Shown here: positions 1-57,740 of the stretch, one piece after another
Position numbering within the stretch: position 1 is the stretch's first letter
Layout: each line of letters begins with the position of its first letter
Source: Methanocaldococcus sp.
Lineage (GTDB): Archaea; AGJL01; Methanococci; Methanococcales; Methanocaldococcaceae
Reading direction: 5' to 3'
Length of the DNA: 57,740 nt
Assembly (NCBI RefSeq): GCF_024490875.1
Contig: NZ_JACCLX010000021.1
Span: 1-57,740 of the forward strand
Position numbers and translations under genes: made by a program
The notes under the pieces: generated by a model
Database searches by the model: none
What the model was told of the DNA's origin: nothing
Seen by the model: only the letters and a program-made list of their open reading frames with translations

Positions 1-113
1 GGCGGTCATAGCGGGGGGGATACACCCGAACCCATACCGAACTCGGAAGTTAAGCCCCCCAGCGATGCCCCGAGTACTGCCATCTGGCGGGAAAGGGGCG
101 ACGCTGCCGGCCT
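1..113 (+). rRNA. 5S ribosomal RNA, 5' end cut by the window edge
   Basis: The stretch carries the conserved archaeal 5S core, with the cccgaacccat and actcggaagttaagc blocks, a cgagtactg block and a final ctgcc run (104-108) that pairs with ggcgg at bases 1-5 to form the inner part of helix I. Methanogen 5S genes normally have about six more bases at the 5' end, so the true start lies just outside the window. The 3' end is approximate. It faces the cdhC gene tail-to-tail; nothing else sits between 114 and 193. Confidence 0.95.
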
Positions 114-193
114 CCCATTATTTATTATACTACCTTTTATTGATTAATTTGGATTAATAAATATAGAAAAATTTAAAAATAATAAAAGAATGT

Positions 194-1615
194 TTATTTA
201 TTTTTTTTCTTTTCAAAATTTTCCTTAGTAATAACAATTTTCTCTGCCTTAATCACAGCATTATATAACACTATTTTTATCCCTGGTGGTAGACCTGCAA
301 AAGTTCCTGGTAAGGTCATAGTTGGAATTCCTATACTTTCAACTTCTTTATTTTCTTCTGTATCTTCTGTTTCAGAAATTTCAGTAACTTCTTGTTCTTC
401 TACTTTGGTTTCAGTAACTTCTATTCTTTTTGTACATGGATGTTCTTTCTCTTTTAAGAATTTAATTAATTCATCAGTATTAGAAACATCTTCTTCGGTA
501 GCAATTTTATCATATAAATCTTTTGGTATAGCCTCTTTTACTCTTTCCTTTAACTCTTTTGGTAGCCATACAATTCTTTCCCATCCCTCATCTCCTTGCA
601 AAAACTTTGGAGACATCATGTAGGCAATAGAAACTCCTAAAAATCCTGGAACTTGTTTACCTCCACTACATTGTCCTGCAAGAGATGAAAATGGAAGCCC
701 TACTGGGGTTTCTCCTTTGAATCTTCTATGGACTACACCAAATCCATCTACTTCTGGAATATAGAATACAACAGCTTCAAAACAACCACAGGATGTACAA
801 GGATTAACTAAGGCACTATGTAGAGATACTTCCTCAATAGCACCTTGTGATTTCTCTTTAACAACTTCATTAACTCCTGAATATACTCCCAATTTTTCAT
901 CTATTAACTCTCCCTTAGGAACTTCAAAAATTGGTCCATTAGGATCTATCTTTGATGCTGCTCTTGCATCTAAATAATTAATTCCTCCACATAAAGCAGG
1001 CCTATCAGGAGTTATAATACAGACATGAGTTGGAGCAAAACTCTGACACATTATACAACCATAAAATACATCTACATCCTCATCTCTTATAGATTTTGTT
1101 TTTTCATCTCTTTTTTTATAAATTTCTCTGGCTTTTTCTAACTCTTCCTTAACTTTCTCGGCATCTGTTATTAATATTACATCACATTTTTCTATAAATG
1201 GAAACTCTGCCTTAAACAATCTTTGAATAACATATCCTATATGTTTTAATCTTAAACCTTTATTAAATGAATCTTTATTTATCCTAATCCAAATCTGGTC
1301 TCTTTGGTTTAGGTGCATAACTCCTTCTATGTAGTTTATAAATTCATGAACCCTTCTTTCTAAAACACCTTCTAAATCCTCTTCTAAATTACTTCCACTA
1401 ACTTTAATAATTATTGCAAAAGGATATCTACCTTTTTCTTCCATCTCATCTAAATCTTTTCCAACAACTTCTACTTTATCTTCTACATTTTCTACAACTT
1501 TAACCAATTCAAAACCATAACTCTTAGGTCCTGCTAATTCAACATACATATCTGGGCTTCTAACTCTCTCCCCTTCATTCATCGGTCCTACGGATACTGG
1601 AATACCATCAAACAT
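194..1615 (-). CDS. cdhC: CO dehydrogenase/acetyl-CoA synthase, beta subunit (acetyl-CoA synthase)
   Basis: This subunit joins a methyl group (from the corrinoid subunits), CO and CoA into acetyl-CoA at the Ni-Fe-S A-cluster, giving the cell its carbon from CO2. The cysteines expected for the A-cluster are visible: CIMC at about 187-190 with a third Cys at 199, and CTSCGC at about 273-278. An acidic, threonine-rich linker (about 395-430) precedes a glycine/proline-rich tail. The start at 1615 is chosen over an in-frame ATG at 1627 because GGTGA lies just before it; this gives 473 residues. It is the last gene of the cdhA-cdhB-ferredoxin-cdhC operon, nine bases or so after the ferredoxin gene. 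Confidence 0.96.
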   Translation of the reverse strand: MFDGIPVSVGPMNEGERVRSPDMYVELAGPKSYGFELVKVVENVEDKVEVVGKDLDEMEEKGRYPFAIIIKVSGSNLEEDLEGVLERRVHEFINYIEGVMHLNQRDQIWIRINKDSFNKGLRLKHIGYVIQRLFKAEFPFIEKCDVILITDAEKVKEELEKAREIYKKRDEKTKSIRDEDVDVFYGCIMCQSFAPTHVCIITPDRPALCGGINYLDARAASKIDPNGPIFEVPKGELIDEKLGVYSGVNEVVKEKSQGAIEEVSLHSALVNPCTSCGCFEAVVFYIPEVDGFGVVHRRFKGETPVGLPFSSLAGQCSGGKQVPGFLGVSIAYMMSPKFLQGDEGWERIVWLPKELKERVKEAIPKDLYDKIATEEDVSNTDELIKFLKEKEHPCTKRIEVTETKVEEQEVTEISETEDTEENKEVESIGIPTMTLPGTFAGLPPGIKIVLYNAVIKAEKIVITKENFEKKKNK

Positions 1616-1635
1616 AATTTCACCCATTTTATTTT

Positions 1636-2091
1636 TTAAATTTCATTTTCATCTTTTTTTCTTAAAATTTCAAATATTTTTTTTCTTTTTTCGTCTTTTA
1701 ACATGTCAAGTGTTTCATCTGATACTAACATTAAAGCGTTATCTTTACAAACCTCTATACAGGCAGGAGTTATTCTATCAACATCTAAACAAAGTGTGCA
1801 TTTGTGAGCCACCTTATTTTTTATAAATATTGCTCCAATAGGACATGCAATTGCACACATTCCACAGGCAATACATTTTTCTTTATTTACTATTGGAATA
1901 TTTTCTTTAAGATAAATAGCATCTACTGGACAAATTTCCATACATGGGGCTTTTTCACACTGCATACAGAATAAAGGGACTCCATTAACTTTTCTTATTC
2001 TACTTTCTCCATGAATTTCTTTACATTTATTAATACAATCATAACATTTTGTGCATTTTTCAGGATTTAAAACAATTATTTTGGGATTCAT
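1636..2091 (-). CDS. Polyferredoxin-type 4Fe-4S protein of the CODH/ACS operon
   Basis: A 151-residue iron-sulfur protein with four cysteine clusters: CTKCYDC, CMQC followed by APCMEICP, CIACGMCAIACP and a spaced CTLC with CIEVC. The arrangement resembles the electron-transfer proteins of the CooF/HycB kind. Lying one base after cdhB and just before cdhC, with a strong GGAGGGAT ribosome binding site, it probably carries electrons between ferredoxin pools and the CODH catalytic subunit. The partner is inferred from position only. Confidence 0.9.
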   Translation of the reverse strand: MNPKIIVLNPEKCTKCYDCINKCKEIHGESRIRKVNGVPLFCMQCEKAPCMEICPVDAIYLKENIPIVNKEKCIACGMCAIACPIGAIFIKNKVAHKCTLCLDVDRITPACIEVCKDNALMLVSDETLDMLKDEKRKKIFEILRKKDENEI

Positions 2092-2092
2092 C

Positions 2093-2533
2093 TTATCCCT
2101 CCAACAGTTTTTTTAAATAATCTATATATTCATCATTACTAAGATTTGGAAATGAATACAAAGTGTTTGGTTGATAATATTTGTCTATGGAAACTGTTAC
2201 TATATTTGAAAACTGTTTTAAGTGTGTAACTGCTTGAGCCAAATAGTAGTAAGTTATCCCAGTAAATAATGCCAAGTCATAATTGCTATTTGCTAAAAAT
2301 TTCATTATAGCCATTAAATTCATTTCCTCAGGTGTTTTAATTACTTTTAAATTATATTTCTCAATAAATTTATCAATAAGTTCCATTTCATCTTTGCTGA
2401 GATTTTCTCCTAAGATTAGAATAGGTTTTTTAGATCTCTTAATCATCATTTTTACAAGAGTGGGAGTAGTTATCTCAGCATGAGCCATATTACTTCCAGC
2501 AGTTGGAATGTAAGGAACAAACCTTTCATCCAT
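2093..2533 (-). CDS. cdhB: CO dehydrogenase/acetyl-CoA synthase, epsilon subunit
   Basis: The 146-residue protein follows cdhA by about 30 bases and has the length and operon place of the CdhB (epsilon) subunit, which binds CdhA in the alpha2-epsilon2 CODH component of archaea. The middle segment KPILILGENLSKDE and the later LALFTG segment fit its Rossmann-like fold. It has no cysteines for metal binding, consistent with a structural or accessory role. The start is supported by GGTGAGAT directly upstream. Confidence 0.92.
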   Translation of the reverse strand: MDERFVPYIPTAGSNMAHAEITTPTLVKMMIKRSKKPILILGENLSKDEMELIDKFIEKYNLKVIKTPEEMNLMAIMKFLANSNYDLALFTGITYYYLAQAVTHLKQFSNIVTVSIDKYYQPNTLYSFPNLSNDEYIDYLKKLLEG

Positions 2534-2562
2534 TATCTCACCAATAGAAAAATTTTAAAAAT

Positions 2563-4911
2563 TTAAAGTATCGTTGGGTTTTTAGGATATTTCTCAAATG
2601 GTTTCCATCCTTTTTCTTCTAAATAATTCATTATTTTGTCTTTCATCATAAATGGAATGTCTTTTTCAGTTCTGACAAATTTCTCTAAGTCAGGAGGCAT
2701 TCTTCCAAAGTATTTCTCGTAGAGATCTACATAATGATAAATCTTATTAGCCCTACCTTTTGGAGTATCATTAGGTCTCATACACAACTTTGGAATCATA
2801 CAGATACATTCTTTGTAATTTTCAGCAGTTACAATTAAATGTTCAGGAACTGGATCTATTTCCACTATTTCTCCAGTGGTTTTATCTTTAACTTTAAACT
2901 TCTCTCCATTGCTTAGATACAGCCTCCTATATTTAGCCCCATGAGGTCCTACAATTACAGGAATTCCCCATCTATTAACTCCTGTTGCTATTGCCGCGGC
3001 TTTTTGACTCATAGCCCCCCACGCAACTCCAACAGCTCCAACCTTGTTTAATATATAGTCGGCAACCTCAGCATAGTTTCCTCTTAATGGAACCTTAGCA
3101 AAGATGTTGGCTATTTTTATAGCCGCTCCAGTAATGTGACAGTTTGATAAACAGGAACCGCAATTTACCAATCCTCCTGCCCTAAATTCTCCAGGATATT
3201 TTTCATACAATGTCTTTCCATCCTTATCTTTCCACATTCCTATGGCCATTGCCGCACATCCTGTTGCTACAACTATATACTTTCTCTCTAAGAATTCCTT
3301 AGCCATTAAAGCAACTTCTTCCTCTCCATTTGGATGATTTGAACATCCAACGAATGCAACAACTCCTGGAATATCCCCAAATACAATTGGAGCTCCAACA
3401 CTTCTAATTTCTACATCTTTAATTGGTCCTCTACCCGCTCTCATTCTGAATTTTAGATCTTTATAATATGCCTCTCCAACCTTTGTAGTCATACTAACTA
3501 TTGGTAAATTTCTTTCACAGATAGTTTCACATCTACCACAGCCATAACATTTTTTATATAAATCAATGAATCCTTCAAAATTTCCATGTTTTGCTAAAAC
3601 CATTGCCTCTTTAACATTAAATGCATTAGGACAGTTTCTATTACACCAACCACACTCAGTGCATTGTTTTGCCAATTCGATAACTTCATTTAAATCTGGC
3701 AATGTTTTTCTGTTCTTTCTCTCCTTGGCAACTAATTTAGCAACTTCAACTGCAACTTTACCAACTTTTTCTTCATCCAATATTAAACCAGCCCTATTTC
3801 TTATCAGATAACTAATAATTTCATCTTCACTTAAATGGGATATATCCTCTAAACCTAAGCACATTTTTTCGTTTGTTGCTATCAACACAGCTCCAGTTTT
3901 TAAAACCTCCTCTAATATATCTGTTCTAATACACTGTTCATCTATTACGACAACATCTGCAACTCCACATCTTACAAACATTAATTGCCTTGATAATGGT
4001 CCAACAATTTTTGGCTTTTCAGAAACTCTTGTAATATCTATGGCTGTACAGCAAATTCCACAAACTTCTATTTCATCCTCTAAATTATTCTCTTCTAAAT
4101 ATTCTAATATGTAACTTCCAGGAACTACATTATGCCCAATACATAAAATTACTGGCTTATTCTTATCTATGCAACCAAATCCCAATTCAATTAAAGGAGC
4201 ATCCTCATTTCCTTTTGGCATGTTATATGCCACTATTTGTGCAATATCGCCTGCTTCTCTTGCTAAGTCATCAATCATTCCTGCATGTAACGCTTTACTT
4301 TCAAAATCTAAATAATCTCCTTCCTGTCCAGTATGTGCCGCTGATAAGAGGTGAGTTATTTGCTCTTCACAATAATCTAAAATTTTTTCTAAATCTCCTA
4401 AGGTCTTTGGTCTAATTCCAGTAACTGTTCTTGCTATTGGGGCCTCAACTTCTATTTCATTACTTAAGTTTATTGGATAATCTCTTCCTAATGTTTCAAT
4501 TAGGTGATGAACTAAATGTCTACTATGTCCTGTATGACACGCTGCTCCAATACAACAAGCTATTAAAACAATCCTTCCCTGTTGAGCCTTTATATTTAAA
4601 CCACAAGCTCCCTTTTTTCCTTTACTTAAATCACACTTTCCAAAGGTACAGAGACAACACAAATCACAAATTGGCATATAAAACGGAGGATACCTATCTA
4701 ATAATTTAAAATCCCAATGTCTTAATGTAGGGATTTTTGGCATTGGTGTAGGTCCCATTGGCTCCCAATTATCATCTTCCTCAGTATTTTCTCCAAATTT
4801 TATAGTTCCAGAGATTTTAACATTTTTTAACTTTAATAATTGAGAAGTCATTGATTTTATATCCCCTTCAAATCTCACGATATCACCATAACTCATACCC
4901 AAATTTATCAT
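2563..4911 (-). CDS. cdhA: CO dehydrogenase/acetyl-CoA synthase, alpha subunit (CO dehydrogenase)
   Basis: CdhA interconverts CO2 and CO at the Ni-Fe-S C-cluster and supplies CO to CdhC. The 782-residue length is usual. The N-terminal cysteine-rich region (about 82-103: CDLCCLC, then further Cys) would hold the B and D clusters, and CHTGHSRH (about 125-132) lies by the active site. Two ferredoxin-type motifs, [11 protein letters not shown] (about 417-427) and [11 protein letters not shown] (about 455-465), are the extra clusters typical of the archaeal enzyme. First gene of the operon. The start is less certain: no clear ribosome binding site precedes either Met1 or Met6. Confidence 0.97.
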
Positions 4912-4978
4912 TATTAATCATTAACGATTTTAATTGTATTTAATTCTATATGTTTCATATAAATACCTTGTTATGAAA

Positions 4979-5000
4979 AATTTTTATAGAGTATTACTCT
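4979..5000 (-). promoter_or_regulatory. Possible cdhA promoter with adjoining palindrome
   Basis: Reading toward cdhA, the perfect palindrome agagta-t-tactct (4988-5000) runs directly into a TATA-like ctataaaaattttt stretch. This is where a BRE or operator would sit. A second TATA-like element (tatttatatg, about 4959-4968) lies nearer the gene, so which one is used is open. The palindrome is seen directly; the regulatory role is inference. Confidence 0.4.
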
Positions 5001-5088
5001 TTCAAAATTTTAAATATTCAGTAGATTTAATTATATAAAATGTAAAAAAATTTTTATGTATATAACTTAATAATATTATTGAGACTAA

Positions 5089-5146
5089 ACGCGATGATGA
5101 GTGCCGACTTCACTGAACTGTGATGATACCTGGGACATCTGAGCGT
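5089..5146 (+). ncRNA. C/D box guide sRNA (2'-O-methylation guide)
   Basis: All four boxes are perfect and correctly spaced: C box ATGATGA (5094-5100), D' box CTGA (5113-5116), C' box GTGATGA (5120-5126) and D box CTGA (5139-5142). A short terminal stem, acgc (5089-5092) with gcgt (5143-5146), closes the kink-turn. Both guides are exactly 12 nt (5101-5112 and 5127-5138), the spacing used by archaeal L7Ae-Nop5-fibrillarin particles. A TATA-like ttatgtatataa about 30 bases upstream could drive it. It ends about 30 bases before the AMMECR1 gene, so co-transcription is possible. I could not assign the rRNA targets. Confidence 0.93.
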
Positions 5147-5177
5147 ATTATTTTTTAATTTAATAGTAGGTGAAAAT

Positions 5178-5783
5178 ATGAGATTATTAACATTAGAAGA
5201 GGGAACTTTTGCTGTAAAATTTGCAAGGGCTGTTATTGAAAACCATTTATCTGGTAAAGAATTGATAGTAACTAACTATCCTGAGGTATTTAACGAAAAA
5301 AGAGGATGTTTTTGCACTTTACATACTTATCCTGAGAGAGAACTAAGAGGATGTATTGGAATTCCTGAACCAATATTACCATTAATAAAGGCATTAGAAG
5401 AAGCAGCAATAAGTGCGGCTACAAAAGACCCAAGATTTCCTCCGGTAACATTAGAAGAAATGGATTATATAGTTATAGAAGTTAGTATATTAACTCCTCC
5501 AGAACTTATAAAAGTTAATCATCCAAGGGAGTATTTAGAAAAAATAAAAATTGGTAGAGATGGATTGATTATAAAATATGGGATACACTCTGGACTTTTA
5601 TTACCTCAAGTTCCTGTTGAATATGGTTGGGATGTAGTGGAATATTTAGCTCATTTATGTTTAAAGGCTGGATTGCCCCCAGATATGTGGTTAGATGAAA
5701 ATGCAAAAATTTATAGATTTGAGGCACAGATATTTGAAGAAGTTGAGCCAAGAGGAGAGGTCGTTGAGAAAAAGTTAATTTAA
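5178..5783 (+). CDS. AMMECR1-domain protein
   Basis: A single AMMECR1 domain fills the 201 residues; the family signature LRGCIG is at about 56-61, followed by the conserved TKDPRFPP block. The family is found in all domains of life and its biochemical role is not settled; a nucleic-acid or radical-chemistry link has been suggested elsewhere. The gene has GGTGAAAAT before its ATG and follows the C/D sRNA. Its stop overlaps the stop of the convergent VWA gene by four bases on a shared ttaa. Confidence 0.9.
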   Translation: MRLLTLEEGTFAVKFARAVIENHLSGKELIVTNYPEVFNEKRGCFCTLHTYPERELRGCIGIPEPILPLIKALEEAAISAATKDPRFPPVTLEEMDYIVIEVSILTPPELIKVNHPREYLEKIKIGRDGLIIKYGIHSGLLLPQVPVEYGWDVVEYLAHLCLKAGLPPDMWLDENAKIYRFEAQIFEEVEPRGEVVEKKLI

Positions 5784-7099
5784 ATTAAACTTTTATAAAT
5801 CTTTTTTGTTTCTTCATCTGCCAAGTCATAAACTTTTATAACTTCATCAGAAATCATTTTTAAGGTTTCTGTTGGAAAGGTTTCTACAAATACAGAGATT
5901 AATTTAACGTTATTTTCATTTTTAAACATATTAAATTCTTTTAAAAATTTATTACTCACTTCTGCATAACCGTCAGTTATAAATAAAATGTCAGCATTTT
6001 TAAAGGTGTTATTTTCTTTTATTATATTTACAGCCCTATATAATGGCTCCTCAAAGTTTGTTCCTCCTCCAAAGTATATTGAGGCAATTTCAATTATTTC
6101 ATCAATATTTATATTTTTAGGGTTTATCTTTTTTTCAAATCTAACGCCGTCATCAAAGGCAATATAATAAAGGTTTCTATTTTCTCTTTTAGCAATTTCT
6201 ATTAAGGATATTGCAACAGCCTTTCCCCATATCTCCCTTTCTCCATACATTGAACCACTGTGATCTAACAAAACTATAATAGGTCCTTTTTGTTTTTCCA
6301 ATTTGTTGTATATATCATAAATTAAAAGTTTTTTATCTACATATCTCCTCAAAAAATCGTAGTATAATATTTCATCAGAAAAATTAACTATTTCTTTAGG
6401 CAATAACTTCTTTAAGTCTCTACCAATTTTTATTGAATAAACTTCTCCTGAATAGTGTCTAATTTTTGACTTATATTCATTTATTGCAATTAATCTTAAC
6501 TTTCCTAATTTTTTTATTATTTCTTTAATTTTTCTATTTTGTAAAATTTTATCCGCTAACCTTATTTTATCTTCAACTGACAGTATTTTTTTATCTCCTT
6601 TTCCTTTACCATAGTTTTTAATTGATTTATAACCCTGTATCACTTCAAAAATTTCGTTTGAGATTTCTTTCATAGTTTCCTTTGCAGTTTCTTTTAATTT
6701 CTCCTCTAAATCTTTACTTTTTCCATTAGTTATAAAATTTTTTAATTCTTTATTTAATTTTTTAAGTTTTAAATTTTCGAAAAATTTTTCACAGAACATT
6801 ATTGTGGCTGTTCCTGCATTAACTTCATCCAATTCAGTTAAAAGTTTGCTTTTCTCATACTCAATATTTTTCATTGCACCCTCTAAAATTGCCTTATTTA
6901 TTTTAAATTTTTCTTCAATATGCTCGTTGAATTCAACAACATATTTAAAGAATGCGTAAAATGTATCTTCTACCAATTTTTCGTGAATTGGTTGATATTT
7001 TGAATAATAATCAAGAAGTTTTTGTAAATATTTACTGTTCTTTAAAAACCTCTCAAAACTTTTTTTATCATATGCATCATGTTTTATAACATTTTTCAT
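5780..7099 (-). CDS. VWA-domain protein, partner of a MoxR ATPase
   Basis: The N-terminal 270 residues are mostly charged alpha-helix. The C-terminal part is a von Willebrand A domain with an intact metal site (MIDAS): DHSGS at 279-283, Thr347 in GGGTNFEEP and Asp376 in FITDGYAE. This layout is that of the ViaA/CoxE-like partners of MoxR ATPases, which remodel or insert metal centres and complexes in other organisms. It is four bases downstream of the MoxR gene, which supports a working pair. The substrate is not known. Confidence 0.85.
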   Translation of the reverse strand: MKNVIKHDAYDKKSFERFLKNSKYLQKLLDYYSKYQPIHEKLVEDTFYAFFKYVVEFNEHIEEKFKINKAILEGAMKNIEYEKSKLLTELDEVNAGTATIMFCEKFFENLKLKKLNKELKNFITNGKSKDLEEKLKETAKETMKEISNEIFEVIQGYKSIKNYGKGKGDKKILSVEDKIRLADKILQNRKIKEIIKKLGKLRLIAINEYKSKIRHYSGEVYSIKIGRDLKKLLPKEIVNFSDEILYYDFLRRYVDKKLLIYDIYNKLEKQKGPIIVLLDHSGSMYGEREIWGKAVAISLIEIAKRENRNLYYIAFDDGVRFEKKINPKNINIDEIIEIASIYFGGGTNFEEPLYRAVNIIKENNTFKNADILFITDGYAEVSNKFLKEFNMFKNENNVKLISVFVETFPTETLKMISDEVIKVYDLADEETKKIYKSLI

Positions 7100-7102
7100 A
7101 AT

Positions 7103-8224
7103 CTAACCCTTTAACAACTCTTCAACATACTTTTTGACTCCTTCAACCTCTTTTAAAACATCATCAACTAATTCATAAGGTTTATTTTTTTCAATTGCCT
7201 TATTTTTAACATCTTTTAATGATATAACCATACTATTCAACTTACCTAAAATTTCAAGGCATTTTCTATACTCTATTCCACCCAATTGTATTTTATCTTT
7301 ATCAATTTTTTTTATTTCGTTTATAAGATTATCTAATATTTCTCTCTGCTCTAATGCAAAACCAGCGTAATGATTAGAAACTTTAAAAATCTCAACAGAA
7401 ACCTTAAAGAATTCATCTGGCTCGTTCCAATATATATGCCTTAAAATGTCTAAATCATTTACATCTGCCTTTTCTTTTTCATTTAAGTATGCAAAACATT
7501 TAACAGCCTTCACTGACTTTTTAAATCTTCTATCTGAAATTTTTATACCTTCACTTTCTAACGATATTTTTATTCTAATCAAACTTTCTTTTATGTCAGA
7601 AATATCTACTTTCAAAGCCTCTTTTTGCAACTTTTTAAGTTCATCAATATCTATAACAGTTTTTGGCTTATATTCCTCTTCTAAATCAATAAGTTTTGAA
7701 AGATTTTCATAACATTTTATACCTCTTACAACTTTCCTAAACAAAAATCTATCGTAAAATGCTAATAGTTCATTTTCCACTGGCAATTCGTTGGACGCTC
7801 CAAACAAACTTATTAAAGGAACTTTCTCTATTTTGTCTCCATTGTGATAGATTCTTTCATTTATAATGGATAGTAATGCATTTAATATACTACTATTTGC
7901 TTTAAAAACTTCATCTAAAAAAGCAATTTCAGCCGTAGGTAAATAGCCATTAGTTTTCCTAACAAATTTATCATTATCTTTTAATTCTTTAATGCTTAAT
8001 GGTCCAAAAAGTTCATCCTCTGTTGTAAACCTTGTTACAAGTTTTTCAAAGTAATTGGCATTTAGATGAGAGGCAATAGCTCTAATTAATTGTGACTTAG
8101 CAGTTCCAGGATTTCCTAAAAACACAGTATGTTCATTAGCCAATATAGAAGTTAAGGCAATATCTATTTCTTCTCTTCTTTCTAAAAAATAATTATTTAA
8201 TTCCTCTCTTATCTTTTCAAGCAT
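7103..8224 (-). CDS. MoxR-family AAA+ ATPase (RavA-like)
   Basis: An AAA+ ATPase with Walker A GNPGTAKSQ (about 37-45), Walker B IAFLDE (about 100-105) and a sensor-1 region at GASNELP. The DELFGP segment after the first helices is typical of MoxR/RavA proteins, which act as chaperones together with VWA proteins. The start ATG at 8224 is preferred over an in-frame GTG at 8233 because AGGTG (8231-8235) is then six bases upstream. It is co-oriented with the VWA gene and follows cbiH by about 16 bases. Confidence 0.88.
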   Translation of the reverse strand: MLEKIREELNNYFLERREEIDIALTSILANEHTVFLGNPGTAKSQLIRAIASHLNANYFEKLVTRFTTEDELFGPLSIKELKDNDKFVRKTNGYLPTAEIAFLDEVFKANSSILNALLSIINERIYHNGDKIEKVPLISLFGASNELPVENELLAFYDRFLFRKVVRGIKCYENLSKLIDLEEEYKPKTVIDIDELKKLQKEALKVDISDIKESLIRIKISLESEGIKISDRRFKKSVKAVKCFAYLNEKEKADVNDLDILRHIYWNEPDEFFKVSVEIFKVSNHYAGFALEQREILDNLINEIKKIDKDKIQLGGIEYRKCLEILGKLNSMVISLKDVKNKAIEKNKPYELVDDVLKEVEGVKKYVEELLKG

Positions 8225-8240
8225 ACATTCCACCTAATTT

Positions 8241-8993
8241 TTACAAAATTTTATATTTATTGAGATAACCTCTTGGAGTTACCATCTTATTGTTTATAAT
8301 TTTTGTTGAAGAATTACCAATAATTATTATTGTGTTCATATCTATAAATTCTAAGTATTTTTCTAAATTTTTATAAAATTCCTCAAAGTTTGTAATTAAA
8401 TATTCTTCATTATCTCTTCCAGCATTTTTTACTATCCCGATAATGTAATTTATATCTTTTCCAAAATCTTTTAATATCTCCATTGCCTTTAAAAAAGGCT
8501 CTTTTCTTTTCTTACTTAGTGGGTTGTATATGCAGATAACAAAATCCCCTTTTAAAGCGTATTCAAATCTTTTTAATATAGTACTTAGTGGAGTTAATAA
8601 ATCACTAAAACTTATAACAACAAAATCATGATTTAACGGACTTCCTAAAACTGATGAAGCCAATGAAGCGGCAGTAATTCCAGGAATTACCTTTATTTCT
8701 ACATTGTAGTTTTTAATTGAATTTATTTCATATGCTAATGATGCTAATCCATAAATTGTAGGATCTCCACTTGAAACTAAGGCAACATCTTTATATTTAG
8801 ATTCTTTTAAAGCATACTCTACTCTGTCAATCTCTTTCGTCATTCCAGTTGTATATATTGGCTTATTAAATCTTTCAACATATTTTTTGTAATTTTTATA
8901 GCACACTATTAAATCTACATTTTTTAAAACTTCTTCTGCCTCCTTAGTTATATGCAATTCGCTACCACTACCAATACCAACAACATATAGCAT
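8241..8993 (-). CDS. cbiH: Cobalt-precorrin-3B C17-methyltransferase
   Basis: A SAM-dependent tetrapyrrole methylase with N-terminal GIGSGSE and the SSGDPTIYGLA segment of the family, and the VIPGITAASLAS block. CbiH methylates C17 with ring contraction in anaerobic cobamide synthesis; the corrinoid is needed by the CODH/ACS complex and by methyl-H4MPT:CoM methyltransferase. The start at 8993 removes 23 residues that would overlap the upstream gene and places AGGTTG before the ATG. The gene begins 12 bases after the deoxyhypusine synthase stop. Confidence 0.9.
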   Translation of the reverse strand: MLYVVGIGSGSELHITKEAEEVLKNVDLIVCYKNYKKYVERFNKPIYTTGMTKEIDRVEYALKESKYKDVALVSSGDPTIYGLASLAYEINSIKNYNVEIKVIPGITAASLASSVLGSPLNHDFVVISFSDLLTPLSTILKRFEYALKGDFVICIYNPLSKKRKEPFLKAMEILKDFGKDINYIIGIVKNAGRDNEEYLITNFEEFYKNLEKYLEFIDMNTIIIIGNSSTKIINNKMVTPRGYLNKYKIL

Positions 8994-9004
8994 ATTTTCA
9001 ACCT

Positions 9005-10917
<1,913 letters not shown>

Positions 10918-10943
10918 TTTTTACCACCTAAATAATATATTAT

Positions 10944-10977
10944 ATAAAATAATAATCCAAATAAAATAATAATCCAA
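10944..10977. repeat. Perfect 17-bp tandem repeat in the divergent mfnD/permease promoter region
   Basis: The unit ataaaataataatccaa occurs twice head to tail (10944-10960 and 10961-10977) in the 78-base gap between mfnD and the permease-mfnA pair. It begins within a tatataaa box (10941-10948) that is well placed for the plus-strand genes and covers the region where their transcript would start. It could be a two-site operator or a neutral tandem duplication. Confidence 0.8.
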
Positions 10978-10995
10978 TGTATTGAGTGAAAGAAT

Positions 10996-12078
10996 ATGAT
11001 TAAAAAGTTAAATGTTGATGAGATTATATTTATATTTTTTATTATTCTTTCTGTATTATTTTTAATATTCTTAATAAAGCCAATTGAAATAGTATATATT
11101 ATCGAATGGAAAACTATTTTTAGTTTATTTTACATATTAGTAATTGTTAATATTTTAAAAGACTGTGGATTTTTGGAGTGGATTTCTTTAAAAATACTAA
11201 AAAAAACTGATAGAGTTTTTATTGTTCTAATTTTATTGACTTTAATAATGTCTATGTTTGTAACAAACGATATTGCTCTCTTTGTAGTAATTCCAATAAC
11301 TTTGATTATATCTAAATATTGTGATATAAATTTAAGAAAAATTTTAATGTTGGAAGGAATTTCAGCAAATATTGGAAGTTCTTTAACACCCTTTGGGAAT
11401 CCGCAAAATTTGTTCATATATCAACATTACAATATAAACCCAATAAATTTCATAGTAAATATGTTACCATTAGAAATTTTTGGACTTTTAATTTTAATCC
11501 CTTTTTTAGATTTTAAAAGAGCAAAGATAAATATAGAATTAATAAACAATCAAGAATTTAAAAAAGAATGGTTAATTTACTTAGTAATATTTATTTTAGT
11601 TGTTGTATCAATTTTGGGAATGTTTAACTATATTTATTTATTTCCAATAATTCTTTGTATTTCATTAATTAAAAGAGTAAAAATCGACTATCTATTTATT
11701 TTAACATTTTGTGCCTTATTCATAGATATTGAGGGTTTAAAAAGGTTAGGTATTATAGAGTTTTTTAAAATTAGTTATGAGAATGACATATTTATTATGG
11801 TTTATGCCTCAATATTATCTCAAATCCTTTCAAACGTTCCAACAGCCATTTTAATGTCAAATATATATAATAATTGGTTACCAATTGCCTATGGTGTGAA
11901 TATAGGGGGAAATGGAACATTAATTGCCTCTTTTGCAAATTTAATAACTTTAAGATTATCAAAAGGAAACATATATTTAATTGAGTTTTTAAAATATGGA
12001 TTTATAATTTATATATTACATTTATCTTTATTAGTTATTTATCTTCTATTTCAACAAGAATGTCTAACATATTTGTAA
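10996..12078 (+). CDS. Membrane permease of the ArsB/NhaD/SLC13-like ion transporter superfamily
   Basis: A 360-residue protein made almost wholly of hydrophobic helices (about ten). The two pseudo-repeats of the superfamily show in GSSLTPFGNPQN (about 131-142) and in the C-terminal GVNIGGNGTLIA; both are the helix-break substrate sites, and SNVPTAILMS precedes the second. Substrates in the family range from arsenite and sodium to dicarboxylates. Its stop touches the mfnA reading region, so it is probably translated with mfnA; a role in moving a methanofuran precursor or an anion is only a guess. Confidence 0.75.
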   Translation: MIKKLNVDEIIFIFFIILSVLFLIFLIKPIEIVYIIEWKTIFSLFYILVIVNILKDCGFLEWISLKILKKTDRVFIVLILLTLIMSMFVTNDIALFVVIPITLIISKYCDINLRKILMLEGISANIGSSLTPFGNPQNLFIYQHYNINPINFIVNMLPLEIFGLLILIPFLDFKRAKINIELINNQEFKKEWLIYLVIFILVVVSILGMFNYIYLFPIILCISLIKRVKIDYLFILTFCALFIDIEGLKRLGIIEFFKISYENDIFIMVYASILSQILSNVPTAILMSNIYNNWLPIAYGVNIGGNGTLIASFANLITLRLSKGNIYLIEFLKYGFIIYILHLSLLVIYLLFQQECLTYL

Positions 12079-12087
12079 GTGAGATTT

Positions 12088-13266
12088 ATGCAAGAAAAAG
12101 GCATAAGTGAAAAAGAAATTTATGAAGAATTAAGAAAATATAGAACATTAGATTTAAAGTATGAGGATGGAAAAATATTTGGCTCTATGTGTTCAAATAT
12201 CCATCCAATTACAAGAAAAATCGTAAATATGTTTTTAGAAACTAATTTAGGAGACCCTGGACTATTTAAAGGAACTAAATTGTTGGAAGAGAAGGCAGTA
12301 AAATTGTTGGGAGAGTTGTTAAATAACAAAAATGTCTATGGGCATATAGTTAGTGGAGGCACAGAGGCTAATTTAATGGCTCTTAGGTGTATAAAAAATA
12401 TATGGAGAGAGAAAAAAAGAAAAGGTTTAACAAAAAATGAACATCCTAAAATAATTGTTCCAGTAACTGCCCATTTTTCATTTGAAAAAGGAAGAGATAT
12501 GATGGATCTTAAATATATTTACGCTCCTCTTAAAAAAGATTATACAGTGGATGAAAAATTTGTTAAGGATTCTGTTGAAGATTACGATGTAGATGGAATA
12601 GTTGGAATTGCTGGAACTACTGAATTTGGAACTATTGATAATATAGAAGAACTTAGCAAGATTGCAAAAGATAATGAAATATATATTCACGTGGATGCCG
12701 CTTTTGGAGGATTGGTAATTCCTTTTTTAGAGACAAAATATAAGAAAAAAGGTGTTAATTACAAGTTTGATTTTTCTTTGGGAGTAGATTCAATAACTAT
12801 TGACCCTCATAAAATGGGTCACTGCCCCATACCAAGTGGAGGAATCTTATTTAAAAATATCAATTATAAAAAATATTTAGAAGTCAATGCCCCTTACTTA
12901 ACAGAAACTAAGCAAACTACTATTTTAGGGACAAGGGTAGGTTTTGGTGGACCTTGCACTTATGCCGTTTTAAAATATTTAGGAAGAGAAGGGCAAAGAA
13001 AAATAGTTAGCGAATGTATGGAAAATACATTGTATTTTTATAAAAAATTAAAAGAAAATAGTTTTAATCCAGTAATTGAGCCAATATTAAATATTATTAC
13101 TATTGAAGATGAGAATTATATAGAAACTTGTAAAAAACTTAGAGAGAAAGGAATATATGTTTCAATTTGCAGTTGTGTTAAAGCTTTAAGAATTGTTGTA
13201 ATGCCTCACATCAAAAAAGAACATATAGATAATTTCATTGAAATATTGAAGAGTTTAATCACTTAA
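12088..13266 (+). CDS. mfnA: L-tyrosine/L-aspartate decarboxylase
   Basis: A PLP-dependent group II decarboxylase with the GGTEANL block, the HVDAAFGG strand and the PLP lysine at about 242 in DPHKMGH. In Methanocaldococcus this enzyme makes tyramine for methanofuran and also beta-alanine from aspartate, and the sequence agrees with that protein over its length. The ATG at 12088 is preferred, with GTGAG just upstream; an in-frame GTG at 12079, touching the permease stop, would add three residues. The gene is head-to-head with mfnD across the permease. Confidence 0.93.
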
Positions 13267-13292
13267 AAATAAAAAAATATAGGTTGATAGAT

Positions 13293-14534
13293 ATGTTTCA
13301 AAAGCCGAGAGGGACGAGAGATTTTACACCAGAAGAAATGAAAAAAAGGAGATACATTGAGAATAAGTTAAGAGAAGTTTTTGAGAGATATGGATATTTA
13401 GAGATATTAACTCCAACCTTTGAAAGTTTTGAGTTAATTGCTAAAAAAACTGGGGAAGAGATTAGAAAGCAGTTATATGTGTTTAAAGATCACGGCGGTA
13501 GAGAGATGGCTTTAAGACCAGAGATGACATCCCCAGTAGTGAGATTCTACATAAATGAATTAAAAATATTACAAAAACCTTTAAGACTTTATTATTTTGC
13601 TAACTGCTTTAGATATGAAAGACCACAGGCAGGAAGATTTAGAGAGTTTTGGCAAATGGGTTGCGAGTTAATTGGCTGTAAAGAGCCATTAGCAGATGCT
13701 GAAATTTTAAATTTAGCAATAGATGGTTTAATAAATATTGGTTTAGATTTTGATGTACATATAGGACACTTAGGAGTTTTAAAAGGAGTTTTAGAAAGGT
13801 TTAATATTAGTGAAGAAGAGGAAATTAAAATTAGGAGATTGATAGACAAAGAGGATTATGAAAATTTAGAAAATTATTTAATTCAGATTTTAGATAAAGA
13901 AAAGAAAGATTTAATATTTGAAATACTAAAATTTAAAGGAGGTAAAGAAATTTTAGAAGAATTAAAAGAGATTTTAAAAGATTTCCCAAAATCCATTGAG
14001 GCTATAAATAATTTAGAGGAGATTTTAGAGTATGTTATTTATGATAAATATACTATAAACTTTGGAATTGCGAGAGGTTTAGATTACTATACTGGAATGG
14101 TGTTTGAAATTTATGGAAAAAAAGGAGCTAAGCAAATATGTGGTGGAGGTAGATATGACAATTTAATAGAAACCTTTGGAGGAGAACCTACTCCAGCAGT
14201 AGGTTTTGCGTATGGATTTGATAGAATTATGATGAACCTTGATAATTTAAATATTGAAGAGGAAAGAATCTTAATAATTCCAATAAAAAAAGATAAGGAA
14301 TTAATTAAAAAATCGTTAATTATTGCAGATAAATTAAGAAAATCTGGGAAAATTGTAGAATTGGAAATTATGGGTAGAAAATTAAGAAAAGCTTTGGATT
14401 ATGCAAATTCGAGAGGCTTTAAAAAAGTAATTATTGTTGGAGAAAAAGAAATTAAAGATAATAAAGTAACAGTAAAAGATATGGTTACAGGAGAGCAGAA
14501 ATTAGTTTATATAGATGAATTAACTAATGTATAA
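13293..14534 (+). CDS. hisS: Histidyl-tRNA synthetase
   Basis: A class II aminoacyl-tRNA synthetase. Motif 2 is seen in the [10 protein letters not shown] region, the two histidine-specific signatures in [11 protein letters not shown] and CGGGRYDNL, and motif 3 in [12 protein letters not shown]-terminal anticodon-binding domain follows. The ATG at 13293 is chosen because AGGTTGAT lies five bases before it; the longer frame would use a TTG inside that site. It follows mfnA closely and may share its transcript. Confidence 0.97.
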
Positions 14535-14550
14535 AAACAACCATAAAATT

Positions 14551-14560
14551 TTTATATATA
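14551..14560 (+). promoter_or_regulatory. Probable TATA box for mptN-dacZ
   Basis: The element tttatatata sits in the 70-base gap after hisS, about 50 bases before the mptN start. That leaves room for a transcript start near 14585 and the GGAGAT ribosome binding site. Confidence 0.45.
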
Positions 14561-14604
14561 ATCTAAATTTTTATTAAGGCCTATTTTATTTTAAGGAGAT
14601 GTTT

Positions 14605-15471
14605 ATGGTAAAGATAACAATCATATCACCAGAAGGAAAGAGTTGTAGTGTTTGGAACTTAAAAAATGAAATTGAAAAATTAGGATATAAGGCGGAAATA
14701 TTTTTACTTTCTCATCCAGAAGCATTAATGAGTTATGATTTTAAATTAGAAACTGACTTAATTCATTCAAGATGTGGAATTGGATGTTATTTTGACAGAT
14801 TAACTCTTTACTCATGGCAATTTATAAATGCCTTAGAAATTGAAGGATATAAATTTGTTAATTCACTAAAAACTATATATTTAACTTCGGATAAATTTAA
14901 AAGTATTAAATTACTTGCAAAACATAAAATACCTACACCAAAAACAGCGTTAATTAGAGATTACGAAGACGCTGTAAAGTTTATAGAAAAATACAATTTA
15001 AGTTTTCCAGTAGTTATAAAAGATTCATTTTCAAAGTGTGGTTTGAGAGTATTTATAGCAAGGAATTTTGATGAGTTAAAAAATCTTACAAAAAATGCAA
15101 TATGGGAAGGTAAATTAATACAGGAATTTATTGACTTTAAAGAAAATGGCTTATATAAAGACATGAGAATATTAGTTGTTGATGGAGAAGTTGTAGGGGG
15201 ATATAGGAGGGTTAGCAGAGATTTTAGAACTAATCTTTACTTAGGAAACTATGTTGAAGAATTAAAAATAGATAAAGAACTCGAAGAATTAGCATTGAAA
15301 TGTGCTGAATTGTCAGGGGCTATAATATTGGGAGTAGATATTCTACCAACTAAGGAATATTATTATGTTATTGAATTAAACTCTGCTCCTGGAACTAAAG
15401 GTTTTAAATATTTAGGAATAAATGCAGATAAAAAAATATCTGAGGCATTAGTTAAATATGCTAAACAATAA
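14605..15471 (+). CDS. mptN: Tetrahydromethanopterin:alpha-L-glutamate ligase
   Basis: A RimK-type ATP-grasp ligase of 289 residues. It adds glutamate to tetrahydromethanopterin to give tetrahydrosarcinapterin. The ATP-binding lysine strand (FPVVIKDS), the LIQEFID strand and the metal-binding end IELNSAPGTKGF are visible. The close relative CofF acts on F420; MptN is preferred because the sequence, including the LIHSRCGIGCYFDRL block, matches the Methanocaldococcus MptN I remember. GGAGAT precedes the ATG. It is ten bases upstream of dacZ. Confidence 0.85.
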   Translation: MVKITIISPEGKSCSVWNLKNEIEKLGYKAEIFLLSHPEALMSYDFKLETDLIHSRCGIGCYFDRLTLYSWQFINALEIEGYKFVNSLKTIYLTSDKFKSIKLLAKHKIPTPKTALIRDYEDAVKFIEKYNLSFPVVIKDSFSKCGLRVFIARNFDELKNLTKNAIWEGKLIQEFIDFKENGLYKDMRILVVDGEVVGGYRRVSRDFRTNLYLGNYVEELKIDKELEELALKCAELSGAIILGVDILPTKEYYYVIELNSAPGTKGFKYLGINADKKISEALVKYAKQ

Positions 15472-15480
15472 GGTGGAGTT

Positions 15481-16404
15481 ATGATTTCTAAGTATATAAT
15501 AAAGCATGGATTAGAGTTAGCACATGACATTAAAGCAGATGCATTTATGATATTTACAGAAACTGGAAACTCTTATGAAATACTAAAAAAACTACTAAAA
15601 AAAAATAATAACTCAAAAATATTAGATATTTTAAATATAAATAAAAAATTAAAGATTATTGTAGCCACACCAAATAAGGGAACTTACAAAAAAATAAGTA
15701 AAGAAAATATTGATAATGTCTATCCTTTATATATTAAGTATAGGGAGGACAATAGATGTATGATAATTAGTAGTGGTATAGTTCATGCACTTCAATTAAA
15801 GATTTTAAAAGATAATTATAGAATTGTTGCAGTAGTTGGAGAGCCAAAAGTTCCCGGTAAGTTAGATACAATAATGGTTGTTAATGTAAAAGATCATGTA
15901 AAAGAGTTAGAACTATACAAACTTTTTGAAGAGTTAGATGAAAAACAGAAAAAAACATTAAAAGAAATTTTAAAATTAGCTATGGAGATTGGAAGAGAAG
16001 GAAGAGAAGGAAAATATGTTGGAACAATATTTGTTATTGGGGATACTTTAAATGTTATGAGTATGTCAAAACCTTTGATATTAAATCCATTTGCAGGACA
16101 TAATGCGAGTATCTTCGATGAAAATGTAAAAGGGACTATAAAAGAACTCTCATCAATAGATGGAGCATTTATAATTACTGATGATGGGAAAGTAGTTTCT
16201 GCTGGGAGATTTATAGAATGTAAGGGAGATATAAAAATTAAAAAAGGATTAGGAGCAAGACATGTGGCTGCAGCAAGTATAACAAAAAATACCAAAGCCA
16301 TTGCCGTTACAGTATCTCAAAGTGGTGGGATAGTTAGAATATTTAAAGATGGCAAAATAGTTTTTGAGGCAGATCCAAGAGAAAATATTTTATTATTAGA
16401 ATAA
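15481..16404 (+). CDS. dacZ: Diadenylate cyclase (c-di-AMP synthase), archaeal DacZ type
   Basis: The C-terminal half is a DisA_N/DAC domain with the DGA motif at about 227-229 and the RH of the second motif at about 260-261 (GARHVAAAS), the residues used to condense two ATP into c-di-AMP. The third arginine-histidine-arginine position reads Val here. The N-terminal half (1-140) is the PKc-like domain found in archaeal DacZ. c-di-AMP controls osmotic and ion balance in other prokaryotes. AGGTGGAG precedes the start, and its stop abuts that of purQ. Confidence 0.85.
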   Translation: MISKYIIKHGLELAHDIKADAFMIFTETGNSYEILKKLLKKNNNSKILDILNINKKLKIIVATPNKGTYKKISKENIDNVYPLYIKYREDNRCMIISSGIVHALQLKILKDNYRIVAVVGEPKVPGKLDTIMVVNVKDHVKELELYKLFEELDEKQKKTLKEILKLAMEIGREGREGKYVGTIFVIGDTLNVMSMSKPLILNPFAGHNASIFDENVKGTIKELSSIDGAFIITDDGKVVSAGRFIECKGDIKIKKGLGARHVAAASITKNTKAIAVTVSQSGGIVRIFKDGKIVFEADPRENILLLE

Positions 16405-17097
16405 CTAAATCTTTTTAGCATAATCTAACATACCTTTAAACATCTTCAAACCATCGTCTGAACCTAATATTTTTTCACTAGCTCTTTCTGGATGAGGCAT
16501 TAGTAGAACACAGTTTTGATTTTCGTTACAAACTCCGGCTATATTGTCAATAGATCCATTAGGATTTACCTCTTCTGTCACTTCACCAGTTTCATCACAG
16601 TATTTAAACACTATCATATTATTTTTATACATATAGTCAAGAGTTTCATCGTCAGCGTAAAATCTACCCTCTGCGTGTGCTATTGGTATCTTTAAAACTT
16701 CTCCTTTTTTATAATACTGAGTAAATGGAGTTTTGTTGTTTTCAACTCTTATATATACCCATTTGCAGATAAATCTTGCATTTATATTGTTTGTTAATGT
16801 TCCTTTTGAAAAACCCGCTTCTAAACCAATTTGAGCCCCATTACATATCCCTAAAACTGGCTTCCCTTCTTCAACCATCTTTTTTAATCCTTTGATTATT
16901 GGAGTTCTTGCACTTATTGCTCCTGCCCTTAAATAATCTCCGTATGAGAAGCCACCAGGAATTACCGCCCCTTTATATTCATCTAAGTTATCCTTAGTAA
17001 AAAAAACAAGTTCTGGATTTCCACCGGCTAATTTTATAGCATGACAAACATCCAACTCACAATTAGTTCCTAAGAATTTAGTTACTGCAATCTTCAT
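16405..17097 (-). CDS. purQ: Phosphoribosylformylglycinamidine synthase, glutaminase subunit
   Basis: A class I glutamine amidotransferase that feeds ammonia to PurL in purine synthesis. The nucleophile is Cys85 in LGICNGAQ; the His and Glu of the triad are in MPHPER (about 202 and 204). 230 residues is typical of the small PurQ of archaea. GGGAGAGAG precedes the ATG. It lies downstream of the histone gene on the same strand. Confidence 0.96.
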   Translation of the reverse strand: MKIAVTKFLGTNCELDVCHAIKLAGGNPELVFFTKDNLDEYKGAVIPGGFSYGDYLRAGAISARTPIIKGLKKMVEEGKPVLGICNGAQIGLEAGFSKGTLTNNINARFICKWVYIRVENNKTPFTQYYKKGEVLKIPIAHAEGRFYADDETLDYMYKNNMIVFKYCDETGEVTEEVNPNGSIDNIAGVCNENQNCVLLMPHPERASEKILGSDDGLKMFKGMLDYAKKI

Positions 17098-17131
17098 ACT
17101 CTCTCCCGTTAATTTAGGAATTATTTTTTAT

Positions 17132-17425
17132 TTATTCTAATTCGGAAGTAATTACATTCAACATCTCTTTAATTAATATAGGCATCTTGTCAGTTCTTTC
17201 ACTGAGTTCTATAATTTTTCTCCTCAATCTTTCGTCATCACAATTTCTAATATCTCTCGCTTTAATTGTCTTCCTACCATCTTTTCTTGCATTTTGTTCA
17301 GCAACTTCTGTAGTTATTTTTATTATTTCTATTAATAAATTGTTTAATTCATCAACTGCCTCAGAGGATATATTAAAGTCAGTATATTGTTTCATTATTC
17401 TCTTTATTGTTGTTTTTGGTAACAT
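17132..17425 (-). CDS. Archaeal histone with C-terminal extension
   Basis: The first 68 or so residues form a histone fold (KTTIKRIMK, then the long central helix and the TIKARDI end). About 28 extra residues (LRRKIIELSERTDKMP and on) are not in ordinary archaeal histones. The closest protein I know is the extended histone MJ1647, whose extension makes tetramers that bridge DNA. The ATG at 17425 follows a strong GGAGGT; the longer frame would start inside that site. Neighbours purQ and the PRTase regulator repeat the order known in M. jannaschii. Confidence 0.92.
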   Translation of the reverse strand: MLPKTTIKRIMKQYTDFNISSEAVDELNNLLIEIIKITTEVAEQNARKDGRKTIKARDIRNCDDERLRRKIIELSERTDKMPILIKEMLNVITSELE

Positions 17426-17438
17426 TAAAACTACCTCC

Positions 17439-18062
17439 TTATTTTTCATCTACATTTACTACTCCCACTCTAATTAGTGGAATTAAAGGCACTTCTTCAA
17501 TTTCATCCAATCCACTTTTATCAATTAAAACAATTATTAATTTTGGACTACAAATTTCTTTTAACTGTTTTATACATTCTTTTAAAGTACTTCCACTGGT
17601 TACAACATCATCTATAATTACTGCTCTTTTATAATTTACAGGAGAAAAGTTGTGAGAAATTGAACCAGATATTTTTTTACCTTTTTCAGATATATGTTTC
17701 TTTGGTATATATACAGTTAAATCTTTACCTAATTCAGTTGCCACTAATGTAGCAATAGGTACTCCACTCGTTGAAATCCCTACAACTGTATCAAATTCAA
17801 AATTTCTACTTTTTATTATATCAACAATTATTGAACTAATATGTTTTAATCTATTTGCCGAACTTCCAATGTTTCTCCAATCAATAAATATATCTACATT
17901 TTTTAAACTCAGAGATTTTTCCTCATTTTCCAATAATTTTTCAGCATTTAAAACCAAATATCTTGCAGTATCCATTGATACATTTAACTCCTCTGCAATT
18001 TCACCAATAGTTAAACCATTATTTTTCAGTTCAATAACCTTTTTTAATAGTTGTTTGTTCAT
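17439..18062 (-). CDS. PyrE-like HTH-phosphoribosyltransferase regulator (GfcR type)
   Basis: An N-terminal winged-helix region (about 1-45, NNGLTIGEIAEELNVS) is joined to a type I PRTase domain with the PRPP-binding AVIIDDVVTSGSTLK at about 147-161. Such proteins, once annotated as orotate phosphoribosyltransferase, act as transcription regulators in haloarchaea (GfcR). A regulator bound to a PRPP-linked signal, placed by purQ and a histone gene, is plausible but unproved. GAGGGAGAT precedes the ATG. Confidence 0.85.
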   Translation of the reverse strand: MNKQLLKKVIELKNNGLTIGEIAEELNVSMDTARYLVLNAEKLLENEEKSLSLKNVDIFIDWRNIGSSANRLKHISSIIVDIIKSRNFEFDTVVGISTSGVPIATLVATELGKDLTVYIPKKHISEKGKKISGSISHNFSPVNYKRAVIIDDVVTSGSTLKECIKQLKEICSPKLIIVLIDKSGLDEIEEVPLIPLIRVGVVNVDEK

Positions 18063-18080
18063 AAATCTCCCTCATCATTT

Positions 18081-18263
18081 TTATTTTTTTCTAATAAAAA
18101 ATTTAAATAAAATCATAATAAGTAATGTCCCAATAATTAATGTTTTATATGGAGGTTTTAAATTAAACATTAAGATAAGGAGAATTCCAAATAATATATA
18201 CCATATATGCCAATATAATTTATAATTCTGTCTTTTGTTACTCTTTAATTTTAATATATCCAT
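18081..18263 (-). CDS. Small two-helix membrane protein
   Basis: A 60-residue protein with a basic N terminus, two hydrophobic helices (about 18-36 and 42-57) and a basic end. A good GGAGGT lies about nine bases before the ATG, and it fits between two co-oriented genes without overlap; both facts argue that it is real. I do not recognise its family. Confidence 0.6.
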   Translation of the reverse strand: MDILKLKSNKRQNYKLYWHIWYILFGILLILMFNLKPPYKTLIIGTLLIMILFKFFIRKK

Positions 18264-18299
18264 ATTGCTACTACCTCCACATTTAATATTTTTATATAG

Positions 18300-19031
18300 T
18301 TATAATACACCCAAATACTTGTGCATTTGTATTGTTAGCATAACATTGTCCTTTAAATATTCTCCACACGCCTCCATAATTTTAAATAATTTTCTCTTAG
18401 AAGGGGGTTTTATATTTCCATAGGGCGTCACTGGTTGAATACACAAAGTTATATCACCAATATCGCTTAAATCTTTTGCTATTTCTTTTACAGTATTTAT
18501 ATTGGTATTTTCCATAATCACAATTTTAGCATAAACATCAGAATTCAAATTATAAAGATTTTTTATAGTCTTTATTTCATTTCTATATAATTTTATATAT
18601 TCTTCCTCTTTTATATTATTAAAATGTTCTCTTAACTTTATGTCTATGGATGCTATATCAAAATAAAAAACTCTGTCTGGAAATATTCCATTACTTTCTA
18701 AGAATGTCTTATATTCTTTATCTTTTAAAATTTCAACTATTTCCTTCAATTCTTTAAAATAAAGTAGTGGCTCTCCTCCTGTAAAAGACACTGCAAACAA
18801 ATCTGGAGTTTTTAACCTATCTACTATATTAACTATATTCTCAATATCCATATTTTTTAGTATCTCAAATTTCCCACTTCCCGGAGATTTTTCCACTCTA
18901 TTTAAGTATTTTTTATGATTTTCATCGCAATATATACATTTTAAAGGACATCCAGCAAATCTTACAAATATAAACCTCCTCCCAATATACTTTCCTTCTC
19001 CCATTATTGAACTAAAAATTTCCCTTATCAT
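18300..19031 (-). CDS. QueE-like radical SAM protein (7-carboxy-7-deazaguanine synthase family)
   Basis: A 243-residue radical SAM protein. Cys28, Cys32 and Cys35 form a CX3CX2C site in FAGCPLKCIYCDE, and FTGGEPLLY supplies the SAM-binding segment. The opening REIFSSIMGEGKYIGRR is the signature start of QueE, which makes the 7-deazaguanine core used for archaeosine in tRNA. QueE members often have a longer gap between the first two cysteines, so a different member of the family is possible. GGAGAG precedes the ATG. Confidence 0.8.
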   Translation of the reverse strand: MIREIFSSIMGEGKYIGRRFIFVRFAGCPLKCIYCDENHKKYLNRVEKSPGSGKFEILKNMDIENIVNIVDRLKTPDLFAVSFTGGEPLLYFKELKEIVEILKDKEYKTFLESNGIFPDRVFYFDIASIDIKLREHFNNIKEEEYIKLYRNEIKTIKNLYNLNSDVYAKIVIMENTNINTVKEIAKDLSDIGDITLCIQPVTPYGNIKPPSKRKLFKIMEACGEYLKDNVMLTIQMHKYLGVL

Positions 19032-19067
19032 CCTTATCTCTCCAATATTTTTATTTATTTTGATTTG

Positions 19068-22000
19068 TTACAATTTTATTCCAACTACCTTACTCAAACC
19101 GTTTTTCATATAAACTCCATAAACTACATCTGCTTTACTAACCATCTGTTCTCTATGGCTTATAACTATAAACTGACTTTTTTTAGAGGCGTTTTTAATC
19201 ATATCTGCAATTAAAGAGACGTTTTTTACATCTAAGGCGGCATCAATCTCATCCAGTATATAAAATGGTGAAGGATTCAATCTTTGAATAGCAAATAAAA
19301 ATGCTAAGGCAGTTAAACTCTTTTCTCCTCCACTCATGGTATCTAAACTTAATAATTTTTTACCCCTTGGTGAGGCATCGATTAAAATACCTCCCTCAAA
19401 TGGATTTTTCTCATTTTCTAAGCTTAGTTTTCCAATTCCTCCAATCTCTTTATACACTTCCTCAAAGTTCTTAGCTATCTTGTTAAAAACTTCTATAAAG
19501 ACGTCTTTCTTTTTATTTTCAAGTTCTTTCATTAATTGTAGATATTTCTTTTCATCTCTTTCGTATTCTTTCCTTTTTTCTATAAGCTCATTATATCTGT
19601 TTAAAATATAGTTATAATCTTCAATAGCTCTCATATTTACTGGCTCTAATTTTTTTATTTCATTTTCTATTTCTCCTATGTATATTTCAAGATCTTCAAT
19701 GCTTTTATTATCTAATTCCTCATTTATATCTGTTTTTTCGCATAGATACAATTTTTTCTCTTCTTCTTCCAATTTACTCTTATATTTTGCCTTTTCAACT
19801 ATAAGCTCATTTATTCTATTTTCAATAACTCTCACTTTATTTATCAAATCTTTTTTACATTTTTCTAAGTTTTCTATCTCTTTTTCTATATGTTCTCTTT
19901 TTTCAGAAAGTGATTTTATATTTTTAGATAATTCTTCAAATCTTTTTTTCTTTTCTTCTAATATAGATGAGTTTTTTTCAATGCTTTCTTTATATAACTG
20001 TATATTTTTCTTTAGCATTTCTTTTTTATTTGTTAGTTCTGAAATTTTGTTATTTAACTCTTCAATTTTTGGAATTAATATCTCTTTTACTAAACTAAGT
20101 TCTTTCTCAATCTCATTTTTTAACTTATCTTTTTCTTTTTCTAAGATTTTTAATTCTTCGTCAATCTCTCTCAATCTTTTTAGATATTCGTTATTTTCAT
20201 ATTCTTTTAATTCACTAATAACTTTTTTTCTTTTTTCAATTAATTCATTTATCTTATTCTCTAACTTTTCAATTTTACTTGATATTTCTTCTTTTTTAAG
20301 TTTTAAATTACCAATTTCTTCTAAAATTTCCTTATTTTTTAATTCCAACTCCTTTATTTTTAAATTGTTTTTTTCTATAATTTCTCTCCTTCTCATTTCA
20401 TTTTTCTTAATTATTTCTAACTTGTTTTCAATTTCCATTTTTTTAGCAGAGCTCTTCTTTATTATCTCATTTAATCTTTCAATTTCACCTTTTACATTTC
20501 TCAATTCACTCTCAACAACCTTGATATTATTGGCTATTTCATTTAACTTACTCAAATCAATATCTACTTTAATTTTTGCTCCACTTTTGAATGTTCCCCC
20601 TCTTAACACACCACTGGGCTCTATAACCTCCCCATCCAATGTTACAAATCTAACTTTTCTATACTTCTCAGATAAAACTTTGGCAACATCAATATTTTTA
20701 ACTATTACAGTGTTTCCAAATACATACTCGAAAATTTTTCTATATTTTTCATCAAACTCTACTAAATCAATTGCCCTTCCTATGACACCATCTTCATCTA
20801 TATAATCTGCCTCTCTACCCTCAATTCTATCCAACGGTAGAAATGTGGCTCTTCCAAGTTTTCTCTCTTTTAGATACTTTATAGCCCTTACAGCGTCGTC
20901 TATTCTTTTAACAACTATGTAATTTAACCTATTTCCAGCCGCCACTTCAATTGCTGTCTTATATTCAACCTTGGTTTTTCCTAAATTTCCTACTATATCA
21001 ATAACGCCCGGTAAATTGGCATTTAATATTTCTTTAATAGCTCTATCTAAACAAAACTCATCCATTTCTTTTAATGCCCTAATTCTTGCATTTTCTTTAA
21101 CATATTGAGAATGCAATTCATCCAATTTTATCTGCAAATCCTTCTTTTTTTCTTCAAGTTCTTTTATTTTCTTTTTTGAAAATTCTATCTCTACTTTTAA
21201 GTTTTCGAGTTCTAAATATAGTGGCTTAGTATCAACGACTTCAAAATTTTCAAGTTCTTCCTTTAATTTTATAATAATTTCGTTATTTTTTTCAATTTCA
21301 AAGTATTTTTTATTTATTGTATTTTCTAAATCATTTAATTCTTTTTTTAATTTATAAAGTTCGTTCTGATTTTTTTCTATTTCATCAGTTAAATCTATTT
21401 CTAATTTCTTTAAATTTTTAATAATATTTTCACTTTCAGAGATTACATCCATTAATCTTTCTTTTTCATAATTTAAATCGTTAATCTTACTCTCAATTTC
21501 TTTAATCTTATTTTCTTTTTCAATTATTTTATTTCTATATTCAATTATCTTTTTTTGGGTATTTTCAATTTCATTCTTTTTAGTTTTAATTTCACTTTCA
21601 ACTTTATTTAACTCCTTTATACTATTGTCCAAAACTTTTTTATCATTTTCAATATCTAACTCCAATTCTTTTATTGACTTATGTAGTTCTAAAACTTCCT
21701 CATTGCCTTTTTCATTTAGTTCGTTTATTATATCATTTAATTTTAACTTTAAATTTTCAATTTTAGCATTTATTTCTTTAATTTTTTCTATAAATTCATC
21801 TTTGAGACTTTCTAAACTTTTAATGTCATTTTGGATATTCTCTAAAATGATATTTAGATAATTAACTCTTTTTAAAATTAAAAGATATTTTGCTGATTTT
21901 AACTCCTCATTTAACTTTATATATTTTTCAGCATCTTCCTTTTCTTTTTTAAGTTTTTTTAAATTATTTTCTACTTCACTAATCCTTATGTCAATCATTT

Positions 22001-22577
22001 CAATTAATTCCCTTGCCTTTTTCAATTCTTCCTCTGCCTTTTTCTTCTTTTCGTCAAATTCTGCAATTCCACTAATTTCGTCAATAATTTTTCTTCTTTC
22101 AATTGGAGAAATATTTATAATTTTTAATAAATCTCCTTGCGATATTACCGTATCCCCTAACAAACCTAACTTTCTAAATAAGTCAATAATTTCATACTTA
22201 GATAACTTTTTTCTTTTTTCTTTGTCATTCTCTTTCCAAACTAAAAAATAGTCAGTTTCTCCACTTTTTTTAATTCTTCTCAATATTCCTACGCTATTTG
22301 CATTAACGTTAAATACATTATTATCATTTGAAAAATATAAACAAACCTCTGAATACTCTTCTCTCTTTCCGTTGTGATAAGTTATTAATTCTTTAAACCT
22401 GTTTGCTCTCAACTTTTTAGCAGAGGTTTTTCCTAAAACAAAAAGTATAGCATCAACTATGTTGGATTTTCCACTACCATTTGGCCCTACAATGGCTGTA
22501 AATCCTTGTGGAATGTCTAATGATAATTTTTTAAATGATTTAAAGTTTTTTAATTCTATTTTTTCTAAAGTAACCAT
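19068..22577 (-). CDS. smc: Chromosome segregation protein SMC
   Basis: The 1169-residue protein has all parts of an SMC: Walker A GPNGSGKS at about 31-38, two long coiled coils (about 165-505 and 670-1010), a hinge between them with VIEPSGVLRGG at its end, the ABC signature MSGGEKSL and Walker B FYILDEIDAALD near the C terminus. SMC dimers with ScpA-like partners organise and separate chromosomes. The ATG at 22577 has GGTGA before it; the longer frame begins with a TTG inside that site. It follows the mobA-like gene by about 14 bases. Confidence 0.97.
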   Translation of the reverse strand: MVTLEKIELKNFKSFKKLSLDIPQGFTAIVGPNGSGKSNIVDAILFVLGKTSAKKLRANRFKELITYHNGKREEYSEVCLYFSNDNNVFNVNANSVGILRRIKKSGETDYFLVWKENDKEKRKKLSKYEIIDLFRKLGLLGDTVISQGDLLKIINISPIERRKIIDEISGIAEFDEKKKKAEEELKKARELIEMIDIRISEVENNLKKLKKEKEDAEKYIKLNEELKSAKYLLILKRVNYLNIILENIQNDIKSLESLKDEFIEKIKEINAKIENLKLKLNDIINELNEKGNEEVLELHKSIKELELDIENDKKVLDNSIKELNKVESEIKTKKNEIENTQKKIIEYRNKIIEKENKIKEIESKINDLNYEKERLMDVISESENIIKNLKKLEIDLTDEIEKNQNELYKLKKELNDLENTINKKYFEIEKNNEIIIKLKEELENFEVVDTKPLYLELENLKVEIEFSKKKIKELEEKKKDLQIKLDELHSQYVKENARIRALKEMDEFCLDRAIKEILNANLPGVIDIVGNLGKTKVEYKTAIEVAAGNRLNYIVVKRIDDAVRAIKYLKERKLGRATFLPLDRIEGREADYIDEDGVIGRAIDLVEFDEKYRKIFEYVFGNTVIVKNIDVAKVLSEKYRKVRFVTLDGEVIEPSGVLRGGTFKSGAKIKVDIDLSKLNEIANNIKVVESELRNVKGEIERLNEIIKKSSAKKMEIENKLEIIKKNEMRRREIIEKNNLKIKELELKNKEILEEIGNLKLKKEEISSKIEKLENKINELIEKRKKVISELKEYENNEYLKRLREIDEELKILEKEKDKLKNEIEKELSLVKEILIPKIEELNNKISELTNKKEMLKKNIQLYKESIEKNSSILEEKKKRFEELSKNIKSLSEKREHIEKEIENLEKCKKDLINKVRVIENRINELIVEKAKYKSKLEEEEKKLYLCEKTDINEELDNKSIEDLEIYIGEIENEIKKLEPVNMRAIEDYNYILNRYNELIEKRKEYERDEKKYLQLMKELENKKKDVFIEVFNKIAKNFEEVYKEIGGIGKLSLENEKNPFEGGILIDASPRGKKLLSLDTMSGGEKSLTALAFLFAIQRLNPSPFYILDEIDAALDVKNVSLIADMIKNASKKSQFIVISHREQMVSKADVVYGVYMKNGLSKVVGIKL

Positions 22578-22591
22578 TATTTTCACCAATA

Positions 22592-23203
22592 TTATTCATA
22601 CTTCAACTCCTGTATTGTATTTATATTTTTAAAGATTTTTTTAGATCTATCTAAATTTTCAGCCTTTATATAAAACGGATTTAAGTAAGATATAAAATAT
22701 CTTAAAGATAAGTTATTATCTTCCATTAGTATTTTATTTAGAAGATGTAAAGAACTTCTTCTATATAGGGCAAATAGTGGCTCTATAAAACCATTCTCAT
22801 GCTTTGGAACTATGCATAAATTACCTTTTTTAGATATTTTTATATAAGAGATTAATTTTATTATAGATTCTTTCGTTATGTATGGACAATCACACGGCAA
22901 AACAATAAACCACTCTGCATTTAAAACCCTCATACCGCACAAAATTCCCATAAGAGGGCCTTTATTTTCAATCAAGTCAAAAGATATTATGCAGTTATAT
23001 TTATTTAAATATTCTTTTTCTTTATCTAAGTCAATAGAATTTTTTGCAAAAACTGTAACATAAGGAATATTCAAACTTTTTAAAATGTCTGATGGATAAT
23101 TTATAAGATACTTTCCATTAAAAATTCTAAATGGTTTTTTTCCGCCAATTCTCTCTCCTTTACCACCAGACAAAATTATTCCTCCAATGATACTCCCACC
23201 CAA
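22592..23203 (-). CDS. mobA: MobA-like nucleotidyltransferase (molybdenum cofactor guanylyltransferase type)
   Basis: The opening IIGGIILSGGKGERIGGKKPF is cut short here to its key parts: the G-rich nucleotide loop SGGKGERIGGKK and the later LPCDCPYIT metal-binding block. These fit MobA, which joins GMP to molybdopterin; the tungsten/molybdenum formylmethanofuran dehydrogenases of methanogens need such cofactors. The only start that keeps the first strand is a TTG at 23203, which has no good ribosome binding site, so the exact start is uncertain. It precedes smc on the same strand. Confidence 0.78.
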   Translation of the reverse strand: MGGSIIGGIILSGGKGERIGGKKPFRIFNGKYLINYPSDILKSLNIPYVTVFAKNSIDLDKEKEYLNKYNCIISFDLIENKGPLMGILCGMRVLNAEWFIVLPCDCPYITKESIIKLISYIKISKKGNLCIVPKHENGFIEPLFALYRRSSLHLLNKILMEDNNLSLRYFISYLNPFYIKAENLDRSKKIFKNINTIQELKYE

Positions 23204-23272
23204 GAATGTTAAAAACTTTAATAATCTTTTGATAATAATAAATATATAAAATTTATATAAATGGTGATGATT

Positions 23273-24925
23273 ATGAGCACAGCAGTAAAGGTAAAAAATT
23301 TAACAAAAAAATATGGGGATTTTAAAGCATTAGATAATGTCTCTTTTGAAGCAAAAAAGGGAGAGATTTTAGGAATTGTTGGAAAAAGTGGAGCAGGAAA
23401 AACTACTCTAATTAGAATTTTAAGAGGTTCTTTAGATTACGATGAAGGGGAAGTAGAAATATTGGGTAGAAAAGATAACTTTAAAGAGGTAACTGCTATT
23501 CATTTACAGAGAAATTTTGCACTATGGGCAGAGCCAGTAATTAATAACATTATAAGAAAACTTTACGCCATAAGAAACAAATCTGATGAATTATTGCCAA
23601 TGGAAGAGGAATGGGAAGAGTATGAAAAAGAAGCCTTAGAGATATTAAAATTAGTTGGTTTAGAACATAAAAAGGATGCTTTTGCAAACATACTAAGTGG
23701 AGGAGAAAAACAAAGGCTAATATTAGGTAGGCAGATAGCTAAAATTTATGAAAAGGGAGAGGGAGTTTTATTATTGGATGAACCAGCAACAATGGCTTGT
23801 CCAGCATCTAAGCAGAAACTATTAGATGTAATTAAAAATATTAGAGATAAGTTAAATATAACTGTAATTATAACCTCCCATTTGCCAGAAGTGCATAGAT
23901 ATCTTTGTGATAGATTGATATTATTGGAAGATGGAAAAGTAAAAAAAATTGGAGATGTTGAAACAGTCTTAAATGAGTTTTTGAAAGATATGAAGCCACC
24001 TTATATAAGAACTCCTAAAATAAAAGACAATGATATAATAAAAGTTGAAAATGTCTCTAAGAGATACTATGTTATTCATGGAGGAGAAACACTAAACTTA
24101 AAAAATATCTCCTTCAATGTTAAAGAGGGGGAAATAGTGTCTATTATTGGGCCTAGTGGTGTTGGAAAAACTGTAATTATGAGATTGATGGCTGGCTTAG
24201 AATTACCTAATGAAGGAAGAATTATTGTTGATGGAGTTGATATAACCAAATATGGATGGGAAAGAATAGAACTTAGAAAGAGAATAGGAATTATGCATCA
24301 AGAGTTTTCTCTACCATATTATCAAACAGTTGAAAATTTATTAAAATATAGATTGGGATTAAAAGGAGAAAAGGCAATTGCTCATGCAAAAGTAAAGGCA
24401 GATGAACTTGGCATTTCTCCAAAGATTGTAGATGCAATTTATCAATTAATCGATGTCCCAGAGGCAGAGAGAATTTCAAAACTTCAAAAGATGGGTTTAA
24501 CAGAAGATATAATTTATAAACTATTCCCACCAATTGTTGAAGATTTTAAGCCAGATGAAATTTTAGAGGCGTTAGATTTAGGTAAGGACATTTTAAAGAA
24601 AAAAGTTTCTGAACTTAGCGGAGGGCAAAAGGTTAGAGTGGCTATGGCTTTGCAGTTAATAACTAAGCCAAAGATTTTATTCTTAGATGAGCCTTTTGGA
24701 GATTTAGATCCAATAACATTAAGAGATGTTGCAAACTATTTAAAGAAAATAAATGAGAAATTTGGCACAACAATAGTTTTAGTGTCTCACTGTGTAGATT
24801 TTATTAAAGAGATTAGTGATAGAGCAATACTCTTAGATAATAATAAATTAGTTATGGAAGGAAAACCTGAAAAGGTTTGTGAAGAATTTATAAAAAGAAG
24901 TAATGCAAGGTTTATACGACCATAA
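23273..24925 (+). CDS. atwA: Methyl-coenzyme M reductase activation component A2 (double ABC ATPase)
   Basis: Two ABC ATPase domains lie in tandem. The first has Walker A GKSGAGKT (about 37-44) and signature LSGGEKQR; the second has GPSGVGKT and LSGGQKVR with Walker B ILFLDEP. No membrane segment is present. The insert after the second Walker A region and the DEPATMACPASKQ block match component A2, which uses ATP in the reductive activation of methyl-CoM reductase. GGTGAT (23263-23268) picks the ATG at 23273. It is divergent from the mobA-smc run and stands alone before a long non-coding stretch. Confidence 0.92.
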   Translation: MSTAVKVKNLTKKYGDFKALDNVSFEAKKGEILGIVGKSGAGKTTLIRILRGSLDYDEGEVEILGRKDNFKEVTAIHLQRNFALWAEPVINNIIRKLYAIRNKSDELLPMEEEWEEYEKEALEILKLVGLEHKKDAFANILSGGEKQRLILGRQIAKIYEKGEGVLLLDEPATMACPASKQKLLDVIKNIRDKLNITVIITSHLPEVHRYLCDRLILLEDGKVKKIGDVETVLNEFLKDMKPPYIRTPKIKDNDIIKVENVSKRYYVIHGGETLNLKNISFNVKEGEIVSIIGPSGVGKTVIMRLMAGLELPNEGRIIVDGVDITKYGWERIELRKRIGIMHQEFSLPYYQTVENLLKYRLGLKGEKAIAHAKVKADELGISPKIVDAIYQLIDVPEAERISKLQKMGLTEDIIYKLFPPIVEDFKPDEILEALDLGKDILKKKVSELSGGQKVRVAMALQLITKPKILFLDEPFGDLDPITLRDVANYLKKINEKFGTTIVLVSHCVDFIKEISDRAILLDNNKLVMEGKPEKVCEEFIKRSNARFIRP

Positions 24926-24942
24926 GAGGCTCTACCTCTTAT
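24922..24942 (+). terminator. Hairpin at the end of atwA
   Basis: ataagagg (24922-24929) pairs perfectly with cctcttat (24935-24942) around a five-base loop. It overlaps the stop of atwA and is followed by T-rich DNA, so it may end or stabilise the transcript. Confidence 0.5.
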
Positions 24943-25245
24943 TGATATACCTCCCATAAGTTAGTTTTTATTTTTATTTATTATCCCTTCTCTCTCGCTA
25001 AAAATTGTTATTTTTTAATTTAGAGGGGTTTAATTTGAAATTTTTTAATTTTAAAAATTTTTATCCAATTTCAGAGGGTCTTTTATTTTGATTAATTTTA
25101 ATATTTGACTTTACTAAATTATTGAGATTTTTAGGAGATTTTATTTAACTGTTTTTATCTCTAATTTTCCCCGATAATTAGGTTAATAACAAAAATTTTA
25201 AGGATTTTAAAGACAATAAACCAAAATAGAAAAGTATAAATAAAA
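24943..25245. other. Non-coding, very AT-rich stretch before the CRISPR array
   Basis: No open frame with a start and ribosome binding site is seen on either strand. The sequence is rich in T runs and has repeated agaggg/gagggt words. It may be the long, conserved leader that precedes CRISPR arrays in Methanocaldococcus, but this needs comparison with other arrays of the genome. Confidence 0.5.
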
Positions 25246-25288
25246 GTTCGGAGGTATATAAATAACAAGGGTAATTGACCCTCCGAAC
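25246..25288. promoter_or_regulatory. Inverted repeat upstream of the CRISPR promoter
   Basis: gttcggagg (25246-25254) is matched by cctccgaac (25280-25288) across 25 bases. A smaller inverted repeat, agggt/accct (25268-25272 and 25278-25282), overlaps the right arm, so two alternative hairpins are possible. It ends ten bases before a TATA box. It could be a protein-binding site in the leader. Confidence 0.55.
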
Positions 25289-25297
25289 TATAACCCC

Positions 25298-25305
25298 TAT
25301 ATAAA
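25298..25305 (+). promoter_or_regulatory. Probable TATA box of the CRISPR array
   Basis: tatataaa lies about 50 bases before the first repeat. A start some 25 bases downstream would give a transcript beginning shortly before the first repeat. Confidence 0.55.
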
Positions 25306-25611
25306 GAAGTATAATAAAGTAATTTTAGAAAATTATCTCTTCAAATTGTGTCCTGTTTAAAATCAAGCCCCAAAGGGGATGGAAATACAGAAATTGAAAT
25401 TAAAAAAGTTAATAACTCACTAAAAAAGTTTAAAATCAAGCCCCAAAGGGGATGGAAATAGTTTATTTTTTAATTCAACTATGGCAACATCTTTAATGTT
25501 TAAAATCAAGCCCCAAAGGGGATGGAAATAAATCTTCTTTTGTGTTAATGGATTGATCTCTGACATCCTTACCAGTTTAAAATCAGGCCCCAAAGGGAAA
25601 GGCAAAAAGAG

Positions 25612-25637
25612 GCATTGCTTCTTTTAAGAAGCAATGC
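25612..25637 (+). other. Perfect 12-bp hairpin inside the distal CRISPR region
   Basis: gcattgcttctt (25612-25623) and aagaagcaatgc (25626-25637) pair without mismatch around a two-base tt gap. It lies in the 65-base stretch between the fourth and fifth (degenerate) repeats, where a spacer would normally be. Confidence 0.85.
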
Positions 25638-25645
25638 ATCCCGGG

Positions 25646-25676
25646 TATCCCAATAGGGCGGAGCCCTATGGGTATA
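25646..25676 (+). other. Second strong hairpin in the distal CRISPR region
   Basis: tatccc and atagggc (25646-25659, with one bulged A at 25652) pair with gccctat and gggtata (25663-25676) around a gga loop, giving about 13 pairs. It follows the first hairpin after eight bases and runs into the fifth repeat remnant. Confidence 0.8.
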
Positions 25677-25847
25677 TAATCAAGCCCCAAAGGAGATAAA
25701 AATATTTAAATTTTTTAATAGCATAAAATATCCATATATAGAAATATATAAATCATTAGGATATATAATATAACATTAATTTTTATATAGTTCAATAAAA
25801 TAAGTAATTCCATCCAGTTTTTTAAAACAAAATTATTGAGGGGAATT

Positions 25848-27440
25848 ATGCATTGGGCTGATGTAATAGCTAAAAAATTAATTGAAGAGAAAAAAGTAGA
25901 TAAGTATGTAGTGGCTACTGGAATAACTCCTTCGGGACATATTCATATAGGAAATGCAAGAGAAACACTAACAGCAGATGCAATTTATAAAAGTTTAAAA
26001 AATATGGATGTTGAGGCAGAGTTAATATTTATAGCAGACACTTATGACCCTTTAAGGAAGTTGTATCCATTTTTACCAAAAGAGTTTGAACAATACATAG
26101 GAATGCCTCTAAGTGAAATCCCTTGTCCAGAGGGTTGTTGTGAAAATTATGCAGAGCACTTTTTAAAACCTTATTTAGAGAGTTTAGATGATTTAGGAAT
26201 AGAAATAACAACTTATAGGGCTGATAAACTCTATAAAGAAGGATTTTATGATGAGAAAATAAAAATTGCCTTAGAGAATAGAGAAAAAATAATGGAAATT
26301 TTAAATAAATTTAGATCTACTCCATTACCAGATGATTGGTATCCTATCAATGTTGTTTGTGAAAATTGTAGAAGATTAAAGACAAAGGTTTTAAAATACG
26401 ATAGTGAGAAAGAAGAAGTATATTATAAATGTGAGATTTGTGGATTTGAGGGAGTTGTAAAACCTTACAAAGGTAGAGCAAAACTTCCATGGAGAGTAGA
26501 TTGGCCAGCGAGATGGAGCATATTCAATGTAACAATCGAGCCAATGGGTAAAGATCACGCCGCCGCTGGTGGCTCTTATGATACAGGAGTTTTAATAGCA
26601 AGAGAAGTTTATAATTATGAACCTCCTAAAAAGGTTGTTTATGAATGGATTCAGTTAAAGGTTGGAGATAAGGCAATTCCAATGAGTTCCTCAAAAGGTG
26701 TAGTGTTTGCTGTAAAGGATTGGACTTACATAGCTCACCCAGAGATTTTAAGATACTTAATTATGAGAAGTAAGCCAACAAAACACATTGACTTTGATTT
26801 AAAGAAAATTCCTGATTTAGTTGATGAGTATGATAGATTAGAGGAGTTTTACTTCAATAACAAAGATAGAAATGACTTAAATGAGGATGATTTAGAAAAA
26901 ATAAGAATTTATGAATTATCAACCCTAAAAATTCCAGAAACGAAACCTTTTGTAGTTCCATACAGATTTTGTTCAATTATTGCTCAACTAACCTATAATG
27001 AAGAAAAAAATGACGTAGATATGGAGAGAGTATTTGAAATTTTGAAAAGGAATAATTACAATGTGGAAAATATTGATGAATTTAGCTTAAAAAAGTTAAA
27101 GGATAGATTATTAATGGCAAGAAACTGGGCCTTGAAGTATGGAGAAAAGTTGATTATAATTGATGAGAATGAAGCAAAAGAAATATATGAAAAATTGAAG
27201 GATAAGCAAAAAGAATGGATTAAATACTTTGCTGAAAAATTAAAGACTGCTGAATTTGACGCTCTAACTTTGCATGAATTAATATATCAAACAGCAAAAG
27301 ATATTGGTTTAAATCCAAGAGATGCTTTCCAAGCGTCATATATGATTTTATTGGGCAAAAAGTATGGTCCAAAGTTGGGTTCTTTCTTAGCTACCTTAGG
27401 AAGAGATTTTGTATTAAGAAGATATTCTTTATTTAATTAA
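25848..27440 (+). CDS. lysS: Lysyl-tRNA synthetase, class I
   Basis: A class I enzyme, as in many archaea: the HIGH-type site is HIHIG (about 31-35) after TPSG, and the KMSKS-type site is PMSSSKG (about 283-289). A zinc-finger-like segment with CENC and CEIC lies at about 170-197, and an alpha-helical C-terminal domain follows. GAGGGG before the ATG at 25848 decides the start; the longer frame opens with a TTG inside that site. A TATA-like tttttatatag near 25780-25790 probably drives it, separate from the CRISPR region. Confidence 0.97.
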
Positions 27441-27504
27441 AATTTTTATATTGTGAAGTTGAAGGAATTAATCTTAATAATTATATTTTTACTTTGGTGG
27501 TAGA

Positions 27505-28290
27505 ATGATAAAAATACATGCATTAGAAGAAGTTAAAGGGAATGTAAAAGATATAGTCGAAAAAGAATTTGAAAAATTATCTAAGGAATTAAAAGAAAAA
27601 TATAACGCTAAACTTAGATATGTTGATGAAGATTTAGAAGAAAATGAAAATTTAAAGTTTTATACAAAAATTGGAGAGTTTGAAATAGAGTTTGGTAGTT
27701 TTAAAGATTATATAGATTTCTGTTTAAAGTATGGTGCTGACATAGAAGTTATAAAGCCATCAAAATTAAAACTCAAATCTAATGAAATAAACGAAGTTTT
27801 AGGTTTAGTTATAAGTTTTTTTAAAACCTTTGTAGAGACATACAAGGTTGGATTTAACGTATATATAGATGAAGAAAAAAAGAAAGAGATTAATGTAGAA
27901 GAATACAAAAAAGGAAAATATGACGAAGATGAAATAATTGATTTTGAAGATGAAGGATTTATAAGAGTTAAGGCAGTTTTTGAAGGTTTTGGAAAAAGTG
28001 AAGAAGAGGTTATAAAGAATTTGATAGCCTCTTTAAATATGGAAAATGTAATTATCAATAAAGTTATAACTCAAAATTTCAGTGACAAAAACTTTAATGG
28101 ATTGATAGGAATTGACTTATTATGTAAACCTTTTGAAATGTTTGAAATTGCATATAAATATTTACCTGTTGCAATCTCTGTTCAAAAGGATGAGATTGAG
28201 TTAGATTTGGCAAATATTCAAGATATTGGAAATGAGTTGTCTGGCGCCGTGTTTGAATTAAGTCACACTGTAACAATGAGAAAGAGATAA
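27505..28290 (+). CDS. Conserved-looking protein of unknown function
   Basis: I do not recognise this 261-residue acidic protein. It has no signal peptide, membrane segment, cysteine cluster or nucleotide-binding motif that I can see. Helical charged segments (1-50) are followed by a mixed part; the final EIELDLANIQDIGNELSGAVFELSH part looks like an ordered domain. GGTGGT lies before the ATG. It stands between lysS and korB with about 65 bases on each side, so it may be a single transcription unit. Confidence 0.75.
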   Translation: MIKIHALEEVKGNVKDIVEKEFEKLSKELKEKYNAKLRYVDEDLEENENLKFYTKIGEFEIEFGSFKDYIDFCLKYGADIEVIKPSKLKLKSNEINEVLGLVISFFKTFVETYKVGFNVYIDEEKKKEINVEEYKKGKYDEDEIIDFEDEGFIRVKAVFEGFGKSEEEVIKNLIASLNMENVIINKVITQNFSDKNFNGLIGIDLLCKPFEMFEIAYKYLPVAISVQKDEIELDLANIQDIGNELSGAVFELSHTVTMRKR

Positions 28291-28356
28291 ACTAAAAATA
28301 ATCCATATAAATAAATTAAAGCAAACAAATTAAAATAAAAATTTTGAGGTGATATA

Positions 28357-29178
28357 TTGCATCCTTCTTTAAAGTATATGAGAAGGGACAGATTGCCACA
28401 TATTTTCTGTTCTGGTTGTGGTAATGGAATAGTTATAAACTGTTTTTTAAAGGCTATTGAAGAATTAAACATTAAGCCAGAGGACTATATAGCTATATCT
28501 GGAATAGGTTGTTCATCAAGAATTTCAGGCTATCTGTATTGTGATTCTTTACACACAACCCATGGAAGACCTATTGCCTTTGCAACCGGTGTAAAAATTG
28601 CAAGGCCAGATAAATATGTTGTAGTATTTACAGGAGATGGAGATTTAGCGGCTATAGGAGGGAATCATTTCATTCATGGATGTAGGAGAAATATAGATTT
28701 AACAGTTATCTGTATAAATAACAACATATATGGAATGACAGGAGGGCAGGTTTCTCCAACAACTCCTTATGGAAAAAAAGCAATTACTGCCCCTTATGGC
28801 TTTATAGAGAATAGTATGGATCTATGTAAATTGGCTATGTCTGCTGGAGCCACTTATGTGGCAAGATGGACAACGGCTCATCCAATTCAACTTGTTAGAG
28901 CAATTAAAAAAGGCATTCAGAAAAAAGGATTTTCTTTTATTGAAGTAGTTTCTCAATGTCCAACATACTATGGTAGATTTAATATTTCAAAAAGACCAGC
29001 AGATATGATTAAATTTTTTAAAGAGAATTCCATTCATATAAACAGAGCTAAAAACCTAAGTGAAGAAGAACTAAATGGAAAAATAATAGTTGGAGAGTTT
29101 TTAGACATTGAAAAACCAGAATTTGTTGAAGAATTAAATAAATTAATAGAAAGACTAAAAGAAAAAAATAAGGAATAA
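28357..29178 (+). CDS. korB: 2-oxoglutarate:ferredoxin oxidoreductase, beta subunit
   Basis: The TPP-binding subunit of a 2-oxoacid:ferredoxin oxidoreductase. CSGCG near the N terminus and the TGDGDLAAIGGNHFIH block bind TPP-Mg and a cluster, and INNNIYGMTGGQVSPTTP follows as usual. The KorB identity rather than pyruvate or indolepyruvate type rests on overall likeness. In autotrophic methanogens the enzyme makes 2-oxoglutarate from succinyl-CoA at the end of a reductive partial TCA path. TTG start with GAGGTGAT upstream. The alpha subunit is not in this window. Confidence 0.88.
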   Translation: MHPSLKYMRRDRLPHIFCSGCGNGIVINCFLKAIEELNIKPEDYIAISGIGCSSRISGYLYCDSLHTTHGRPIAFATGVKIARPDKYVVVFTGDGDLAAIGGNHFIHGCRRNIDLTVICINNNIYGMTGGQVSPTTPYGKKAITAPYGFIENSMDLCKLAMSAGATYVARWTTAHPIQLVRAIKKGIQKKGFSFIEVVSQCPTYYGRFNISKRPADMIKFFKENSIHINRAKNLSEEELNGKIIVGEFLDIEKPEFVEELNKLIERLKEKNKE

Positions 29179-29276
29179 ATAAAAATAATCTGGTTGGGTA
29201 ATTTATTGTTTTATTAACTTATTATACACTAAAATTTATTTTCAAATTAAAAAATTCAAAAAAGGAGAGGGACAAA

Positions 29277-29813
29277 ATGAGAAAAGAAATAAGATTATCA
29301 GGATTTGGTGGGCAAGGGATAATTTTAGCAGGAGTTATCTTAGGTAGAGCCGCATCTTTATACGATAATAAAGAGGCAGTTCAAACGCAATCTTATGGAC
29401 CAGAGGCGAGAGGAGGAGCAAGTAAATCTGAGGTAGTTATAAGTGATGAACCCATAGATTATCCAAAAGTTATAAAGCCAGACATTTTAGTATGTATGTC
29501 ACAACAGGCATATGATAAATATAAAGACGACATTAAAGAAGGAGGGATTTTGTTAGTAGATGAGGATTTGGTTTCTACATCTGAAAAACCAGAAGTTGAT
29601 GTAAAAATTTATAAAGTTCCATTTACGAGAATTGCCTCAGAAGAGATAAAACTTCCAATAGTTGCGAATATCGTTATGTTGGGAGCATTAACTAAATTAA
29701 CAAAAATTGTCTCAAAGGAGAGTATGGAAAAAGCGATTTTAGATAGTGTTCCAAAAGGAACTGAAGAAAAAAACCTTATGGCATTCAATATTGGCTATGA
29801 AAAATTGATTTAG
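29277..29813 (+). CDS. korC: 2-oxoglutarate:ferredoxin oxidoreductase, gamma subunit
   Basis: The 178-residue gamma domain protein opens with IRLSGFGGQGIILAG, the family signature, and has QSYGPEARGGASKSEV at about 42-57. It works with KorB and an alpha subunit encoded elsewhere. It is separated from korB by a 98-base AT-rich gap that could hold its own promoter. GGAGAGGG lies before the ATG. Confidence 0.92.
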   Translation: MRKEIRLSGFGGQGIILAGVILGRAASLYDNKEAVQTQSYGPEARGGASKSEVVISDEPIDYPKVIKPDILVCMSQQAYDKYKDDIKEGGILLVDEDLVSTSEKPEVDVKIYKVPFTRIASEEIKLPIVANIVMLGALTKLTKIVSKESMEKAILDSVPKGTEEKNLMAFNIGYEKLI

Positions 29814-29822
29814 GGATGAATA

Positions 29823-30833
29823 ATGTCAAAAATATTATTTAATCCAGAAGTTTTAAAGCATAAACCTAAATTTTATCATGTAGAGAATCCAGAAAGAGTT
29901 AAAATAATCTTAGAAAATTTGAAATCAAAAGGATACAACGATATAATTTTGATGAATGAAAAATCCACTATTGATGAGATTTTAAAAATTCACGATAAAG
30001 AGTATGTTGAAACTATTATTAATCTAAGTAATTTAAATTTTACATACTATGACACTGACACCTATATATGTAAAGGCACACTAGATGCGGCATTATCAGC
30101 ATTTAAAATGTCCAAAGATGCTGTAAAGTTATCTTTAAAAAATAAAGATTTATATTTTGTTTTAACAAGACCTCCTGGACATCATGCTGGAATCTCTGGG
30201 AGGGCTTTAGGAGCTCCATCAAATGGATTCTGTATTTTTAACAATATTTGTGGTTCTGCATATTTATTAAAAAAATTTATGAAAAAAGTTATAATAATTG
30301 ACTTTGATGTTCATCATGGAAATGGCACACAAGAAATTTTTTGGAATGATGAAGATATTATTCATATAGACTTTCATCAAAAAGGAATATATCCTGGAAC
30401 TGGGGATATTTTTGATTTAGGAGGAGATAATGCAAGAGGGACTAAAATAAATCTTCCATTTAAATCACATTCTACTGATTCTGATTATATATATGCATGG
30501 GTTGAGATTGTAGATCCTATATTAAAATACTTTAAGCCAAAAATTGTTTTAGTTTCTTCTGGTTTTGATGCCTATATGAATGATGGCTTAGCATCTATTG
30601 ATTTAACTGAAACATTTTATAAGTTTGCTGGCTATAAATTAAGTAAATATAGCGTTGTAAGTGTTTTAGAAGGGGGTTATGGGATTGGCTTAAAATATGG
30701 TCCAGTATCTTTTTTAGAAGGATACGAGAAATTAAATATAGAAGAAGACAAATATATATTTCCTTCCGAAGATACTAAAGTAATGGTTGATACAGTTAAA
30801 AAGACTATTAGTGAATATTTGGATATATTTTAA
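29823..30833 (+). CDS. Histone deacetylase family protein (acetylpolyamine/acetoin-utilisation type)
   Basis: A class II-type HDAC fold with the zinc and active-site motifs intact: RPPGHHA, DFDVHHGNGTQ, GFDA and LEGGYG. Substrates may be acetyl-lysine, acetylated polyamines or small molecules; the sequence does not decide. It begins nine bases after korC with GGGAT upstream, so it is likely co-transcribed. A histone and a spermidine-using enzyme are also encoded in the window, but no direct link is shown. Confidence 0.9.
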   Translation: MSKILFNPEVLKHKPKFYHVENPERVKIILENLKSKGYNDIILMNEKSTIDEILKIHDKEYVETIINLSNLNFTYYDTDTYICKGTLDAALSAFKMSKDAVKLSLKNKDLYFVLTRPPGHHAGISGRALGAPSNGFCIFNNICGSAYLLKKFMKKVIIIDFDVHHGNGTQEIFWNDEDIIHIDFHQKGIYPGTGDIFDLGGDNARGTKINLPFKSHSTDSDYIYAWVEIVDPILKYFKPKIVLVSSGFDAYMNDGLASIDLTETFYKFAGYKLSKYSVVSVLEGGYGIGLKYGPVSFLEGYEKLNIEEDKYIFPSEDTKVMVDTVKKTISEYLDIF

Positions 30834-30862
30834 ACCAAAACTATATTTAAGTGAGGGAAATT

Positions 30863-31033
30863 ATGGTAAAGATAAATTACAAAAAATGTGGCTATTGTGG
30901 AGCGTGTGTAGGAGTTTGCGAACAACTGGCTATTAATTTAATAGAGCATATTATAGAGATTGATATAGAGAAGTGTAATAACTGTAATATGTGTGTAATC
31001 GTATGTCCATTAAATGCATTAGAGGGAGAATAA
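30863..31033 (+). CDS. Small 2[4Fe-4S] ferredoxin
   Basis: A 56-residue ferredoxin with [12 protein letters not shown] and [12 protein letters not shown]. The residue after the fourth Cys of the first site is Glu where Pro is usual. GTGAGGG just before the ATG at 30863 decides the start. It ends on a TAA that directly meets the next gene, so translation is coupled. It may serve the geranylgeranyl reductase, which needs an electron donor, or the Kor enzyme upstream. Confidence 0.9.
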
Positions 31034-31035
31034 TG

Positions 31036-32211
31036 ATGAGAGAATTAAACGATACTTATGATGTTGTTGTAATTGGAGCAGGACCTGGAGGATGTATGGC
31101 AAGTTATGCTTCGGCAAAGAATGGGGCTAAAACTTTGTTAATAGAGAAATCTCAAGAAATTGGAGAGCCTGTAAGATGTGCTGAGGCAATTCCATCAATA
31201 GAAGAATTTGGTATAAAGCCAAAACCAGAATTTGTAAGAAATATTATCAAAGGAGGTATTTTATTTTCTCCTTCAGGAAAAAAGGTTATAGTTACTCAAG
31301 ATAAAGCACAAGGATATGTCGTAGAAAGGAAAATTTTTGACAAGTATTTGGCTATAAGAGCGGCTAAAGCAGGTTCAAAAGTAGCTGTTAAAACAACAGC
31401 AATAGGATTAGAAAAAGATGGGGATTATTGGAATGTTATAGTTGAATTTTTAGGAGAGGAATACTGTATAAAAACTAAAATTGTTATAGCGGCGGATGGT
31501 GTAGAGAGTAATATAGCAGAGTATGCTGGATTAAAAGCAAAAAAGAAACCTTTGGAAATTTGTTCCTGTGCAGAATATGAAATGGCTAATGTTAAATTAT
31601 TAGACAAAAATATGATGGAATTTTATTTTGGAAATGAAATATCCCCAGGAGGTTATGTTTGGATATTCCCAAAAGGAGATACTGCCAATGTTGGTTTAGG
31701 TGTGAGAGATAGAAAAAAGAAGGCAATTGACTACTTAGAAGATTTTATAGAAAATGGTATGGCAAAGGATAGATTAAAAGAAGCAACGCCTATAGAATTT
31801 AAAGTTGGAGGAGCGCCAGTTTCAGGACCTATTGAAAAAACATACACTGATGGAGTTTTAGTTGTTGGAGATGCTGCTGGGCAAATAAGTCCTCTAACTG
31901 GTGGAGGGATTAATTTAGCTATGGATTGTGGATTAATATCTGGAGAAGTTGCAAGTAAGGCAATAAAAGTGAATAATTGGAGCGAGAAAATTTTAAAGGA
32001 ATATGAGGATAGATGGAAAGAGAAACATTACGAGTACTTAATGAATCACTTAAAATATAGAAAAATTTTAGAAAAAATGAGTGATGATGAATTAGATGCT
32101 TTAGCAGAAGCTTTAGGAGAGAGTTTAGATGGTATAGATTTGAAAAAATTTGTTAAAAGAATAATAACTAAAAAACCTTCCCTTTTAAAATACTTTAAGG
32201 ATTTGTTATAA
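31036..32211 (+). CDS. Digeranylgeranylglycerophospholipid reductase (geranylgeranyl reductase family)
   Basis: A FAD enzyme that saturates the isoprenoid chains of archaeal membrane lipids. The N-terminal FAD-binding GAGPGG is at about 14-19, with VRCAEA soon after and the second FAD motif [15 protein letters not shown] in the C-terminal third. The usual length is about 390 to 410. An ATG three bases earlier (31033) overlaps the ferredoxin stop and is an alternative; GGGAG spacing favours 31036. Coupling to the ferredoxin gene suggests that ferredoxin supplies the electrons. Confidence 0.92.
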
Positions 32212-32214
32212 ATA

Positions 32215-32652
32215 TTATTTTTTTGGCTTTTTAACTACTAAAACAGGACAATGAGCATTTTTAATAACTCTTTCAGCAACACTACCTAACAATATTCTTT
32301 CTAATCCAGTTTTTCCAGTAGTACCCATAACGATTAAATCTGCCTCTTTTTTTTCAGCATATTCAACAATTTCCTTTGCAGGAACTCCCTCTATCATTTC
32401 AGCATGAACTTCTACATCATTATCTTCTGCCAATTTTTTAATCTTTTTTAATGCCTCTTCTCCTTCCTCTCTTAACACTTCACTTATCAATTCCCAAGTG
32501 CCTTCTGCTGGAATTCCAACAAATGGAGAGACATCAACTACATATATAGCATAAATAACAGCATCAAATTTTTGGGCAATTACAATTGCGTGCTTTGCTG
32601 CTTCAATTGAAACATCTGATCCATCAGTTGGAACAACTATTTTTTTATACAA
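32215..32652 (-). CDS. Universal stress protein (UspA family), ATP-binding type
   Basis: A 145-residue UspA domain. VPTDGSD opens the fold and the ATP motif GTTGKTGLERILLGSVAE is complete, so it should bind ATP like the M. jannaschii protein that defined this class. TTG start with GGTGAAAAC upstream. It is convergent with the geranylgeranyl reductase gene, three bases away. Confidence 0.95.
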   Translation of the reverse strand: MYKKIVVPTDGSDVSIEAAKHAIVIAQKFDAVIYAIYVVDVSPFVGIPAEGTWELISEVLREEGEEALKKIKKLAEDNDVEVHAEMIEGVPAKEIVEYAEKKEADLIVMGTTGKTGLERILLGSVAERVIKNAHCPVLVVKKPKK

Positions 32653-32751
32653 GTTTTCACCATATATTGTTTTACTTAGAGATTATGTATATTAGTTATT
32701 TTGTAATTTATGGATATAAATCTTTTACCTTACATAGAAATAATAATACAA

Positions 32752-32809
32752 CGGCAATGATGAAAAGAGGGTTATCTGAACTGTGATGAAACTTACCCGA
32801 ACTGAGCCA
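32752..32809 (+). ncRNA. C/D box guide sRNA, abutting a protein gene on the other strand
   Basis: C box ATGATGA (32757-32763), D' CTGA (32776-32779), C' GTGATGA (32783-32789) and D CTGA (32802-32805) are perfect. Both guides are 12 nt (32764-32775 and 32790-32801), and ggc (32753-32755) pairs with gcc (32806-32808). The D guide is complementary to ttcgggtaagtt, very close to a conserved stretch of 23S rRNA helix 71 as I remember it; the base to be methylated would be the second G of cggg. A TATA-like ggatataaa lies about 40 bases upstream. The RNA ends exactly where the opposite-strand ZPR1 gene stops. Confidence 0.93.
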
Positions 32810-33409
32810 TTATTTCTTTTCTTTTTCTTTATCTAAATCCATAATTACAATTCCTTCTTTTAATTTTTCAACTTCCTCTTCACTCAATATCTCCTCCTCA
32901 ACGCCTTCTCCAATAATTGCACTATGACCTAATGGATCAATTAGTATTAAAGTTGCCTCATCTTTTCCTTCTTTTAATTTTTTTATTCTCTCTCTAATTT
33001 CCTCTGCTTTCTTTTTTTGCTCTTCTGTTTCAGCCCATCTAATTAAAGTTTGTAAGATATTATCAACTCTATTTAAAACTCCTTCAACATTACTAACAAA
33101 TCCCTCAGCCAATGGACCTGGTTTTATTTCAACTCCTAACTCAGGAATTTGAATATAGGCAGAGGAACTTCTAACAACTCTTTTATTTAAATCTTTTTCA
33201 CTTTTAATTTTTAATTTATATCTTTTTGGTTCTCTAACTTCTAATGGAAATACATCGCTCCTTCTAAAATTGCATTTTTCACATATCATTGTTGTCTCCA
33301 ATACAGGACCAAAGTATGGAATGTCTATTTGATGAGTAGTTATTACAAAACTTCCTTTACTTCCACAAACTGGACAGTCTAATCTCTGAACATTTTGAAC
33401 ATTCTCCAT
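32810..33409 (-). CDS. ZPR1-type zinc-finger protein
   Basis: A 199-residue protein with one ZPR1 zinc finger: CPVCGSKG at about 12-19 and CEKCNFRR at about 44-51. The ZPR1 core follows (SSSAYIQIPELGVEIKPGP). Eukaryotic ZPR1 binds and helps fold elongation factor EF1A; archaeal members have a single unit and an unknown role. A helical charged C terminus ends in a lysine/glutamate run. GGTGAT before the ATG at 33409 decides the start. Confidence 0.9.
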   Translation of the reverse strand: MENVQNVQRLDCPVCGSKGSFVITTHQIDIPYFGPVLETTMICEKCNFRRSDVFPLEVREPKRYKLKIKSEKDLNKRVVRSSSAYIQIPELGVEIKPGPLAEGFVSNVEGVLNRVDNILQTLIRWAETEEQKKKAEEIRERIKKLKEGKDEATLILIDPLGHSAIIGEGVEEEILSEEEVEKLKEGIVIMDLDKEKEKK

Positions 33410-33514
33410 AACTATCACCTAAGGGAACTTTTAATCAATTTATTATATAAAATTTTCTATATGGTTTTTAGTAGATAACTTTTATATATTTCTTGTAGAA
33501 TAAAATTATTCGAC

Positions 33515-33538
33515 AGCGATAATATAAGCGATAATATA
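33515..33538. repeat. Perfect 12-bp tandem repeat upstream of the eha-linked regulator
   Basis: agcgataatata occurs twice with no gap (33515-33526 and 33527-33538), about 53 bases before the regulator start. The second copy overlaps an AT-rich promoter-like stretch. Two sites about one helical turn apart on the same DNA face suit a dimeric repressor, perhaps the regulator itself. Confidence 0.75.
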
Positions 33539-33591
33539 ATGATTAATTATAAAAAATGTAGGAAAATATTTTCCTCTATGTTAGTGAGAGT

Positions 33592-34230
33592 ATGTATAAA
33601 AAATTAGAAATCATTGAAAGGGCAATATTGTTAAATCCTCAATATATTCAAACATTCAGGGAAAAATTAAAAATTACTCAATCAAAATTGGCAAAAGAAA
33701 GTGGTATTAGTCAATCTCATCTTAGTATGTTGGAAAAAGGAAAAAGACAATCTACTAAACTTATAGCAACTGCAATAACTCTTGGCTTATTAAAATGTTT
33801 TTCCTCAAAAAATATTGAAAATCCAATAATTGAACTTTTAGACACTCTATCCCTATTAAAATTTGAAGATACATTTATTGAATTTGTCTCCGAGATAATA
33901 AATAAAGGTGAAAAAAGATATTTGAGAATTATAGATAATTATCCAATATTGATTATAAGTAGAGAAACCCTATTAAATGAAATGAGAAATAGATTAAAAG
34001 TTATGAGCATAGAAAGTATTGAACTGTCAAGAGGAAAAATAAAAGTTTTTGGCTATCATATAGATAATAAAAATGTTGAAATTATTTTGGACTGTTCAGA
34101 CATTAGAAGATTAGAAAAAAAATTTATGGAAAAAACTGGAAAAAAAGTAATTATTCAAGTGTTTCCAAAAGATGAAGTTCCTCCAATCTACTCAACTAAT
34201 AAAGATTGCATTATAATCCACTACTGGTGA
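33592..34230 (+). CDS. HTH (XRE/Cro-type) transcription regulator, first gene of the eha cluster
   Basis: A helix-turn-helix lies at about 20-60 ([25 protein letters not shown]). The C-terminal 140 residues are an unidentified sensor-like part. Its stop is five bases before ehaA, and the ehaA ribosome binding site overlaps that stop, so it is made together with the hydrogenase. A GTGAG site precedes its ATG. Autoregulation through the tandem repeat upstream and control of eha are inferences. Confidence 0.85.
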
Positions 34231-34234
34231 GAAG

Positions 34235-34501
34235 GTGATTAATATAGTTTTATTATATTTAATATCTTTAATAACTTCAATTGTTGTTGCTCTACTCTTA
34301 AAAGTTCCTATACTACCCAAAAAAAAGCCTATTAGATTTAGTTTTGAAACATCTATAATATTCCCAACGCCTATATTGGCATTAGGAATTGAGGCAATTC
34401 TTAGGAATTTGTTTGGAAATTATATATATTTAGCTTTTATTGCTGGCTTATTTGGGGCTTTGTTGTCAAAGTATGCTCATAAGTTATTTGGTGAGGTATA
34501 A
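34235..34501 (+). CDS. ehaA: Energy-converting hydrogenase A, membrane subunit EhaA
   Basis: An 88-residue protein with about three membrane helices, in the first place of an eha-type gene order. GTG start; GGTGAG overlapping the regulator's stop is the ribosome binding site, and no other canonical start exists nearby. Its TAA overlaps the ehaB ATG. Assigned by order, size and likeness to methanogen Eha proteins. Confidence 0.8.
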
Positions 34502-34995
34502 TGGAAATTTTAGATATTATAAAACTTATAATTGCTGGAATTATCTGTTGGATTAACTTCGTTCTCATTGATACTTACTTTGGACTACCAGAAAAGCCAG
34601 GAGTTTTAGGGGCTAAAACAATTGGAGAAAAAATTAAAGAAATTGGTGGAAATCTGAATGGAGGATACTTTATGGGTAATATTGTATGTTCTCCAGACGC
34701 TTCGGCAGGAACTTTGTTGGCTTCAATTATGAACTATCTAATGGGTGTTGAAGGTGGGTTAATAACTGCCTTGTTAGTTTGGATAGGAAATAGACTATGT
34801 GCAGATCCAGGATACGCTGGGACTACTGGTGCTTTAACTATAACTTTAATTATCTATCTCTTACATCCAATAATTGAGGCAAAATATTTTGTTGGGGGAA
34901 TGATTTTGGCAATATTTTCAATTCAAGGATTTGAGCATAAATATGCCTCTATATTACTTGGAAAAATTGCTAAAAAGATGAATAGAGGGGAATAA
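34501..34995 (+). CDS. ehaB: Energy-converting hydrogenase A, membrane subunit EhaB
   Basis: A 164-residue membrane protein with a helix at the N terminus and about three in the C-terminal half. The soluble middle (about 25-70, [19 protein letters not shown]) is the conserved part of EhaB. ATG overlaps the ehaA stop, and its own TAA overlaps the ehaC start. Confidence 0.82.
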
Positions 34996-35240
34996 TGGAC
35001 ATAATAGAAGGAGTTATTGGATTTATAGCATTGTTAATGGTTTTCAGAATATTTTTAACAAGAAGTAGAGCCAGAAAATTGTTATATTTATGCTGTTTGA
35101 GTTTTTGTATCTCTGCATTAATTGCTCTCTATGTAAAATCCCCTATGGGAGGAATAGTGGCAATAATATACTTTATATGTTCAACATTGACATCTAATGC
35201 CATAGCATACACAATAGAGCAAGTAAAAGATATAGAATAA
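34995..35240 (+). CDS. ehaC: Energy-converting hydrogenase A, membrane subunit EhaC
   Basis: An 81-residue protein with three membrane helices separated by short basic turns (TRSRARK). Fits EhaC by size and order. GGGG lies just before the overlapping TAATG. Confidence 0.8.
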   Translation: MDIIEGVIGFIALLMVFRIFLTRSRARKLLYLCCLSFCISALIALYVKSPMGGIVAIIYFICSTLTSNAIAYTIEQVKDIE

Positions 35241-35256
35241 AAATAAAGGTGAAAAT

Positions 35257-35535
35257 TTGGAAATTTTATTAATTGTTTCAGTAGTTTGTTGTATTCTTGG
35301 AGGTTTAGGAGTTATATTGCACACAAACCCAATAAACAAGATAATAATGTTAGGCCTGTTAAATGTTGGCTTAATTGGAATGATTGTTTCATCTTACTAT
35401 TTGGATATAGCAATAATCTCCTCAATCTGTGAACCAATATCAACAATAATACTACTCCTTGGATATATGAAATACTTGACAACATTAAAGAAAAAACAAA
35501 AATATGGAAGAGAGTTGCCAATATTGTCTAAATAA
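35257..35535 (+). CDS. ehaD: Energy-converting hydrogenase A, membrane subunit EhaD
   Basis: A 92-residue, three-helix protein recalling the small NuoK/MnhC-like subunits of ion-pumping complexes, with a polar C terminus. TTG start with AAGGTGA upstream. Confidence 0.82.
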   Translation: MEILLIVSVVCCILGGLGVILHTNPINKIIMLGLLNVGLIGMIVSSYYLDIAIISSICEPISTIILLLGYMKYLTTLKKKQKYGRELPILSK

Positions 35536-35547
35536 AAGGGGATAGTT

Positions 35548-35817
35548 ATGGAATATATTGAATATTTACTGTATCTTGGTTATGTATTGTTAATTATTGG
35601 AACTATTGGAGCAATTGTTGGACCAAAATCTAACGATAAATTAATCAGATTACTAAATACAGAAGTAGCCACTTTTGGAGTTTGTTTTATATTTTTGGCT
35701 TATGATGAGGCATTGGCATTAATGACATTCATAGCAGTTAATGCAATTTTAAGTTTAATCTTAGTTAGGGCAATAATTCAAAATGCTGAATATGAAGAAG
35801 AATCTGATATTGAATAA
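35548..35817 (+). CDS. ehaE: Energy-converting hydrogenase A, membrane subunit EhaE
   Basis: An 89-residue membrane protein of about three helices, ending in an acidic tail. The [17 protein letters not shown] loop after the first helix is the most conserved part. GGGGAT lies before the ATG. Confidence 0.82.
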
Positions 35818-35834
35818 TAATTTTAGGTGGAATA

Positions 35835-36296
35835 ATGAAAAAACTTGGTAAAATTTGGAATTATCTCTCAAAGCCAGAAGTCGTTCCAAGGATTTTCTCT
35901 ATATTTTTGGCATTAATATTTATATTTGGATTATTAACTCCTCATTACCTAAATCCTAATCAACTCTATCCTAAACCAATTCCACACTCACAGACATTAA
36001 AAACTCCTTTAGCCCCTTATGACAGAGGAGGTATTCCTTTGAAAAAACCAGCATTGATAAAGGCACAGTATCCTGAATATGCTCCAAACATTGGAAAGAT
36101 AACTGCCTATTTAACTCCAATTGCAGAATGGATTAAAAGTAAAACTTACTACTTTGGAACAACAATAGTTTCAACGCCTGGAGGTATATTGGATGAAATT
36201 CTTTACTATACAAGAGGGATGGATACAGTTCTTGAAAGTACTATACTGTTAGTATCATTTATTATATTCAGTTGGCTCTTATTCCATAAGGATTAG
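35835..36296 (+). CDS. ehaF: Energy-converting hydrogenase A, membrane subunit EhaF
   Basis: A 153-residue protein with one helix near the N terminus (about 20-38) and one at the C terminus (about 132-149). The proline-rich segment between them would lie on one side of the membrane. AGGTGGA precedes the ATG. Fits EhaF by order. Confidence 0.82.
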
Positions 36297-36305
36297 GTGA
36301 TATTT

Positions 36306-37001
36306 ATGGAGAATCCAGTTATTTATTTTTATAATCCGACAATATTAGTTGGATTTTCTATTGGTATTTTATCATTATTTGCAATTGGTTCGCAAAAAGA
36401 TGATTTACATGCTTTAATATTAACAGATTTAGTTGAGTGTGCTATGTTAGTAATTATAGCAGGAGTAGATACAGATCTAGCTGAAGCATTAATTTTACCA
36501 GGTTTAGTTGTTAGTTTAGCAGAACTTTTGGCAGTTTCTGAGATGTTAATAAATAGAAAAATTATAAAATCTAAAAAGCCAAAGCCAAAAGTTTATAAAT
36601 TATTCGAAGAGTTCAAACTTCCAATACATACAGGAGATTTAAAATACAATGTCCAAATGGAAGTTTTAAAAACATCTCCTAAGTTTTTTGCATTAGTTCT
36701 TATAATTTATGGAGCAATACTAAGTGGATTTACAGGAGGGGCGGTTATCGCTACTGGACTGTTATTTTATGCTTTATCTTTAAGAGTCAGAGGATTGGAA
36801 TTATCTGAAGAGTTAAAAACTCTCTGGGAGGGAATGGCTGGACTTTCAGGAATTGCGTGGAGCTTATGGATTATAGGATTTTTAGGATTCTTTCTATTCC
36901 CAAAAAAATGGCTTTTATTCTTATTAATGGCTGGTTTAGGTTTAGTTTTAAAGGTTGGCTCAAAACTTGGACTTATTGGATTCATAGGTGAGGCAAAATG
37001 A
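36306..37001 (+). CDS. ehaG: Energy-converting hydrogenase A, membrane subunit EhaG
   Basis: A 231-residue membrane protein with about six helices. AGGTGAT selects the ATG at 36306 rather than the GTG inside that site. Its TGA overlaps the ATG of ehaH. Order and size fit EhaG. Confidence 0.84.
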
Positions 37002-37654
37002 TTGAAAATATTAATGGCATTTTGTTAGGAATTGTTCCATTTGGTGATATTGTCTTTAACTTCACAGAATTTTCATTTATTGGATTTATAATTGCTATAA
37101 TATTTACAGTTATTGCTTATCTAACAAAACCAGAAAAGCAGTTAGAAGCACAAAAATTTAGAGTTGAGGATAAATTGGAAATTGTTACTCTTAAAGAGTT
37201 AAAGATTAGAAGAATGATGGCTATATTTTGTGGATTGGCTACTGCTGGGGCTATGGTAACCTATGATCTATTTGACTTTGCATTATTCTTAACATTGGTA
37301 GGAATTGCAAACATTGGAATTATTTCTGCTGTAAAAAAAGAGCATGTTTTGAATGCAGGTTATCAGTATGGTTTAATAGCGATGATTTCTACACTTCCAT
37401 TGTTTGGCTCAGCAGGGTTAATACTGGCAAAAACTGGAACTTTATCTATATTTGAGTTATCAAAGACTTCAATATCTTTATTGTTTGAAAAAATTATATT
37501 TGCCTCTGGAATGGCCGGCGAGACAGGAGTTGCTCCATTCTATGCCGCTAAGGCAGAGATGTTTAGAGCCCCTGGATCCCCATATATCTTAATGATACAC
37601 TTATCTTCACTACTGTTAATTGTAAGGACTGTCGAAATTTTATTAACAATTTAA
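36998..37654 (+). CDS. ehaH: Energy-converting hydrogenase A, membrane subunit EhaH
   Basis: A 218-residue, roughly six-helix protein. EhaH is one of two Eha membrane proteins with true counterparts in other Ech-type hydrogenases and complex I (antiporter-like subunit), where it takes part in ion transfer. The conserved [21 protein letters not shown] stretch near residue 175 is the clearest part. The start overlaps the ehaG stop. Confidence 0.85.
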
Positions 37655-37663
37655 GGTGAGAAT

Positions 37664-37864
37664 ATGGATGAGGAGAGAAAATTGGGGCTTTATTTATTGA
37701 TAATAGGAATCTTATGCGTTATAGGTATGATAATTTACAATGGATTGATAGTATATATTTTGTATGTTATTGCTATTCCTTCACTACTTTATGGAATTGG
37801 CTCATTCCTAATTCCAAAAACTCGTAGAAAAGGAGCAGGAAAATTACCATTTAGAGGTTATTAA
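37664..37864 (+). CDS. ehaI: Energy-converting hydrogenase A, membrane subunit EhaI
   Basis: A 66-residue protein with two membrane helices and a basic C terminus. AAGGTGAG precedes the ATG. The smallest eha product; assigned by order. Confidence 0.78.
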   Translation: MDEERKLGLYLLIIGILCVIGMIIYNGLIVYILYVIAIPSLLYGIGSFLIPKTRRKGAGKLPFRGY

Positions 37865-37896
37865 AAATAAATTAAAAATAAAAATGGTGGTGTAAA

Positions 37897-38775
37897 ATGA
37901 GTTCCTCACTATTGGGAACATTAAACTTAACATTATTTGCATACTTAGTTGGTTCATTGTTGTTAGGATTACATAGAAAAATAATGGCGAGAATTCAAGG
38001 AAGACCAGGACCACCAATTATTCAGTATCTTCTACATACCTTAAAATTCTATGTAAAGGAGATAACTTTTCCAATCACTGCTGGAAATCCTCTATACATA
38101 TTTGTAGTTTTGTTAGATGTCGCTGTATGGTTATCAGCATTAATTATAGGAATTGACCTCAAATCTTCATTATTAATTATAATAGGAATTTATGTTTTAC
38201 AAAAAATAGTTGAGCATGGATGTGGTTTGTCCTCTGGATCTCCTTATGGAAAATTAGGAGGGGTAAGAAGTGTATTCTCAGCCGCGGCAGAGGTTCCCTT
38301 ATTTGCAGTAGTTGCGGCTATATATTTAACAACTCACTCAGTATTAATTTCAGATATTTTAAGATATCAAGAATTACACGGCAGTTTAATCTTTAAAATG
38401 CCAATTTGTGCATTTGCCTTCTTTATATTACTTGTATCAAAATCTCCATACAGTCCATTTGGAATAGTTAAAGGTAAAGATATAGTTAGTGGATACATGA
38501 CAGAGCATTATGGTTTGTTGGCATCATTGATATACATTGCTGAATCTATTGCATATTTCGTATTATTGTGGCTGTTTATAGCAATATTCATTGGACCAGT
38601 AGTTATAAGTAATCCATTATTAACTTTGGCTGTTATGATTTTACTAACAGTAATATTGGCATTTATAAATGGTTTAACTCCTTTATTAGCCCCTCATCAC
38701 TCAGTTATGCTTCAAATGACTATTGCAGGTTTGGTTTTGTGCGATGTCCTTTATAGATTATTTTTAGGGGGATAA
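37897..38775 (+). CDS. ehaJ: Energy-converting hydrogenase A, NuoH-like membrane subunit EhaJ
   Basis: A 292-residue protein with seven or eight helices. It belongs to the NuoH/EchB family that links the hydrogenase module to the ion-transporting part; the early RIQGRPGPPIIQ block and the EVPLF and later loop residues are typical. GGTGGTG lies before the ATG. Confidence 0.92.
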   Translation: MSSSLLGTLNLTLFAYLVGSLLLGLHRKIMARIQGRPGPPIIQYLLHTLKFYVKEITFPITAGNPLYIFVVLLDVAVWLSALIIGIDLKSSLLIIIGIYVLQKIVEHGCGLSSGSPYGKLGGVRSVFSAAAEVPLFAVVAAIYLTTHSVLISDILRYQELHGSLIFKMPICAFAFFILLVSKSPYSPFGIVKGKDIVSGYMTEHYGLLASLIYIAESIAYFVLLWLFIAIFIGPVVISNPLLTLAVMILLTVILAFINGLTPLLAPHHSVMLQMTIAGLVLCDVLYRLFLGG

Positions 38776-38776
38776 A

Positions 38777-39022
38777 ATGAGAGGATATATTTACTTCTTT
38801 ACAATTGCATGCATTATAACAATAATTTATTGCATTCTAATAACTATATTCCAGTTAAATGTTAGTTTAGATCTATTCATATTCTTATTACTCTTAATAT
38901 TAACTATATCAATCACAAATAGAAAAATAGCCCGCAAAATGGAAAATTTAGAAGTATTATTTATGCTTATAATTTTAATATTCTTTGCCTATGCGTTGTA
39001 TAAACTTTACATTCCCGCATAA
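38777..39022 (+). CDS. ehaK: Energy-converting hydrogenase A, membrane subunit EhaK
   Basis: An 81-residue protein with three helices, starting one base after ehaJ. The ehaJ end supplies GGGGAT as ribosome binding site. Assigned by order and size. Confidence 0.8.
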   Translation: MRGYIYFFTIACIITIIYCILITIFQLNVSLDLFIFLLLLILTISITNRKIARKMENLEVLFMLIILIFFAYALYKLYIPA

Positions 39023-39034
39023 AGTGGTGAAATT

Positions 39035-39325
39035 ATGGATTTATTCTATTTAAATTTAGCGATAATTTCCTTTATAATTGGCAATATTATTGGGTTAGAA
39101 TACAGTTATAGAAAATACCCTAATCCCTATGTAGAAAAAAGTATTGATAAATTGGCGTTATCTTTGGCTATAATTGGAGGAATTTTGATAAACACCCCTT
39201 TATATATAATTGGAACTTTATTAATTGGCTTTCCATTAGGAATGAGACCAGGATATGGAAGAGTTGAGTTAGTTGTTGGAATAATTACTGCCTTAGTAGT
39301 GAGAGGCATAATTTCATTAGTTTAA
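39035..39325 (+). CDS. ehaL: Energy-converting hydrogenase A, membrane subunit EhaL
   Basis: A 96-residue, three-helix protein with a conserved [13 protein letters not shown] loop before the last helix. GTGGTGA precedes the ATG. Confidence 0.82.
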
Positions 39326-39342
39326 TTTATTTGGTGGTAATT

Positions 39343-39756
39343 ATGGAAGAAACATTGAATATTGACAAAAAGTATGTTGAAAATTCGTTAAAGCAGAAGA
39401 TAAATGTCCTTAAAGATAATAGATTTTTAATGGATGAAGTTTTTATTCCAATATCTAAGGCGTTAAAAATTGATGTTGATGAGGTAATTGAAATATTTCT
39501 AAAAAAATTGGACTTTACTTCATGTTATGAACTACACGCCTATGCAGAACAGGCAAGAATGGGATGTTTAGGTAGAAAGGTTGATATTGACTTAGGTTTA
39601 TGTTGGCTATGTGATTTCTTTGGGTTAATTAAAAAAGAAGAGGCAGATTTAATTAGAAAAAAAGTTGTAGAACTTCATGTTTTGTATAAAAAACCTTATA
39701 AAGAAGCGTTAGATGAAGGAAGGAAATTGATTATTAAGTTGCTAAGGGAGGAATAA
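39343..39756 (+). CDS. ehaM: Energy-converting hydrogenase A, soluble subunit EhaM
   Basis: A 137-residue soluble, mostly helical protein of the DUF1959/EhaM family with Cys at about 57, 71, 83 and 86 (the last two in CWLC). These might bind a metal, but that is not established. GGTGGT decides the ATG at 39343; the longer frame starts with a TTG ahead of that site. Confidence 0.84.
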
Positions 39757-39758
39757 AT

Positions 39759-40205
39759 ATGGTAAAAAAGTTGTTTAGAAAGAGGTCAATCAATGTCTGT
39801 ATTGTCAATACTGGGGGATGTAATGGATGCGACATAGAAATAGTTTCCTGTCTATCTGCGAGATATGACATAGAGCAGTATGGAATTTATGTTCATAACA
39901 ATCCAAAAGAGGCAGATGTTTTGTTAGTTACTGGCCCTGTAACATTACAATGGGCTGAAAGATTAAAAGAAATTTATGAAAAAACCCCCGAACCTAAGAT
40001 TGTTGTCGCAGTTGGAGCATGTGCATTGAGTGGAGGAATCTTCAAAGAGGGGCATGTAATTGGAGGAGTTCATAAAGTTATTCCAGTAGATGCTAAAATT
40101 CCGGGATGCCCTCCAAGACCCTCTGAAATAATTGAGGCAATATTGAAAGTGGCTCCAAAGGCGTTGGCAATGAGAGAAGAGAAGTTAAAAGAGAAAAATA
40201 AATGA
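39759..40205 (+). CDS. ehaN: Energy-converting [NiFe] hydrogenase A, small subunit EhaN
   Basis: The small subunit with the proximal [4Fe-4S] cluster: CNGCD (about 21-25), a third Cys in GACALSGG and a fourth in PGCPPRP. It passes electrons between the NiFe site of EhaO and the polyferredoxins. 148 residues, as in other group 4 hydrogenases. GGGAGGA precedes the ATG. Confidence 0.95.
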
Positions 40206-40227
40206 AAAATTATAAAAGAGTGAAATT

Positions 40228-41358
40228 ATGGCAACAGTTCCTATTGGTCCTATTCATCCAATATTAAAAGAACCTTTAAGAATTAAATTAATATTAGAGG
40301 GAGAAAAACCTGTTGATGCTGAAATTGAAATGGGTTATGTTCATAGAGGAATAGAAAAAATTATGGAAGGGAAACACTGTCATAAAGGAATTTATTTGGC
40401 TGAGAGAGTTTGTGGAATCTGTTCATTTATTCACACTATGACATTTGCTGAATGTATTGAGCATATTTCAAAAATAGAAATTCCTGATAAAGCAAAATAT
40501 TTGAGAGTAATAGTATGTGAATTGGAAAGAATTCATAGCCATTTAATTGCTTCGGCAGTTTATAACTTATCAATAGAGCATGAAACTCTTGGAATATGGC
40601 TTTTAAATGTCAGAGAAATAATTATGGATTTAATAGAGATGATTACTGGGAATAGAATTAATATGGGTTATATTGTAGTAGGAGGTGTTAGAAGAGACAT
40701 AAATAGAGAGATGATTGATGAAATAAATAAAAAACTCGACATTTTGCTTGAAGAACTAAAAAATATTATTGAAGTGTTTGAAAATGGACCATTAATAGCT
40801 TTAAGAAGCAAAGGGATTGCTATCCTACCTTATCACGAAATTATGAGAACGAGGGCTGTTGGACCAGTATGTAGAGGCTCTGGGCTTCCAGAGAGTGATT
40901 GGAGATTGAGACATTCAACATATCAAGAACTTAAATTTAAGCCAGTTTGGAGAAAAGAGGGAGATAACTTTGCAAGAATGATGGTTAGGCATGAAGAAAT
41001 CTTAGAGAGTGTTAGATTAATTAGGAAATGTTTAGAATTGTATGAAGAGAGCCAAGGAGATATTAGAGTTAAAGTAGATATAAGAGGAGGCAAGGGTGAG
41101 TGGAGAAACGAAGCTCCAAGAGGGGAGGTATTGTATAAAATGGAAATTACTGATGGAGGGATTATAAAAAGAATAATGATCAGAACTCCAACTGTAATGA
41201 ACTTAGAGGCATATAAGTATATGTTAAAAACCTGTCCAACAGTCTCTGATGCAGTATCTGCCTACGCCAGTATAGATCCCTGCATATCATGCACTGAAAG
41301 GACTATAATTGCTGTAAAAGATGGTAAGGAAGTTCCTATAAACTTTGGGCATATTTAG
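40228..41358 (+). CDS. ehaO: Energy-converting [NiFe] hydrogenase A, large subunit EhaO
   Basis: The catalytic subunit. Two CxxC pairs bind the NiFe centre: RVCGIC at about 64-69 and DPCISC near the C terminus (about 351-356). As in other Ech-type enzymes the protein ends soon after the second pair with no long cleaved tail. It uses H2 to reduce ferredoxin, driven by an ion gradient. GTGA precedes the ATG. Confidence 0.96.
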
Positions 41359-41368
41359 GGTGGTATTT

Positions 41369-42586
41369 ATGGCATCCTCTTTATGGTATCTTTATGAATT
41401 TGTTAAAAAAAGATGGATTAAAAATTTTATTAATGCCAAGGCAAATAAAAGTTCTTATATTCCACCAGAAAGGTATAGAAAAGTTCCTTCTATTGTTAAA
41501 TTTCCTGAGAGATGTATATCTTGCGAAGGATGTAAAGAAAGTTGTCCTGCCTTTGCAATTGAATTAATTTACAATGAAAATTATAACAAAAAAATTCCAA
41601 AAATTGATGAAGATTCATGTATTACCTGTGCCAACTGTGTCGAAGTTTGCCCTACTGGTGTCTTAGAGATAGATAAGCATAGAGTTGAAACTGAGGGATT
41701 GTTTTATAGCAAGCCAAAGTATCACAATCTTATAATAGATGAAGAAACCTGTGTCAGATGTGGAAACTGTAAGAGAGTTTGCCCAATAAATGTTATTGAT
41801 ATTAAGAATGGAAAGTATGTAATTGATATTAACTTATGTATTTACTGTAAAGAGTGTATAAAAGCGTGTCCAATAGAAAATGCTATAATAGTCGTTGATG
41901 AGAAAAAACTAAAAGAAAAGATTGAAAAGGCTTTTGAACTTAAAAATAAAAAGATTACCAATAGATTAGAAGTAGAAGAAAATAAAATTGAGGATATTCC
42001 TCACATAGTTAATAGTTTGTGTATAACTTGCGGAATTTGTAAGGATGTGTGCGTGGGGGAGATTAATTTAGTAGAAAAAAAAGTTGTCAATTGTGTAAAA
42101 TGTGGTTTATGTATTGAAGTTTGTCCAACAACAGCAATAAGATTAAAAGTTCCAATAATTCCAAAGAGAAGAGATATTTGCTATGTTATTGATGAAGATT
42201 TATGTATTGGTTGTAGAATTTGTCAGAAAATTTGTAAGGTTGATGCAATTAAAATCAGTAAAGAGACAAAACTTCCATACATTGTTCCAGAATTGTGCGT
42301 TAGTTGTGGATTATGTGAAAGAGAGTGTCCAGTCAATGCTATAAAACCTGTTAAGCCAGAGGAGGCAAAAGAATTAGTCAAAGTAAGAATAATAGAGAAC
42401 GAAATAATTGAAAAAATTGAAAATGATTTAATTAACTACACTAAGAAGTATGGAAAGGTTTTAGAAGAGATTGAAAAATTGGCAGTTAATAAACTGAAAG
42501 AGGAATTAAGAAAGAAAGTTTATGAAGAAAATAAGAGGATAAAGGAAATTAAGAGGGAGTTTTATGATAAAAGAAATAATATATAA
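41369..42586 (+). CDS. ehaP: Polyferredoxin with eight 4Fe-4S motifs (EhaP type)
   Basis: A 405-residue protein with eight CxxCxxCxxxC sites: CISCEGC, CITCANC, CVRCGNC, CIYCKEC, CITCGIC, CVKCGLC, CIGCRIC and CVSCGLC. The fifth and seventh end in Cys-Val and Cys-Lys instead of Cys-Pro. A helical tail of about 80 residues follows. GGGTGGT before the ATG at 41369 decides the start. Its last codons overlap the next gene. The letter EhaP is by position; naming differs between species. Confidence 0.88.
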   Translation: MASSLWYLYEFVKKRWIKNFINAKANKSSYIPPERYRKVPSIVKFPERCISCEGCKESCPAFAIELIYNENYNKKIPKIDEDSCITCANCVEVCPTGVLEIDKHRVETEGLFYSKPKYHNLIIDEETCVRCGNCKRVCPINVIDIKNGKYVIDINLCIYCKECIKACPIENAIIVVDEKKLKEKIEKAFELKNKKITNRLEVEENKIEDIPHIVNSLCITCGICKDVCVGEINLVEKKVVNCVKCGLCIEVCPTTAIRLKVPIIPKRRDICYVIDEDLCIGCRICQKICKVDAIKISKETKLPYIVPELCVSCGLCERECPVNAIKPVKPEEAKELVKVRIIENEIIEKIENDLINYTKKYGKVLEEIEKLAVNKLKEELRKKVYEENKRIKEIKREFYDKRNNI

Positions 42587-43055
42587 ACACTTAGAATTAG
42601 AAAATAAAAATATTGAAATATTCCCAAAGTTTAATTTAATATTTAACAAAAGAGAAATTATAGTTAAAGAAGATAGATGTATAACCTGTGGGAAATGTAT
42701 AGAGATTTGTCCAGTTAATGCCATATCTTATGATAAAAGTGGCTTATTTATAAAAATTAATAGAGAAAAATGTATTTTTTGCGGAAAGTGTAAAAAAGTT
42801 TGCCCAAATGATGCCATTGTAATAATAAAACTAAAATGCGAGATTAATGAAACTGCAAAAATAGTTGAAATAAACAAATATGAATTTATTGAATATATTA
42901 AAGAAAGATGCGCCTCTTGTTTAGTATGCCTAAGAAACTGTCCATACAAAGCCATTGAAGAGTATGGATCTAAAATAAGAATTGATATAACTAAATGTGA
43001 GTTATGTGGAAGATGCGAAGAAATATGTCCTCTGAATGCTATAATATTAAGATAA
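42564..43055 (+). CDS. Polyferredoxin with four 4Fe-4S motifs
   Basis: A 163-residue protein with CITCGKC, CIFCGKC, CASCLVC and CELCGRC sites. It begins inside the end of the eight-cluster protein (23-base overlap), with GGGAG upstream, so the two are made together. Likely part of the wire that carries electrons from EhaN to ferredoxin. Whether it equals EhaQ of other methanogens is unsure. Confidence 0.87.
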   Translation: MIKEIIYKHLELENKNIEIFPKFNLIFNKREIIVKEDRCITCGKCIEICPVNAISYDKSGLFIKINREKCIFCGKCKKVCPNDAIVIIKLKCEINETAKIVEINKYEFIEYIKERCASCLVCLRNCPYKAIEEYGSKIRIDITKCELCGRCEEICPLNAIILR

Positions 43056-43069
43056 TTTAGGTGATTTAT

Positions 43070-43813
43070 TTGATTGAAATAAAAAAATCTTTAAATGAAA
43101 TTTTATCGAAGATTGATGGAGATAAAGATTATATTACAAAAGTTGCTCACAAAATAAAGCCAATAACTTACAGATCTCTATATGTTAATGAAAGTAAATG
43201 CGTCAGATGTAATCTTTGCTATAAAGAGTGTCCAGTAAATGCAATAGAAAAGGCGAAAATTAGAAAACCAGTGAAAATTATTGATGAGAAGTGTGTTAAA
43301 TGTGAGATCTGTGTTCAAACATGTCCAGTTGGAGCTATATATATAATAGAAGGTAAGGCAGAGGTTAAAAATAGTGAAATACATTATTTAATAAAGGAAA
43401 AAACTATTCCCCATAGAAAAATTAGACTAAAAAATTATTACATAGATAAAGATAAATGTGTAAAATGTGGAATTTGTGCAAGATATTGTCCTACTAAGGC
43501 TATAAAAGTTAAAATAAGGAAGAGTATAGAGATTAATTTAGATTTATGTATGGGTTGTGGAGCTTGTATGGAAGTGTGTCCAAAAAAATGTATAAATGTT
43601 GAAAATGAGATAGGGGAAGTTATAAAAACAAAAGACATTGAAGTTAATAAAAACTTATGTGTTGGTTGTTTTGTCTGTGTTGAAGAATGTCCAGTCAATG
43701 CCATTGAAGAAGAAGGAGGCAAAGTTAAAATTAATAAGGATAAATGTATATTATGTGGAAAATGTGTAGAGGTTTGTCCAGTCAATGCTATAAAGATGGA
43801 AGAGAAAAAATAA
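43070..43813 (+). CDS. Polyferredoxin with six 4Fe-4S motifs
   Basis: A 247-residue protein with six sites: CVRCNLC, CVKCEIC, CVKCGIC, CMGCGAC, CVGCFVC and CILCGKC. It is the last gene of the eha operon. TTG at 43070 is chosen, with AGGTGAT four bases before it, in the same pattern as korB; a GTG inside that site would add three residues. It ends three bases from the convergent rfcS gene. Confidence 0.87.
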   Translation: MIEIKKSLNEILSKIDGDKDYITKVAHKIKPITYRSLYVNESKCVRCNLCYKECPVNAIEKAKIRKPVKIIDEKCVKCEICVQTCPVGAIYIIEGKAEVKNSEIHYLIKEKTIPHRKIRLKNYYIDKDKCVKCGICARYCPTKAIKVKIRKSIEINLDLCMGCGACMEVCPKKCINVENEIGEVIKTKDIEVNKNLCVGCFVCVEECPVNAIEEEGGKVKINKDKCILCGKCVEVCPVNAIKMEEKK

Positions 43814-43816
43814 AAA

Positions 43817-46800
43817 TTATTTTTTACCCAGTAAAGCCATTTTTGCAAGTAAAGAACTTAACTGAATTCTTTCATTTGCTCCTTCTACTATTCTAAAATC
43901 AGTTTCTCCTATGTAATCTGCCAATTCAACCTTTTTTCTCTCATCAATGTTTAAATTATTTATCTCTCTAAACATCTGATTTAATATATCTTCTCCACTC
44001 ATACCCCACTCAACCATAAGTTTATATAATAAATCTCTCGCCTCCATAAATTTGCCTTCTAATGCCAATTCCATCATTTTTTTAACTTCCTCAGGTCTTG
44101 CTCTTGAAGATACTTTATAGATAATTTCATCATCTATAACATTACTTAATGCAGCAGCAGTTTGTAATACATTTATAGCCTTTCTTAAATCTCCTTCACT
44201 AACATAGATTATTGCATCTAATCCACTCTCAGTTAATTTTAAATTCTCCTTTTCAGCAATCTCCTTTAATTTTTTTGCAATATCTTCTTTTTTAAGTGGT
44301 GAGAATCTGAAAACTGCACACCTTGATTGAATTGGAGGAATAATTTTACTTGGGTAATTACAGGATAGGATAAATCTACAAACATTTGAGTATTTCTCCA
44401 TAATTCTTCTTAAAGCGTTTTGAGCATCTGCTGTCAAAGCATCACTTTCATCTAAGAATATTATCTTAAATGGTATATCTCCGATTGGTTTAGTTCTTGC
44501 AAATTCTTTTACTTTTGTCCTAATAACATCTATTCCTCTTTCATCAGAGTTATGTAATAAAATTGGGACATTTCCAGCAAAGAACATTTCATTATTTGGG
44601 ACACTAACATCATATACATAGTCGTTATAATCAATAATTTCAATTTTTTTCACTTTTAATGCATGTAAATCAGTATAAGCCAATTTATGTAATAGATAGT
44701 ATATGTTTAATTCTTCTTCGCTTAATTCTTCCTTATTTATCATTTTTAGGATTTCTCTAATTAATATCTTAGAAACTCTCTCTTTTTTCTCATAAAGTTG
44801 ATGCCTTAAAACATATCTCCAATTTCCATTTATCTTATCTTCAATTTTTTTCAGCAATTTTATAACTATATCTGCTGGCAATAAATCACTTTTCTTCCAA
44901 TTCATTCCTCCTTTCCATATCAGTCTAACTTCTCTGTTAAATATTGAACTCTCTATTCCTGATATTCTCGAAAGCCATGCGATATCGATTAATAAATCTT
45001 TTGAAACTGATGTTATTCTAATTACTTCATTCCATTTTCCACAGCCATCTCCATCAAATACCCCTTTTAAATATGCTACTCTTTCATTAATTGGCAGTTG
45101 ATATATAAAATAAGGAACTCTTTTGTTTCTTGCTCTTTTGCCATTTCTATCGTAGAAATTGTCTCTAATAAACTTTGCAATTTGAGTATTTAAAATTCTT
45201 ATCTGTGTTGCTGAATATCTTGACCTATCAAATCCTGAAGATGTTTTATTTTTATAGGATTGTAATTCTAATTTATCTACTATTGACTCCAATTTTTTAA
45301 TTAACTCTGTTTCATGGTTTCCTAATGTGTATATAACTTGTCCAGAAGTGTTATTTTTAAAACCTACCGCCCCTTCCGCAGTGTATAAACCAAGCATCCA
45401 TGCAATATCTTCATTTAGTTCTAAATTATCGACCACTCTAACTCTTGATGTTATTGCTTTTGGAGAGTATTCTTTTAAACTTATATTTTCCAAATCTCCT
45501 CCAATATTTGCAGTAAAACTCAATAAAAAGTCACCTACTTTAATATCACTTGCTTTTTTAGTTATTAGTCCATTTTCACTAAGCATCATTATAGCATGGT
45601 TTCCAGTTAATTCTAATACAGCCCCTCCTTCAAGATGAACTCTCAATATTTTTTCCACTTTATGCCTTATTATCTTTGAGACCTTTGCCCATCTTACTTT
45701 ATAATTATCATCAACGGTTAAAACTTCTAAGTTATCTACATCTTTATATTCCTCATCTTCCTCTTTGAAATAAATTTTATCCAACTCTGCAAAGGTTGTT
45801 CTTTTAGTTACTCCATTAATTTTTACCAATATTGGAGTATCCTTAGAAACAGACGCATTAAGTTCTAAAAAGTTCTCCCTCCAATTTTCTCCAAATAAAT
45901 CTCTTGCTAAACATAAAGCCGCGGTTGTATTGTGCAATATAGTTGGTAAATTACCTCCAACAAAGTTGTGATATTTTGGAACATGTAAATCATAGATTAT
46001 GAAATCCCCATATAATTGCTCAATTTCAACAATTTCATCCCAATAGATTTCATTAGATGCTAAGAATAATAAATATCCTATACAATCTAACAATTTATTA
46101 TCTCTAATTTTATCTAACTGGTTATATATCCTATTTAAAATAGCATTACACAATTTTCTACATTCATTATTGCCTAAAATATTGCTTTTTAATTTAACAT
46201 TTTTAATTCCCAACTTTTCACAGATATAATTTATTTTTTTCACATCTACAATTATTTTATCAGAAATTTCTTCAAAAATTGTTATTTTATAAATATTATT
46301 TACTTTTTCCAATTTAACGATAACACCATATTTTAATAGTGCATAACTTAATTCTTCTGCAAAATCTTTATTTGTTGTAGGTAATATTATTTTATTATCC
46401 TTTTTGATTCCTTCACATTCAATATAAGCATCTAAAAATACTTTTAAAGTATCACTATTCATAATATTATTTGGAATCCTTTTATTGGCTAAATTATATT
46501 TTTTAATTACTTCTAATGCCTCTTTTGAAATTATTGTTATACAATTATCTCCCTCTATTATCTTAGCATCCTTAAATAAACTTTTTGTAAGTTCTAAGAA
46601 CTTATTTATAATTTTTTTATCATTGTGGGTGAAGATAATCTTATCATCTTTAATATATCCTTCTGCTACATAATAGGCAATCCATCTAACTAAATCAATG
46701 TTTTCATTATCTTTATTATTATCAAAAACTACATATCTTGGTGTTGCTAACTTATCTCCAACCTTTAAATTTTCTGCCTTTTCCCATTTTATTTCTCCAT

Positions 46801-47212
46801 TTTTGTTATTTATTAGTAGAGGATGGTAGGTTGTTACTTTTAATTCTCTTCCCATCTTAGTTTTTATCTTTATTAAAGCATTGGTTTTATCCTTATATAC
46901 ATACTGCACATTAAATTCTCTAACTTTTCCTTCTTCATCAACTCCTAAAACTTTTATATTATCAGTTAAAGTTGCTCCAAATTTTCCATTGCTTATTTCA
47001 TCAACAACTTCTCCAATCTCTCTAATCTCCCCATTTACAATAACTTTTATATCTCCTGTTAAGCACTTTCCAACTCCTGGTGGTCCGCTAAACAAAAGAT
47101 GGGGCATGCTCTTTTTTTCAACATATTTTTTTAATCTCTTTACTATCTCATCTTGTCCAACGATTTCATCCAATGTCTTTGGTCTATACTTTTCTACCCA
47201 TGGCTCGTCCAT
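43817..47212 (-). CDS. rfcS: Replication factor C small subunit with two inteins
   Basis: The clamp-loader small subunit is interrupted by two in-frame inteins. The exteins are residues 1-49, 429-453 and 889-1131, together 317 residues, the normal RfcS length. Walker A (GPPGVGK-T) is split by the first intein. The second splits NA-SDERGID shortly after it. Walker B (IIFLDESD) and the SRC motif (QSRCAVFRF) are in the third part. RfcS with RfcL loads the PCNA clamp. The gene converges with the eha operon and is followed upstream by cfbD, as in M. jannaschii. Confidence 0.97.
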   Translation of the reverse strand: MDEPWVEKYRPKTLDEIVGQDEIVKRLKKYVEKKSMPHLLFSGPPGVGKCLTGDIKVIVNGEIREIGEVVDEISNGKFGATLTDNIKVLGVDEEGKVREFNVQYVYKDKTNALIKIKTKMGRELKVTTYHPLLINNKNGEIKWEKAENLKVGDKLATPRYVVFDNNKDNENIDLVRWIAYYVAEGYIKDDKIIFTHNDKKIINKFLELTKSLFKDAKIIEGDNCITIISKEALEVIKKYNLANKRIPNNIMNSDTLKVFLDAYIECEGIKKDNKIILPTTNKDFAEELSYALLKYGVIVKLEKVNNIYKITIFEEISDKIIVDVKKINYICEKLGIKNVKLKSNILGNNECRKLCNAILNRIYNQLDKIRDNKLLDCIGYLLFLASNEIYWDEIVEIEQLYGDFIIYDLHVPKYHNFVGGNLPTILHNTTAALCLARDLFGENWRENFLELNASVSKDTPILVKINGVTKRTTFAELDKIYFKEEDEEYKDVDNLEVLTVDDNYKVRWAKVSKIIRHKVEKILRVHLEGGAVLELTGNHAIMMLSENGLITKKASDIKVGDFLLSFTANIGGDLENISLKEYSPKAITSRVRVVDNLELNEDIAWMLGLYTAEGAVGFKNNTSGQVIYTLGNHETELIKKLESIVDKLELQSYKNKTSSGFDRSRYSATQIRILNTQIAKFIRDNFYDRNGKRARNKRVPYFIYQLPINERVAYLKGVFDGDGCGKWNEVIRITSVSKDLLIDIAWLSRISGIESSIFNREVRLIWKGGMNWKKSDLLPADIVIKLLKKIEDKINGNWRYVLRHQLYEKKERVSKILIREILKMINKEELSEEELNIYYLLHKLAYTDLHALKVKKIEIIDYNDYVYDVSVPNNEMFFAGNVPILLHNSDERGIDVIRTKVKEFARTKPIGDIPFKIIFLDESDALTADAQNALRRIMEKYSNVCRFILSCNYPSKIIPPIQSRCAVFRFSPLKKEDIAKKLKEIAEKENLKLTESGLDAIIYVSEGDLRKAINVLQTAAALSNVIDDEIIYKVSSRARPEEVKKMMELALEGKFMEARDLLYKLMVEWGMSGEDILNQMFREINNLNIDERKKVELADYIGETDFRIVEGANERIQLSSLLAKMALLGKK
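44549..45853 (-). mobile_element. Intein 2 in RfcS, in the NASDERG segment
   Basis: 435 residues from Ser454 to Asn888. It starts with Ser (SVSKDTPILV), has block B LTGNHAIMM, block F YDVSVPNNEMFFAG and ends LLHN before Ser. The LAGLIDADG nuclease has helices LGLYTAEGAV and LKGVFDGDGCG, with both acidic residues in place, so it may still be a working homing endonuclease. Confidence 0.93.
45929..47065 (-). mobile_element. Intein 1 in RfcS, at the Walker A lysine-threonine junction
   Basis: 379 residues from Cys50 to Asn428. Splicing blocks are seen: N-terminal CLTGDIKV, block B with TTYHPLL, block F YDLHVPKYHNFVGG and C-terminal LHN before Thr. The central part keeps two decayed LAGLIDADG helices, WIAYYVAEGY and FLDAYIECEG; the first lacks the usual first Asp. 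Splicing residues look intact; nuclease activity is doubtful. Confidence 0.93.
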
Positions 47213-47279
47213 AGTTTCACCACCAATTTATCTAATTTTTAAAATTAATTTTTAATTCTTTTATATTTACTTTACTTTT

Positions 47280-48341
47280 TTATCTTAATTCATGCTCTAA
47301 AATTTCTCCAAATCTTGATTTAACAATATCTCTTTTACCTAAAACTTTAGCATGAGCGTCAAATTCAACGATTGCATAGTCATAAAGTTCTTTTATAGGA
47401 TAGTATGTCCTTGGACCATCACTTATAGCTATTTTAATAATATCCTTTTTTAAATTTTCAATTGGTAAGGCATGAGGAACCCCAGAAACTACTATTAAAT
47501 CAATATCATCTAAGCTATTTAATATCTCAACAACTTTTTCTCCACTTATTGGATATTCATCTAATCCACCAGTAATATAATCTGGTCTGAATCTTTTTAA
47601 TATATTTTTTGCATCGTTTCTAATTTTTTTAAGCCCCTTATTTTCATCTAAGTTTGCAATATTTACGCAGTTAAAATATTTATTTAACACAATTAGAGGA
47701 TGGACAAATAAATAGGCAGTCTCTTTTTTAGCATTTAATACACAAGCTATTTTTGTATCTTTATTTTTCATAGATTTTAATAAATTAATAACATCCTCAG
47801 TATCATCCTCATAAGTTGGTTTTATATACTCTCTCTTAGCCATTCCCCTACTTTTTTCAATTTCTGTTGCTTTTTTTAATAAATATTTTTGCCTTTTAAA
47901 TTCATCCTCATCGATTATTCCTAATTTTAGGGCAGATTCCATTGCCTTTATAGCCCCAACAGTATTATCTCCAAAACCACTATGAACTTCTACAGGAATT
48001 ACTGTTGCCTTTTCATAGTTGACAAATTCCTCCAAGTTTTCTCCAATAATCATACTAACACAAGTCCCCACAATACCAATTAAAGGCTTTTCTTTATTTA
48101 ACTTATTTTTTAAGTATTCTACTGCATAATCTAAAACCTTTTTTAAATTTTCTGAAGCTCCAAAAACAATGGCATTTTCATCAATATTTGATGTAAATAC
48201 TCTAACGCCATCTAACTCTAACAGCCTCGCAGTTCTAAAGCAACATCCACTTGGTCCGTGTATAATTATAGCATCAACTCCAATGTCTCTAAGTTGATAC
48301 ATAGCCGCAGCAATAGGAGAAGGTCTCGGATGTATTATCAT
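47280..48341 (-). CDS. cfbD: Ni-sirohydrochlorin a,c-diamide reductive cyclase, NifD-like component
   Basis: A nitrogenase-like protein of 353 residues used with the iron protein CfbC in coenzyme F430 synthesis: ATP-driven six-electron reduction of Ni-sirohydrochlorin a,c-diamide and lactam ring closure. The N-terminal HGPSGCCFRTARL, VGTCVSMIIGE and VEVHSGFGDN segments supply cluster and substrate residues. GAGGTG precedes the ATG. The iron-protein gene is not in the window. Place next to rfcS agrees with M. jannaschii. Confidence 0.92.
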   Translation of the reverse strand: MIIHPRPSPIAAAMYQLRDIGVDAIIIHGPSGCCFRTARLLELDGVRVFTSNIDENAIVFGASENLKKVLDYAVEYLKNKLNKEKPLIGIVGTCVSMIIGENLEEFVNYEKATVIPVEVHSGFGDNTVGAIKAMESALKLGIIDEDEFKRQKYLLKKATEIEKSRGMAKREYIKPTYEDDTEDVINLLKSMKNKDTKIACVLNAKKETAYLFVHPLIVLNKYFNCVNIANLDENKGLKKIRNDAKNILKRFRPDYITGGLDEYPISGEKVVEILNSLDDIDLIVVSGVPHALPIENLKKDIIKIAISDGPRTYYPIKELYDYAIVEFDAHAKVLGKRDIVKSRFGEILEHELR

Positions 48342-48446
48342 GCATTCACCTCAATATAGTAATAATATAAATATTTAATATAAATTAGTATTAGTTTTAG
48401 TTAAATAATTTTTCAAATTTTCAAATAATTTTAATTGGTGGGATTC

Positions 48447-48971
48447 GTGGGAAAAAAAATTGTAGGAATTTTAGATGGAGATAGAGTATTAATTTTTGAT
48501 AAAAATGGCATATCTAAACTATCATCGAGGCAGTATGGAAATGTTGAGGGAAATTTTTTAATACTGTCATTAGTTGAGGCATTATATTTAATAAATTTGG
48601 GATGGTTAGAAGTTAAAAATAAAGATAAAAATATAATGAGTTTTGAAGAACTGTATGAATATGCAAAAAACATTGAAGAGAGATTATGCCTAAAATATTT
48701 AGTTTATAAGGATTTAAGAATAAGGGGTTATATTGTAAAAACTGGCTTAAAGTATGGAGCAGATTTTAGACTCTATGAAAAGGGAGCAAATATTGAAAAA
48801 GAGCATTCAGTTTATTTAGTTAAGGTTTTTACAGAAGATTCCTCTATACTATTAAATGAACTAACAGGATTCGTTAGAGTTGCTCATTCAGTTAGAAAAA
48901 AACTTCTCATAGCAATAGTAGATGCAGATGGAGATATTGTCTATTACAAGATGGATTTTGTAAAACCATAA
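48447..48971 (+). CDS. endA: tRNA-intron endonuclease
   Basis: A 175-residue homotetramer-type splicing endonuclease. The catalytic triad of the family is visible as Tyr in the [14 protein letters not shown] block, His in KEHSVYLV and Lys in [12 protein letters not shown]. It cuts the bulge-helix-bulge motif of introns in tRNA precursors. GTG at 48447 is chosen: GGTGGGAT lies before it, and the sequence from there ([12 protein letters not shown]) is where the M. jannaschii protein aligns. The longer frame starts with TTG. Confidence 0.94.
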
Positions 48972-48998
48972 AAATTATAAAAATTTTGAGGGATAAAA

Positions 48999-50036
48999 AT
49001 GGTAATCTTAAAACCAGAAAATGAAAGAAAACTAATAATTGATATTTTAAAAAAATTTGGAGTTCCAGAAGAAGATGCTAAAATAACTGCAGATGTTTTT
49101 GTTGATGCAGATTTAAAAGGATTTACATCTCACGGAATTGGGAGGTTTCCACAGTATATAACTGCTTTAAAGTTGGGAAACATAAATCCAAAGCCTAATA
49201 TTAAAATAATTAAAGAAAGTCCATCCACAGCAGTTGTAGATGGAGATTTTGGATTAGGTCAAGTGGTAGGTAAAAAAGCTATGGAATTAGCTATAGAAAA
49301 AGCAAAAAATGTTGGAGTTGGAGTAGTAGCAACAAAAAATGCTAATCATTTTGGAATTGCTGGCTATTATTCAGAGTTAGCTATGAATCAAGATATGATT
49401 GGAATAACTATAACAAATACAGAGCCAGCAATGGCTCCTTTTGGTGGAAAAGAGAAAATTTTAGGGACTAATCCTATAGCAATTGCATTTAAAGGAAATA
49501 AATATAAATTTTCATTAGATATGGCTACTGCATCAATAGCAAGAGGTAAAATTTTAGAGGCATTAAGAAAAAATATAAAGATTCCAGAAGGTTGTGCAGT
49601 AGATAAAGATGGAAAGATAACAACAGATCCAGCCAAAGCATTAGAAGGATGTATATTACCGTTTGGAGGTCCTAAAGGTTATGGTTTAGCGTTAGCTATT
49701 GAGATGTTGTCAGCTATTGGTGGGGCAGAGGTTGGAACTAAAGTTAGAGGAACGGCAAATCCTTATGAAAAATGCACTAAAGGAGATTTATTTATAGCTA
49801 TAAATCCAGAGTTTTTTGTTGGAAAGGAGGAGTTTAAGAAAAAAGTAGATGAATTATTAGAAGAGATTAAAACATCAGAGCCAGCAGAAGGTTTTGAAAT
49901 ATTAATTCCTGGGGAGATAGAGGAGAGAAATAAAATGAAAAGAAAGAATGGATTTGAGATTGATGAAAACTTATACAATCAACTAAAAGAAATTTGCGAT
50001 GAGTTAGGATTGAATATTAAAGATTATATTGAATAA
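48999..50036 (+). CDS. comC: L-sulfolactate/malate dehydrogenase (LDH2/MDH2 family)
   Basis: An NAD(P)-dependent enzyme of the LDH2/MDH2 fold, not related to ordinary malate dehydrogenases. TSHGIGRFPQY, NHFGIAGYY and DMATASIARGK are the conserved blocks. In Methanocaldococcus the homologue works as sulfolactate dehydrogenase in coenzyme M synthesis and also uses malate. 345 residues is normal. GAGGGAT precedes the ATG. Co-oriented with endA. Confidence 0.9.
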   Translation: MVILKPENERKLIIDILKKFGVPEEDAKITADVFVDADLKGFTSHGIGRFPQYITALKLGNINPKPNIKIIKESPSTAVVDGDFGLGQVVGKKAMELAIEKAKNVGVGVVATKNANHFGIAGYYSELAMNQDMIGITITNTEPAMAPFGGKEKILGTNPIAIAFKGNKYKFSLDMATASIARGKILEALRKNIKIPEGCAVDKDGKITTDPAKALEGCILPFGGPKGYGLALAIEMLSAIGGAEVGTKVRGTANPYEKCTKGDLFIAINPEFFVGKEEFKKKVDELLEEIKTSEPAEGFEILIPGEIEERNKMKRKNGFEIDENLYNQLKEICDELGLNIKDYIE

Positions 50037-50054
50037 AAATGAATGGTGAAAATA

Positions 50055-50519
50055 ATGCTAATAAAAGATGTTATGAAAAAACCTATTGTAGTTTATGAAG
50101 ATGATAATTTATGCGATGTAATAAAATTATTTAGAGAAAAAAAAATTAGTGGGGCTCCTGTATTAAATAAAGAAGGTAAATTGGTTGGAATAATTTCTGA
50201 AAGTGATATAATAAAAACTATAATTACCCATGATGAAGATTTAAACCTTATTTTACCATCTCCATTAGATTTAATAGAGTTGCCTTTAAAAACTGCATTA
50301 AAAATTGAGGAATTTATGGAAGATTTAAAAAAAGCATTAAAAACAAAAGTTAAAGATGTGATGACGAAGAATGTTATAGTTGCAAAGCCTGAGATGACAG
50401 TCAATGACGCGGCAAAATTAATGGTTGAGCATAAAATTAAAAGATTACCTGTTGTAGATGATGAAGGTAATTTAGTGGGAATAATTACAAGAGGAGATTT
50501 AATAGAAGCGTTAATTTAA
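50055..50519 (+). CDS. Protein with two CBS domains
   Basis: A 154-residue protein of two CBS domains (about 4-55 with VMKKPIVV, and about 93-150 with VMTKNVIV and RLPVVDDEGNLVGIITRGDL). Such pairs bind adenine nucleotides or SAM and sense energy state. No other domain is present, so the partner is unknown. GGTGA before the ATG at 50055 decides the start; it lies 18 bases after comC. Confidence 0.92.
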   Translation: MLIKDVMKKPIVVYEDDNLCDVIKLFREKKISGAPVLNKEGKLVGIISESDIIKTIITHDEDLNLILPSPLDLIELPLKTALKIEEFMEDLKKALKTKVKDVMTKNVIVAKPEMTVNDAAKLMVEHKIKRLPVVDDEGNLVGIITRGDLIEALI

Positions 50520-50572
50520 TTTTTATATTATTTTTTAATTATTTTAACTTAAAATAAAACAAGGTGAAAGTT

Positions 50573-51574
50573 TTGATTACAATTCAAACTCCATCAAGAA
50601 TTCATATGGGTCTTATTGATTTAAATGGGTCTATTGGGAGAGTTGATGGTGGAGTAGGGTTAGCTTTGGAAGAGCCAAGTATAAAAATTAAAGGAAAAGA
50701 ATGTGATGAAATAATAATAGAGTTTGATAGAAAATTATTTAAAAAATTTAATTGTGAGTATATAAAAAATATTGAGGATAGAATTTATAATATATCAAAT
50801 AAAGTATTAAAAACTATCAATGAAGAGGGAATATATTTAAAAATATTGTCTTTATTTCCATCTCACTCTGGTTTGGGTAGTGGAACTCAAATATCTTTGG
50901 CTGTAAGTAAGTTAATAACTAAGATATATGGGAAAGATTTAAATACTTATGAATTGGCTAAGATTTCTGGAAGAGGAGGGACTTCTGGAATAGGTATAGG
51001 GGCATTTGAATATGGAGGATTTTTAATTGATGGAGGGCATAGCTTTGGTAAAGGTAAAGATAAGGAAGAATTTAAGCCATCTTCAGCTTCAAAAGGAGTT
51101 AAGCCAGCACCAATAATATTTAGACACGATTTTGATTGGGAAGTTATATTAATAATACCAAAGGGAGAACACATCTATGGAAAAAAAGAAGTAGATATAT
51201 TTAAAAAATACTGCCCAGTTCCTTTAAATGAAGTTGAAAAAATCTGCCATTTAGTTTTAATGAAGATGATGCCAGCGGTTGTTGAAAAAAACTTGGAAGA
51301 TTTTGGAGATGTTGTTAATAAACTACAATATTTAGGATTCAAAAAAATTGAAGTAAATTTACAATCAGATATTGTTAAAGATTTAATTTTTGAATTACAT
51401 AAAGAAAAAGATAATAATGTATATTCTGGTTTATCAAGTTTTGGACCTACCGTTTACGCTCTTGGAGATAAAAAATTAATAGTTGAAAAAGCTAACGAAA
51501 TTTTTGATAAGTATGGAATTTGTGGGGATATTATTATAACTAAGGCAAATAACAATGGATATAGAATTCAGTGA
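50573..51574 (+). CDS. Beta-ribofuranosylaminobenzene 5'-phosphate synthase
   Basis: The enzyme joins PRPP to 4-hydroxybenzoate (or 4-aminobenzoate) with loss of CO2, the first step that commits to tetrahydromethanopterin. It is of the GHMP kinase-like fold: PSRIHMGLIDLNG at the N terminus and the SHSGLGSGTQ loop near residue 100. TTG at 50573 follows AGGTGA; the longer frame starts inside that site. Its stop overlaps the ribosome binding site of the TPR gene. Confidence 0.9.
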   Translation: MITIQTPSRIHMGLIDLNGSIGRVDGGVGLALEEPSIKIKGKECDEIIIEFDRKLFKKFNCEYIKNIEDRIYNISNKVLKTINEEGIYLKILSLFPSHSGLGSGTQISLAVSKLITKIYGKDLNTYELAKISGRGGTSGIGIGAFEYGGFLIDGGHSFGKGKDKEEFKPSSASKGVKPAPIIFRHDFDWEVILIIPKGEHIYGKKEVDIFKKYCPVPLNEVEKICHLVLMKMMPAVVEKNLEDFGDVVNKLQYLGFKKIEVNLQSDIVKDLIFELHKEKDNNVYSGLSSFGPTVYALGDKKLIVEKANEIFDKYGICGDIIITKANNNGYRIQ

Positions 51575-51578
51575 TATT

Positions 51579-53300
51579 ATGGTGTTTAAAAAATTTCTAA
51601 GTAAATTAATTTCTAAAGACGATTTAGATAATTGGATATTAAAAGCTGAAAAATATTTAGATGAAGGTAATTATCAAAAGGCGGTAGAATGTTACTTAAA
51701 AGCTATATCTGAAAACTGTATGAGAGCAATAGATTGGGCCAATCTTGCCTATGCATACTTTAATTTAGAAGAATATGAAAAGGCTCTTGAAGCAATAAAT
51801 AAAGCCATTTCTTTATCTCCTGATAATTTAGAATTTATATATTTGAAAGGGATGATATTATATAAACTTAAAGATTATGATGGAGCATATAAATGTTTTA
51901 TTGAAGCTTCAAGAAGAATTAAAAATAGTAATTTGTATGAACTTTTAGGAGAACTATCCTTAAAGTTTAAAAAATATGAAGATGCTTTAAATTATTATTT
52001 AAAAGCTTACAAATTAAATGAAAAGAAAATTGATGCATTATACAATGCGGGAAAGTTATATTTGCTCTTTGGAGATATTGATAACGCATACGAATCTTTT
52101 AAAAAGATTTTAGAAAAAGATCCAAATCACGAATGTAAAAGAATAGTTAAATACATTGACGAACTTTTTGAAATTATAGATAAAAACATTTATGAAGATA
52201 TAATAAGGGCAGTTAATTTAATTGAAATTGGAAATTATATAAATGCATTGAAATTCTTGAATAAAATTATTTCAATAGATAAATATAATGACTTTGCATA
52301 CTACTATAAAAGTGTTATATCTGAAATCTTTGAGGAATATCACAAAGCCCTTGAAAGTATAAGAAAGTCAATATCCTTATTTGAAAGAAGTATATTTTAT
52401 GCTAAGTATGGAGACATTTTGTATAAACTCAATAATTCAGAATTTATAAATGCCTATAAAAAATCCATAGAAATATTCCCAAATCCTTATGCATACTTTG
52501 GTTTAGCTATTTACTACTATAAAAAAGGAGATTTTGAAAAATCAGCAGAATATTTTGATAAACTCTTAGAAATAACGACTTATGATGTTTCAAAAGATAG
52601 TGATAAGATAATACTCTACTCTCTAATTGGAAAGGCAGAGACATCTAATAATTTAAAGTATTATGAAGAGGCCTTATCATATTTAGATATTTTAATTAAT
52701 AAAAATTTAGACGATATCGAATTATGGAAAATTAGAGGATATATATATTTCAAGTTAAAAAATTATAAAATAGCCTATGACTCTTTTATGAATGTATTGA
52801 AAATAAATCCTAACGATATCGATGCAATAAAATCTATAATAGTTGTTTATGAAAAAGCAGGGAAATATGATGAAGCAATATCAATGGCTATGAAACTAAA
52901 AAAATTATTAGATAATAAGGAAGAAGTTGATAAAATTATTAAAAAGTTGATGAATAAAGAGCCAACAAATTTAGAAATATATTCTCCTCTGCTAAATGTT
53001 CCAGTTATTTATTGTAAAATAGATAAGGTTCAATATCATCTTGCTACTCTCTATAAGTATATTAACATAAATCCTATATTAGCATACATTTATCTTTTTT
53101 TGATAGAAAATTTAAATATAATTGAAGAAATTTTTGATGAAGATAAGTTAAAATCTATTAATAATCTTATTGAGTATCTAAAAGAAAAATTGCCTGTTGA
53201 AATGTATAAATATAGTGAATCTCCCGAAAATTATAAGCCAAATGATGAAATTATTAATACTTGCAAGAGAGAATTGGCAAAATTTGGATTTATTTTATAA
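51579..53300 (+). CDS. Tetratricopeptide-repeat protein
   Basis: A 573-residue helical protein of about ten TPR-like repeats; clear ones are WANLAYAYFNLEEYEKALEA (at about 50-70), the next at about 85-105, and others near 300-330 and 385-440. The last 100 residues are not repeat-like. TPR proteins hold other proteins together; the partner is unknown. Start ATG at 51579 has GTGAT before it, inside the previous gene's end. It lies directly before the herA gene. Confidence 0.87.
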   Translation: MVFKKFLSKLISKDDLDNWILKAEKYLDEGNYQKAVECYLKAISENCMRAIDWANLAYAYFNLEEYEKALEAINKAISLSPDNLEFIYLKGMILYKLKDYDGAYKCFIEASRRIKNSNLYELLGELSLKFKKYEDALNYYLKAYKLNEKKIDALYNAGKLYLLFGDIDNAYESFKKILEKDPNHECKRIVKYIDELFEIIDKNIYEDIIRAVNLIEIGNYINALKFLNKIISIDKYNDFAYYYKSVISEIFEEYHKALESIRKSISLFERSIFYAKYGDILYKLNNSEFINAYKKSIEIFPNPYAYFGLAIYYYKKGDFEKSAEYFDKLLEITTYDVSKDSDKIILYSLIGKAETSNNLKYYEEALSYLDILINKNLDDIELWKIRGYIYFKLKNYKIAYDSFMNVLKINPNDIDAIKSIIVVYEKAGKYDEAISMAMKLKKLLDNKEEVDKIIKKLMNKEPTNLEIYSPLLNVPVIYCKIDKVQYHLATLYKYININPILAYIYLFLIENLNIIEEIFDEDKLKSINNLIEYLKEKLPVEMYKYSESPENYKPNDEIINTCKRELAKFGFIL

Positions 53301-53320
53301 CAAAAAATTAAGGAGAGAAT

Positions 53321-54826
53321 ATGAGGGTTATTGGAAAAACTTCAACAAATTATTTTAAATTTGAGTCATTAAAGAATGTAAGATTATGGGAGTATGTAAT
53401 TACAAAAAATACTGATAATAAAGAGGTTTTAGGTATTGTAAAAGAAGTTACAGCTAAAAATGATAAATATATATGTGAGGCAAAAGTTATAGGAGTTTTA
53501 AGTGATAATAAAATACTTATAAATAGATATCCAATCAAACCAGATGAAAATGTTAAATTTTGTGATGACTCAATTTTAAATAATATTTTTTATGCTAAAA
53601 ACGGGATTAGTATTGGGCATCTATTAACAAGAGAAAATGTTAGAGTTTATTTAGATACAAATTCTCTTGTTTCTCGTCATTTTGCTATTTTATCAGTTAC
53701 TGGTGGAGGAAAATCTAATACAGTGTCAGTTTTATGTAAAGAGTTAGGAAAAAAGAATGCAAGTATAATTATCTTTGATACTCATGGAGAATACACTACC
53801 TTATATCACGAAGATTTAGAGGGAAAAGTTAAAGTAATTACTCCTAAAATTAATCCTTCATTGTTATCTCCTGACGAACTTTCTGATTTGATAGGAATAG
53901 ATAAAAATGATTTTGAAAAAAGAATTTATCTTGAATATGCTTATTACACTATAAAAAATGATTCCCCAAATGTTGAGGGTTTAGAATTTATTGAAAAGTT
54001 AGAAAAGTTACTTTATGAGTGGAGTAAGTCAGCAGAGGTAGGTTGGGATATAAAATATTACAATCCATTAATGAGAAAATATGAACGAAGAAAAGTGAGT
54101 GAGCAAGATTTTCTTAACATTATTTCTTTATATAATTTAATTGGGAAATTTATGATAGATTTTTCATTGTATATTGGAGATAGAGATATCATAGAAGAAT
54201 TTGAAATTGGTAAAATAAATGTTGTTAATTTAAGTGGATTAGAACTACATCAAATGAGAACAATTGTAGGATACATAGCTAAACATATATTATCAAAAAG
54301 AACTCTTTATTTAAAATCATTAAAAGAGCGTAACATTCCAAATGAGAGAATAAGAATGGCGGCTTTCTCCAATTTAGAAATTATAGATAAACACTACAAA
54401 ATTGTTAAAAAACCTGTATTAATTATATTAGAGGAGGCACACATTTTTATACCAATAAGTGAAAAAACAGAATCAAGTTTATGGTTAGGAAAAATAGCAA
54501 AAGAGGGTAGAAAGTTTGGAGTAGGGTTGGGATTAATTAGTCAAAGACCCAAAGAATTAGATCCAAATATTTTATCACAAACAAACACTAAAATAATTTT
54601 AAGAATAGTTGAACCAGAAGATCAAAAATACATTCAAAGAGCTTCTGAAAATTTAGGGGAAGATTTAGCAAAAGATTTGGCATCTTTGGGAATAGGTGAG
54701 GCACTTATAGTAGGAACCGCAATAAATTTACCATCAGTTGTTAAAATAGATAAATTTGATGGTATATATGGAGGAAAGGATATAGATATAGTTGGGGAGT
54801 GGATGAATATAAGTGATGAATGGTAA
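53321..54826 (+). CDS. herA: HerA-like hexameric DNA translocase ATPase
   Basis: The N-terminal part (about 1-100) fits a HAS-barrel, followed by Walker [10 protein letters not shown] (about 125-133) and DTHGEY, Walker B ILEEAHIF (about 366-373), and the arginine-containing [12 protein letters not shown] segment. HerA works with NurA in DNA end resection. No nurA gene is in the window. GGAGAG lies before the ATG. The hisI ribosome binding site follows its end. Confidence 0.9.
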
Positions 54827-54839
54827 AAAAGGGATAATT

Positions 54840-55220
54840 ATGGAAAATATTGAAGAAATAATTAAAAATTTAAATTTAAAATTTAGAAATATAGATGGAG
54901 AGAAGTTAATTATTGCAATTACATGTGATGAAAATAAGAATGTATTAATGACTGCATTTATGAATGAGGAGGCATTAAAAGAGACATTAAAAACTGGTTA
55001 TATGCACTACTACTCAACAAGTAGAAAAAAATTATGGAGAAAGGGAGAGGAAAGTGGAAATGTTCAAAAATTAAAGGAATTTTATAGAGATTGTGACGGA
55101 GATGCTTTGTTATTCATAGTAGAACAAAAAGGAGTAGCATGTCATGAAGGTTATTACTCATGCTTTCACTACAAATTAAAAGATGGTAAATTAACAATTT
55201 CTGAAAATTATTATAAATAA
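54840..55220 (+). CDS. hisI: Phosphoribosyl-AMP cyclohydrolase
   Basis: A 126-residue HisI, alone and not fused to HisE. It opens the purine ring of PR-AMP in histidine synthesis. The metal-binding block is intact: DCDGDALLF, then [13 protein letters not shown] with the zinc cysteines and histidine. The [19 protein letters not shown] substrate block is typical. GGGAT before the ATG at 54840 decides the start. Confidence 0.96.
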
Positions 55221-55240
55221 TACTCTCAATGAGTGAAACT

Positions 55241-56317
55241 ATGGACTTTGAAAAATTTAAAGAGAAAGAAATATCAAAAAAAGAGGCATTAGAATTATTT
55301 GAAGATAATGAAAACATTTTTGAACTATTTAAATTTGCTGATTCTTTGAGAAAAGAGGAAGTTGGGGATATAGTGACTTATGTAGTAAATAGAAATATAA
55401 ATTTCACAAACATCTGTATTGGTAACTGTAAATTTTGTGCTTTTAGAGCCAATGAATATGATAAACATGCTTATTTTTTAGACATAGATGAAATTGTTAA
55501 GAGATCTGTTGAAGCAAAAAAATTTGGATGCACTGAAGTTTGTATTCAGGGGGGATTGCATCCTAAGATAGATACTTATTATCAGGCAGAGATTTTAAAG
55601 GCAGTTCATGAGGCGACAAAACCTTATGGAGATATACATATACACGCATTTTCTCCGATGGAGGTTTATTTTGGAGCAGAAAATGCTGGATTGACTATTA
55701 AAGAGGCTCTAAAAATATTAAAAGAAAGTGGATTAAATTCAATGCCCGGAACTGCGGCAGAAATTTTAGATGATGAGATTAGGGATGAACTGTGTCCTAA
55801 CAAAATAAAGACAGGGGAGTGGATATATATAATTAAGGAAGCTCATAAAATGGGAATTCCTACGACTTCTACAATTATGTATGGGCATATTGAAGAGTAT
55901 AGACATATAGTTAATCATCTTTTTATAATTAAAGAGATTCAGGAAGAGACTAATGGTTTTACTGAATTTGTTCCACTTTCATTTATGTATAAAAATGCTC
56001 CAATTTATAGAGAGGGAAGAGCAAGAGCAGGAGCTACTGGAATTGAAGATTTAAAAATGTTTGCTATTAGTAGAATTGTTTTTAGAGGACTAATAAAAAA
56101 TATTCAGGCATCTTGGGTTAAATTAGGAAAAAAAATGGTTCAAGTATCTTTAAGATGTGGAGCTAACGATGTAGGAGGAACACTTATTGAGGAGAATATA
56201 TCAAGAAGTGCTGGGGCAGAGCATGGAGTTTATATGAGTGTTGAGGAAATTAAAGATATGATTAAAAGGGTTGGATTAATTCCTAAGGAGAGAACTACGC
56301 TCTATAAATTATTGTAA
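55241..56317 (+). CDS. cofH: F0 synthase subunit 2 (CofH), radical SAM
   Basis: CofH joins tyrosine to 5-amino-6-ribitylaminouracil on the way to the deazaflavin F0 of coenzyme F420; CofG completes it. The radical SAM site is Cys59, Cys63 and Cys66 in NICIGNCKFCAF. GGLHP and the SRSAGAEHGVYM C-terminal block are typical. GTGA before the ATG at 55241 makes it the better start than 55229. CofG is not in the window. Confidence 0.95.
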   Translation: MDFEKFKEKEISKKEALELFEDNENIFELFKFADSLRKEEVGDIVTYVVNRNINFTNICIGNCKFCAFRANEYDKHAYFLDIDEIVKRSVEAKKFGCTEVCIQGGLHPKIDTYYQAEILKAVHEATKPYGDIHIHAFSPMEVYFGAENAGLTIKEALKILKESGLNSMPGTAAEILDDEIRDELCPNKIKTGEWIYIIKEAHKMGIPTTSTIMYGHIEEYRHIVNHLFIIKEIQEETNGFTEFVPLSFMYKNAPIYREGRARAGATGIEDLKMFAISRIVFRGLIKNIQASWVKLGKKMVQVSLRCGANDVGGTLIEENISRSAGAEHGVYMSVEEIKDMIKRVGLIPKERTTLYKLL

Positions 56318-56334
56318 TAATTAAGGTGATGGAA

Positions 56335-56823
56335 TTGAATATAAAGAGAAGATATTGTTTAAGTAAAAAGGATATAAAAAACTTAAAAAAAGAGTTAAAT
56401 GAATTTTTTGAAAATTTAGATGATATTATTCCAAAAAAAAGTAAAGTGGAGGTAGTTATAACAGACAATTTTGACATTATATTGGTAGATAGAGAACCAA
56501 TTGCCTTTAAAAAAGATAATAAGATTATTCCTACAATTAAGTTGTTGTTAAAATTTCTACCTAACAAAAATTTAGTTGTAGTTGATAGAGGGGCAATAAG
56601 ATTTTTAATAAAAGGGGCAGATGTAATGGCTCCAGGAATAGTAGATGCAAATGAAGATATTAAAGAAGGAGATTTTGTATTTGTTGTAGATGAAGAACAT
56701 AAAAAGCCAATATGTGTAGGAATTGCTTTAATGGATGGAAAAACAATGAAAGAATCTAATGAAGGTAGAGCCATTAAGAATCTTCACTATGTAGGAGATA
56801 AGATATGGAAATTTATGGGATAA
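56335..56823 (+). CDS. PUA-domain RNA-binding protein (MCT-1/Tma20-like)
   Basis: A 162-residue protein: an N-terminal domain (about 1-75) and a C-terminal PUA domain (VVVDRGAIRFLIKGADVMAPGI at its start). The two-part layout resembles the archaeal relatives of MCT-1, which bind RNA or the ribosome. TTG at 56335 is preferred, four bases after AGGTGAT, in the pattern of other genes here; ATG at 56329 is inside that site. It follows cofH by about 17 bases. Confidence 0.85.
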   Translation: MNIKRRYCLSKKDIKNLKKELNEFFENLDDIIPKKSKVEVVITDNFDIILVDREPIAFKKDNKIIPTIKLLLKFLPNKNLVVVDRGAIRFLIKGADVMAPGIVDANEDIKEGDFVFVVDEEHKKPICVGIALMDGKTMKESNEGRAIKNLHYVGDKIWKFMG

Positions 56824-56824
56824 A

Positions 56825-57565
56825 ATGGATGATAAAAAGTATATATTATTTTTGTCTTTTGCTTTAATTTTATCATCGTTGTTGATCTATTTTTTGCATT
56901 TTTTAATATTTAGAGATATTAAGCATTTATTAAGTTATTTTTTGCTACATTTAGCATTTGTTCCTATTGATGTTTTAATTGTAACAATAGTCATTGAAAG
57001 AATTTTAGAGCATAGAGACAAAATAAACAAATTAAAAAAACTTAATATGCTTATAGGTGCATTCTTTAATACAGTTGGCGAAGATTTATTAAAAATTATC
57101 TTAAAGGCAGATAAAGGAAATATAAAAAGTATTTTAAAAATATCAAATGAATGGGATAACAAAAAATATGAAAAAATAAAAAAACTCTTAAAAAATTATA
57201 ACTATGACATAGACATTGAAAAAATCAACTTATACGAACTAAAAAATCTATTAGATAAAAATAAAGAGTTCCTTTTAAGATTAATGGAAAATCCTCTATT
57301 GTTAGAACATGATGAGTTTTCAGAATTGTTATTAGCAGTTTTTCATTTAGCAGATGAATTGCATAAAAGAGAGGATTTAAACAACTTACCAAAAAGCGAT
57401 TTAAACCATTTAAAGAATGATATTATTAGAGTTTATAAGTTTTTAGTTATACAGTGGCTAAATTATGTGAAACATTTAAAAGATAATTATCCATATCTAT
57501 ACTCAATATATTTAAGGTCAAATCCTTTTAACGAAGGTTCAGTAATTGTAACAGAAAACAATTAA
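56825..57565 (+). CDS. Membrane protein of unknown function
   Basis: I do not recognise the family. Two hydrophobic helices (about 7-27 and 37-60) are followed by a soluble, mainly helical and charged part of about 180 residues, which would face the cytoplasm. It begins one base after the PUA gene; GGGAT at that gene's end can serve as its ribosome binding site, so the two are probably expressed together. Confidence 0.75.
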   Translation: MDDKKYILFLSFALILSSLLIYFLHFLIFRDIKHLLSYFLLHLAFVPIDVLIVTIVIERILEHRDKINKLKKLNMLIGAFFNTVGEDLLKIILKADKGNIKSILKISNEWDNKKYEKIKKLLKNYNYDIDIEKINLYELKNLLDKNKEFLLRLMENPLLLEHDEFSELLLAVFHLADELHKREDLNNLPKSDLNHLKNDIIRVYKFLVIQWLNYVKHLKDNYPYLYSIYLRSNPFNEGSVIVTENN

Positions 57566-57611
57566 ATATTAATATTTATATGTTCATCCGAGATTGTCAA
57601 GATAAGGATAA

Positions 57612-57740
57612 GAGGTAGTTATAGATGGAGGCGAAAGAATTAAGCCAGGAGATAATGGTAATAAATTTGGAATTATTAGGGAATCTATTATAGAAGGACT
57701 TAGTTTTTCGTTTAAGGAGGGAGAAGAAGCTTTCTACACA
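57612..57740 (+). CDS. Partial open frame running off the window
   Basis: From the stop at 57609-57611 an open frame runs to the last base (43 codons, reading [17 protein letters not shown] and on). The composition looks like a real protein: many glycines and charged residues. No ATG, GTG or TTG lies at its beginning; a GAGGTAG resembling a ribosome binding site is followed by ATA. An ATG at 57625 is in another frame that stops after 22 codons. It may be a gene with an unusual start, a frameshifted gene or chance. Confidence 0.4.

Follow-up and report, generated by a model that had tools for sequence, protein, structure and literature searches.

The window, by which we mean the whole stretch of 57,740 nucleotides of Methanocaldococcus sp. 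DNA that was analysed, carries a short CRISPR array (25355-25703) between a leader and a trailer, upstream of a gene that appears from its sequence to encode a class I lysyl-tRNA synthetase. The array has five repeats with a start-to-start spacing of 73, 70, 77 and 97; both repeat 4 and repeat 5 are degenerate, and the former is without its 3' handle. The features of the locus are as follows.

24920..24955, minus strand: hairpin-B module in inverted and degenerate form, next to the left side of the leader and adjoining the upstream gene at its stop codon (reverse complement GGGAGGTATATCAATAAGAGGTAGAGCCTCTTATGG)
24991..25354, plus strand: CRISPR leader with left boundary CTCTCGCTAAAAATT, present in more than 20 copies in its own genome at 81-98% identity
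25355..25386, plus strand: CRISPR repeat 1
25428..25459, plus strand: CRISPR repeat 2
25498..25529, plus strand: CRISPR repeat 3
25575..25598, plus strand: truncated repeat 4, the putative upstream copy of a target duplication (GTTTAAAATCAGGCCCCAAAGGGA), without the ATGGAAAT handle; absent from six empty paralogous array ends and truncated in the same way in the relatives G009 and G013
25599..25607, plus strand: filler AAGGCAAAA leading from the truncated repeat to the element, assigned by sequence
25608..25671, plus strand: palindromic element, AGAGGCA(hairpin A)TGCATC CCGGGTATC CCAATAGGG(hairpin B)CCCTATGG, scoring 89.4 bits with the covariance model
25612..25637, plus strand: hairpin A, with perfect 12-nt arms; on the minus strand CTCTTTTT follows
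25650..25671, plus strand: hairpin B, with a bulged A; its stem extends outward to about 25645-25677
25672..25703, plus strand: repeat 5 (GTATATAATCAAGCCCCAAAGGAGATAAAAAT), the putative downstream copy of the target duplication and original degenerate terminal repeat; empty paralogs have a similar terminal repeat and then the same trailer
25704..25745, plus strand: start of the array trailer, truncated here and conserved between arrays over about 250-300 bp elsewhere in the genome
25849..26600, plus strand: start of the gene that follows the array, a class I lysyl-tRNA synthetase by sequence, used as the anchor for array orthology across four species

The initial annotation had drawn attention to two tandem hairpins within 65 nt between repeats 4 and 5 (25607-25671), the first with perfect 12-nt arms and the second with a bulged A and running into the fifth repeat, and this description was borne out. 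Hairpin A folds into 11 pairs and a 4-nt loop, while hairpin B (CCAATAGGGCGGAGCCCTATGG) has a stem that reaches outward into GTATA, the start of repeat 5. The folding energy of the 65-nt piece was -29.7 kcal/mol, compared with -17.1 +/- 3.1 for its shuffles (z = -4.1, 0/200), and a surrounding piece of 121 nt gave z = -3.2. An Rfam search of the window returned 5S rRNA and sR3 only, with no family match for the hairpins. Inverted copies or remnants like the one at 24920-24955 were also seen left of the leader at loci L014, L116, L191, L194 and L020, in several species, and some of them share a short filler up to the leader boundary. At L014, L116 and L191 the inverted element in the position matching that of the window is better preserved.

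Searches of other Methanocaldococcus genomes and of their array ends, as proposed in the initial annotation, revealed abundant copies, so that an insert without copies elsewhere is no longer in question. Matches away from arrays in these genomes span positions 8-72 of the query, which is exactly the insert. According to a covariance model built from 29 copies (counts at E <= 1e-4), the element represents a family of about 65 nt found in 12 of the 14 Methanocaldococcus genomes, with at least 20 copies in most of them, largely away from arrays. Eleven genomes carry 7-46 copies, G002 carries one, and G010 and G003 carry none. The 46 copies belong to G008, which we take to be M. jannaschii as it bears the CRISPR repeat of that species. 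Searches of viral, phage and plasmid collections yielded no copies. The terminal sequences of the element, AGAGGC and CTATGG, do not form an inverted repeat.

A family of palindromic repetitive DNA elements in M. jannaschii, named MJRE1-3, was reportedly described by Suyama, Lathe and Bork in 2005 (FEBS Lett 579:5281). Like the present element, that family is dispersed, palindromic, of similar size and largely intergenic, and the 46 palindromic copies scattered over the M. jannaschii genome agree with such a description; it is thus likely to be a published relative, as far as descriptions can be set side by side. The 2005 account is said to mention neither target duplications of 25-62 bp nor a position at CRISPR array ends. 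By description, the element may also be likened to the palindromic elements of Rickettsia and Wolbachia and to bacterial REP sequences, which are short palindromic mobile repeats, some of them tolerated in or beside genes.

The flanks of the dispersed copies were informative regarding the mode of insertion. Among 87 fetched copies away from arrays, 38 had a significant direct repeat between their flanks (score >= 16), as compared with 0.3% for shuffled and 1.6% for swapped flanks. In 33 of these 38 the downstream duplicate begins 0-6 nt after CCCTATGG, and 0-25 nt of filler separate the upstream duplicate from the element. The length of the duplication is variable (16-62 nt, mostly 25-62), the weaker duplications appearing shorter through decay; among the clear examples are L026 (35/35 identical), L101 (38/38), L140 (51 bp) and L068 (about 50). 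Common transposons make short target duplications of fixed length, and 25-62 bp is far longer than usual. The element resembles a MITE in having copies at unrelated sites with target-site duplication, while neither a short fixed duplication nor terminal inverted repeats were found. Occurring genus-wide, duplications of 25-62 bp point to an unusual insertion mechanism. Many of the duplicated stretches consist of the last codons of a gene together with its stop codon, so that the end of the gene is restored, which explains why insertions near gene ends are tolerated. This differs from the Rickettsia and Wolbachia elements, in that here the duplicated target restores the gene end and the element is not read through. 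At L073 (G008:97738-97801) a copy follows a tRNA-like 3' end, the last 30 nt of which are imperfectly duplicated beyond the element.

Empty sites complete the picture. In a gene identified by sequence as porD, G012 has a single copy of a 40-nt stretch and no element, an empty orthologous site, whereas eight congeners have the element with the 40-nt stretch on both sides. As far as sequence comparison goes, this contrast is decisive for insertion with target duplication. The suggestion that the hairpins could be a small inserted element thus finds good support in the dispersed family, the target duplications and the empty sites. At the same gene in G004 (L234) two different hairpin elements were inserted successively at the same place, and other species (L231, L233, L235) retain just one of the two.

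The element is also frequent at array ends. The window's own genome is an assembly of 44 contigs with several breaks within arrays, and occupancy counts thus refer to readable ends only. A search of this genome with 25600-25700 matched ten further array ends, nine of them at 98-90% identity and the tenth with a copy bearing an extra hairpin-B module; contig ends C6 and C23 are one array and were counted once. With the window's array included, 11 of the 17 scored ends are occupied, and all of these follow a common order: last full spacer, truncated repeat, filler of about 8-16 nt, element, terminal repeat and conserved trailer. The truncated repeat terminates in GGGA or GGGGA, lacking the ATGGAAAT handle, and the terminal repeat begins exactly after CCCTATGG. 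The six empty ends (C26, C9, C41, C12, C37 and C19) have a single terminal repeat, whose altered AAAA end is in most cases the same, and the same trailer directly after it. It follows that occupied ends hold one additional truncated repeat plus the element. Such capped and empty ends are natural pairs for asking whether the array end has a function.

Regarding other species, for which the counts cover the inspected arrays only, six arrays of G009 bear the element, one of these in two copies, and a seventh has only hairpin A; in G013 the element is present at eight arrays, and in G005 two array ends show related modules. In total, the element caps about 25 arrays in three species. In all three the upstream duplicated portion of the repeat comprises 24-25 of its 32 nt, the last 7-8 being missing. 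The element thus sits at the leader-distal ends of many arrays in at least three related species, probably four. By coordinates, and among the matches listed, none lay at the ends of the listed M. jannaschii arrays, and the fetched loci with cassette copies from G008, G006, G012, G001, G011 and G007 had no array-end element either.

An array lies at the same place, upstream of the class I lysyl-tRNA synthetase gene, in G009 and G013, both with the element, and in G005, with related modules; the other ten genomes have no array upstream of this gene. Element copies at the orthologous array show 81-90% identity from one species to another, compared with an average of 93-96% to the paralogs of the same genome, and the copies of the window's own genome all fall in one clade with support 1.0. 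Since copies are nearer to the paralogs of their own genome than to their orthologs, arrays within a genome must have exchanged or converted their ends. Traces of recombination were also observed: at L128 of G009 (1389-1753) a spacer and the element are tandemly duplicated at the array end, the same spacer occurring twice, and at L121 of G013 the array runs on for 12 repeat-spacer units beyond the element copy. Such concerted evolution of array ends implies that separate CRISPR loci within a genome exchange sequence.

Taken together, the reading that we favour, with a probability of about 0.85, is that a dispersed, MITE-like palindromic element entered a CRISPR array at the 5' edge of its terminal repeat, about 25 nt of which were duplicated as the target duplication. 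What carries it is the element family, the long target duplications at other sites, the empty paralogous array ends and the occupied array at the same locus in relatives. Since arrays contain flanking repeats anyway, we infer the target duplication within arrays from the geometry, together with the additional repeat and the dispersed copies. The insertion would be old, and its copies would later have spread to other arrays and been homogenised between them, through array duplication, recombination or gene conversion via the shared repeats, leaders and trailers. The leader-distal end would be the part of an array that changes least, and an insertion would be retained there, while internal ones would be lost with spacer turnover. 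Lack of turnover at the leader-distal end is thus the probable reason why the element persists there, and it probably does little. A point against its being a mere passenger is the occupancy of 11/17, which leaves room for a selected role.

Transposable elements are very rare in archaeal CRISPR loci, one ISH4 and one 132-bp MITE having been recorded in euryarchaeal loci (PMC4390879). The present element is likewise a non-autonomous element inside a CRISPR locus, but the reported cases are rare, whereas here one type of element occurs on about 25 arrays in three species. In addition, neither the terminal inverted repeats of a known transposon nor a short target duplication was seen in our element.

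Concerning function, a role at the array end is possible, although nothing that was tested requires one. The element may have been co-opted as a functional array end, acting either as an insulator or terminator, for example by keeping antisense transcripts out of the leader-distal end, or as a barrier to recombination or further transcription. The high occupancy in three species would fit such a role, as would hairpin A, whose pairing is strongly maintained by compensatory change throughout the family: 97.5% of cells are paired, as compared with 27-45% when the partners are slid, and 46 cells are changed on both sides, as compared with 16 +/- 3 in shuffles, while the sequence of hairpin B is nearly invariant among the sampled copies. 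However, compensatory change characterises the family as a whole and not specifically its array copies, and it is no proof of RNA function, because a palindromic DNA element would be expected to give an identical pattern. On the minus strand of the window's own genome, CTCTTTTT comes after hairpin A, giving a terminator-like site that might stop antisense transcription into the array, but this T-run derives from AAAAAGAGG, which was not seen in the array copies of G009 and G013. The earlier proposal of a terminator for the array found no support on the sense strand, where no T-run follows either hairpin, and the 12 further units beyond the copy in G013 also speak against it. These units, and the six own-genome array ends that lack the element, likewise weigh against co-option, which we consider unlikely. 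As for processing of the array transcript, the 3' part of a Cas6-processed repeat normally becomes the 5' handle of the crRNA. With this part missing from the upstream truncated repeat, processing of the element into a normal crRNA is not to be expected.

With respect to how the inserted element moved, a Cas1-type integrase, either the integrase of CRISPR adaptation or one of its relatives, acting off target, would explain both the repeat-like length of the duplications and a home at CRISPR array ends. To our knowledge, spacer acquisition is the only integration that yields a duplication of this size. If such movement were true, the element would connect transposition of the casposon type with spacer acquisition. 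All 11 genomes with at least 7 copies have a Cas1 match; among those with 0-1 copies, G002 and G003 have none and G010 has two. This relation between Cas1 presence and element number is a weak and confounded hint, the sample being small, related and partly incomplete. The variable duplication lengths and the 25/32-nt duplication at arrays speak against ordinary Cas1-Cas2 action, and we regard movement by a Cas1-type integrase as very unlikely. The element was also found directly upstream of cas1 at L038 (G008:343792-343855, M. jannaschii), where the flank is duplicated, and at L044 (G007:C39:9009-9073).

It could also be proposed that leader, array and trailer form a composite mobile cassette bounded by inverted copies of the element, given that several arrays have inverted copies directly to the left of the leader and that some cassettes have outward-facing copies at both ends. 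Nevertheless, nine whole cassettes were examined for a flanking target duplication and none was found, local matches reaching scores of 11-16.5 at best, which is the level expected for AT-rich DNA. A left copy is missing from many leaders, and the conserved trailer, about 250 bp long, is situated outside the right-hand copy. A composite unit is thus highly improbable.

Capture of the hairpin element as a spacer through Cas1-Cas2 adaptation has in its favour the location between two repeats and a repeat-sized duplication that resembles spacer acquisition in form. A precedent is SiL-E1 of Sulfolobus islandicus LAL14/1, a plasmid-derived pseudo-spacer of about 2 kb which, like our element, is foreign-looking DNA lying exactly between CRISPR repeats, in that case two complete ones of a single array (PMC3718332). 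Against capture, the element measures 64-80 nt while the other spacers here have 36-48; neither a length within the range of the array (38-45 nt, the piece in the window having 64-65) nor complete flanking repeats were found, the upstream duplicate having just 24-25 of 32 repeat nt in all three species. The position is leader-distal and not leader-proximal, and dozens of non-CRISPR sites show the same geometry, which makes capture scarcely credible. Finally, the possibility of a decayed repeat pair, also raised in the initial annotation, was rejected, since the element occurs genus-wide and is unrelated in sequence to the CRISPR repeat.

A further observation concerns the trailer. Its 250 bp have about 40 matches in the window's own genome (G000), often in tandem groups of two or three at intervals of about 310 bp, for example at C26:55668-56229, C15:18598-19491 and C27:460-1007.
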